DNA of 45,958 nt, taken from positions 1-45,958 of the forward strand of contig CAMBSX010000003.1 of assembly GCA_945870655.1 (NCBI GenBank), in the 5' to 3' direction. Position numbers and translations under genes: made by a program. Shown here piece after piece: positions 1-45,958 of this stretch. The notes under the pieces were generated by a model. That model saw only the letters and a program-made list of their open reading frames with translations. It was not told where the DNA came from and ran no database searches. Within the stretch, counting starts at the first letter, position 1. The number at the start of each line of letters is the position of its first letter. Source of the DNA: Chthoniobacter flavus (GTDB lineage Bacteria; Verrucomicrobiota; Verrucomicrobiia; Chthoniobacterales; JACTMZ01).

Positions 1-10
1 CGGCCGCGGC

Positions 11-475
11 TTACTTGGCGGGGAGGTCAAAATTCGCCTGCGAGGTCATGAGCCAGCGTCCCCCTTGGCGGATGAACGATGCCAGATACGGTGCGGGGGT
101 GCCCTTGTACCGGCTGCCCTTAATGGTGTATTCGGCCGTGGCCATGTAGCGGACGACGAGGGAAGAGCCGTGACGGGTGGTTTTCATCGGGCCGAGTTTG
201 AAAGCGTCGAGCTCGATTTGGCCGTTACCGACCTTGACCAGGAATTCCGGTTTGTCCATGAAGCTGCCGTCGGCCCTCGCCACCTGCCAACTGGGATCAA
301 GGCTGGCGTCCAGTCCCTTGGTATCGGCGTCTTTGACCTGATTCCAAAAGGTCATGAGCAACTCCTTGGCTTGCGGGCCGGATTTTTTGCCGGACACCGC
401 GCCGTCGCTGGCCAGGGAGCTTGCGCTGCCGGCGATCAGCGCGAAGAGCGTTGCGAGGCAAAAGATCCGCGGCAT
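11..475 (-). CDS. Secreted NTF2-like/DUF4440-type small protein with signal peptide
   Basis: ORF MPRIFCLATLFALIAGSASSLA... has an N-terminal signal-like stretch; the body (LLMTFWNQVKDADTKGLDASLDPSW...YKGTPAPYLASFIRQGGRWLMTSQANF) resembles an NTF2-like fold. Start set at the internal ATG (473-475) rather than the longer ORF. Confidence 0.6.
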   Translation of the reverse strand: MPRIFCLATLFALIAGSASSLASDGAVSGKKSGPQAKELLMTFWNQVKDADTKGLDASLDPSWQVARADGSFMDKPEFLVKVGNGQIELDAFKLGPMKTTRHGSSLVVRYMATAEYTIKGSRYKGTPAPYLASFIRQGGRWLMTSQANFDLPAK

Positions 476-784
476 GCGGAGACTGACGGAAAAGGGCTTA
501 TACTTCCGGGCGGCGGCGAGTTGAGCTTGAGGACTTGTTTGCATCACCGGCCAAGCTGGCAGCCCGGTTTGCCAAAGGCAAGCACCCGCCGTTCCAGATT
601 GGGGACCGGAACAGAAAGATCTCCGACATGCGGCTAAAGGCGGAAGTTTACCCGGAGACGGTCTCGCCCACCCTCGCCTCTGGCTGCTCCACCTTTTCAC
701 TCGGCCCTCCGTTTTCCGCCCTCTCTGCCCAAACTTCCCCCTTGCCCCGGCCAAGTTTCCCGATAATGTTGCGGATTCGCATTT

Positions 785-1036
785 ATGACCAAGACCGCCG
801 TAAGCAGCGCAGCGCTGCACGAGAAAGACACCGGAAGCGCGGACGTACAAGTCGCACGCCTCACCGAGCGCATCAACCATTTGACCGGACACCTGAAGGA
901 AAATGCCAAAGACCACTCGTCTCGCCGCGGCCTCCTCAAAATGGTGGCCCGCCGCCGCAGCCTGCTCGACTACCTGAAGGACACGGCCGCTGAGCGTTAC
1001 ACTAAGCTCCTTGAGAGCCTAAATCTCCGCAAATAA
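785..1036 (+). CDS. rpsO: 30S ribosomal protein S15
   Basis: 83 aa with S15 signature regions ([43 protein letters not shown]); directly upstream of pnp as in the classic rpsO-pnp arrangement. Confidence 0.97.
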
Positions 1037-1040
1037 ACCA

Positions 1041-1067
1041 GACCGCCGCGCTCGCGGCGGTCCTTTT
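1041..1067 (+). terminator. Rho-independent-like terminator after rpsO
   Basis: Perfect 10-bp stem GACCGCCGCG/CGCGGCGGTC followed by CCTTTT. Confidence 0.75.
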
Positions 1068-1203
1068 GCCTGCCATCAGAACGCACGTCCCCGTCATTCA
1101 TGCCCCAGCCTGGGCTTCAGGTCTCCCATGCGGAGCCTTGTATCCTGTGCTTTGGGATGAAACGGGGCCGGTGTTCACCAACCTAAAACCGTAAATACAC
1201 CCT

Positions 1204-3339
1204 ATGTCACACACCATCATCTCGGGCCCTGTCGGCCAGAACGAGATTACCTTCGAAACCGGCAAAATCGCCAAACTCGCCGACGGCGCCGTCACCGTGC
1301 GCTCCGGCGACACCATCATCCTCGTCACCGCCGTCTCCGCGACCAAACTGCGCGAAGGCCAGGACTTCTTCCCGCTGACCGTCGACTACAAAGAGAAGGC
1401 GGCCGCGGCCGGACAATTCCCCGGCGGCTACTTCAAACGGGAGGGTCGGCCGACTGAGAAAGAAATCCTCACCGCACGTATGACCGACCGTCCGTTGCGC
1501 CCCCTCTTCCCGAAAGACTACTTCTTCGAGACGCAGATCATCAGCATCATGCTCAGCGCCGACGGCGAACACGACCCCGACATGCTCAGCATCAACGGTG
1601 CTTCGGCCGCCCTGGCCGTCTCGGACGTTCCGTTTGATGGCCCGATCGGCGCCGTCCGCATCGGCCGGGTCAATGGCGAATTCGTCATCAACCCCACCCA
1701 TGCCCAGCGCGAACAGAGCGACCTCGACCTCGTTTACGTCGGCAAAGAAAATGAGGTCATCATGATCGAAGGCGCTTGCGACGAACTGCCCGAAGCCGAT
1801 TTCAAAGCTGCCCTCGATTTCGCCCAGGAGCCGGTCCGCAAGCTTATCGCGATGCAACGCGAGTTGGCTGCCAAGTCCGGCAAGCCGAAACGCGAATACC
1901 CCCCCCTTGCGGTGGACAGCGGCATGCTCGAGATCGCCTACGCCGTGGCTGGCGACCGCATCGAGGCCGCTCTCTACACATCGGGCAAAGTCGCCCGCTC
2001 CAAAGCGGTCGGCGCCCTGCGCGGCGAAGTTGAAGCCGCCATCAAGGCAAAGTTCCCCGAGGCAACCCCTTTCGCCATCGGCCAAGCCTTCGACTACCTG
2101 CAGAAAAAGGCCTTCCGCATCAGCATCCTCGACCGCAAAGAACGCTGCGACGGACGCGGTCTGCACGACCTGCGCAAACTTGAAGCCGAAGTCGGCATGC
2201 TTCCCCGAGCCCACGGATCCGCCCTTTTCCAGCGTGGCGAGACCCAGGCCATGGCCCTGGCGACCCTCGCCCCGGCCGACGAAGCGCAGAACCTCGACAC
2301 CTACGCCGGCGGTGAAGCAACCAAACGCTTCATTCTGCACTACAACTTCCCGCCTTTCAGCGTCGGTGAAGCCGGCCGCTTCGGCGGCATGAACCGCCGC
2401 GAAATCGGCCACGGCGCTCTCGCCGAGCGTTCGGTGCGCCCGGTCATCCCGCCGGAGAACGAATTCCCCTACGCCATCCGCGTGACCAGCGAAGTGATGG
2501 AGTCCAACGGCTCCACCTCCATGGCCAGCGTCTGCTCCGGCGTGCTCGCCCTTATGGACGCCGGCGTGCCGATCAAGCGCCCGGTGGCCGGCATTTCCGT
2601 CGGCCTGGTCAGCGAACACGACGAAAGCGGGGCGATGAAGCGCTACACCACGCTGACCGACATCCTCGGCTCCGAAGACCACTTCGGCGACATGGACTTC
2701 AAACTCTGCGGTACGGAAAAAGGCGTCACCGGCTTCCAACTCGACCTCAAGTTGCCCGGTTTGCCCCTCGAGATCCTCAAGCAGGCCATCGATGAGGCGA
2801 CCGAAGCGCGTGGCAAAATCCTTCAGGTCATGAACACCGCCCTCGCCTCGCACCGCACGGAAATGAGCCCCTATGCCCCGCGCATCGAAACGGTGAAGAT
2901 CCCGGCCGACAAGATTGGCCTCCTCATCGGCCCCGGCGGCAAAACGATCAAGGGAATCGTCGCGGAGACCGGCGCCGAGATCAATATTGAGGACGACGGA
3001 TCGGTCCACATCTACTCGAGCAGCGGCGACAGCCTGCGCCGGGCCAAGGAGATCATCTCCGGCATGACCAAGGAAATCGAAGTCGGCGAGATGTACCAGG
3101 GCACCGTCGTCACGATCAAAGAATTCGGCTGCTTCGTCGAAGTCATGCCCGGCAAGGACGGCCTCGTCCACATCTCCGAGTTGGCCGACTTCCGGGTCAA
3201 CAAAGTGGAGGACGTGGTCAAAGTCGGGGACTCGATCTGGGTCAAATGCATCGGGGTCGACGACCGCGGTAAAGTCAAACTCAGCCGCAAAGCCGCGATG
3301 AAAGAGCGAGATCAAGGCGCTGTGCCGGCCGACGCTTAA
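1204..3339 (+). CDS. pnp: Polyribonucleotide nucleotidyltransferase (PNPase)
   Basis: 711 aa with two RNase PH domains, KH ([29 protein letters not shown]) and S1 ([33 protein letters not shown]) domains. Confidence 0.98.
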
Positions 3340-3363
3340 GCAATCTGCCAGCCAATCGCACAA

Positions 3364-3396
3364 AGGGCGTCCCTCCAGGGGACGTCCTTTTTGCTT
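3364..3396 (+). terminator. Rho-independent terminator after pnp
   Basis: GGGCGTCCC-tcca-GGGGACGTCC hairpin followed by TTTTTGCTTTC. Confidence 0.8.
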
Positions 3397-3450
3397 TCTT
3401 CCCGGCAGGGCTTCGGGCCAAGGTGCTGGGTCTCCCCGGACGCCCTCGCC

Positions 3451-3669
3451 ATGACCGACCAGAAGAAAGCGCCGGCCAAGCCGAAACACGCCCTCGAAAC
3501 CGAAGTCATCTGGGCGGTGATCGGCCTCTACCTTTTCATCGCCGGGGTTCTTCTCCTCATCCACCACCTGCAGCCCGAGGACCGGGAAACGAGGTCCTCA
3601 TCCCCCTCCCCGAGCCACGCGGAGAAATACGGCGTGCCCGGCGGAGCACCACACGCCACCCGGCCATGA
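3451..3669 (+). CDS. Small single-TM protein, hypothetical
   Basis: MTDQKKAPAKPKHALETEVIWAVIGLYLFIAGVLLLIHHLQ...; stop overlaps the ATG of the downstream CorA-like gene (ATGA). Confidence 0.6.
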   Translation: MTDQKKAPAKPKHALETEVIWAVIGLYLFIAGVLLLIHHLQPEDRETRSSSPSPSHAEKYGVPGGAPHATRP

Positions 3670-4631
3670 TCACCGCTTTTTTCAAGGACAACGACACCTT
3701 CCGCTTCACCCGCGAAGTGCAGTCGGCGGAAGAGATGAAGGGTGCTCTCTGGATCGATGTCCTGCGGCCCACGCCGGAGGAAAAAGACATCTTGCGCACC
3801 GCCCTCGGCATCGAACTCACCCTCCAGCACCCGACGATCTACCACGAGGACGACACCCTGTTCATGACCATGGGTCTAGTCAGCAAGGACGAGGAAAACG
3901 CCACCCGGGTCAACAAGCTGACCTTTATCCTCCACGAGGACTGCGTGGTTACCCTGCACGAGATCGAGCTCATGCCAGTGGCCATCTTCGCCCAACGCAT
4001 CCGCCGCCGGACCCACCTCTACGACAATCCGCAGAAAATCCTCTGGGGCCTCCTCTTTGCCCTGAGCGAAACGGTGGCCGACCGGGTCGAAGCTGTCGGC
4101 ACCGACCTGGAACAGCTTTCGAAAGTTATCGCCGAAATGCCGACCGAATTGGGAACCGGCAAGACCGGCACGATGACCGAGATCAGCGAACTCTTGGCTG
4201 AACTCTCGCGCTACGAAGACTTCATCTCGCAGAGCGGTGAGAGCGTGTTGCAACTCGCCCGCGTCGTCCGCTACTTCAACGCCGAGGTCGACGGCTTCGC
4301 CGACGCCGAACTGCAGGCCCGGGTTAACGAGTTGGCCGCCGACGTTGCCGGGATCAAAGACCACCTCGCCTTCGAACACGACAAAGTGCGCTACCTGCAG
4401 CAGGCCTCCATGGGCATCCTCAACATGCAGCAGAACCAGATCGTCAAGGTCTTCACCATCCTCACCGCCGTCTTCCTCCCGCCCACCCTGGTCGGCACCA
4501 TGTACGGCATGAACTTCGCTTACATGCCCGAGCTGTCGTGGAAGTGGGGCTTCCCCGTGACCATCTTCCTCACCTTCCTCTCCGCCATCCTTCCGCTCAT
4601 TTACATCAAGCAAAAGCGCTGGCTGCGCTGA
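3666..4631 (+). CDS. corA: CorA-family magnesium/divalent cation transporter
   Basis: C-terminal YGMNF motif (GTMYGMNFAYMPEL), two C-terminal TM segments, coiled-coil N-terminal region. Confidence 0.92.
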   Translation: MITAFFKDNDTFRFTREVQSAEEMKGALWIDVLRPTPEEKDILRTALGIELTLQHPTIYHEDDTLFMTMGLVSKDEENATRVNKLTFILHEDCVVTLHEIELMPVAIFAQRIRRRTHLYDNPQKILWGLLFALSETVADRVEAVGTDLEQLSKVIAEMPTELGTGKTGTMTEISELLAELSRYEDFISQSGESVLQLARVVRYFNAEVDGFADAELQARVNELAADVAGIKDHLAFEHDKVRYLQQASMGILNMQQNQIVKVFTILTAVFLPPTLVGTMYGMNFAYMPELSWKWGFPVTIFLTFLSAILPLIYIKQKRWLR

Positions 4632-4637
4632 TCCGTC

Positions 4638-5024
4638 GTGGCGCGGCAAAAGAAACAGCGTATCGCCACCGACACCGCACCCGCCGTGTTCGCCCACCCT
4701 TTCACTTCGCTCGATCTCGGGCCGCTGCGCGATGGGCCAACCAACCCGCCTCCCGAAGCTTTCCCGCCGGCCAAAGAATCAAAAGAACGCCTCCTTCTCC
4801 GCCGCTCCACCGCCCACCGCGGCGGCAAAACCGTCCTTGTCCTCGACGGCTTCTCCCCCGCCTGGGACGCGGCCAAACTCGAATCCCTGCTCCACGACCT
4901 GAAAACATCGCTCGGCTGCGGCGGTAAAGTCGAAGCCCGCACCATCGCCCTTCAAGGCGAACTGGCCGACCGCCTCATCCCGCTCCTCGAAGCCCGCAGC
5001 TTGGCCATCAAACGCGGCTGGTGA
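4638..5024 (+). CDS. yciH: YciH/SUI1 (eIF1)-like translation factor
   Basis: C-terminal SUI1-like region: TVLVLDGFSPAWDAAKLESLLHDLKTSLGCGGKVEARTIALQGELADRLIPLLEARSLAIKRGW. Confidence 0.85.
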   Translation: MARQKKQRIATDTAPAVFAHPFTSLDLGPLRDGPTNPPPEAFPPAKESKERLLLRRSTAHRGGKTVLVLDGFSPAWDAAKLESLLHDLKTSLGCGGKVEARTIALQGELADRLIPLLEARSLAIKRGW

Positions 5025-5063
5025 AACCATCGCTCGTGGCAAGCGGTCAAGACGCTTGGCTGG

Positions 5064-5276
5064 TCAGTTTCCAAGGCCTGCGAAAGCGGCGGGATCGATG
5101 GCGACCTTGGGGCACGTTTTTCGCAAGGGCTTGTCGAAGGCAAGTAGCGGGACCTTCAGCGCCCAGGCCAGACCAACGAATTCCGCAGCCCAGGCCGACA
5201 CATGTTTCCCGTGCGTCAGATCCAGCTTATCATCGGACGGCAGTGCATCGCGGTGACGCCGGATGCCGGCCAACAT
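5064..5276 (-). pseudogene. Truncated PIN-domain (VapC-like) toxin remnant
   Basis: C-terminal PIN-like stretch LTHGKHVSAWAAEFVGLAWALKVPLLAFDKPLRKTCPKVAIDPAAFAG with no N-terminal catalytic half; its frame runs upstream into sequence antisense to 5309-5911. Confidence 0.5.
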
Positions 5277-5308
5277 GGTCGCGACATTGGGGTCGAGTTG
5301 CCAACGGT

Positions 5309-5911
5309 TCAGGTTCCCGGTGGCGGCGCCTCTGTGGCTCCCCGGCCACCAATTGGCGTGGTGGGGCCACCATTCGGTACGGCGCCTGGCTCGATTCTTG
5401 GAGGCGGCTCCTTCCATCGGACGATGCAGCCCACAATCGTCAAAAGACCCAGCATCACGATGACCGTGATGACCGTGGCGACAATTCCCTGGCCCGGTCC
5501 GTGACCCCGGGCAAGAACCAGAGGCGTGATGGCCAAATAGAACACGCCGACCACGATGCCCAGGGCCAACACCCACCTTGGAGATTCTGGTCCCCAAATC
5601 CCCATCGACCAGCCAATCAGGTAGGGCAAAATCAATGACCCCCACAACATGGAACGTTCCCCTGGTCCGCCAAACCCTCCGACACTGCTTAACCACCAAA
5701 GTGAACCCACACCAACCGCAACTAAGAGAAACACCATGGCCCGATAGGCAATCAAACGACGTTCTTTTTTGCCGAGGAAGGCGCCAAGGGCAACCAAGCC
5801 GCTGCCGGGAAGGATCAACAGCGATCCCTCCAACGGATCAAGAGCGCCGACCAACATGGCGATGTAGCCCGCAATGGTGAGAAAGTGCGCCCACAGGTTT
5901 TGTGCCCTCAT
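5309..5911 (-). CDS. Multi-TM membrane protein, hypothetical
   Basis: 200 aa with several hydrophobic segments (FLTIAGYIAMLVGAL, AMVFLLVAVGVGSLWWL, WVLALGIVVGVFYLAITPLVLA, VATVITVIVMLGLLTIVGCIV) and a Pro/Gly-rich tail. Confidence 0.65.
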   Translation of the reverse strand: MRAQNLWAHFLTIAGYIAMLVGALDPLEGSLLILPGSGLVALGAFLGKKERRLIAYRAMVFLLVAVGVGSLWWLSSVGGFGGPGERSMLWGSLILPYLIGWSMGIWGPESPRWVLALGIVVGVFYLAITPLVLARGHGPGQGIVATVITVIVMLGLLTIVGCIVRWKEPPPRIEPGAVPNGGPTTPIGGRGATEAPPPGT

Positions 5912-6069
5912 AGCGTCTCCCTTTCGGTGCCACCTCTCATTGTGGTGGTTCGCCCGTGACCAACGAAGCCTGCTTGGCCCGACGACATGGTCAAGCGACC
6001 GCCGATGACGAAGCGCTCAAGCCGTCTCTGCTCATGTTTATCGATCCGCCCATATTGAAACCGAGACTC

Positions 6070-6387
6070 TCAGCGGCGGATCGCCCGCCTCGCCGGTTCT
6101 GCGCTGTGGGTCAAACGCTGAAGCCCGAAAGACCACAGGAGTGAATAGAAGAAGCACAAAAGGTAAAATAGCGGGCCGGGAACTTCGACACCGCTGTGAC
6201 TGCAAATAAAGCTGACGGGATAGAACGCGGCCGCACAGAAAACAAAGACCCAAGTCGTGTAAGATGTGTACCAAGGATGTCGCGTCTCGGGCATGAAATC
6301 AACCGCGTGTGGAAGCACACCTAGCGCAATGAAAAGCCCGAATAATACCAGCGGAAGGACGACAAACAGTTTGCGAGCACGATTCAT
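6070..6387 (-). CDS. Small multi-TM membrane protein, hypothetical
   Basis: 105 aa, three hydrophobic stretches (LFVVLPLVLFGLFIALGVL, WVFVFCAAAFYPVSFI, LFYLLCFFYSLLWSFGL). Confidence 0.55.
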   Translation of the reverse strand: MNRARKLFVVLPLVLFGLFIALGVLPHAVDFMPETRHPWYTSYTTWVFVFCAAAFYPVSFICSHSGVEVPGPLFYLLCFFYSLLWSFGLQRLTHSAEPARRAIRR

Positions 6388-6514
6388 GATATGCCGAAAG
6401 TGTCCTGGCCGACATTTGGTTAATCTTGGTTTTTACGACCAGTCGCACACGCCTTTCCGGCGAGGAGCGCTTCCGAAACCGGCGTCCCGCCGGCACCGGC
6501 AAGCGCTAAAGCCG

Positions 6515-8041
6515 CTAAGATTTCGCCAGGCACTTTGTCCCCCAACCGCAAGGACCGTAGCAGTCCGGCTTGGAGAAGCTGTGCATCTGCGGGGCCGGCG
6601 GGACGTCACCCGGCTCGAGCTTCACGCTCTTCAGCGTGTCTTCGAGGCGGTTGAGCGTCTCGTCGAGCAGTTCCTGCGGCACGTTGAGCGCCGGTTCGAT
6701 GCGGATACTTTCCGCGCTGATCAAGGTTCCCGCGGTCAATACGCGGCGGTGGAACATGCCCTGCGCGACTTTGTAGCCGACGGCCGATGAGGGGAATTTC
6801 ATGCCGATGAGCAGGCCCTGACCCGTCACCTCTTTCAAAATGTCCGGATAACGCGCCTTCAACTCGTTGAGCTTGGCCATCATGTAGTGGCCCTTGCGCG
6901 CGGCCTGGCCCGGAGTGTCTTCCTCGAACATGACCTCAATGGCGGCCAAGGCGGCCGCACAGGCGATCGGATTGCCGCCGGTGGTCGTGGTGTGCATGAA
7001 GGGATTCGGTTCCATCACGCTCCAGATTTTCGCGGTGGAGAAAAACCCGCTGCAAGCCACCACGCCGCCGCCGAGCGCTTTGCCGAAGCACATGATGTCC
7101 GGCGTGATCCCCGAATGATCGACGCCGAAAAGTTTGCCCGTGCGGCCGAAGCCGGTCTGCACCTCGTCGGCGATGAGGAGAACATTGTAGTGGTCGCAAA
7201 TCGCGCGGAGGCGCGGCAGGAAGTCCGGCGGCGGCACAATAGCCCCCGCCTCGCCCTGCACTGGTTCAATAATGACCGCGGCCATGCTGTCACCCACCAT
7301 GTGGGCCGCTTCGAGTTCCTTCTCCACCGCACAGGCGCAGCCGTAGGGCACAAAGCGCACGCCGTCGAGCAGGGGCAGGAGGGGCTCGCGGAAAACCGCC
7401 TTGCCGGTCACGGACAACGACCCGAGCGTCTTGCCGTGGAAACCTTTCTGCATCGAAATGATGCCCTTCTTTCCGGTGTAAAGTTTTGCCAGCTTCAGTG
7501 CGCCCTCGATCGCTTCGGTTCCGCTGTTGGCGAAGAAACCTTTTTGAATGTCGCCGGGGGTGATGTGGGCGATGACGCGACCGAGTTGCGCGCGCAAAGG
7601 ATCGAGCATTTCCTGCGAGTATTGCGGTGACCGGTCGAGCTGCGCTTTGACCGCATCGACGATTTTCGGATGACGCAGCCCGTAGCTGTAGAGCCCGAAG
7701 CCGCCCAGCATGTCGATGAACTCGCGCCCGAGCGCGTCGCGGATGAGTGATCCTTGCCCCTCCCACTCGGTGAAGGCGAATTCACCGCCGAGGGTGGCCG
7801 ATTTTCGGTGCTCGAGAAATCCCGCGTTGATGTGGTGGGCGAAATTTTCCACCGTCTGCTCGGCAATACGCTGCCGCGCCTCGAGCGAGATGTCCTTGGC
7901 CGGCTTCTTGACCAGATCGAGCATCCACCGCGCTTCCGCCAGCGCGTATTCGTGGTCGCGCAGATGCGGGGATTCCAGATGCTGCGACGGGAGGTCAGCC
8001 GCGTTCGTCGCGCGGGAAGGAGGTGTTTCCGACAGTGCCAT
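6515..8041 (-). CDS. patA: Class III PLP aminotransferase, putrescine aminotransferase-like
   Basis: LLIADEVQTGFGRTGKLFGVDHSGITPDIMCFGKALGGG and ISMQKGFHGKTLGSLSVTGK motifs; overall YgjG/PatA-like. Start taken at MALSETPP. Confidence 0.88.
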   Translation of the reverse strand: MALSETPPSRATNAADLPSQHLESPHLRDHEYALAEARWMLDLVKKPAKDISLEARQRIAEQTVENFAHHINAGFLEHRKSATLGGEFAFTEWEGQGSLIRDALGREFIDMLGGFGLYSYGLRHPKIVDAVKAQLDRSPQYSQEMLDPLRAQLGRVIAHITPGDIQKGFFANSGTEAIEGALKLAKLYTGKKGIISMQKGFHGKTLGSLSVTGKAVFREPLLPLLDGVRFVPYGCACAVEKELEAAHMVGDSMAAVIIEPVQGEAGAIVPPPDFLPRLRAICDHYNVLLIADEVQTGFGRTGKLFGVDHSGITPDIMCFGKALGGGVVACSGFFSTAKIWSVMEPNPFMHTTTTGGNPIACAAALAAIEVMFEEDTPGQAARKGHYMMAKLNELKARYPDILKEVTGQGLLIGMKFPSSAVGYKVAQGMFHRRVLTAGTLISAESIRIEPALNVPQELLDETLNRLEDTLKSVKLEPGDVPPAPQMHSFSKPDCYGPCGWGTKCLAKS

Positions 8042-8095
8042 GATGATGCCAATAGACATCGGCACGCGGGCTCCCGCAAGGGGATTCGGGTTTGT

Positions 8096-9478
8096 TCAGA
8101 GGACGGATTCCCCGGCCTCAACAGGTTCGGCGCAACGTTTGGCGTGCACGCTGACCACCCGGCGCCCGTCGGTCTGGCTCACCGTGAACTCGTACCCATC
8201 GATGCGCACCGTCTCGCCTTTCTTGGGTAAGTGGCCGAGTTCGTGGGTCAAATAACCGCCGATCGTACTCACCTCGGTGCTCTCGACTTTCACCCCGATC
8301 AAATCTTCGAGATCGTGCAGCGCCACGCCCCCTTCAAGGACAAACTCGTTTTCACCGACCTTGCGGTATTCCTCTTCGTCGGTGTCGAACTCGTCTTGGA
8401 TTTCGCCGACCAGTTCGGCCAGCACATTGTCGAGCGTAACCACGCCGACCGCACCCCCGTATTCGTCGACCACCACCGCCAAGTGTGCGCCTTTGCCGAG
8501 AAAAAGTTTGAGCAAGCGCTCGAGCGGCATCAACTCCGGCACATGCAGAAGATCGCGCTTGATCGAGGCGAGGTCCGTCCTGTCCGCCTGGATCAGGGCG
8601 AGCAAGTCTTTGATGTGGACCAGACCGACACTGTCGTCAAAACGACCGCGGCAAAGCGGAAACCGCGTATGGCGCGATTCGAGGGCGGCACCGATATTCT
8701 CGTCGAAACTTTCCTCCAGATCGAGGAAGACCACCTCGCCGCGGGGTGTCATGATGTCGCGCACCACACGTTTGCGCAGATCGAGCGCGTTGATCAGGAT
8801 CTCGCGACCCAGGGTGCTGACCGTTCCGCCGTCGCCCTCCGAAGTGTTGCGCAGAAGAGTGCGCAACTCATCCTCCGTATCCTCGCCGGCCAACCGCGGG
8901 TCGGGCGGGGTTCGCAGCACGCTGCGCAAGATCCACCCAGAAGCAAAATCGACCACCCGAACCAGCGGCCGCAGCGTGAAGTGGAACAGCCGCATGGGCC
9001 CCGCCGTCCAAAGCATGATCTTCCGGGCGCGACGGATAGCCAGCAACTTCGGCACTTGTTCGCCGATCACCACGTGAAGGAAAGCGAGCAGGGCAAAGAC
9101 CGCCGCGAAAGCGATGGCCGACACCGCCGCTTCGCTGCCGATCCCGGCCCAATGCAACCACGGCTCGAGTCGTCGGGCCACGAAGGGCGCGCCGACCCAG
9201 CCCAGCCCGAGACTGGTCAAAGTGATGCCGAGTTGCGCTGCCGAGAGGTAGGGCTGCGTGTTCTGCAGCATTTTGCGCACGCGGGCCCCGTTGCGGCGTC
9301 CGCCGAAATCATCCTCCTCGTCCCAGCCGCCGGCGCGAAGCTTCACCATGGCAAACTCGGCCGCGACAAAGAATGCGTTGAGCAAAAGGAGCGCCGCCAC
9401 GGCCAGCAGGCGCAGGCCCGCGCCATCAGCCACCTCCGGAAAGGCAGAGGCCAAGGATAGAATGGGGGGGAAATTCAT
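8096..9478 (-). CDS. CNNM/CorC-HlyC family membrane protein (DUF21 + CBS pair + CorC_HlyC domain)
   Basis: N-terminal TM DUF21 region (NAFFVAAEFAMVKLR), CBS region (VRDIMTPRGEVVFLDLEES; AVVVDEYGGAVGVVTLDNVLAELVGEIQDEFD), C-terminal CorC domain. Confidence 0.93.
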   Translation of the reverse strand: MNFPPILSLASAFPEVADGAGLRLLAVAALLLLNAFFVAAEFAMVKLRAGGWDEEDDFGGRRNGARVRKMLQNTQPYLSAAQLGITLTSLGLGWVGAPFVARRLEPWLHWAGIGSEAAVSAIAFAAVFALLAFLHVVIGEQVPKLLAIRRARKIMLWTAGPMRLFHFTLRPLVRVVDFASGWILRSVLRTPPDPRLAGEDTEDELRTLLRNTSEGDGGTVSTLGREILINALDLRKRVVRDIMTPRGEVVFLDLEESFDENIGAALESRHTRFPLCRGRFDDSVGLVHIKDLLALIQADRTDLASIKRDLLHVPELMPLERLLKLFLGKGAHLAVVVDEYGGAVGVVTLDNVLAELVGEIQDEFDTDEEEYRKVGENEFVLEGGVALHDLEDLIGVKVESTEVSTIGGYLTHELGHLPKKGETVRIDGYEFTVSQTDGRRVVSVHAKRCAEPVEAGESVL

Positions 9479-9500
9479 TGTCGGTTCGATCACGCTGATC

Positions 9501-9528
9501 AATAAAAGGCCGGAGCATCCGCTCCGGC
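9501..9528 (-). terminator. Rho-independent terminator downstream of rpsN
   Basis: On the minus strand GCCGGAGC-ggat-GCTCCGGC followed by CTTTTATT. Confidence 0.8.
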
Positions 9529-9578
9529 GCGCGATCGACAACATCGGCGGCACCGGGCGGCGCCGCGCGGGGCACCAG

Positions 9579-9848
9579 CTACCAGCTTGCTTTGGTTACG
9601 CCCGGGATCAAGCCCGCACAGGCCAGCTCGCGGAAAGTAAGGCGGGACATTTGGAATTCACGGATGAAAGCACGTTTGCGGCCGGAAACACGGCAACGAT
9701 TCGACAAACGCACCGGACTGGCATCGCGGGGCAACTGGGCCAAAGCGAGGTAGTCGCCTTTCTTTTTTAGCTCCGCGCGCACCGCGGCGTGCTTGGCCAC
9801 CGTTTTGCGTTTGCGCTTTTCGCGCTCTGTCCATGCTGTCTTTGCCAT
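9579..9848 (-). CDS. rpsN: 30S ribosomal protein S14, zinc-ligand-free (C-) form
   Basis: 89 aa MAKTAWTEREKRKRKTVAKHAAVRAELKKKGDYLALAQLPRDASPVRLSNRCRVSGRKRAFIREFQMSRLTFRELACAGLIPGVTKASW; no CxxC...CxxC. Confidence 0.96.
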   Translation of the reverse strand: MAKTAWTEREKRKRKTVAKHAAVRAELKKKGDYLALAQLPRDASPVRLSNRCRVSGRKRAFIREFQMSRLTFRELACAGLIPGVTKASW

Positions 9849-9869
9849 ATGATTAAAAAGTAGTTGGGT

Positions 9870-9898
9870 ATTATGCATCGGACAGGACTCCGGGGCAA
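9870..9898 (-). promoter_or_regulatory. Putative sigma70-type promoter of rpsN
   Basis: Minus strand TTGCCC-N17-CATAAT, about 20 nt upstream of the rpsN ATG. Confidence 0.55.
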
Positions 9899-10034
9899 GG
9901 CCTAAATGGGCGGAAGGACAAAAAGCTCCGGTCGGGAGCGAAATAATTGACACCCTCCGGATGAAGGTTAATTCTGATCAACTTGGCTAACGAGAGCCTT
10001 GCGCATCGTAGTCGCCCCGAGAAAACATCCCGCC

Positions 10035-10826
10035 ATGAACGAGCCCAAAAAAGAAACTGTTCGCATCGTCCTCCCGCCCCGCCTTGACGGAAAGCCGGGT
10101 GCCGCCAACCCCCGAGAAGCCGCGATGGTCAATCTGCCTCCCAAGCCCCTGCCAACCGCGACCGGCGCCCCACCAACCATGCCCTCGCCCCCGAAAGCCG
10201 GCATGTCGGCCACCCCGGGCGGCATCATGCCACCGGCACCACCCAAACCCTTTGCCATGCCGTCCATGCCCAAGCCTGGGATGACCGCCACTCCTCCGGC
10301 CCCGTCGATACCCAAGCCACCCGGTGCCCCTGCTGCCCCCAGCGCGGCACCCCTTCCTCCCCAGCCGTTGGGCACCGGACCCGCCGGAGTGCCCAAGCCA
10401 CCGGCACCAGCCGCGCCGAAACCGCCAGCGCCTGGGGCCCCATCCGCGCTGGCCGCACCCAAGCCCCCTTCCGCTCCACTTCCGTCCGCCGCTCCGTCCT
10501 CCGGCGGGACCATGCCTCCCAGACCGGTATCCGCGGCGCCCAAGCCCGCGGTGGCACCTCCTGCCGCGCTCAAACCCGCTTCCGCGGCCGAGGCGAAAAA
10601 AAGCACCTCCAAGGTCGATGTGGCCCCGTCCCGTCCCACCCCGCAGGCCACGGTAAAAATTGCCCCGGCCAGCGCCGCAGCAACTCCGGCCCCGGCGATC
10701 AAGACCGCCGTGCCAGCTGAAGTCTCAACCGGCGACGCCCCCGATTCACTCACCGGCATCCTCGCTATTGCTGCGACTGTAGCCGCCCTCGCCGCCGTCG
10801 GCATCCAAGTGTGGATGTTCCTTTAA
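10035..10826 (+). CDS. Pro/Ala-rich low-complexity protein with C-terminal TM anchor
   Basis: MNEPKKETVRIVLPPRLDGKPG... then about 190 aa of P/A/K-rich repeats (PKPPAPAAPKPPAPGAP), ending SLTGILAIAATVAALAAVGIQVWMFL. Confidence 0.75.
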   Translation: MNEPKKETVRIVLPPRLDGKPGAANPREAAMVNLPPKPLPTATGAPPTMPSPPKAGMSATPGGIMPPAPPKPFAMPSMPKPGMTATPPAPSIPKPPGAPAAPSAAPLPPQPLGTGPAGVPKPPAPAAPKPPAPGAPSALAAPKPPSAPLPSAAPSSGGTMPPRPVSAAPKPAVAPPAALKPASAAEAKKSTSKVDVAPSRPTPQATVKIAPASAAATPAPAIKTAVPAEVSTGDAPDSLTGILAIAATVAALAAVGIQVWMFL

Positions 10827-10854
10827 AACCACAAACCAACCCACGACCCAAAAC

Positions 10855-11184
10855 ATGGCCAGCACCAACGTTCTGCAACTCAACGACAGCAATTTCGACA
10901 GCGAAATCAACAAAGGCTCCATCCCCGTCTTGGTCGATTTTTGGGCCCCTTGGTGCGGTCCCTGCCGCATGATCGCCCCGGTTCTCGACAAAATCGCCGA
11001 TGCCACAGTCGGCAAAGCCGTGGTGGCCAAAGTCAACGTCGACGAAGCCCCCGGGGTGGCCAGCCGCTTCCGCGTCTCCTCGATCCCCACTCTGCTTTTC
11101 TTCAAGAACGGCGAGGTCAACGGCCAAGTTGTCGGCCTGCAAAGCGAAGCCGATCTGACCGCAAAGCTTACCGCCTTGATGTAG
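10855..11184 (+). CDS. trxA: Thioredoxin
   Basis: 109 aa with WAPWCGPCRMIAPVLDKIA active site and IPTLLFFKNGE cis-Pro loop. Confidence 0.97.
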   Translation: MASTNVLQLNDSNFDSEINKGSIPVLVDFWAPWCGPCRMIAPVLDKIADATVGKAVVAKVNVDEAPGVASRFRVSSIPTLLFFKNGEVNGQVVGLQSEADLTAKLTALM

Positions 11185-11191
11185 TTGAGCG

Positions 11192-12202
11192 ATGGAAGTA
11201 GAGGGAAAAGAAAAGCTCTCCCCCTCCGATCTCTCAACCCTCAATCCTCAACCCCCGACTCGCCTCGCGCTGCCTGCGGCTTTCGCGAGGGAGACAGCGC
11301 GGCTCGCGGGCGAGGCCAATCTCTACCTCGGCACCTCGTCGTGGAAATACGAGGGCTGGATCGGGCAAGTCTACGACGCGCAGCGCTACCTCACGCGCGG
11401 CAAACTCTCCACCCGCCGATTCGAGAGCGAGTGCCTTGAAGAATACGCCGACACCTTTCCGACTGTCTGCGTCGATGCCGGCTACTACCGTTTTCCCTCC
11501 GATAAATTCCTCGCGGGGCTTTGCGCGCAAGTTCCCGACCATTTCCGGCTGAGTTACAAAGTGACCGACGAAATCACGGTGAAAAAATTTCCCAAGCTCG
11601 AGCGCTTCGGCGACCGCGCCGGAACGGACAACACGCACTTCCTCGACGCCAAACTTTTCGTCGACGCCTTCCTCGGACCGCTCTCACCCCACCGCCGGAA
11701 AACCGGCGTGCTCATCTTCGAGTTCTCCACGTTTTATCCCACGCACTTCGAGCGCCTGCGCGACTTCATCGCCGTGCTGGATGATTTTCTCGGACAACTC
11801 CCCACCGACTGGCAATACGGCGTCGAGGTGCGCAACGCCAAGCTGCTCCGCGCGGAATACTTCGACGTCCTTCGTACCCACAATGTCACCCACGTCTTCA
11901 ACAGCTGGACCAAAATGCCGCCGGTCGAGGAACAGATGGTCCTGCCCGGGGCCTTCACCGCCGATTTCTACGCCGCCCGCTTTCTCCTCCGCCCCGGCCG
12001 CGCCTACCAGCAAGCCGTCGATAGCTTCCAGCCCTACCGCGAGACCAAAGACGCCAGCCCCGAAGCCCGCACCGCGATCAAAAGTCTCATCCAGCGCAGC
12101 AAGACATCGCCCACCCGGCGCCCCAGCTACCTCTTCGTCAACAACCGCCTCGAAGGAAACTCCCCCAACACCCTCGCCGCCGCGCTCGACTTGGTAAGCT
12201 GA
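11192..12202 (+). CDS. DUF72 (YecE-like) family protein
   Basis: NLYLGTSSWKYEGWIGQVY..., VEVRNAKLLRAEYFDVLRTHNVTHVFNSW..., YLFVNNRLEGNSPNTLAAAL; DUF72-type TIM-barrel pattern. N-terminus uncertain. Confidence 0.85.
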   Translation: MEVEGKEKLSPSDLSTLNPQPPTRLALPAAFARETARLAGEANLYLGTSSWKYEGWIGQVYDAQRYLTRGKLSTRRFESECLEEYADTFPTVCVDAGYYRFPSDKFLAGLCAQVPDHFRLSYKVTDEITVKKFPKLERFGDRAGTDNTHFLDAKLFVDAFLGPLSPHRRKTGVLIFEFSTFYPTHFERLRDFIAVLDDFLGQLPTDWQYGVEVRNAKLLRAEYFDVLRTHNVTHVFNSWTKMPPVEEQMVLPGAFTADFYAARFLLRPGRAYQQAVDSFQPYRETKDASPEARTAIKSLIQRSKTSPTRRPSYLFVNNRLEGNSPNTLAAALDLVS

Positions 12203-12301
12203 GTTTGTGCCGGTGTCAGCCGGCGTAAGCTATCCTCTTCAATCTTCCTCGACTTGACCGCTTCGCTCAGCTCTTCGAGCTGTCTCTCTCGTTGCGCTCG
12301 G

Positions 12302-13150
12302 CTATGGCTTGTCTTTTTCTTTGGCCATCAGGAAACGCAACGCCACCGGCAAGCGCTTGGCCCAGGCCTTTTCGTTGTGCTCGTCGCCCTCGCCCGGATT
12401 CCACAGCAAATCCTCCCCCTCCACATACCCCTGTTCCAATAAAGCCCCACGCACCGCCAACACATCCTCCCAGTAATCCCCCGAGAGATTCCCTCGCTCC
12501 TTCGTCCCCATATCCAGGTAAATCCGCAACCCGTCCTTCTTGGCCCCCTCCATCACCGCCTTGGTAAAATTCGGACTCGTCCAGAATGCCGGCGAGAAAA
12601 CCCCCACCGCCCCGAACGCCTCCGTATTCAGTCCGAGCCAAAGCGAAACCACCCCGCCCATCGACGCGCCCGCCACGGCAGTGTTTTCGCGGTCCGGCAA
12701 GGTCCGGTATTTCGCATCGATGCCCGACTTGACTTTCCCGACCAAGAAATTCGCATAGCGATTGCAAACGCCATCCCCTCGCCGGGGATCTCGTGGATTG
12801 GAGTCGGCCGGCGGTTGGTATTCGGTCATGCGCGCCTTGCCCATGTCCGCCTCATTATTCGGAACGGCCACCAAGATGGCCTCCCCCATCCGCCCAGCCT
12901 TGATTTCCGCTAATGCCGCATCCTCGGCAAACCAGCATCCGAACGGCCCACCCGGACGGAACACATTCTGCCCGTCATGGAAATAGAGCACCGGATACCT
13001 CTCGTCCCCCGTGTTATAGTCCGGCGGCAGCCACACGCGCACCTCCCGCGAAGGAATCAGAGGGTCGTCCGACTCGATGAATACCGTTTCCATCCGCCCG
13101 CCCGCCCAGGCATTCACAACCAAGAAAAGCAACATCTGAAGCACCACCAT
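12302..13150 (-). CDS. Secreted alpha/beta-hydrolase esterase (esterase D/Fes-like)
   Basis: Signal-like N-terminus, REVRVWLPPDYNTGDERYPVLYFHDGQNVF, nucleophile elbow VAGASMGGVVSL, C-terminal EGDEHNEKAWAKRLPVALRFL. Confidence 0.88.
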   Translation of the reverse strand: MVVLQMLLFLVVNAWAGGRMETVFIESDDPLIPSREVRVWLPPDYNTGDERYPVLYFHDGQNVFRPGGPFGCWFAEDAALAEIKAGRMGEAILVAVPNNEADMGKARMTEYQPPADSNPRDPRRGDGVCNRYANFLVGKVKSGIDAKYRTLPDRENTAVAGASMGGVVSLWLGLNTEAFGAVGVFSPAFWTSPNFTKAVMEGAKKDGLRIYLDMGTKERGNLSGDYWEDVLAVRGALLEQGYVEGEDLLWNPGEGDEHNEKAWAKRLPVALRFLMAKEKDKP

Positions 13151-13201
13151 CACCGGCCAGAGCCGTTTCCTAAGCCCCTCCCAAAGCTTCCCCGCCGCAG
13201 A

Positions 13202-13253
13202 GCCCGCTGGCCTCTCCAAGCCGTATGGCTCCACGAGCAAGAGGCCAGCGGGC
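13202..13253. repeat. Perfect 14-bp inverted repeat (hairpin)
   Basis: GCCCGCTGGCCTCT (13202-13215) and AGAGGCCAGCGGGC (13240-13253) with a 24-nt loop, between the DyP stop and the esterase start. Confidence 0.8.
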
Positions 13254-13376
13254 CGTGGCAAAAGTCTGACTCGAAAACTCAATTCCTCTCTCTGCCCTCC
13301 CCATCACCTCCGGTCAATCCGGATCGCACGCAAAAGCAGAAAGTCTGCCGCGGTTCACCGCGCCTCACGACCCACC

Positions 13377-14705
13377 TCAATGCGGGCCGAGGCGTTCCAC
13401 CATCCAGCGCAAGCCGCCGAGTCCCGGCAGGAAAAGGTGCTCCCCCCCGCGGGTCTGCGAGAAAGCAGCCAGCCCCTTGTAACGGTGTCGCGGACGCGGG
13501 ACCGCGAATTCGTCAGAGCGGTCACGGCGCCCGGCAATCGGGTCGGATCGCTCACCTTGGGAAATGAAGTCCCCATCGTTGATCCATTGCGACTGCACAA
13601 ACTCAAACTGACGACCCGGGTTGGCGTTGATGATGGCGAGGACAAGCCCCCGATCAACCCCATCGTCCTCGGTCACGCCCTCGGGGAGCACAGGACCATA
13701 GGCCGAGCCACGGCGGAGAAGCCGGTGCAGACGCATGTCGACCACGGTTCCATCAAGTGCATCGCGCGGGTTGACGCGGCGGATGTGGCAACCGGGCGCC
13801 GTACGGTCGCCATCCGGATCCTCAGTACGGAAACTAAAGTCGTTGTTTCTCATCGGATCCTTGGCAATTTCCGGGTCATCTTTTTCCGGTGAGAGCGCCA
13901 TAGGACATCCGCTCCGCCACCGCCCCATCATTTGCGCCGCAACCAATTCCCGACCGTCGGAGGTTTCCGCATTGTCACGGAGAAAGCGGCGGAAAGCCGC
14001 GACGTCCTGATGGATCTTGCGCAAGGAAATGTAGGTGCTGTTCCGCCAAAAATCTTCCGGTCCTGGCCCCGAAGCAATCACTCCGAGTTCGTTTTCATAG
14101 CCGAGCACGAACTCTCCGGCTTTGGCCACCGGTTGCCCCGGCAACGGGTCGCCTCCCTGACCCTCGATGTATGGACGGGAAATGCCGTCGACAAAACCAA
14201 AGTGCTCGCGGCCGGTCGGCGGCAAGCCGACATCAAGCCGGTTGACTGTACGCACCCCCCCCAAGCCGGCCACCGCCTCGCGACCGATGGCGGCCTTTGC
14301 GTCGCGCAACTCCGGCGAGCCCGCCATGATGAGCAAGCCGATGTCCAGCCCGTTGCCTCCATGCGGCATGTCCCAGTGCGACGGGTCGTTGAGGCCGACA
14401 TCACCGAGGAATTCCTTACGCGCCGCCATACCTTGGATGAATTCGCGCGGGAACCCGTCCAGGATTTCGCGAGGCAGGCCAAGCTTGCGGAGGCCTTCCC
14501 AGGAAAAAGTTGCGTTGATCCACGCATTCTCGGGCGGCGCATCCCAGTTAGCCGCGGGAGTTATGTGCGGAAGCAGGCGCTTGATCAGTGTGATGGCGTT
14601 TCCTGCATCGTCGATCGTGAAAACATAGTACGTGCCGAAATACGGCATCGGCCTCGAACGGAGGACGGTGCCCTGGATATCTTCCAGCTCAAGTTCAACC
14701 GCCAT
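13377..14705 (-). CDS. DyP-type heme peroxidase
   Basis: 442 aa; GXXDG motif HFGFVDGISRP, candidate proximal His (SLRKIHQDVAAFRRFL), candidate distal Arg region (NPGRQFEFVQSQWINDGDF). Confidence 0.93.
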   Translation of the reverse strand: MAVELELEDIQGTVLRSRPMPYFGTYYVFTIDDAGNAITLIKRLLPHITPAANWDAPPENAWINATFSWEGLRKLGLPREILDGFPREFIQGMAARKEFLGDVGLNDPSHWDMPHGGNGLDIGLLIMAGSPELRDAKAAIGREAVAGLGGVRTVNRLDVGLPPTGREHFGFVDGISRPYIEGQGGDPLPGQPVAKAGEFVLGYENELGVIASGPGPEDFWRNSTYISLRKIHQDVAAFRRFLRDNAETSDGRELVAAQMMGRWRSGCPMALSPEKDDPEIAKDPMRNNDFSFRTEDPDGDRTAPGCHIRRVNPRDALDGTVVDMRLHRLLRRGSAYGPVLPEGVTEDDGVDRGLVLAIINANPGRQFEFVQSQWINDGDFISQGERSDPIAGRRDRSDEFAVPRPRHRYKGLAAFSQTRGGEHLFLPGLGGLRWMVERLGPH

Positions 14706-14721
14706 GGCAGTTGCTCCGGCG

Positions 14722-15237
14722 TCAGTTGGCCGCGTCGAGCATCTCGTTGACCGCCTCGGAGAGGCGCCGCATCTTGGCGATGTCCTTGATCGTCAGGTCA
14801 GGGTTGGCCGCATAGAAGGCATCCGCCGTGTAAGCCTGCCGCTCGATAAGCTTGGCTGTCGCCGGGTCTGCCGCACAGGTGAATCCCTCCCAAACCCCGG
14901 GCATGAGCAGATCAAACCACGGGCCGGCCTGGGTCACGACGTCTTGCAGATAGGGCACAAAATCCCCGTCGTAGACGGCAGAAACAAGAATGCGCGTGTC
15001 GTTGTCGAAGAGGATGACGCGGAAGTCATGGACCGTGCCAATCCGCTTCTCCCAATAGCCGGCTTCGGCTTGGAAACGGGCGATGCGGTCGCGGAAAAGT
15101 TTGCCGCCTCCCGGCACCACGTTGCCGATGACATGGATCTCGCCGCGCTTGCCGATCCGCTTGCCCGGACCGTCGGGCTGGTTGGAGGAGGGCTGGGTTA
15201 GCGCTGCTTTTTCCGGGGAGATATCAAGGTTGCTCAT
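14722..15237 (-). CDS. Small alpha/beta protein of a peroxidase cluster, uncharacterised
   Basis: 171 aa; GEIHVIGNVVPGGGKLFRDRIARF...IGTVHDFRVILFDNDTRILVSAVYDGDFVPYLQDVVTQAGPWFDLL; lies 16 bp upstream of the DyP gene. Confidence 0.7.
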   Translation of the reverse strand: MSNLDISPEKAALTQPSSNQPDGPGKRIGKRGEIHVIGNVVPGGGKLFRDRIARFQAEAGYWEKRIGTVHDFRVILFDNDTRILVSAVYDGDFVPYLQDVVTQAGPWFDLLMPGVWEGFTCAADPATAKLIERQAYTADAFYAANPDLTIKDIAKMRRLSEAVNEMLDAAN

Positions 15238-15270
15238 AAGTTGTGGTTGTGGTGGTTGGGTTTTCCGGCT

Positions 15271-15648
15271 TCAGGCCGAAGGAAAGGGCTTCGTGGCGAT
15301 AAACTCGCGCTGCTCGCAGATGCGGCCATCGCGCCAGGTGCAAACCACACCGAGCAGTGCGCTGAGCTTTTCGCCGGCGAGCGATATTCCAGTGGTCAGC
15401 GCGACCGAGCAGGTGCGCGTTCCCGCGGCATCAGAAAAAAGCTGCAGGTAGGGATCGATATGGATGAGATTGTCCGGATACTCGCGACAAAAGGCCTGCC
15501 CCCGCCGGAGGTGCTCCTCAAGATCGTGCGGTGCGGTATCCGCATCCATCCACCCACGGAAGTCGGGCGCGAAATGCGCCCTGTAGTCATCCCAACGGCG
15601 CTCGTTCCAAGCTACGTCCACCGCGCGCATTTTGTCGGCTAGGCTCAT
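15271..15648 (-). CDS. NTF2/SnoaL-like protein
   Basis: MSLADKMRAVDVAWNERRWDDYRAHFAPDFRGWMDADTAPHDLEEHLRRGQAFCREYPDN...; ATGA overlap with the catalase-like gene. Confidence 0.8.
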   Translation of the reverse strand: MSLADKMRAVDVAWNERRWDDYRAHFAPDFRGWMDADTAPHDLEEHLRRGQAFCREYPDNLIHIDPYLQLFSDAAGTRTCSVALTTGISLAGEKLSALLGVVCTWRDGRICEQREFIATKPFPSA

Positions 15649-16637
15649 TGCCCGGCGCCGGCGATGGCGGCAAAAGGACAGGATTTCCATCCCCCGGTTC
15701 TTTGCGCGGCGGAGACTTCGTAAATACCCCGCCGGATCTGCAGGATCGGATCGTCAGTGGCCTCGATGCCGTCGGTCAGAACAGTCGGATCGTGGTTCAT
15801 CACAAGGTCGCCGATTTCCGCTTCGGTGGTCGGCGCCACCACGCGCAGGCGGCCAACCGTCTCCCGCCGACGGCCTTCGGGCCACAGGGCGGTTGCGTCG
15901 TTGATCGGGTCTCCCGGTTCGGCAAACTCGAGGACAAGGTCCCACTCGACCGGACCTTGCGCCACTTGGGCTTCAAGATCATTGAAGAGAACCTCAGCGT
16001 CTTCGGCTGACAGTTCTTTGACCTCCCTAAATCGGACGCCGGCCACCGGTTCCCAGTGGCAGCGCACCACGGTCTCCGTCCCATCCTCGGCAATCCACCG
16101 GAAGGCATGCACGGCATGGAAGGCGCACCAAGGAAAGCCCGCGGGCGCGGGGGTCTGGGAACGCATCTGCAAGACGGCCGCCGTGTTCGGGTTCCGGGCA
16201 ACAAAGGCCATCAACCCTTCCTTGTTCATTGGCCCGCCGGGCGCGAGGGGCAACGCGGCTTCGAGAATGCCGTGCAATTGCTCCAAGGAATTCACCACGA
16301 AAAGCAGTTGGCTGAGCATGACCAGATTCGTTACCCGGCCATTGGGAAGGTAAAAGCGGACCGCCATGCCGACCGTGTTCCCGAAATGGGCAAAAGGGTC
16401 GCCACCGCCCTTGGAGACACGCACGGTAACGGGAACCTCGTCGCCCTGCAGATGGACAGCCCGGGTATATTTTCGGGCGTTCTCGTTGGCCCGGAAGAAA
16501 CCGCGGAACATCCGTCCATCGGCATGAAGGGCGCGGTAACCTTGGAAGTTACCCAGGACAGCGCGGATGTTTTGGACCAGCTCCTCTGCGTCATCGTATT
16601 GGCTGGCGTGCATGATGTAGAGCGACCGAAACGGCAT
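15645..16637 (-). CDS. SrpA-like mini-catalase / catalase-family heme peroxidase
   Basis: 330 aa; RALHADGRMFRGFF (catalase distal HAxG-like), VRVSKGGGDPFAHFGNTVGMAVRFYLPNG, C-terminal TDGIEATDDPILQIRRGIYEVSAAQR (RxxxY proximal-Tyr-like). Confidence 0.87.
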   Translation of the reverse strand: MPFRSLYIMHASQYDDAEELVQNIRAVLGNFQGYRALHADGRMFRGFFRANENARKYTRAVHLQGDEVPVTVRVSKGGGDPFAHFGNTVGMAVRFYLPNGRVTNLVMLSQLLFVVNSLEQLHGILEAALPLAPGGPMNKEGLMAFVARNPNTAAVLQMRSQTPAPAGFPWCAFHAVHAFRWIAEDGTETVVRCHWEPVAGVRFREVKELSAEDAEVLFNDLEAQVAQGPVEWDLVLEFAEPGDPINDATALWPEGRRRETVGRLRVVAPTTEAEIGDLVMNHDPTVLTDGIEATDDPILQIRRGIYEVSAAQRTGGWKSCPFAAIAGAGQ

Positions 16638-17010
16638 GATATGGGACGCGCTCGCACAAGCAAGAGAAGAAACGTCTCATGCCACTCCCAAATCCTCTTG
16701 GCAAAACCTAATCCCGGTCACTGCCTTGCCCGGTGCGCCTTCGAATTTGCTCTCGCTTTGGTCCGACGCCTCCGAAGCGAATTCAGTCGCCGCGTTCGGC
16801 GGATTCCACGATCAAACCCCCGAGCCAAAACCCCGACCGACCAAGCGCGAAGCGGAAATCCTCCGCTGGGCGGCCGAAGGCAACGCCGAGATCGCGACCA
16901 GCCTTGCTTTGAGAGCCCATACGGTCCGCAACCGTCTGGAGAATATCCTCGTCAAATTTAAGGTGGAAACACGGACCGCCGCGGCTGCGGCACTGCACCC
17001 ACCGGAATAA
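16636..17010 (+). CDS. LuxR-type HTH protein lacking an obvious sensor domain
   Basis: C-terminal PTKREAEILRWAAEGNAEIATSLALRAHTVRNRLENILVKFKVETRTAAAAAL; start uncertain because its ATG overlaps the divergent catalase ATG. Confidence 0.7.
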   Translation: MIWDALAQAREETSHATPKSSWQNLIPVTALPGAPSNLLSLWSDASEANSVAAFGGFHDQTPEPKPRPTKREAEILRWAAEGNAEIATSLALRAHTVRNRLENILVKFKVETRTAAAAALHPPE

Positions 17011-17041
17011 ATTCCGAGCCGACCGCAAAAAGCAGCCGGGG

Positions 17042-17503
17042 TCAGGCCCGCGCCGGAGCAGCCAGAGCAATCTCCGTTGCCACGAAGGACTTGAAGTCGG
17101 CCTCGTAAAGTGTGTCGGAAGCAATCCGCTCCCACGCCTGGCGGAACGCCGGTTTGGCCAGCGCATCATGCATTCCGAGACGCCACAGATTCCACATGCC
17201 CTCGTCGAAATAACCGCGGCGGTGTAGATACCACTCCTCCAGACACATGCCGAAATACGTCCGCATCACACGCATGATCGCACCCGCATCGTCGCGTCCT
17301 TCCAGGCAAAAGGCCGGATCATGGACCTCTTCCGGCAACCGCTCCATCACCTCGAGGAAGCGACGCGAATGGTCCCCGAAATGCTCGACCGCCAACTGCA
17401 CGCGCAACACGCCCAACTGCCTCCACAGCGCATAGCCTGCGACAAGAACGCTGAGGATCGTGGCCAGACTTCCGCCCACACCCAGCCAATCAGTAACAGT
17501 CAT
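17042..17503 (-). CDS. Single-TM hypothetical protein
   Basis: MTVTDWLGVGGSLATILSVLVAGYALWRQLGVLRVQLAVEHFGDHSRRFLEVMERLPEE...; DUF4760-like overall pattern, not confirmed. Confidence 0.65.
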   Translation of the reverse strand: MTVTDWLGVGGSLATILSVLVAGYALWRQLGVLRVQLAVEHFGDHSRRFLEVMERLPEEVHDPAFCLEGRDDAGAIMRVMRTYFGMCLEEWYLHRRGYFDEGMWNLWRLGMHDALAKPAFRQAWERIASDTLYEADFKSFVATEIALAAPARA

Positions 17504-17656
17504 AAGTTGAAGAATAGAGACAAACTCACGCGCCATGCCTACGCGAGAAAGGGCCATCTTCCAAGCCTCGCGGTCGGGACGAGTCGGCCCTCAGGTCCGG
17601 ACTCTCAAGCGAAGGACGGCTGCAACGCAAAAGATTGACCTCTTCGGTCTCTCCGC

Positions 17657-18541
17657 GTGCCATCACTCCTCATGAACCCGTGGATCCTCGCCGCCCGACC
17701 GCGCACCTTGGGTGCCGCGATCATCCCCGTGCTTGCCGGAGGCGCTTTGGCCATTTCGGTCAGCGCGTTTGATCCGTTGGTTTCCGCGCTCATCCTCGCC
17801 TGCGCCGTCCTCATCCAGATCGCGACCAACTTTTTCAATGACGCGATCGACCACGTCAAAGGCGCCGACACCCCCGGGCGACTCGGCCCGATCCGCGTCA
17901 CCTCGACCGGACTCCTCCCCGCGCGTCAGGTCATGACCGGCGCGGTTCTCACCATAGCGCTCGCCGCCCTCCTCGCCACCCCTCTTGTTCTCCGCGGCGG
18001 CGGGATCATTCTTCTTATCGGCATCCTCTCGCTGTTCTTCGCCTATGCTTACACCGGCGGCCCTTTTCCCTTGGCCTACCTCGGACTCGGCGAAATTTTC
18101 GTCATCCTCTTCTTCGGCCTCATTGCCGTGGCCGGCACTTTTTATCTCAACACCCTCGCCTTCTCCGTGGCCGCAGTTTTGGCTGGATTGCAAATCGGAC
18201 TGCACTCGAGCGTGCTGCTCGCGGTCAATAATCTCCGCGACCTCGAGACCGACCGCGCAGCGAACAAGAAAACTCTGGCTGCCCGGTTCGGGCTCACTTT
18301 TGCCCGCCGCGAAAACGCCGCGCTGATCATCACCCCTTTCGTACTCGGCCTCGCGTGGCTTCCGCTCGGTTATCTTTGGGCCTTCCTCCTCCCGCTTCTT
18401 ACCCTACCCCTGGCCTGGTGGCTGGCCTGCGCCTGCCTCAAGGCTGCGCCCGCGCGCGAAACCAACCAACTTCTTGCCCAAGCCGCCGCATTGCACGCCG
18501 CGTTCGGACTCCTCCTTGCTCTCGCTTTCCTCCTGCCGTGA
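17657..18541 (+). CDS. menA: UbiA-family prenyltransferase, probable 1,4-dihydroxy-2-naphthoate octaprenyltransferase
   Basis: NFFNDAIDHVKGADTPGRLGPIRVTSTGLL (UbiA Asp-rich motif) and NNLRDLETDRAANKKTLAARFG; multi-TM; followed by menC. Confidence 0.92.
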   Translation: MPSLLMNPWILAARPRTLGAAIIPVLAGGALAISVSAFDPLVSALILACAVLIQIATNFFNDAIDHVKGADTPGRLGPIRVTSTGLLPARQVMTGAVLTIALAALLATPLVLRGGGIILLIGILSLFFAYAYTGGPFPLAYLGLGEIFVILFFGLIAVAGTFYLNTLAFSVAAVLAGLQIGLHSSVLLAVNNLRDLETDRAANKKTLAARFGLTFARRENAALIITPFVLGLAWLPLGYLWAFLLPLLTLPLAWWLACACLKAAPARETNQLLAQAAALHAAFGLLLALAFLLP

Positions 18542-19524
18542 AAATCTGGACGCATCATTACACGCTGCAGCCCGGATCCGCTCCGGCGCGCGCCGCGCGT
18601 GGTCCGCGTCACGGCATACTTCTCCGCGTCGAGTTCAACGGTGGAACAATCGGCTACGCCGACCTGCATCCTTGGGAGGAATTCGGGCACGCGCCATTGA
18701 CCAATCATCTTGCCTCACTGGGCACGGACCAACCGACACTCTTGGCCAACCTTGCCCTGCGCCACGCCCGAACCGATGCCGCGGCCCGCCGCGCGGGAGT
18801 CTCACTATTCGACGGGCTGCCCGAGGTCCGCAGCCACGCGCTCTTCACCGATTGGTGCGAGGCCCCGCGCTCCGTTTTCGAACCATGCAGTGCCGAAGGT
18901 TACACCGCCGCGAAAGTAAAGATCGGCCGGAATGTGCAGCGCGAAGCCGCGGCGCTCAACCGGTTTTCCGACCTCCCGCTCCGCTGGCGCCTCGATGCCA
19001 ATGCCAGTTTCACGACCGGCCGCGGCGAACCATTGACAACTTTCCTCTCCCAACTCGCCCCCGATCTCCGCCGGAAGATCGAATTCTTCGAAGATCCGAC
19101 ACCCTACGAGACCGCCGCGTGGGCCGCCCTGTCCGAATGCGAAAAAATCCCCCTCGCGCTCGACTGGGAATTACCCTCAACGCCACCGCCCTGGACCGGC
19201 GCGCAAATTGTCGTGATCAAACCGGCCTCGCAGGACGCCTTCCCGCTCGCCCTCGCCGCCAGCCAGGCAGGGATGGAAATGGTCGTCACGCACAGCATGG
19301 ACCATCCTCTCGGCCAAGCCGTCGCCCTCTGGACCGCCATGCGACTGCGCCAGCGCCACGGCGACCTCGTCCGCGACGGCGGCCTCCAAGCCACCGGCCT
19401 TTACCAGCCGGACGAATTCAGCACCCAAATCAAAACGAAAGGACCAGCCACCACGCCCCCCCCCGGCACCGGCTTCGGATTCGACAACCTGCTGGCGCGG
19501 CTTCCCTGGCAAGCACTCCGATGA
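18538..19524 (+). CDS. menC: o-succinylbenzoate synthase-like (enolase superfamily)
   Basis: AAKVKIGR, LRWRLDANASF, KIEFFEDPTPYE, VIKPASQDAF, VVTHSMDHPLGQ; GTG start overlapping the menA stop (GTGA). Confidence 0.85.
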   Translation: MKIWTHHYTLQPGSAPARAARGPRHGILLRVEFNGGTIGYADLHPWEEFGHAPLTNHLASLGTDQPTLLANLALRHARTDAAARRAGVSLFDGLPEVRSHALFTDWCEAPRSVFEPCSAEGYTAAKVKIGRNVQREAAALNRFSDLPLRWRLDANASFTTGRGEPLTTFLSQLAPDLRRKIEFFEDPTPYETAAWAALSECEKIPLALDWELPSTPPPWTGAQIVVIKPASQDAFPLALAASQAGMEMVVTHSMDHPLGQAVALWTAMRLRQRHGDLVRDGGLQATGLYQPDEFSTQIKTKGPATTPPPGTGFGFDNLLARLPWQALR

Positions 19525-19880
19525 ACCAACAAGGGCCCGCACCTCCCGTCTGGTGGCTCATCTGGGCAACCATCACCGCGGCATTTTTCCTCGCGGTCGG
19601 CATTTTTGAAACGACCGCCACCTCAACCGGCACGCAGTCATGGCTCACCCTCATCGCCCTCCCTCCCTTCATTGCCTCTGCGTTCATCCGCTTCGGCCTG
19701 CTCCCCCGTGTCACGCCACCGCCAAGGAAGTTTCTTTTCTTCATTCTCGGTCTCGCCTTGGCGGAATCTGGCGGCCTCCTTGCCCTCATCCTCGGCTCAC
19801 CCTGGAAAACACCCTTGGCCGCAGCCGCCCTTGTTCTCATCATCGTCTACATTCCCGCTTTCATCATCCGGCGCCCTTGA
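19521..19880 (+). CDS. Small multi-TM membrane protein, hypothetical
   Basis: MNQQGPAPPVWWLIWATITAAFFLAVGIFETTA...; ATGA overlap with the menC stop. Confidence 0.7.
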   Translation: MNQQGPAPPVWWLIWATITAAFFLAVGIFETTATSTGTQSWLTLIALPPFIASAFIRFGLLPRVTPPPRKFLFFILGLALAESGGLLALILGSPWKTPLAAAALVLIIVYIPAFIIRRP

Positions 19881-19899
19881 ACCCAAAATCGCATCCATC

Positions 19900-20460
19900 A
19901 TGACCCGTTCTTCTCTCACCCTTCTGGTTATCCTCGCCGTTCTGGTCTCCCTCCCTGCCCCGGCCGCCGAGCCGACCAAAGTCCTCTTCGACTTCGCAGA
20001 CCCCGCCGCTTTGCGCGGATGGCGGGTCCAAGACGACGGAGTGATGGGCGGACTCTCGAAAGGAAACATCACCCGTGATCCGGCCGGTTACGCCGTTTTC
20101 AGCGGCAAAGTGTCGCTCGAAAACAATGGGGGATTTTCCTCCATCCAAAACAACTTCGACCCCATCGAGGTTTCCCCGTATGAGCAAGCCGTTGTTCGCC
20201 TGAAAGGCGACAGCAAAGATTACCGTTTCATCGTCAAAGCCGAAAACGACGCCCGCCACTACTACGTGGCCGAATTCCCCACGACAGGCGATTGGGAAGA
20301 AATCAAAATCCCCCTCCGCACCATGTATCCTGTCCGCCGCGGCGACCGCCTCGACTTGCCCGATTACTCCGGCGAAACCCTGTCCCAGGTCCGCTTCATG
20401 ATCGCCAACGGACGGGCCGAAAGTTTCCAACTCGAGATCGCGAGCATCGCCCTCGAGTAA
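19900..20460 (+). CDS. Secreted CIA30-family protein
   Basis: Signal peptide, then FDFADPAALRGWRVQDDGVMGGLSKGNI...FSGKVSLENNGGFSSIQ...ISGRAES-like C-terminus (FMIANGRAESFQLEIASIAL); characteristic CIA30 pattern. Confidence 0.88.
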   Translation: MTRSSLTLLVILAVLVSLPAPAAEPTKVLFDFADPAALRGWRVQDDGVMGGLSKGNITRDPAGYAVFSGKVSLENNGGFSSIQNNFDPIEVSPYEQAVVRLKGDSKDYRFIVKAENDARHYYVAEFPTTGDWEEIKIPLRTMYPVRRGDRLDLPDYSGETLSQVRFMIANGRAESFQLEIASIALE

Positions 20461-20501
20461 GGAGCAACTATCCCCTCGAGCCACCTCGAACCACACGGCG
20501 C

Positions 20502-20522
20502 CCGGGGACGGCCGCCCTCCAA
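20502..20522. repeat. Intergenic repeat copy (GGAGGGCGGCCGTCCCCGG family)
   Basis: CCGGGGACGGCCGCCCTCCAA is the exact reverse complement of 22975-22995. Confidence 0.75.
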
Positions 20523-20588
20523 CCGCAGAGGCGCCGTTTGCTTTTGGGCCGTCTCGCAGAATCGGCTCCGCCGTCAGCCGTTATGCGG

Positions 20589-20646
20589 CATAGGCATCCC
20601 TGCCTATGACGGTCTGGACATCATCGGCAAGGTGCCGATGCCACTT
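20589..20646. repeat. Two tandem REP-like hairpins
   Basis: CATAGGCA-tccc-TGCCTATG (20589-20608) and CATCGGC-aaggt-GCCGATG (20622-20640) followed by CCACTT. Confidence 0.75.
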
Positions 20647-20707
20647 TTCTCTCCCTCCCCGACCCACAACCACTTCGACCCCTTGGCTACTTTCTGTTCA
20701 AAAACTC

Positions 20708-22933
20708 CTAGAGCAATGCCACGGGATCCACATCCACGGCGACATGCACATCCTTCGGAAGCTTGAGCGACCCCAAACTCTCCTTGACCGCCTTGGTCAG
20801 CGACCGGATCTGCTTCCCCCGCGCCACCACCTGATACCGATACATCCCGCGGACCCGGGCCAGCGGGGCCGGGGCGGCCGGGCTGACCATGACCGACTGC
20901 GGCACGGCGGCGGTCAATTTCTGCGCCAGCGTCCGCGCCGCGAACTCCGCTTTTTGCGCGGTATCCGCGCGTGCCGTGAGCAGAACCAGATGCGAATACG
21001 GCGGATGTCCGAAATTGTGGCGCATCTCGAGTTCATGCGCGGCGAAGCCATCGAAGTCGTGCGATTTGGCGAACTGCAGCGACGGATGCGCCGGGGAAAA
21101 GGTTTGCACAATCACCTCCCCCTCCGCGTCCCCGCGACCCGCCCGTCCCGCGACCTGCACGAGAAGCTGGAACGTCCGCTCCCCCGCCCGGAAGTCCGGC
21201 AAATGCAGCGCGGAATCCGCGCTGATGATCCCCACCAAAGTCACGCCCGGAAAGTGCAGGCCCTTGGCGATCATCTGGGTGCCGACCAGGATGTCGATTT
21301 TCCGGCTGCGGAAGGCCCCGAGTGTTTCGTGATACGCGCCTTTGCGCGTCATGGTGTCCGAATCCATCCGCGCCACCCGAGCCGAGGGGAACATCTTCCG
21401 CACCGCGGCCTCCACTTTTTCCGTACCCACCCCGCTGAACGCGATTTGCGGATCGTGGCACTGCGGACACCGCCGCGGCGGCTTTTGGGCGTAACCGCAG
21501 ATGTGGCAGCGGGCCAGATCCTCCTTTTTGTGCAAGGCGAGCGAAACACTGCAGTGCGGACACTCCACGTTTTTCCCGCAGGACTTGCAGGCCAGCACGG
21601 TGAAAAACCCGCGGCGGTTGAGAAAAAGAATCGTCTGCTCGCCCTTGGCCAGACGCGCTTCGATGGCCAGCCCCAGCTTCGGCGAGATGAACTGGTCGTT
21701 GCGTTCACCGTCTTTGCTCCGCAAGCGCATGTCGACCACCCGAAAGACAGGCAGCACGCAGCCGTCATGCCGGTGGGTCAACTCGAGCAGGTCGTATTTG
21801 CCCTTGCGGCAGTTCTCGAAAGTTTCCAGCGACGGCGTGGCCGATCCGAGCAACACCGCGCACGGCTCCATTTTCCCCCGCACCACCGCGAGGTCGCGTG
21901 CATGGTAACGAGGCCCCTCGTCCTGCTTGTAGGAATTGTCATGCTCCTCGTCGATGACGATAAGCCCCGGATTTGCCAAGGGCGCGAAAACCGCTCCGCG
22001 TGCACCGATGACAATGCGCGCCTGCCCGCTCCGCACCCGGTGCCATTCGTCGTGGCGCTCCCCCTCGCTCAAATGACTGTGCAGCACCGCCACCTCGATT
22101 CCTTGCGGCGCGAAGCGCGAGGAGAAGCGCTCGACGGTCTGCGGGGTTAGGGCAATTTCCGGGACCAGCACAAGTGCCGTTTTTCCCGCTTGGAGCACCT
22201 CATCGATGGCGCGCAGGTAAACCTCCGTCTTCCCGCTGCCGGTGATTCCTTTCAGAACAATGGGCCGATGCCCCCCCGGATCGCGCAAGGCCGGACGGAT
22301 CCCTTCCAGCGCGTGCTCCTGCTCGGCACTCAAGACCGGCGGCACCGAGGCCACAAATTCCTCCGATCCGAGGGGGGCGCGCCGCACTTCCTCGGCTGTG
22401 ACCTCCACCCAACCACGCCGGGCGAGCGTTTTCACCGCGGCATCGGAGGCACCGGTCTCCGCAGCAAGTCGTGCCACAGCGACCGGCCCGTTGGTTTGCA
22501 AATAGGCGAGAACCGCCGCCTGCCGCGGAGCCTTGGTCCGCAGGGCCGCCATCTCCTCCGCACTGGCCGGCTTGGCCAAAGAAGCAAACTTGCGTTTGAG
22601 CGGAGCATGCCCCGTCTCCCGCACCGCGCGCGGCAAAACACAGCGCAAGGCATCCTGTTCATCGCACCCGTAATATTCCGCCATCCACTTCGCCAGTTTC
22701 AGCAGCACCGGCGTCATTTGCGGACGCTCGTCCATCACCGCGACGAGCGGACGCACCCCCTCGGCCGAGGTCGTTTCCGCCACCGCCACTACCGTCCCGA
22801 TCGCTTGCCGGTTGCGCAGCGGCACGCGCACCCGCGATCCCGCCGCGACCCGCCCGTCCCATCCCGCGGGGATCTCGTAATCGAGCGTCTTCCCCGTCGA
22901 ACGGTCGAGGATCACCTGGGCAAAGCGCGGCAT
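20708..22933 (-). CDS. priA: Primosomal protein N' (PriA helicase)
   Basis: LKGITGSGKTEVYLRAIDE Walker A, VIDEEHDNSYKQDEGPRYHARDLA, zinc-binding CKSCGKNVECPHCSVSL...CHICGYAQKPPRRCPQCHD, QVAGRAGRGDAEGEV. Confidence 0.97.
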   Translation of the reverse strand: MPRFAQVILDRSTGKTLDYEIPAGWDGRVAAGSRVRVPLRNRQAIGTVVAVAETTSAEGVRPLVAVMDERPQMTPVLLKLAKWMAEYYGCDEQDALRCVLPRAVRETGHAPLKRKFASLAKPASAEEMAALRTKAPRQAAVLAYLQTNGPVAVARLAAETGASDAAVKTLARRGWVEVTAEEVRRAPLGSEEFVASVPPVLSAEQEHALEGIRPALRDPGGHRPIVLKGITGSGKTEVYLRAIDEVLQAGKTALVLVPEIALTPQTVERFSSRFAPQGIEVAVLHSHLSEGERHDEWHRVRSGQARIVIGARGAVFAPLANPGLIVIDEEHDNSYKQDEGPRYHARDLAVVRGKMEPCAVLLGSATPSLETFENCRKGKYDLLELTHRHDGCVLPVFRVVDMRLRSKDGERNDQFISPKLGLAIEARLAKGEQTILFLNRRGFFTVLACKSCGKNVECPHCSVSLALHKKEDLARCHICGYAQKPPRRCPQCHDPQIAFSGVGTEKVEAAVRKMFPSARVARMDSDTMTRKGAYHETLGAFRSRKIDILVGTQMIAKGLHFPGVTLVGIISADSALHLPDFRAGERTFQLLVQVAGRAGRGDAEGEVIVQTFSPAHPSLQFAKSHDFDGFAAHELEMRHNFGHPPYSHLVLLTARADTAQKAEFAARTLAQKLTAAVPQSVMVSPAAPAPLARVRGMYRYQVVARGKQIRSLTKAVKESLGSLKLPKDVHVAVDVDPVALL

Positions 22934-22974
22934 GAAGGGATCTTATCCGGTCCGTCGAAGGCCTCAATCAGCCT

Positions 22975-23040
22975 TTGGAGGGCGGCCGTCCCCGGCCACC
23001 GCGGGATAAGATGCGGCTCGCGGGGACGCCCGCCCTCCAA
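22975..23040. repeat. Long inverted repeat, REP-like
   Basis: TTGGAGGGCGGCCGTCCCCG ... CGGGGACGCCCGCCCTCCAA: 20-bp arms with one mismatch. Confidence 0.8.
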
Positions 23041-23062
23041 GAAAACACGCTTTGTGGTTTCC

Positions 23063-23482
23063 CTATTTTCCAACCACCGAAACAACCACCTCCCGCCGGT
23101 GCGGGGCGCGGCGGTGCTCGAGCAAAAAAATCCCCTGCCACGTACCGAGGGCCATGCGACCGCCGGTCACGGGAATCGTCTCGCTCGTGCGGGTCACGGT
23201 CATGCGCAGGTGACTGGCCGTGTCATCCGGACCTTCCATCGTGTGCAAATGCCAGTCCGCACCGTCCGGGGCAATCCGGTCGAGAAACTGATGCAAATCT
23301 TCCCGCGCCGAGGGATCGGCATTTTCGAAAATGACCAAACTGGCGCTGGTATGCCGGACGAACACCGTGACGATGCCTTCTTTCAGTCCGGACGCACAAA
23401 CCATGCGCGTCACCTCGTCGGTGATTTCATAACTTCCGCGCCCGCTCGTGCGGACTTCAAAACTTTCCGTTTTGGCGATCAT
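23063..23482 (-). CDS. yjbQ: YjbQ/UPF0047 family protein
   Basis: VFVRHTSASLVIFENADPSAREDLHQFLDRIAP...DDTASHLRMTVTRTSETIPVTGGRMALGTWQGIFLLEHRRAPHRREVVVSVVG. Confidence 0.93.
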   Translation of the reverse strand: MIAKTESFEVRTSGRGSYEITDEVTRMVCASGLKEGIVTVFVRHTSASLVIFENADPSAREDLHQFLDRIAPDGADWHLHTMEGPDDTASHLRMTVTRTSETIPVTGGRMALGTWQGIFLLEHRRAPHRREVVVSVVGK

Positions 23483-23501
23483 TCCGCAAAACTTTCCACC
23501 C

Positions 23502-24659
23502 TCATCTCTCAACCCCCTCAACTCCATAAAGCGCCTGCACAAGCCGGGCCGGACGCGATTCGCGCAGCACGCCATTTTCCATCCGGTTCATCACGTAGGC
23601 AAAACCGAGCCGGTTCTCCGGATCGGCAAAAGCCAGACTACCTCCGGCCCCCGGATGCCCGAAGGCATCCAACGACGGACCAAACGTGGCGCGCTGTTTT
23701 GTCCCGGACTCATCCAGTGGATCCATCATGAATCCGGCGGAGAAAGACGTCGGCTGGCACAGCACCATATCCGGACCATTGCTGCGGCGTTGGGTCAGCG
23801 CCTCGTGCCACGGGCCGTGGAAAAACTCCCCCGACGCCAAGCGATCATAGAAGCGGGCCAGAGACCGCGCATTGCCGATCCCCCCGAAGGAAGGAAGCGA
23901 CGCGCGCCACACTTCCGGACGGTTTGTAGCCGCCGCGCCGGCCAGCCCCGACGGCCGGACGAAAGACCGGGCGGTGAGCGAAGCGCGGTCGGCCAACGCC
24001 TTTTCGAACGGTCCCGGCTCTTTCAAGTCCCCAACCCCGGCCGCATGCATCCGCGCCACATGACCGTCTAATTCCGCGGGCAAGCCGATCCAGAATTGCA
24101 AAGCGAGCGGATCGCCGAAGGCCTTCCGCCAATAAGCGCCGAGGGGCAAACCCGCCGTGCGCCGCACGAGGGCATCGAGCAGATAGCCGAAGGTCCGCGG
24201 CGCGTAGCCGTGAGCCGTGCCCGGCTTCCAATTCGGAGCCTGCGCCGCCAGCGCCGCAGCCACGCCTTCCATAGCAAAAATATCCAGGCCGTCCTGCTCG
24301 AGCACAGCCAATCCGGCCCGGTGGGCAAGCAAGTCGGAGATCGTCACCTTGTCTTTTCCCGCCGTCCCGAATTCCGGCCAGACCTCGGCCACCGGGGCCT
24401 CCAGAGGAACTTTGGCTTCCTGCAAGGCATGCAAGGCACAGGCCGCCGCCGGCCCCTTGGTTGCCGACCAGCAAAAAACGATGGTGTCCGCAGTCCAGGG
24501 CGATGCCTCCGCCGCGTCGCGCCACCCGCCGCCGAAGCGCAGCAATTCGTGGCCGTCCTGCCAGACACACACCTCGGCGCCCAGTTCTTCGCCGCGGGCA
24601 AAATGACCCTCAAAGACCGCCCGCACCCGCGCGGTGGCGGCCCCGTCGATGCTCCTCAT
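23502..24659 (-). CDS. Serine hydrolase, beta-lactamase class C/EstB family
   Basis: FCWSATKGPAA (SxxK), VTISDLLAHRAGLAVLEQ, HGYAPRTFGYLLDALVRR (YxN-like position), FGHPGAGGSLAFADPENRLGFAYVMNRM. Confidence 0.92.
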   Translation of the reverse strand: MRSIDGAATARVRAVFEGHFARGEELGAEVCVWQDGHELLRFGGGWRDAAEASPWTADTIVFCWSATKGPAAACALHALQEAKVPLEAPVAEVWPEFGTAGKDKVTISDLLAHRAGLAVLEQDGLDIFAMEGVAAALAAQAPNWKPGTAHGYAPRTFGYLLDALVRRTAGLPLGAYWRKAFGDPLALQFWIGLPAELDGHVARMHAAGVGDLKEPGPFEKALADRASLTARSFVRPSGLAGAAATNRPEVWRASLPSFGGIGNARSLARFYDRLASGEFFHGPWHEALTQRRSNGPDMVLCQPTSFSAGFMMDPLDESGTKQRATFGPSLDAFGHPGAGGSLAFADPENRLGFAYVMNRMENGVLRESRPARLVQALYGVEGVER

Positions 24660-25075
24660 ACCAGCTTGCCGATGACGTCTTCCAAATCCGGATCGTAGCG
24701 GGCGATTTCCCGGAACTTTTCGTCCAGATTGAAACTCATCTGCAGATAACTTTGCGCCTCCTCCGGATTGCCCAACACCGCGTGGTAGCAGCCGAGATTG
24801 TAAAAATAGACCGGTTCGCGAAGCAGCGAAGCAGGCCCCTCCTGCAGCAAAGCCATGGCCTCGGCGGTGCGTCCGAGTTCATGCAGACAAAATGCCCCGT
24901 GGATATAGCCGAGCGGCAAGTCCGGACGGTCGGCCCGCAAAGTCTCGCAGGCTGTCAGCGCCTCCGGCCACCGCCGCACGCGCATAAAAATGTAAACCCT
25001 CAACTGCGCGACATCTTCGTGTCCGCGGTCCTCCCCCGGCACCCGCTCCAATTCGGCGAGGGCCTCTTCCGCCAT
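24656..25075 (-). CDS. TPR-repeat protein
   Basis: Helical repeat pattern (PEALTACETLRADRPDLPLGYIHGAFCLHELGRTAEAMALLQEG...VYFYNLGCYHAVLGNPEEAQSYLQMSFNLD); overlaps the serine hydrolase start by 4 bp. Confidence 0.75.
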   Translation of the reverse strand: MAEEALAELERVPGEDRGHEDVAQLRVYIFMRVRRWPEALTACETLRADRPDLPLGYIHGAFCLHELGRTAEAMALLQEGPASLLREPVYFYNLGCYHAVLGNPEEAQSYLQMSFNLDEKFREIARYDPDLEDVIGKLV

Positions 25076-25134
25076 ACCCAGCTCAAGATAGCCTTGGGCG
25101 GCATTGATGTAGTGTTGCAGGGCGATGATGGTAG

Positions 25135-26730
25135 CTAAGGCGAAAGGGGGCTGCCGCGCAACCGTTTCGCCACCTCGCCGCCAAGGGAGTCCTTGATTTG
25201 CAGGGCCAACTTCGGACCGATACCCGGCACCGCGGCAATGTCCCCGACCGGGACCCGGCGCAACCGTTCGACCGAACCAAAGACGCGCAACAGCGCCTGC
25301 TTGCGCGTTTTGTTCACCCCTTCAATGTCGTCCAAACGGCTCTCGGATACCCGGCGCTTCATCAGCAGCTGGTGGTAGCCATTGGCCACACGGTGCGCCT
25401 CGTCCCGGATCCGTTGCAGCAGTTTCAGCCCCCCACTCTCGTGCGGCAGGCGCAAGGGCTGCGGGTCGTTGGGGAAAAAAATTTCCTCACGCTCCTTGGC
25501 CAGTCCGATCACCGGCTGACCGCGCAGCCCGAGTCGTCGCAACTCCCCGACTGCACTGGACAATTGACCGCGACCCCCGTCGACCACCACGAGATCCGGA
25601 ATACGGTCCGCCGTGGGCATGGGCAGCCGCGCCACCGCCTCCCCCGCATCCTCCTGGCTGAATTCCGCGACCTCGGGATGCGCTTCGCGCGCCACGGCCA
25701 ACAGCCGCGCGTAACGCCGGCGCACCACCTCGGCCATGCTGGCAAAGTCATCCTGCCCCTCCACCGTCCTGATCCGGTAACGACGGTAGCTGCTGCGGTC
25801 CGGGACGCCGTCCTTGAAGCGGACCATCGACGCCACCACGTGCGTGTTGGTGATGTTGGAAATGTCGAAACACTCCATGAGAGCGGGTGGACGCGGCAAG
25901 CCGAGGGCCTCCCCGAGTTCGGCCAGGTCGGCTTCCGGATTGACCGCACGGGGCAAAGCATCCCCGCGCAGAAAACGCCGCGACTTTGCCGCGGTGCGCC
26001 GCAGCGCGGTGACCAGATCACGCAGCGCCGCGGCCTTCTCGAAATCCTGCCGGGCGGCGGCGGCCTGCATTTCCTGCTCCAACTCTTCGGGCACATCTTT
26101 GCTCCGGCCCTCGAGAAATTTGCAGGCCTCAAGCACACGCGCCCGGTAGTCCGCCTCACTGATCTTGCCGACGCAGGGCGCGGAGCAATTTTTGATGATG
26201 TCATCGTGGCAGTGACGGTAATCTTTTTCCGTCGGCACACGCGGACGGCAGGAACGCAGGCCGTATTTGCGCTTGAGGATCTCGAGGGTCGCGCGGAGCG
26301 CGCCCGAGTGCGCGTAGGGACCGTAATAGCGGGCGCCATCGTTTTTCTTCAGCCGTACGAGGGAGAACTTGGGGAACGGATCGTCGAGGTTGACTTTGAT
26401 CTGGAGGAAATTTTTGTCGTCACGGAACGAAATATTGTATTTCGGCCGGTATTCCTTGATCAGCCGCCCCTCGAGCAGCACCGCCTCGGCGTCGGAACGG
26501 ACCACGTGCAGGGTAAAATCCCACACCGAGTCGAGCAAAGCGCGCGTCTTGAGGTCGGCCATCCGCGAGCGCGCCGGAGTGAAATAGTTGGCCAGTCGCT
26601 TGCGCAGGTCGCGCGCCTTGCCCACATAGATGACCCGGCTGAGCCGGTCACGCATGAGGTAAACCCCCGGCTTGTGCGGCACCTCGTGCAGGCGGGCGCG
26701 GAGATCGGGCTTGTCTCGGGCAGCAGGCAT
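25135..26730 (-). CDS. uvrC: Excinuclease ABC subunit C
   Basis: GIY-YIG domain (KPGVYLMRDRLSRVIYVGKARDLRKRLANYF), Cys cluster (CRPRVPTEKDYRHCHDDIIKNCSAPC), UVR motif, C-terminal RNase H-like and HhH domains. Confidence 0.97.
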   Translation of the reverse strand: MPAARDKPDLRARLHEVPHKPGVYLMRDRLSRVIYVGKARDLRKRLANYFTPARSRMADLKTRALLDSVWDFTLHVVRSDAEAVLLEGRLIKEYRPKYNISFRDDKNFLQIKVNLDDPFPKFSLVRLKKNDGARYYGPYAHSGALRATLEILKRKYGLRSCRPRVPTEKDYRHCHDDIIKNCSAPCVGKISEADYRARVLEACKFLEGRSKDVPEELEQEMQAAAARQDFEKAAALRDLVTALRRTAAKSRRFLRGDALPRAVNPEADLAELGEALGLPRPPALMECFDISNITNTHVVASMVRFKDGVPDRSSYRRYRIRTVEGQDDFASMAEVVRRRYARLLAVAREAHPEVAEFSQEDAGEAVARLPMPTADRIPDLVVVDGGRGQLSSAVGELRRLGLRGQPVIGLAKEREEIFFPNDPQPLRLPHESGGLKLLQRIRDEAHRVANGYHQLLMKRRVSESRLDDIEGVNKTRKQALLRVFGSVERLRRVPVGDIAAVPGIGPKLALQIKDSLGGEVAKRLRGSPLSP

Positions 26731-26805
26731 CTCCGGCCAAATATAGCCACTCCGGCCGCCCCCGCCATCCTTGCATCGGACGACCAGACGGCTAACCTTT
26801 ACCCC

Positions 26806-27528
26806 GTGAGATTGCTCCTGGCTTCTTTTGCCACTTTGCTTACCGCCGCAAACGCCCTCGCGCAGGAGGCTTTGCCCCCCGTTCGCGCAGAGATCAATTT
26901 GTGGCAGGTCGTGCTCTCCGGAGGCCCCGTCATGATCCCTTTGGGGATTCTCTCGATCATCGCCGTGATGCTCATTCTGGTCTACCTTTTCACCATGCGG
27001 CGTGGCGCGGTGGTGACCAAGCGCTACATGGCAACGGCCGATGCCCTCCTGCGCAAACGGGACTACCTCGGTCTTCTCGCTATCTCCAACCGCCATCGCG
27101 AAGCCGTCGCCCGCGTCATGCAACGTACGCTGGACTTCGTCACCCAGCACCCGGAAGCCACCTACGCCGATGCCCGCGAAATCGCCGAAACCGAAGGTAC
27201 CCGCCAAGCCGCCGCCCTCAACCAGCGTATCACTTACCTTGCCGATATCGGCACCATCGCCCCAATGCTCGGCCTCTTCGGGACGGTGCTGGGCATGATC
27301 AAGTCTTTCAGCGTGGTGGCCAGCGATATCGTGGCCTCCCGACCCATCATGCTGGCCGAAGGCGTCTCGGAGGCCCTGGTGACCACAGCCACGGGCCTGG
27401 TCATCGGCATCCCGGCCATGGCCGCTTATTCTTTTTTCCGCGGACGCACCCAGTCGCTCATCGCGGAACTGGAGGCCGCTTCCACCCAGTTGATGGCCCT
27501 CATGTCGGTGGCTTTCACCCGGAAATAA
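26806..27528 (+). CDS. exbB: MotA/TolQ/ExbB family proton-channel protein
   Basis: LADIGTIAPMLGLFGTVLGMIKSFSVVA...LAEGVSEALVTTATGLVIGIPAMAAYSFFRGR; GTG start with signal-like N-terminus. Confidence 0.88.
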   Translation: MRLLLASFATLLTAANALAQEALPPVRAEINLWQVVLSGGPVMIPLGILSIIAVMLILVYLFTMRRGAVVTKRYMATADALLRKRDYLGLLAISNRHREAVARVMQRTLDFVTQHPEATYADAREIAETEGTRQAAALNQRITYLADIGTIAPMLGLFGTVLGMIKSFSVVASDIVASRPIMLAEGVSEALVTTATGLVIGIPAMAAYSFFRGRTQSLIAELEAASTQLMALMSVAFTRK

Positions 27529-27587
27529 ACAGCACGCCCCGATCATTTTTTGGTGCCATCCGACCCGGTCGGCGCTATGAATACTCT

Positions 27588-27974
27588 GTGCGTTGGAGTC
27601 CCCTCATTCTTGTCATCTGTGCCGGTCTGTCTGCCTGCGCAACGCCGGAAAACCGCCGCGAGCTTTACGGGCCTTGGTACCCCTACAAGCCGATCCCCTA
27701 CACGCCTCCGGAGAAGGATGTGAATGATCGCGTGATCCAGCCCGTGGTGGCTCCCAACGACACCATTGTCCACTACGGCCCCGACCAACGGGAATTGATC
27801 CTCGGCACCTGGGGCATGGCCGGGCATCGGCCCAGCCTGCAATATCCCAGCACTCCGTGGAGCATGGAACAGCGCATCATCAGCCGCTACAACGACAAGG
27901 GTCTGGACGCGAAAAAAATCGCCGACCGCGAACGCGCCCGGAATTACGCGGCAGGCTCCTCCGCGGTCAGATAA
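27588..27974 (+). CDS. Small lipoprotein, hypothetical
   Basis: VRWSPLILVICAGLSAC: signal with lipobox LSAC; tail ATPENRRELYGPWYPYKPIPYTPPEKDVNDRVIQPVV...; start codon GTG. Confidence 0.65.
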   Translation: MRWSPLILVICAGLSACATPENRRELYGPWYPYKPIPYTPPEKDVNDRVIQPVVAPNDTIVHYGPDQRELILGTWGMAGHRPSLQYPSTPWSMEQRIISRYNDKGLDAKKIADRERARNYAAGSSAVR

Positions 27975-28558
27975 GCAGACAAGGCGGCCAAGGCCCGCCC
28001 GCGATGGCTGCAGGCGTGCTTCTCTGCCGGAGCGAGTTCCGCAAATGTCTGCCCGCTTCCCTCCGGAACAAACAGGGCATCGTAGCCGAATCCCCCCTCG
28101 CCCCGCTCCGAAGGCGCGATAGATCCTTCCACCGCGCCGGAGAAAGTCCGGATCACCACCCCCTGTCTGGCCAAGGCCAGCACGCAGCGGAAACGCCCGC
28201 GTCGATCCGAACTTTGCCCCTTGCTTAATTTATCGCGCAAGAGGGCGCGGTTCGCTGCCATGCCGGCTCCCTCTCCCGCAAACCGCGCCGACCGCACGCC
28301 TGGCGCCCCTCCCAACGCATCGACCTCCAGGCCGGAATCATCGGCCAGTACCCAACCGGCGTAATGGGCCGAGGCGGCCAGCGCCTTCAATTTGGCGTTC
28401 TCTTCGAACGTGTCTCCCGTCTCCTCCACCTCCGGCAAATCCGGCCGCGCAGTGAGATCCTCGACCTCCCATCCGGCGCCGAGAATCTCCCGCACCTCGC
28501 GCGTTTTGTGCGCATTGCGCGTGGCGAAAAGCATGCGTTGCTTTGACACCTCCTTCAT
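27944..28558 (-). CDS. rdgB: Non-canonical purine NTP pyrophosphatase (RdgB/HAM1)
   Basis: [80 protein letters not shown]. Confidence 0.95.
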
Positions 28559-28588
28559 TCCCGGCAAAATGCGCGGTCTCCCCGCCTC

Positions 28589-31141
28589 ATGTCGAGCCAA
28601 CGCAAACAGTATCCCTTCCCGCAATTCGAGCCCAAGTGGCAGCAACACTGGGCCCGGACCGAAGCTTACCGCGCGCCGAACCCGGGCGAGGTGGATTTCG
28701 ATCCGACCAAGCCGAAATACTATGTCCTCGACATGTTCCCCTACCCGAGCGGCGAGGGACTCCACGTCGGCCATCCCGAAGGTTACACTGCGACGGACAT
28801 CCTCGCCCGTTGGCATCGGATGCGCGGCTTCAACGTGCTGCATCCCATGGGCTGGGACGCCTTCGGCCTGCCTGCCGAGCAATACGCGGTCAAAACCGGG
28901 CAGCACCCCGCCGTGACCACGGCCAAGAATATCGCGCGCTTCCGCCAACAACTGGACCGCATCGGATTCAGTTACGATTGGTCCCGCGAGGTCAACACCA
29001 CGGACCCCGACTACGTCCGCTGGACCCAATGGATTTTCCTACAGATTTACAACTCGTGGTTGAACCCCACCACCGGACGGGCCGAACCGATCTCCACTTA
29101 CGAGGGGACCGACCCGGACAGCGTCCGGCTCGCTTACGTCGCCGAAATGCCGGTCAACTGGTGCCCGGAACTCGGCACCGTCCTGGCCAACGAGGAAGTG
29201 GTCGACGGCAAAAGCGAGGTCGGCGGCTTTCCCGTCGAGCGCCGCCCCATGCGTCAATGGGTCCTGCGCATCACCGCTTTTGCCGAACGCTTGCTTGAGG
29301 GCCTCGACACCCTGGACTGGCCGGAATCGATCAAACTCCTGCAAAAAAACTGGATCGGCCGCAGCGAGGGGACCTTCGTTGATTTCACTCTCGAGTCCGG
29401 CGAAAGACTGACGGTCTATACCACCCGGCCCGATACCCTCTTTGGCGCCACTTATCTGGTGCTCGCCCCGGAGCACCCGCTCGTCGCGCAGATCACCGCG
29501 GCCGGGCAAAGACCAGCGGTCGACGACTACCTCAAGACTGCCGCGGCAAAATCCGAGCGCGACCGCCAAGATGCTTCGAAGGAAAAATCCGGCGTCTTCA
29601 CCGGAGCGCACGCTCTTAATCCGGTCAACAACACGCGCATCCCCGTCTGGATTTCCGACTACGTCCTCACCGGCTACGGCACCGGGGCCATCATGGCCGT
29701 CCCCGCCCACGACGAACGCGACCACGAATTTGCCGGAAAGTTCCACCTCCCCGTCATCGAGGTGGTGCAGCCTGCCCGACCTGTCGGGGGCTGCTTCACC
29801 GGCGAGGGCACCGCGATCAATTCCGGCCTCCTCGATGGACTCCCCACCGCCGAGGCCAAAGCCAAAATCACCAACTGGCTCGCAGAGCGCCAACTCGGCC
29901 GTGCTGCCGTACAATGCAAATTGCGCGACTGGCTGTTTTCGCGGCAGCGCTACTGGGGCGAACCCTTCCCCGTGGTGTGGGAAAACGGACGCCACCGCGC
30001 CCTTGATGCCTCCGAGCTTCCCGTCCGCTTGCCGGACCTCGCCGACTTCAAGCCGACCGGCACCGCGGAACCGCCCCTGGCCAAGGCCACTGATTGGGTC
30101 CGCTACTCCGCGACCGCCACCCGCGAGTTGAACACCATGCCGCAATGGGCCGGCTCCTGCTGGTACTACCTGCGTTATTGCGATCCGCGCAACCACAAGC
30201 GCTTCATCGGCGAGGAAGCCGCACGCTACTGGCTCGGCGACGGAAAGGAAAAGCCCGGAGGTGTCGATCTTTACGTCGGCGGCACGGAGCACGCCGTACT
30301 CCATCTCCTCTACTCGCGGTTCTGGCACATGGTGCTGCACGATCTTGGCCACCTCCCCACGCCCGAACCATTCCAGCGCCTCGTCAACCAAGGCATCATC
30401 CTCGGCACGGACGGGCAAAAAATGTCGAAGAGCCGCGGCAATGTGGTCAACCCCGACGAAGTGATCGACGCCTACGGCGCCGACGCCTTCCGCCTCTACG
30501 AGATGTTCATGGGACCGCTCGAGCAGATGAAACCGTGGAGCATGAAGGGCGTTGAAGGCGTCTACCGCTTCCTCGCCCGCGCCTGGCGTCTGGCCATGAC
30601 CGAAGACCAGGAAGGCAACTGGCAAATCTCCGCAAACGTGGCCGACGTCGACCCCACCGCCGCACAACTCCGCGTCCTCCATGCCACGATCAAGAAAGTC
30701 ACCGGCGACCTCGCCACGCTCTCCTTCAACACCGCCATCTCGCAGATGATGGTCTGCGTCAATGAATTCACCTCCGCGGAAAAACGCCCTGTCTCCGCCT
30801 TGCGCACCCTGCTTCTCCTCCTGAGCCCCTTCGCCCCGCACATGGCCGAGGAACTTTGGGAGCAACTCGGCAAAAAATTCCCCGGCTTCGAGGGCCCGGC
30901 CCACGGCCAAGCCTGGCCGGCCCACGACGATTCGCTTCTCGTGGAAAACGAAGTCGAGATCGTCCTGCAAATCAACGGCAAGGTCCGCGACAAAATCGTC
31001 ATGACGAAAGACGCCACCCGCGAGCAACTGGAGGCCGCCGCCCGCGCCAACGAAAAGTTTGCCGCCCAGCTGGCCGGCAAAGAAGTCCTCAAAGTCATCG
31101 CTGTCCCCGGCAAGCTGGTCAACTTCGTCATCCGGGGCTGA
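28589..31141 (+). CDS. leuS: Leucyl-tRNA synthetase
   Basis: 850 aa; [26 protein letters not shown] (HIGH-type), [19 protein letters not shown] (KMSKS), editing domain. Confidence 0.98.
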
Positions 31142-31198
31142 ACCGCGCTTGCCTCCGGCTGGATCGGAGCACTAGGTTGCAGTCGAGTTCCCCCTCCC

Positions 31199-32611
31199 AT
31201 GCAAAACCTTCTGGCCGGTCTTGTCGTTGTCATCCTCGCCACCGCGGCCCACGCCATGGAGGATCGTTTTTGGGATTATTACACCCCATACCCGAGCAAT
31301 TACATCGGCTCGGACCAATGGTGGGCAGGCGATGCCGCCAGTGGTGACTGGTGGGGCACCCGCAACTGGCTGGATGAGGAGCGCGGGGTGGAGTTTTCTT
31401 TCACCTATGTGAACAACTTGGCCGGCAATCCCACCGGCGGCCTGAGCCAGGGTTTCACCTACACCGACAACATTGCCTTCGGCGCGAAGCTGAATTTGGA
31501 AAAACTCATCGGCTGGCGCGGCGGCACCTTCACCATCGCGGCGACCGACCGCAACGGCAACAGCCTTTCCCAGGACTATATCGGCAACCAATTCACCGTG
31601 CAGCAGGTCTATGGCGGCCAGACCATCATTCTCACCGACCTCCATCTCACCCAGAAGTTTTGGAACGAAAAAGCGGAGGTCAAGGCCGGACGCTTTTCCT
31701 CGGGTGACGACTTTGCCAGCTCCCCTCTGTACTGGCTCTACATGAACAACGGGATCGACGGCAACCCGCAGGCCCTGCCAGTCAATGCCTCCTTCTCCGC
31801 CTACCCCTGGGCCAGCTGGGCCGCACGCCTGCGCATCGACCCTTCACCCGAGTGGAACGCCATGGCCGGTATTTACCAAGTCTCCAACAAAACCTTCAAC
31901 CGCGAACTCCACGGGGTGAATTTTTCTTTCGAAGAGAACGACGGTGTCATGATCCTCGGGCAAATCGGTTGGACGCCGGAATTCTTCAAACGCCCGGTGA
32001 CCCGTGCCGCGGCGAACTCGCCATCCACCGCCAAAGCCGCCATCGCGCCCGGGGACGGCCGGGTTGTGTTCGACGATGACGCGGAGAACACCAACGTGGA
32101 ATCCACCATGCGTGGCTTGCCCGGACACTATTGGTTCGGCGGCTACTACTCATCGTGGTCCTACCCGCAGTTCGGGACCTCCGATACCGCAGCCAATGCT
32201 TACGGCTTCTACTGGCATGCCGACCAGATGGTTTTTCAGGAGGATCCGGGCAGCAGCCAGGGACTGACCCTCTGGACTGCTTTTGTCCTCTCCCCGCAGG
32301 AGAATATCGCCAAGGTCCCCTTCCAGTGGAACTGCGGCGCCGCCTACCAGGGACTGCTGCCGCGGCGCGATCTAGACACCACCATGTTCGGCCTCGCTTA
32401 CGGAAATTTCAGCGATGACTACGGCAATGCCGGAGACGCGTTCAACGGAGATCCCGTCAGCTACGAAATGGCCCTGGAGTGGGGTTACCGCGTGCAACTC
32501 TCGAACTTCTTCTACGTCCAGCCGAACATCCAATACATCGTACAGCCTGGCGGCACCGGCTCGATTCCGGACGCCTTGGTCCTCGGAATGCAAATCGGGG
32601 TGACCTTCTGA
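31199..32611 (+). CDS. OprB-type carbohydrate-selective porin
   Basis: 470 aa with signal peptide; WWGTRNWLDEERGVEFSFTYVNNLAGNPTGGLSQG, WASWAARLRIDPSPEWNAMAGIYQ; C-terminus QYIVQPGGTGSIPDALVLGMQIGVTF. Confidence 0.88.
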   Translation: MQNLLAGLVVVILATAAHAMEDRFWDYYTPYPSNYIGSDQWWAGDAASGDWWGTRNWLDEERGVEFSFTYVNNLAGNPTGGLSQGFTYTDNIAFGAKLNLEKLIGWRGGTFTIAATDRNGNSLSQDYIGNQFTVQQVYGGQTIILTDLHLTQKFWNEKAEVKAGRFSSGDDFASSPLYWLYMNNGIDGNPQALPVNASFSAYPWASWAARLRIDPSPEWNAMAGIYQVSNKTFNRELHGVNFSFEENDGVMILGQIGWTPEFFKRPVTRAAANSPSTAKAAIAPGDGRVVFDDDAENTNVESTMRGLPGHYWFGGYYSSWSYPQFGTSDTAANAYGFYWHADQMVFQEDPGSSQGLTLWTAFVLSPQENIAKVPFQWNCGAAYQGLLPRRDLDTTMFGLAYGNFSDDYGNAGDAFNGDPVSYEMALEWGYRVQLSNFFYVQPNIQYIVQPGGTGSIPDALVLGMQIGVTF

Positions 32612-32644
32612 GGCGGGGCCGCTTGTTTTTCCCGCCACCGCGGC

Positions 32645-34363
32645 TCACGCCATATAGCGCCCCGTCTCGCGCATCATCCGCCCGAGACGCGCCAACTTGT
32701 CCGGCCAGTGTTTGTCCCACTGGCTGACCGGCACCGGAAAGCGCTCGGTCCAATTCTGGTCGCCGATCGCGCCCGGAACATTGAAGCGCTCGGCCGTGCC
32801 GAAAATGTCGGTGATCATGTTAACCGCCAGCCAGGAATTGCTGGCCGAGAGTCCGCGCAGCAGGCCTTCGTGGATCTCGTCGCTCCACGGCGCCGGTAGC
32901 GAAACGTTCATCTCGGCGAAACGGCAAATCTCCTGCATCTGCCGCAGAGCCCGGCCCGCGCGGTCATGGTCGCCCGACTGCGAGTCCGCATACCAGCCGT
33001 CCCAATAAGCACGGAGCGCCGGATGGTCATGCGTGGCATAAGTGACCAAGGAAAGACGCTCGTATTCGCGCCCGGGTGTCGGCCAACCGTCCGGCGCGAT
33101 TTCCCAGAGCGGAATCTTGAAACCGGGAATTTCCTGTTCTTTGAGAACCGGACGCACATACGGCGACAACTCACCAAGATCCTCGGCAATAAGACGGTGT
33201 TGTCCCGTTTCCTCCACGATCATGCGGAACAACCGGTCGCCTTGCTCGCGATTCCTCTCGCGGCTCTCCTCGGACGAATCGTCGCCGGGCACAAAACCCG
33301 GCAAGAGCCCGCCGGTGCGCGCCTTGGCCTCTTCCTCGCTCAACGGCAGGAATTCTTCGTTGCGGTCCGGACGCCACGGGAAACTGTAAATGCGGAAGAA
33401 CCCCAAGGCGTGGTCGACGCGCAAAAAGTGGAAAATTTTCATCGTGGTGCCAAGGCGTCGACGCCACCACGCGTAGTCGTCCTTTGCCATTTCCTCCCAA
33501 CGATAAAGCGGAAAACCCCAATTCTGACCCCACTTGGCGGTAAAAGGGTCGGCCGCGAAAACTTTTTCCGGCGGCGCGCCGGCCGAACGCGTGAGGTCGA
33601 AAATCTCCGGTTGGGCAAAGACGTCCGCACTGAAAATACTCACCCCCACGGGCACATCGCCGACCAAGGCCACCTTCCGCGCCTCGCCGTAAGCTTTCAA
33701 CTCGGACCACTGACGGTAAGCCACCCACTGCACGTAGGCGAAGAAGTCGCGCCAGGCGCGGACCTTGCGCTTGTCCACCGGCGGGGCGGAGGAGAGCCAC
33801 TTCTTGGCGGCCGCGTGAGTGCGCTGTTTTTTGGGCCAAAGGTCGGTGTTTTCGTTCTCGCCATGCCAGCGGACCAAGGCGCGGAACAAAGTGTAAGGTT
33901 CCAGCCATGTCGCATTTTCCTTGCTCCACGCGGCAAACTCTCTGGCCCGCCGCGTTTTCTCTTTGATCTGCCTCGTCTTGAAATTTTTCCACGCCGTCTC
34001 GAGCAATTCGCCCTTCAAAGCGCGCACTCCACGGTAATTCACTTTGCCCTCGCGCAACGCGCCCAGATCATGCTGAGCGCAGATTTTTTTGTAATCCGCG
34101 GATGGCAAGTCCTTCAGCGTCTTGGGATTAGTCGCAATAGTGGTCGGATCAAGGGCCAGCGAACTGATAATATTGTAAGGACTGTTGTCCCCGCCCGTCT
34201 CGTTGATCGGCAAGACCTGGACCAGACCGAAACCGTGCTCCGAAGCCCAATCGATCATCTCCTTGAGAGATTCCGTGTCCCCGATCCCGAGGTCGTTTTC
34301 AGTGCGAAGGGCAAACAGGGGAACGAGCAGGCCGGATAACTTTTGATCAGGAGATAGTTTCAT
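32645..34363 (-). CDS. malQ: 4-alpha-glucanotransferase (amylomaltase)
   Basis: GHxx-type GH77 motifs: LVQVLPINETGGDNSPYN, LVGDVPVGVSIFSADVFAQPEIF, FLRVDHALGFFRIY, LIAEDLGELSPYVRPVL, THDHPALRAYWDGW. Confidence 0.95.
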   Translation of the reverse strand: MKLSPDQKLSGLLVPLFALRTENDLGIGDTESLKEMIDWASEHGFGLVQVLPINETGGDNSPYNIISSLALDPTTIATNPKTLKDLPSADYKKICAQHDLGALREGKVNYRGVRALKGELLETAWKNFKTRQIKEKTRRAREFAAWSKENATWLEPYTLFRALVRWHGENENTDLWPKKQRTHAAAKKWLSSAPPVDKRKVRAWRDFFAYVQWVAYRQWSELKAYGEARKVALVGDVPVGVSIFSADVFAQPEIFDLTRSAGAPPEKVFAADPFTAKWGQNWGFPLYRWEEMAKDDYAWWRRRLGTTMKIFHFLRVDHALGFFRIYSFPWRPDRNEEFLPLSEEEAKARTGGLLPGFVPGDDSSEESRERNREQGDRLFRMIVEETGQHRLIAEDLGELSPYVRPVLKEQEIPGFKIPLWEIAPDGWPTPGREYERLSLVTYATHDHPALRAYWDGWYADSQSGDHDRAGRALRQMQEICRFAEMNVSLPAPWSDEIHEGLLRGLSASNSWLAVNMITDIFGTAERFNVPGAIGDQNWTERFPVPVSQWDKHWPDKLARLGRMMRETGRYMA

Positions 34364-34534
34364 GAGCAAGTGAGGATCATCTTGCCCCTTCTCCTCTCTG
34401 TCCGGAAGCCCAAAGGAAGAGGCCTTAAACGAAATTCAGTCTTCGCGTATTGCTTCCTACTTGCTCGACTTGCGAAATTGCTTTATCGGTGTTAAAGACT
34501 TTCCCACCATCCACCTGCACCAATTTATATTCCT

Positions 34535-34843
34535 ATGGCAAACCTTACCAAACGCGACATGGTCGTCAAAATCTCCGATGAAGTCGGTATCACCCAGCAA
34601 CAGGCCTTCGACGTCATCCAGAAAACCTTGGAGCACATCACCGATAGCCTCGCCGCCGGCGATAATGTTGAATTGCGAAACTTTGGGGTATTTGAAGTGC
34701 GCCTGACCAAATCCCGCATCGGACGCAACCCGAACAAACCCGAAACCGACGTTGTCATTCCCGCCCGCGCCACAGTCAAGTTCAAGCCCGGCAAGATCAT
34801 GCGCCAGCGCGTCCTTCTCCGCACCGCCGAGCTCAGCAAATAG
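34535..34843 (+). CDS. HU/IHF-family DNA-binding protein
   Basis: 102 aa; MANLTKRDMVVKISDEVGITQQQAFDVIQKTLEHITDSLAAGDNVELRNFGVFEVRLTKSRIGRNPNKPETDVVIPARATVKFKPGKIM. Confidence 0.96.
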   Translation: MANLTKRDMVVKISDEVGITQQQAFDVIQKTLEHITDSLAAGDNVELRNFGVFEVRLTKSRIGRNPNKPETDVVIPARATVKFKPGKIMRQRVLLRTAELSK

Positions 34844-34975
34844 AACGGATTCGAACGGCCTGGATGGCCCTCGGCGAATATTTTCTCCGGACAACCCATT
34901 TGCCGCGTTGCCTGACGCTTGCTTTCGCCTATCCTGTCCGGTTCGCCGACGGCTACCCGCCGGCCAAAATCCGGT

Positions 34976-37900
34976 ATGTCGAACCGCCAGCGCCCCGCCA
35001 CCAACCCGCAAACCCTCCGCATCCGAGGCGCCCGCCAGAACAATCTCCGCGGCATCGACCTCGATCTCCCGCGCGGACTCCTCCACGTCATCACCGGCCC
35101 CAGCGGTTCCGGTAAATCCTCCCTCGCCTTCGACACCATTTATGCCGAAGGCCAGCGGCGCTACATCGAGACCTTCTCGCCTTACACGCGCCAATTCTTC
35201 GACCGCATGGACAAGCCACGCGTCGATTCGATCGAAGGGATCCCGCCCGCCATCGCCATTGAGCAGTCGAACAGCGTCAAAACCACCCGCTCGACCGTCG
35301 GCACCATCACGGAAATCAATGACTACATCAAACTCCTCTTTCCCCGCCTCGCCGCCGCCGCCTGCCCGAAATGTCATGAGCCGATCCGGCCCGAAACGGC
35401 CCGCAGTATCGTCCGCGAGGCCGCGCGGCGCTTCGCCGGACAAACCCTTCTTGTCACCTTCCCAGTCGGCACCGGGGATGCCGAGAAGCACTCCCCCTCC
35501 CAGTTTTTCGAGTTCCTCCGGCAACAAGGTTACCTTCGCGTCTGGCTCGGGAAAAAAACTCTCCGCGTCGACGAGACCCCGCCCGGAACCCTTCCGGCCG
35601 TGGTTCACGTCATTCAGGACCGCCTCGCCGCCTCGGACGAAACGCGCCTGACCGAAGCCATCGAAACCGCTCTGCGCCTCGGCAAAGGGCGCATCCTTCT
35701 CGTCGACACCGAAAACAACGAAAGTCACCCCTTCTCCTCCGGCTGGCACTGCGCCTGGTGCGACCTTGATGTCCGCCCGCCCACCCCGGGGCTCTTCAGC
35801 TTCAACCACCCGCTCGGCGCCTGCCCGGAATGCCGCGGCTTCGGACGTGTCATCGGCCTCGACTGGCAACGCGTCATTCCCGACCGGTCACGCACACTCT
35901 CCGAAGGCGTAGTGCGCGCGTTTCAGAGCGGCATGTCGCAGGAATGTCAGGCCGACCTCCTCCGCCACGCGCGTCGCCACGACATCGACCTGCACTGCCC
36001 GTTTGAAGATCTGCCGCAAGCCGATCAGGACTGGATCATCCATGGCGAGCGACAGCCCGGCGAAGCGCTGCACGAGGTCTGGGACAACGGACGTTGGTAT
36101 GGCGTTCAGGGCTACTTCGATTGGCTGGAAACCAAAACTTACAAAATGCACGTGCGCGTGCTCCTGAGTCGCTACCGCAGCTACAACGAATGCCCGAAGT
36201 GCCACGGAGGACGTTTCCAACCCGAGACCCTCAACTACCGGTTGGCCGGCGCGGATGACAAAGCCCTTACCCTCCCCGAGATGGCCCGCCGCCCGATCAG
36301 CCGTCTGCGCGCGTTTCTCGCCGGCGTGAAAATCCCCGAGGGCGACCACACCACGCAACTCCTCCTGAACCAAGTCACCTCGCGCCTCTCCTACCTCGAG
36401 GAAGTCGGCCTCGGTTATCTCACCCTCGACCGCCCCACCCGCACCCTCTCCGGTGGCGAAGTCCAACGTGTCAATCTCACCACCTGCCTCGGCGCATCGC
36501 TGGTCAACACGCTCTTCGTCATGGATGAACCCAGCGTCGGCCTCCACCCGCGTGATCTTGGTCAACTCCTCCGTATCATGCGCCGCCTACGCGACAACGG
36601 CAACACCCTCCTCGTGGTCGAACACGAGGAAGCCGTGATCCGTGCTGCCGACTGGCTGACCGACATCGGTCCCGGCCGCGGTGAAACCGGCGGACAACTT
36701 ATGTTCAGCGGTCCGCCCGCCCAAATCGCGGCGCAAAAAGATTCCCTCACCGCCGACTACCTTCTCGGCCGCCGTTCCATCCCCGTTCCCGCGAAACGCC
36801 GCAAAACGAAAAAGTTCCTCAAGCTGCGCGGCGCCTCGCTCCACAATATCGATAAACTCGACGCGGACTTTCCCCTCGGGGTTTTCACCTGCGTGACCGG
36901 CGTCTCGGGCTCCGGTAAATCCACCCTCGTCCACGGCCTCCTCCACCGCAACCTCCTCCGCGAACGAGGCGAACCCGTGGAAGAGGACGCCGGCACGATC
37001 AGGAAACTCACCGGCATCGAACACGTCGGCGAAGTCGTCATGGTCGACCAATCCCCGCCCGGAAAATCCTCCCGCTCCACCCCCGTGGTTTACCTCGGAG
37101 CTTGGGACCACATTCGCGACCTCTTCGCCCAAACCCCCGCGGCCAAGGGCGCCGGCCTCGGCCCCTCCACCTTCAGCTTCAATTCGAACAGCGGACGCTG
37201 CGAACGTTGCGCCGGCCTCGGCTACGAGCGCATCGAAATGCAATTCCTCAGCGATGTCTCCCTCACCTGCACCTCCTGCGGCGGCAAACGCTTCCAGCCC
37301 CATGTGCTCCGCGTCCACCTGGACGGACAATCCGTCCATGACGTCCTTGAAATGACCGTCACCCAGGCCATCACCTTCTTCAAAGATTTCCCCAAGCACC
37401 AAAAGATCACCGTCCCGCTGCAAACCCTCGAGGACGTCGGACTCGGTTACCTCCGTCTCGGGCAACCCACCAGCTTCCTCTCCGGCGGCGAATCGCAGAG
37501 ACTCAAACTCGCCGCTCGTCTCGCCGACACCGAAGCCGAGGCCTCGCTCCTCCTTTTCGACGAGCCCACCACCGGACTCCACTTCGACGACATCGCCCGC
37601 CTCCTCGGCGTTTTTCACCGTTTGGTCGAGGCCGGGCACACCCTCATTGTCATTGAGCACAACGTGGAAGTGATCAAGTCTGCCGACCACGTCATCGACA
37701 TCGGCCCCGAAGCCGGGGCCGAAGGCGGAAAGATTGTCGCTGCCGGAACGCCGGAAGAAGTCGCGCAAAACAAGGACTCCCGCAGCGCCCCCTTTCTCCA
37801 AGCCGCCCTCGAGGAGCAACGACACGAGGCCACTCTCCTCGCCGCCGAACCAGTCGGCCTGCCCGTGACCACGGACCACAACCGCATCCGCATCACCGGC

Positions 37901-40483
37901 GCCCGCGAGCACAACTTGAAGAACATTTCCCTCGAAATTCCCCGCGATGAATTCGTGGTCGTGACCGGCCTGAGTGGTTCGGGGAAATCTTCCCTCGCCT
38001 TCGACATCCTCTTTGCCGAGGGGCAACGCCGCTTCCTCGACTGCATGTCGACCTACGCCCGCCAGTTCGTCGAGCAAATGGAAAAACCGGACGTCGATCA
38101 TATCGAGGGACTCCCCCCGGCTGTGGCCATCGAGCAACGTATCTCGCGCGGAGGCGGCAAATCCACCGTCGCCACCATCACCGAGGTCTACCACTTCCTC
38201 CGTTTGCTCTACGCCAAGCTTGGCACTCAATATTGCCCCACCTGCCAGGTCCCCGTCGCCACCACCACTCTCGCCGAGGTGGCCGACAAAGTCTGTGCCG
38301 CCTCGCAAACTGAACCGGTCCAGGTCTTCGCCCCGCTGGTCAAATCGCGCAAAGGTTACCACAAGGAAGTGGCCGAATGGGCCGTACGGCACGGCTTTTA
38401 CACGCTGCTGGTCGACGGGAAGTTGGTCAAAGCAGACAAATTCCCCGAACTCTCCCGTTACCGCGAACACTCGATCGATGTCCTCGTCGGACAAATCAGC
38501 AAAGCCTCCGAAGAAGACGCCGTCGCCTTGGCCCGCCGCGCCCTCGAAATCGGCAAAAACACCGCGCGCCTGGTCCGCGGGAAGGAAAGCGAATTGCTCA
38601 GCACCGAAATGGCCTGCCCGTCGTGCGCCCGCGCCTTCGAACCGCTCGACCCGCGCATGTTCTCCTTTAACTCCCCCCACGGTTGGTGCGAGACCTGCCG
38701 CGGGTTCGGACTAGTTTATGACAGCGCGGTCAAGACGGACCAAGCCCGCACCCAACTTGAAGCCGACCTGCAGGAGGAACAGGCCCGGGAGGAAGCAGAC
38801 AAAGATGTCGCCCGCCCCTGTCCGGAGTGTCAAGGGCTGCGCCTTAACACCGAAGCCCGCAACGTCCGCGTCCACCACCGTCCCATCGCCGACTTTACCC
38901 GCGCCAGCGCCCGCGACGCGGCCCAGTTGCTCGACACTCTTGTTTTCAACAACCACGACGGAACCCTTGCCGCCGACATCCTCCCCGAAATCCGGCAGCG
39001 CCTCGGCTTCATGCAACGGGTCGGCCTCGACTACCTCACCCTCGACCGACCCGCCACCACCCTTTCCGGCGGAGAAGCCCAGCGCATCCGCCTCGCTGCC
39101 CAGCTCGGCTCGAACCTCCGCGGCGTCCTCTACGTTCTCGACGAGCCGACCATCGGACTCCACGAACGCGACAACCGCAGCCTGCTCGAGGCCCTCGAGG
39201 AACTGGTCAAACAAGGCAATTCATTGCTCGTGGTCGAACACGATGAGGAGACCATGCGCCGCGCCACCCGGATCATCGACCTCGGGCCGGGCGCCGGGCG
39301 CCGGGGCGGCGAAGTGATCGCGTCCGGGACCTTGGAGGAAATCCGCGCCTCGAAAAATTCTGTGACCGGACAATTCCTGGCCAACCCGCCCCGGCGTCCG
39401 TCGCGCGGCAGCCGCCGTCCGCTCAAGGACAAGGACCTGGCTTGGCTCGAGCTGAAAGGAGCCTGCCTGCACAACTTGCAGAATATCGACGTCCGGATTC
39501 CGCTCGGACGCCTCACCGTGGCCTGCGGGATCTCCGGCTCGGGCAAATCGTCGCTCCTCCGTGGCACGCTCGTCCCGGCCTTGAAAGACGCGATGACCCG
39601 CCGCGGACGCAAACCTTCCCGCAAGGCTGCCCCGCCCCCTTATGACAAATTGCTCGGGGCCGAACGCATCGCCGGCGTCCACATGGTCGACCAATCCCCC
39701 ATTGGCAAAACCTCCCGGTCCACCCCCGCGACCTATATTAAAGTCTTCGACGAAATCCGCCAACTCTTCGCCGGACTGCCCGCCTCCCGCATGCGCGGCT
39801 ACACCGCCAGTAGGTTTTCCTTCAACACCGACGGCGGACGCTGCGAGACCTGCCTCGGCCAAGGCGCGATCAAACTCGAAATGAGTTTCCTCCCCTCCAG
39901 TTGGCTCCCTTGCAGCGAGTGCAATGGCAGCCGCTACAACCACCAGACCCTCGATATCACCTACAACGGCAAGACCATCGCCGATGTCATGGGCATGACC
40001 GCGGCCGAGGCCGCCGAATTTTTCGACGCCCATCCGAAAATCCGCCACGCCCTCCGCCTGCTCGTCGAAACCGGTCTCGGCTACCTCACCCTCGGGCAAC
40101 CCAGCCCCACCCTCTCCGGAGGCGAAGCCCAACGGATCAAACTGGTCACCGAACTCTCCCGCACCGGGGCGACCAAAGGCCGCCGCCTGCGCGAGGACCA
40201 ACGCGGCAATTTCTATCTCCTCGAAGAACCGACCATCGGGCTCCACATGGCCGACGTCGAACAACTCATCGGCATCCTCCACCGCCTGACCGACGAGGGC
40301 CACACCGTCGTGGTCATCGAACACAATCTCAGCGTCATCGCCGAAGCGGACTACGTGATCGAAATCGGACCCGAAGCCGGCGCCCAAGGCGGACAACTCG
40401 TCGCCGCCGGTCCGCCCGAGGAGGTCGCCCAAGTCCAAGGTAGCCCCACCGCCCCCTTCCTCAAACCCCTCCTGAACTTGTAG
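34976..40483 (+). CDS. uvrA: Tandem (double-length) excinuclease ABC subunit A
   Basis: 1835-1836 aa with four Walker A motifs ([36 protein letters not shown]) and four LSGGE signatures; Zn CxxC pairs in each half. Confidence 0.96.
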
Positions 40484-40501
40484 CGGCGGTCCCCGACCGC
40501 C
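40484..40501. repeat. REP-like hairpin after uvrA
   Basis: TAGC-GGCGGTC-CCC-GACCGCC immediately 3' of the uvrA stop. Confidence 0.65.
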
Positions 40502-40585
40502 CCCCCGTCTTCCTTCCCACCGTTGCCTTTTGTTCAAAACCTCCCCGCCCTTGCCCGCGCCGCGCATGCCGCTTAAACCCTTTCC

Positions 40586-41896
40586 GTGCTGAATTATATC
40601 TGGCTCGCTCTCGTCCTCGGTGCCGTTCTCCTCGGCGGGCTGACCGGACAACTCCCCGCCGTGACCGAGGCCGCCTTCGAGTCGGCCAAAACCGCGGTCA
40701 TGACCATCGCCCTGCCGCTCGCCGGCGTCATGGCCCTCTGGCTCGGCATCATGCGCCTCGCCGACAAATCCGGACTCATGCATGCCTTGGCTCGCGCCCT
40801 GCGGCCGCTCATGACCCGCCTTTTCCCCGAAGTCCCCTCCGACCATCCTGCCATGGGATCGATGATCATGAACATGTCGGCCAACATGCTCGGCTTGGCC
40901 AATGCCGCCACCCCCCTCGGACTCCGGGCCATGCAGGACTTGGAAAAACTCAACCCGCGTCCCGGCACCGCAACCAACGCGATGTGCACCTTCCTCGCGC
41001 TTAACACCAGCTCCGTCCAACTCATCCCGGCCAGCGCCGTCGCCATCCTGGCCGCCGCCGGCTCGGTCCAACCCACCGCCATCATCGGCACCGCGCTCGT
41101 CGCCACTCTCTGCTCGACCGTCGCCGGTCTCGTTGCGGTCAAGACCCTGGAAAAACTTCCCTTCTACCAACTTCCCCCGGTTACGGCTGCGGACGAAGCA
41201 GCAAAAAAGACCGAGGAAGCCGCCGCGCCCGAACCAGTCACCGCCGCGCCGCCAACCCCCCTCGTCCTGTGGTCGCGCCTTGTTCTCGCCGCCTTCGGCG
41301 TCTTCTTCCTTTTCCTCCTCTGGCGCACCGCCGGTGAAGGCTATGACGGCGACCGCGGTTGGTTCGCGTCTTATGTCACCGCCGTTTCCCTCCTCGCCAT
41401 TCCCTTTTTGCTCTCGTTCTTCCCCCTCTATGCCGTCCTCCGCCGGGTTCCGGTCTACGAAGAATTCGTCGAGGGCGCCAAGGAAGGCATGCAAGTCGCC
41501 CTGCGCATCATCCCGTTTCTCGTCGCCATCCTCGTGGCCATCGGCATGTTCCGCGGCGCTGGTGGCATCGACTTGATCAGCCGCGCGCTCGATCCGTTTT
41601 TCCAAGTTGTCGGCTTTCCCGCCGAACTCCTGCCCATGGCTCTCATGCGCCCGCTGAGCGGCAGCGGGAGTCTCGGCCTCTTTTCCGAACTCGTCGCCAC
41701 CCACGGCCCGGACAGCCTCCTCGCCCGCATGGCTGGCACCATTATGGGCAGCACGGAAACCACCTTCTACGTGCTGGCCGTCTATTTCGGCTCCGTCGCC
41801 ATCCGCCGCACCCGCCACGCCGTCCCTGCCGGCCTGATCGCCGACTTCACCGGTATAGCCGCCTCGGTCGCCATCTGCCGCCTCGTCTTCGCCTGA
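40586..41896 (+). CDS. SpmA-SpmB fusion (nucleoside recognition/Gate domain membrane protein)
   Basis: SpmA half (MNMSANMLGLANAATPLGLRAMQDLEKLNP...ATNAMCTFLALNTSSVQLIP) and SpmB half (YEEFVEGAKEGMQVALRIIPFLVAILVAIGMFRGAGG...RPLSGSGSLGLFSELVATHGPDS...GSTETTFYVLAVYFG). Confidence 0.93.
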   Translation: MLNYIWLALVLGAVLLGGLTGQLPAVTEAAFESAKTAVMTIALPLAGVMALWLGIMRLADKSGLMHALARALRPLMTRLFPEVPSDHPAMGSMIMNMSANMLGLANAATPLGLRAMQDLEKLNPRPGTATNAMCTFLALNTSSVQLIPASAVAILAAAGSVQPTAIIGTALVATLCSTVAGLVAVKTLEKLPFYQLPPVTAADEAAKKTEEAAAPEPVTAAPPTPLVLWSRLVLAAFGVFFLFLLWRTAGEGYDGDRGWFASYVTAVSLLAIPFLLSFFPLYAVLRRVPVYEEFVEGAKEGMQVALRIIPFLVAILVAIGMFRGAGGIDLISRALDPFFQVVGFPAELLPMALMRPLSGSGSLGLFSELVATHGPDSLLARMAGTIMGSTETTFYVLAVYFGSVAIRRTRHAVPAGLIADFTGIAASVAICRLVFA

Positions 41897-41933
41897 AACC
41901 TGTGGTGCCGGCACTGCCGATGAAGACCAAATC

Positions 41934-41958
41934 CATCGGCTGGAAGCCGATGCCACTT
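41934..41958. repeat. REP-like hairpin, same family as 20622-20646
   Basis: CATCGGC-tggaa-GCCGATG-CCACTT; shares the 13-mer GCCGATGCCACTT with 20634-20646. Confidence 0.75.
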
Positions 41959-41961
41959 GAA

Positions 41962-42303
41962 ATGGAAAGCTATCCCCAGCCCGAGCCCCGCTACCTCTGC
42001 CAACGCTGCGGCCACTGTTGCCGCTGGCCCGGCTTTGTCCGCCTCGACGACAACGAAATCAACGCCATCGCCGCCTTCCTCCACCTCACCCCCGCCGAAT
42101 TCATCGCGCAACACACCGAACTCCGCCCCAGCCGCTCGGGTCTCATGCTGCAATCCAACCCGGACGGATCCTGCATCTTCCTCCAGGGCGTCAACACCTG
42201 CACCATCCAGCCGGTCAAACCCCAGCAATGCCGCGACTTCCCCAACAAATGGCGCTTCGACGGGTGGCGGGAAAAGTGCGAAGCCCTCGAGGTGATGTCT
42301 TGA
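41962..42303 (+). CDS. YkgJ-family cysteine cluster protein
   Basis: YLCQRCGHCCRWPGFVRLDDNEINAIA...GSCIFLQGVNTCTIQPVKPQQCRDFPNKWRF. Start placed after the REP hairpin. Confidence 0.88.
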   Translation: MESYPQPEPRYLCQRCGHCCRWPGFVRLDDNEINAIAAFLHLTPAEFIAQHTELRPSRSGLMLQSNPDGSCIFLQGVNTCTIQPVKPQQCRDFPNKWRFDGWREKCEALEVMS

Positions 42304-42330
42304 CATCAAGTTAATGTGATGTTTGATGTC
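42294..42330 (+). promoter_or_regulatory. Putative vapBC promoter/operator palindromes
   Basis: GATGTC-tt-GACATC (42294-42307) and GACATCAA (42302-42309)...TTGATGTC (42323-42330); embedded TTGACA-N16-TTTGAT promoter-like elements. Confidence 0.55.
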
Positions 42331-42334
42331 TAAA

Positions 42335-42595
42335 ATGAGAACAACGCTTACCCTAGACCCGGATATCGCCCAGCACCTCCGGCAGGAACTAGCCTCGGGA
42401 AAGAAGTCCTTCAAAGAGGTGGTGAACGAGCGCCTTCGGCTGGGCTTCGGACTGAAAAAAGCCAAGCAGCGCACACCCTTTCGCGTCAAAGCGCACTCCT
42501 CAGCCTATCAACCCGGCATCGACCCCGCCAAATTCAACCAACTGGTGGATGACCTTGAGGTCGAGGAATTCATCCGAAAATCCCAATCGCGGTGA
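42335..42595 (+). CDS. vapB: VapB-like antitoxin
   Basis: MRTTLTLDPDIAQHLRQELASGKKSFKEVVNERLRLGF: ribbon-helix-helix-like N-terminus; overlaps the PIN gene. Alternative ATG at 42326. Confidence 0.85.
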   Translation: MRTTLTLDPDIAQHLRQELASGKKSFKEVVNERLRLGFGLKKAKQRTPFRVKAHSSAYQPGIDPAKFNQLVDDLEVEEFIRKSQSR

Positions 42596-43020
42596 TTATT
42601 CCCGACATCAGTCTCCTGATTTACGCTCATAACAGGAGGGACCCTCACCACGAACCCGCCAAAGCTTGGTGGGAAGAGACCCTGAACGGGAACACCCCGG
42701 TTGGCCTTCCATGGGTCACGTCCTCAGGATTTATTCGCACCATGACCCATCGGAGGATTTTGACTGAACCACTTTCCCCCGATCGCGCTGCTGATCTCGT
42801 CCGCTCGTGGTTGGATCAGCCTTCCGTCATCATTCTACAACCCGGGCCGAAATTCGCCGGCCTTTTCCTCGGTTATCTCGAAAAGCTCGGCACAGCCGGA
42901 AACCTCACCACAGACGCCCAACTCGCCGCGCTCGCGGTCGAAAGCCAAGCCGAACTGCACAGCAACGACACCGACTTTACCCGCTTCGAAGGCCTGCGCT
43001 GGCGCAACCCGCTGAAGTGA
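42592..43020 (+). CDS. vapC: PIN-domain toxin (VapC family)
   Basis: MIIPDISLLIYAHNRRDPHHEPAKAWWEETL...GNLTTDAQLAALAVESQAELHSNDTDFTRFEGLRWRNPL; conserved acidic residues; GTG start overlapping the antitoxin stop. Confidence 0.93.
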   Translation: MIIPDISLLIYAHNRRDPHHEPAKAWWEETLNGNTPVGLPWVTSSGFIRTMTHRRILTEPLSPDRAADLVRSWLDQPSVIILQPGPKFAGLFLGYLEKLGTAGNLTTDAQLAALAVESQAELHSNDTDFTRFEGLRWRNPLK

Positions 43021-43032
43021 TCGGACACCCCG

Positions 43033-45204
43033 CTACAACAACCGATCCCCACCCGCGCTCGCCGGCACGAACGCCTCGAACTTCCCCGCCAACTCGTCGA
43101 GCTTGGCGAGGTAGTAAGCCACATTCTCGTCGCGACCCCCGGCCTCCCACTCCCCGGCCAGCTTCGCGCTCTCGTAAGCTTTCACCGTCCTCTTCGTGCC
43201 GGTGATGTAATACGTGACCCGATCCCCCGCCTGCATCTTGCGGCCGCTCTTCAAAGCCAACTCAAAAGCCGCCGAGCGATTGCGCGAAGACGCGGCGATT
43301 TTCTTTTGATACGCCTCGAGCGAATCCTGCAACGCCTCGGTTTTGGCAAACATCGCCGGTTCCCACATTCTCTCCCGTAGTGCCTTGGCGAACTCCGCGT
43401 GCATCGCCGGAATCACTTCCGGTTTCCCCTCGAGTAACGACCGGACCGCACGCTCGATGAAAACGCGCTGGAATTTTTCCAGCCCGCGCGACTTCAAGGC
43501 CGCACCCTTGATCGACAACTTTCCGTCCTCCGCCAAAAGCGCGTAATTCTTCGCCTTGTAGCTGAACATCGCGGTGTAGCGCGCATCGAATTCCACCTCG
43601 ATCCCCTCCGGCAGGGTGGCAGCCAGTTCCCGGTAAAGCCCGTCCCATGTCGCGTCCTTCGGCGGGAGGAAATAAATGCCGTCCGTGTCGATCTCGACAA
43701 CATCCGCCCCGCGCTGACGCAGCCAATCGACCATCCCGCGCAGCAGTTCGCGCCCCTTGGCCGTAACGGCGGCCGCCGCTTCAAAATCGGCAAAGTTGCC
43801 CTGGGCAAATCCGAGATACCCGTAAAAGCTGTTGATCAGGATTTTGAAAGTTCCCTGCAACGCGTCGAGATGCGCTCTTTGTGCACCCGTGGCCGAACGC
43901 ATGGCGGACTTCGCTTCCAGCCGAAACTTCCGCAACCGTGCAAGCATGTCGCCGAAAACACCGAGCGTGTCCGACTCCGGAAAAATCCCGAAAGCCAACA
44001 TAACCGACGGATACAGCGACGCGATGTCGCAGTGCCACACGTCGCGCGCCACGCCGGTGAAGAAGATGTCCGTGTATCCGCCTTCAAACCGCTGCACTTC
44101 GGACAGAGCCGGCACCGATTGCCCCTGACGCAGGTATTCGCGCAGGAAAAGGCTGTTGATCTTGGTCGCATTCCCCCGGATGACCACATCTTGGTAGTTG
44201 TAAGGAAAGATGGTTGTTTGCGTGAACCAGGCCGGACTCAACGCCGCGGACAGTCCGCGCGTCTCACGCACATCCTGCAGCGCATATGTCTCGAACTTCT
44301 TCCGGTCTTGCCCATGAGCCTCGGTGATCACCCGAGGGCCGAACTCCACCCGGTTGTCCTCGGCCACGCCGAAATGCCGCGCCGCCGCTTTGAGTCCGAA
44401 GCTTTGCAGCTCCCGCGCCCCCACATCGTGGAATTGGACGAGAAACAGCGTGTCGACAATGTGCCGTCCATGAATCTCGAACTTCCGGTATTGGATGAGA
44501 CGCTCGGCAATCTGCAGACGCGAGGGATGCGAGCGCAGCGCGCTATCATCGCGGCCTAGGTCGAGCTTCACCTTCAACTTGCGGGCCCGCGTTTCGAGAT
44601 ACGGCAGGTCGAATTTGAAAATGTTGTGTCCCTCGATGACATCTGGATCCCGCTCCCGCACCAGCGCGACGAATTTGGAAAGCACCGATTTCTCCTGCGC
44701 TTCGTCTTCCGGGTCACCGACCACGAGGATTTCCTCCCACCCCGAACTGTCGCTCAAGGCAATGGCCAAGAGCGGATCTTTCAAGGCGTCCGACATCGCA
44801 CCGTCCGCTCCGGTGAAGGTTTCGATATCGACCTGCATGCGCCGCAACTCTTCGAAGGCCATGCCCTTGAAAAGGGTGCGCCCGCTGGCCAGCAAGTACT
44901 GGTGTGCCAAATCGTTGAGCGCGAAGAGTTCGCGTCTGTAGGTCGTCTTGGCCTTGGAGAACGCCGTCACATTGTCAAAAGACACGGCAAACTTGAATGC
45001 CCCGGCTCCCTGCAATTCCTGCAACTCCCCCGGCACCGGCTCCGTGGCCCAGGCAAAAGGCCGATAGATCACCTCCTCAACCACCGTCCTCTCTCCCTCC
45101 CGCCGGTAAACCTGCACCCGGTCCGGAGCGACAAACTCGACGGCGACGATACCCACGGTCGGATCCGCGCCAAAAAGCACAGAGTCATGCTCAATCCCAG
45201 TCAC
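43033..45204 (-). CDS. Family B DNA polymerase with 3'-5' exonuclease domain
   Basis: 723 aa; Exo I QVDIETF, Exo II GHNIFKFDLPYLETRA, Exo III YALQDVRETRGL; Pol A DIASLYPSVML, Pol B KILINSFYGYLG, Pol C EIDTDGIYF. GTG start. Confidence 0.92.
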   Translation of the reverse strand: MTGIEHDSVLFGADPTVGIVAVEFVAPDRVQVYRREGERTVVEEVIYRPFAWATEPVPGELQELQGAGAFKFAVSFDNVTAFSKAKTTYRRELFALNDLAHQYLLASGRTLFKGMAFEELRRMQVDIETFTGADGAMSDALKDPLLAIALSDSSGWEEILVVGDPEDEAQEKSVLSKFVALVRERDPDVIEGHNIFKFDLPYLETRARKLKVKLDLGRDDSALRSHPSRLQIAERLIQYRKFEIHGRHIVDTLFLVQFHDVGARELQSFGLKAAARHFGVAEDNRVEFGPRVITEAHGQDRKKFETYALQDVRETRGLSAALSPAWFTQTTIFPYNYQDVVIRGNATKINSLFLREYLRQGQSVPALSEVQRFEGGYTDIFFTGVARDVWHCDIASLYPSVMLAFGIFPESDTLGVFGDMLARLRKFRLEAKSAMRSATGAQRAHLDALQGTFKILINSFYGYLGFAQGNFADFEAAAAVTAKGRELLRGMVDWLRQRGADVVEIDTDGIYFLPPKDATWDGLYRELAATLPEGIEVEFDARYTAMFSYKAKNYALLAEDGKLSIKGAALKSRGLEKFQRVFIERAVRSLLEGKPEVIPAMHAEFAKALRERMWEPAMFAKTEALQDSLEAYQKKIAASSRNRSAAFELALKSGRKMQAGDRVTYYITGTKRTVKAYESAKLAGEWEAGGRDENVAYYLAKLDELAGKFEAFVPASAGGDRLL

Positions 45205-45227
45205 GACTCCACCTTACCCAAATCATG

Positions 45228-45250
45228 GAGCGGCGGTCCATGGCCGTCGC
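45228..45250. repeat. REP-like hairpin upstream of the polB-family gene
   Basis: GCGGCGG-tccatgg-CCGTCGC (one G:T pair); resembles the GCGGCGGTCC element at 40483-40492. Confidence 0.5.
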
Positions 45251-45389
45251 TGCCCTGCTTCCCCTGTCCCCCCAGTCCCAGCGAGACAACTGGCCAATCC
45301 CTTGCCAGACAACGCCTCCAGCCCGCCAGGTCATTACCTACACCACCAACGATCTATCCAGGCGGTAAAGCTTAGCCAACCCCCTCGGC

Positions 45390-45932
45390 CTACTCCGCTT
45401 TGGCCCTGTCCGCGACATACCTCGCCTGCGGAAGATGCAACCCCAGATGAAAAGCAAACATGCAGTTCCACTTGTGCGCATCGAAGTTTCCGAAAATCGG
45501 GTGCGGTGAGGTGCGCGTGCCCCGCAGCTGTTTCAAGTTCCGCACGGACACAATGTGGTTGGTCACAGAGTCGGCCAACAAACCGACCTGCGATTTATCC
45601 GCCGCCCCGGAAGGCATGACCCCCTTCTTCACGTCGATGGTGGCCGGACCGCTCAATACCTCGCCATTCGCCAACTGGACCACGCTGGCCGTGATGCTCC
45701 GGTTCACAATCGCGTTGTGTTCCAGAATCATGAAGAAAGACCACCGCCGCATGTCTTCATCGACTCCCCGCATGGGCGGGACCTCGACGCATAGCTGTCC
45801 ACCCTTCTCCGATAAGCCCTCGGCCAAACGCAAATATTGCCCGAGGAGGATTGTGCTTCGCTCCAACGCCTTTTCGCGACTGGTGAAAGTGAAAAGCGTC
45901 CGCACAGCCGCCTTGATCATGAGATTGCTCAT
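45390..45932 (-). CDS. DinB-like superfamily hypothetical protein
   Basis: MSNLMIKAAVRTLFTFTSREKALERSTILLGQYLRLAEGL...HPIFGNFDAHKWNCMFAFHLGLHLPQARYVA; DinB-like helical pattern with C-terminal FHxGLH. Confidence 0.55.
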   Translation of the reverse strand: MSNLMIKAAVRTLFTFTSREKALERSTILLGQYLRLAEGLSEKGGQLCVEVPPMRGVDEDMRRWSFFMILEHNAIVNRSITASVVQLANGEVLSGPATIDVKKGVMPSGAADKSQVGLLADSVTNHIVSVRNLKQLRGTRTSPHPIFGNFDAHKWNCMFAFHLGLHLPQARYVADRAKAE

Positions 45933-45958
45933 TGGCCTTCCGCCCAACGTCCGCGATG

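Follow-up and report, generated by a model that had tools for sequence, protein, structure and literature searches.

The closest solved relative of the DyP peroxidase analysed here is DrDyP of Deinococcus radiodurans, the product of DR_A0145, the gene being 100% identical to PDB entry 8re3. DrDyP is inactive above pH 4 and has a low-spin heme; the paper on its structure leaves the trigger as its closing question, namely how the heme is freed of the hydroxide locking it (PMC10820274). The DrDyP gene has an x171-family gene, presumably DR_A0144, immediately upstream and a catalase-like gene immediately downstream. In the open-licence literature on this locus the DyP and the catalase are handled as separate enzymes and the upstream gene is unmentioned; no paper linking a DyP, a catalase and a third gene was found among open-licence papers.

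Several other described systems come close. Mini-catalases of the MAP-2744c (3e4w/3e4y) and SrpA-like type consist of a minimal catalase core with RxxHAxG and RxxxY motifs. In the catalase-related allene oxide synthase (cAOS) and hydroperoxide lyase (cHPL) of corals and in catalase-LOX fusions the catalase fold acts on fatty-acid hydroperoxides and works together with another oxidising enzyme (PMC5617202, PMC11719350). Fungal LDS/PPO is a heme dioxygenase-P450 fusion in which a heme peroxidase-type domain is joined to a P450 (PMC4420034). In DyP-encapsulin systems the DyP has a dedicated partner protein.

The locus described here shares with that of DrDyP the DyP class (about 45% identity over 97%) and the side-by-side arrangement of x171, DyP and catalase-fold genes. 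In D. radiodurans, however, the catalase-fold gene is last, there is no SnoaL gene, and the locus adjoins a 3-hydroxyacyl-CoA dehydrogenase and a TetR gene. The catalase-like protein has the same 330-aa core and motifs as MAP-2744c, and both are without Asn at the canonical distal position, but it is encoded together with x171 and a DyP. Unlike the coral systems, the locus has no lipoxygenase, its second enzyme is a DyP, and the distal Asn retained by cAOS is missing. The LDS/PPO layout is matched by bacterial DyP-P450 and P450-x171-DyP fusions, although the peroxidase superfamily differs. As in the encapsulin systems a DyP has a partner, but x171 is not an HK97-fold shell protein; its model predicts a small ferredoxin-like domain. 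The favoured reading, given a probability of roughly 0.6 as a whole, is that the locus is a copy of a mobile peroxidase module with a class C/V DyP and x171 as its core, to which a catalase-fold heme protein is usually added.

The four-gene locus and its island

The window, the whole stretch of DNA that was analysed, is 45,958 nucleotides long and comes from a lake bacterium. Its relevant features are as follows.

13377-14705, minus strand: DyP, 442 aa, core enzyme; TIGR01413 E 3e-25; 8re3/8re2 E 1e-120
14722-15237, minus strand: x171, 171 aa, single-domain, unnamed family; beside the DyP or in one chain with it at 51 loci
15271-15648, minus strand: SnoaL/NTF2-like protein, 125 aa, optional member; SnoaL_2 E 1.2e-5
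15645-16637, minus strand: catalase-fold heme protein, MAP-2744c-like, 330 aa, usual third member; PF00199 E 1e-20
16636-17010, plus strand: divergent remnant of a LuxR-family regulator gene; GerE HTH E 1e-9
17042-17557, minus strand: second 171-aa hypothetical protein, unrelated to x171, island cargo; hydrophobic N-terminal segment
13124-17625 (approximate), no strand: island missing from congener G442 (L123), delimited by the borders of the G442 match and a dS contrast

The order, lengths, overlap and gaps of the four minus-strand genes given in the preliminary description agree exactly with the coordinates. The catalase-like stop and the SnoaL-like start overlap in ATGA, and the gaps from SnoaL-like to x171 and from x171 to DyP are 33 bp and 16 bp. 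An upstream ATG at 15690 is an alternative start that would extend the SnoaL-like protein to 139 aa. The motifs named for the heme enzymes were likewise all found: R35xxH38AxG and R302xxxY306 in the catalase-like protein, GFVDG and proximal H307 in the DyP. The four genes are evidently real and under purifying selection, with dN/dS values against the sister genome of 0.09 (DyP), 0.04 (x171), 0.07 (SnoaL) and 0.04 (catalase-like). A sigma-70 promoter scan gave no match.

Genome comparison places the four genes on a horizontally acquired island of ~4.5 kb that is lacking in the congener. The G442 match to the window runs to 13123 and resumes at 17626, ~100 bp separating its two parts, and dS to genome G444 is 0.12-0.20 within the island vs 0.25-0.47 outside. 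The GC content of the cassette (0.618 vs 0.62-0.63) is uninformative as a sign of transfer. The second 171-aa hypothetical has an island-like dS of 0.155 and a dN/dS of 0.083, and has no match in Pfam. A search of five island proteins with PADLOC for an anti-phage defence system gave no match.

The divergent LuxR-HTH ORF noted earlier exists, but it is an internally deleted remnant and not a working regulator. Its counterpart in the sister genome is an intact 311-aa ORF (GerE E 4e-18), compared with which ~150 internal codons, and another 2 within the HTH, are missing from the window copy. The two copies are 81-84% identical; the island neighbours are ~95% identical. As such a remnant, and not an intact sensor-plus-HTH protein, the ORF was rejected as regulator of the operon.

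The x171 family and its DyP

The product of 13377-14705 is a class C/V DyP, for which heme binding and peroxidase activity are predicted. It has the GXXDG motif, the proximal His/distal Arg pair and full-length likeness to a class C/V structure, DrDyP, its best PDB match (residues 3-437). GFVDG spans residues 170-174; the catalytic Asp, D173, is kept in 54/54 aligned relatives, and H307 and distal R331 in all 53 aligned relatives having a residue there. The domain scores (DyP_N PF21105 E 1e-5 and the TIGR01413 value above) are below the curated cut-offs, as they are for the other scored members of the class. An EfeB deferrochelatase identity was rejected (TIGR01412 equivalog, 21/428 bits).

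x171 and its family have no sequence match in Pfam, NCBIfam or PDB, searched with the single sequence and with a profile. An AF2 model of low confidence (pLDDT 67-69) has a beta-alpha-beta-beta-alpha order that would fit the ferredoxin-like beta-alpha-beta-beta-alpha-beta topology. Foldseek with this model retrieved dimeric alpha+beta barrel proteins, the best being 2omo (E 8e-4). Conserved positions of the family include D78 and the YDGD and Y96 of a YDGDxxxY motif. Duplication of the DyP N-terminal domain was considered as an origin of x171; the profile comparison was negative.

The two families travel together. Among 289 alphaproteobacterial genomes, x171 is present in 9 and this DyP class in the identical 9 (Fisher 3e-17). 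Among 210 genomes of the window's own order, 16 have x171, 17 have the DyP and 14 have both (Fisher 3e-17). The link is to one DyP class, because ~20 further alphaproteobacterial genomes with other DyP-family matches are without x171. The genes are neighbours, their order being conserved, or fused in the 51 loci, which span eight phyla; four proteins carry x171 and DyP in one chain (L095, L100, L112 and L113), L112 with a P450 domain as well. The mirror-tree correlation of the two families is 0.77, and 0/2000 permutations were equally high. The DyPs of L105 and L107 are counterexamples, having no x171 despite intact upstream sequence. The catalase-fold protein joins the pair in 33/51 loci and is missing from 18.

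As judged from these loci, x171 and the DyP are the conserved core. That x171 is a never-named family accompanying class C/V DyPs is a well-supported conclusion of the gene comparisons. The preliminary description had made co-occurrence in other genomes decisive for its claim, and the identical four-gene order does recur, in Planctomycetota and Chitinophagales MAGs and in Agrobacterium, Rhizobium and Terrarubrum; the catalase-fold/x171/DyP triad reaches wider, into many phyla. Terrarubrum and Agrobacterium leguminum are cultured carriers of the cassette. The description had also included the SnoaL protein in its four-gene system. As part of the core this protein was rejected: SnoaL homologues occur only in the seven closest loci (L002/L075, L003, L005, L006, L008, L009), and the gene is an optional extra of one clade. 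The window protein itself scores slightly under the gathering cut-offs (PF12680/PF07366; 26.3/27 and 24.4/28.4 bits).

In the favoured reading x171 would be an obligate partner of the DyP, an adapter or gate. It is quite probable, on sequence grounds, that x171 and its DyP bind each other and that the DyP depends on x171 for its function. When studied by themselves, class C/V DyPs are able to act on dyes at acidic pH; catalysis may therefore not require a partner. A tentative extension is that x171 serves as a gate to the DyP heme or supplies the substrate, and in this way lifts the hydroxide-ligated low-spin state in which DrDyP is found when purified alone. x171 may thus be the missing partner that enables otherwise inactive DyPs.

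The catalase-fold protein and the possible chemistry

The best PDB match of the catalase-like protein is 3e4w (E 1e-47; the next is 7e-19). As a catalase core without C-terminal extensions, nearest to MAP-2744c, it belongs with the mini-catalases. Of the marks of a monofunctional heme catalase it keeps proximal R302/Y306 and distal R35/H38, but the position of bovine N148, the distal Asn, is S109. The R-x3-Y heme ligand is kept in 33/33 catalase-fold relatives; the distal Asn is present in 13 and lost in 20, and the distal His is lost in 9, which form one branch.

Within the module this protein would convert hydroperoxides rather than work as a catalase, and the DyP would oxidise either the resulting product or a co-substrate. 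In the window clade, SnoaL would serve as a small accessory of pocket or cyclase type. The module is given slightly less than an even chance of converting organic hydroperoxides, those of unsaturated fatty acids being the likeliest. Lipid-type genes (oleate hydratase, 3-hydroxyacyl-CoA dehydrogenase, acyl-CoA thioesterase, patatin, P450) lie beside triads in Alphaproteobacteria, Deinococcus, Acinetobacter and Verrucomicrobiota; they differ between loci, are noted as raw occurrences, and none lies beside the window copy. A candidate fatty-acid dioxygenase neighbour at L067, a RoxA/MauG-like cytochrome with a GMC oxidoreductase, is not used as evidence, because sequence searches of PDB gave no match for it and both genes also occur together on rhizobial plasmids that have no DyP.

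The broadest form of the favoured reading is a doubtful one. Here x171 would found a family of dedicated class C/V DyP partner subunits and, with the repurposed catalase-fold enzyme, form a widespread bacterial oxylipin-type pathway on lipid hydroperoxides, the neutral-pH inactivity of purified class C DyPs reflecting the missing partner. If true, a family absent from Pfam and NCBIfam would gain a name and a role, and two heme enzymes whose present annotation is that of stress proteins would fall into one pathway. On the natural substrates and activation of DyPs, the x171 family offers a concrete, testable answer.

Alternative readings

The four genes could instead be a generic oxidative-stress operon, in which the two heme enzymes clear H2O2 as well as organic peroxides, x171 and SnoaL being minor stress proteins that happen to be co-transcribed. 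The DR_A0145 and DR_A0146 proteins increase together under UVC/vacuum (PMC5731708), which also counts for the favoured reading, the dra0146 transcript is reduced in a mutant of the CRP regulator DR0997 (PMC4868304), and KatG and Fur genes adjoin the Granulicella locus. DR_A0146, however, scavenges H2O2 less well than KatE1 (PMC7143949). Moreover, x171 follows the DyP and not catalases, and the catalase-fold partner loses residues of the distal pocket. The earlier proposal of a dedicated pathway or complex, as opposed to generic H2O2 defence, stands to this extent, the x171/DyP fusions and the distal Asn and His losses appearing to favour it. The stress operon is considered unlikely.

Somewhat less likely still is that x171 delivers heme to the DyP and catalase-fold proteins or helps them to mature, handling heme as other dimeric alpha+beta barrel proteins such as HemQ and IsdG do. 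HemQ is among the weaker Foldseek matches of the low-confidence model, x171 is present at loci with one or two heme enzymes, and hemA genes flank the Sinorhizobium locus. Against this, no His, Cys or Tyr heme ligand is kept across the x171 family except Y96, within the YDGDxxxY motif, and DrDyP takes up heme when produced without x171 (PMC10820274).

The least probable is that the module tailors a small molecule, for instance an aromatic polyketide or another secondary metabolite, the product being modified by SnoaL/ABM-like proteins, P450s and peroxidases: the SnoaL member, the ABM/SnoaB folds matched by the x171 model and the adjacent or fused P450s would fit it, but no scaffold-making enzyme (PKS, NRPS, terpene synthase) lies in any neighbourhood examined, and the surroundings of the module are unrelated from case to case, with plasmid copies elsewhere and a 1 kb intergenic slot in the window.

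The island and its four peroxidase genes

The window carries four closely packed genes on the minus strand, with an ATGA overlap followed by gaps of 33 and 16 bp, as given in the preliminary description. A divergent ORF lies next to them.

16637-15645 (-), catalase-like protein
15648-15271 (-), SnoaL-like protein
15237-14722 (-), 171-aa protein; its family is called x171
14705-13377 (-), class C/V dye-decolorizing peroxidase (DyP)
16636-17010, remnant of a LuxR-family regulator, 124-aa ORF, internally deleted
L002 5182-6117 (-), LuxR-family regulator in the sister genome G444, 311-aa ORF, GerE E 4e-18

By homology, both peroxidase family assignments were borne out. The catalase-like protein has a PF00199 match (E 1e-20) and MAP-2744c (3e4w, E 1e-47) as its nearest solved structure; for the DyP the nearest is D. 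radiodurans DrDyP (8re3/8re2, E 1e-120) over its whole length. The SnoaL-like protein scores slightly below the Pfam cut-off, and the 171-aa protein matched no model in Pfam or NCBIfam. The ORF described as a divergent LuxR-HTH gene exists but is the remnant of a 311-aa regulator, intact copies of which are found elsewhere (G444). Relative to the G444 copy it lacks ~150 internal codons and two HTH codons, and it is 81-84% identical to that copy as compared to ~95% for its island neighbours.

Searches of the genus used the DUF72-like (11192-12202) and MenA (17657-18541) genes on either side of the region. In a congener, G442, these genes are ~1.06 kb apart; its DNA aligns to the window through 13123 and resumes at 17626, with only ~100 bp between. 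Among the 11 genomes of the genus searched, the 171-aa gene was found only in the window's own genome and G444. In a comparison of this pair, five island genes (DyP, x171, SnoaL, catalase-like and the second 171-aa gene) have a dS of 0.12-0.20 and the flanking genes 0.25-0.47, which places the movement of the island after the split of the two lineages. The same island genes show dN/dS of 0.04-0.09, in the purifying range. In the DyP tree, the window copy branches with copies from alphaproteobacterial plasmids and from other MAGs, and not with the other triads (x171, DyP and catalase-fold gene) of its own order. Together, the empty slot in G442, the low dS, the dN/dS and the DyP grouping say that the island is a functional unit acquired horizontally.

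The esterase-MenA slot (13124-17625; L123, L126, L127) seems to serve as a cargo site within the genus, being empty in G442 and holding other ORFs in G443 and G439. The second 171-aa protein (17042-17557, minus strand), which travels with the island, is unnamed, unrelated to x171 and has a hydrophobic N-terminus.

Linkage of x171 to DyP

A neighbourhood search from the 171-aa protein, as had been proposed, found a DyP gene adjoining it in every neighbourhood first opened, usually with a catalase-family gene. Approached from the DyP side, x171 lies upstream in Deinococcus, Streptomyces, Rhodococcus, Acinetobacter, Bradyrhizobium, Nostoc and Granulicella. Its homologues occur in genomes and on 28 plasmids. 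Among 289 alphaproteobacterial genomes, x171 is present in nine and the window-type DyP in the identical nine; ~20 others have other DyP-family matches and no x171. In the 210 genomes of the window's own order, x171 is found in 16, DyP in 17 and both in 14. Four of the five mismatches fall at contig ends (G561, G500, G552, G407), and in G500, an x171-only case, the start of a DyP is visible there. Fisher's test gave 3e-17 for each genome set, a value that measures strength of association rather than exact probability since the genomes are related. The x171 and DyP tree distances correlate at 0.77 (0 of 2000 permutations as high), partly from shared ancestry.

Across 51 loci holding both, x171 and DyP are adjacent or form a single polypeptide, with three variations: the order DyP-x171-catalase (L011), one intervening gene (L023), and an intervening second x171-like gene that is divergent (L097). 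Two DyPs with intact upstream sequence have no x171 beside them (L105, L107). A catalase-fold gene is included in 33 of the 51. Eight phyla are represented: Verrucomicrobiota, Planctomycetota, Bacteroidota, Pseudomonadota, Deinococcota, Actinomycetota, Cyanobacteriota and Acidobacteriota, the Planctomycetota and Bacteroidota assignments being based on MAG titles. An unnamed ~340-aa family common to Streptomyces and Nostoc (L023 3950-4963, L026 6350-7390) adjoins x171-DyP in loci that lack a catalase-fold gene.

x171 and DyP share a single open frame in L095, L100, L112 and L113. That fusion occurs in both orders is strong evidence of a reaction or complex in common.

Fusions of DyP involving P450 or P450-like segments (all Alphaproteobacteria)
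L112 3217-7488, P450-x171-DyP fusion, P450 domain detected
L099 710-3733, DyP-P450 fusion, P450 domain detected; a separate x171 gene precedes
L100 7926-11534, x171-DyP frame, P450-like C-terminus after DyP, by eye only
L107 5685-9614, large DyP fusion without x171, P450-like C-terminus by eye

In a Chitinophagales MAG, the gene for a GST-P450 protein (L103 5300-7393) immediately precedes those for a tandem x171 and a DyP.

Features of x171 and the catalase-fold partner

A profile built from 22 sequences over the 138-residue core picked up distant x171 members. Three architectures occur in the family: one domain (~150-250 aa), two domains in tandem (288 aa), or two in tandem separated by a hydrophobic segment (~420-435 aa). 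The core consensus is (G)TxHdxRxvxFDnDTRxlfxxxYDGDwdxYxxD...YxaxPxlTvxD, in which Y96 is invariant and R73, D78, D90, G91 and P146 are almost so. All six sequences of the window's own clade have the same N-terminal stretch, NQPDGPGKRIGKRGE.

AlphaFold2 with a six-sequence input predicted a beta-alpha-beta-beta-alpha arrangement with further helices (pLDDT 67 full length, 69 trimmed). In Foldseek the model scores best against dimeric alpha+beta barrel proteins (2omo, E 8e-4; LsrG, PA0709, WhiE-ORFI, rhamnose mutarotase). A ferredoxin-like fold is also used by DyPs (PMC4835899), and the x171 and DyP profiles gave no sequence match. The likeness to these proteins and to DyP is a lead, and would be at the fold level only.

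The catalytic Asp, His and Arg of the DyP are conserved across essentially all of the 54 DyPs aligned. All 33 catalase-fold partners retain the proximal Arg-x3-Tyr, but in the window clade Ser takes the place of the distal Asn, and nine own-order triads (L061-L067, L070, L071) have Asn instead of the distal His. Coral allene oxide synthase keeps both distal residues and yet has little action on H2O2 (PMC5617202). In view of this and the distal losses, "catalase-fold heme protein" is a better name than "catalase". In the same nine triads x171 is a tandem pair whose domains are separated by a hydrophobic segment.

DrDyP and a proposed mechanism

Purified DrDyP (DR_A0145) at pH 7.5 has a hydroxide-ligated low-spin heme and its activity is near nil above pH 4; its authors ask for a trigger and mention possible partner proteins (PMC10820274). 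In the D. radiodurans locus (L022) an x171 gene precedes the DrDyP gene and a catalase-family gene comes after. UVC/vacuum raises both the DyP and the catalase DR_A0146 (PMC5731708), the latter being a weaker H2O2 scavenger than KatE1 (PMC7143949). We regard x171 as a widespread partner family of a known enzyme class, unrecognised in the open-licence literature, and not as a new enzyme class; it bears on the trigger that the DrDyP authors ask about (PMC10820274).

We propose, from co-occurrence, gene order and fusion, that x171 is a partner that binds DyP; it may then either open the heme site or carry substrate. The catalase-fold protein may handle an organic hydroperoxide. This hydroperoxide would most likely come from lipid, since triads in several lineages have genes for oleate hydratase, 3-hydroxyacyl-CoA dehydrogenase, acyl-CoA thioesterase, patatin and P450 as neighbours. 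None of these adjoins the window copy, and the lipid step is only a lead.

A ~714-aa RoxA/MauG-like cytochrome c is encoded upstream of own-order triads (L067 11939-15998, L064 3337-5502, L070 1965-4130). In L067 it adjoins a GMC oxidoreductase, and the same pair occurs on rhizobial plasmids without DyP (L110, L111).
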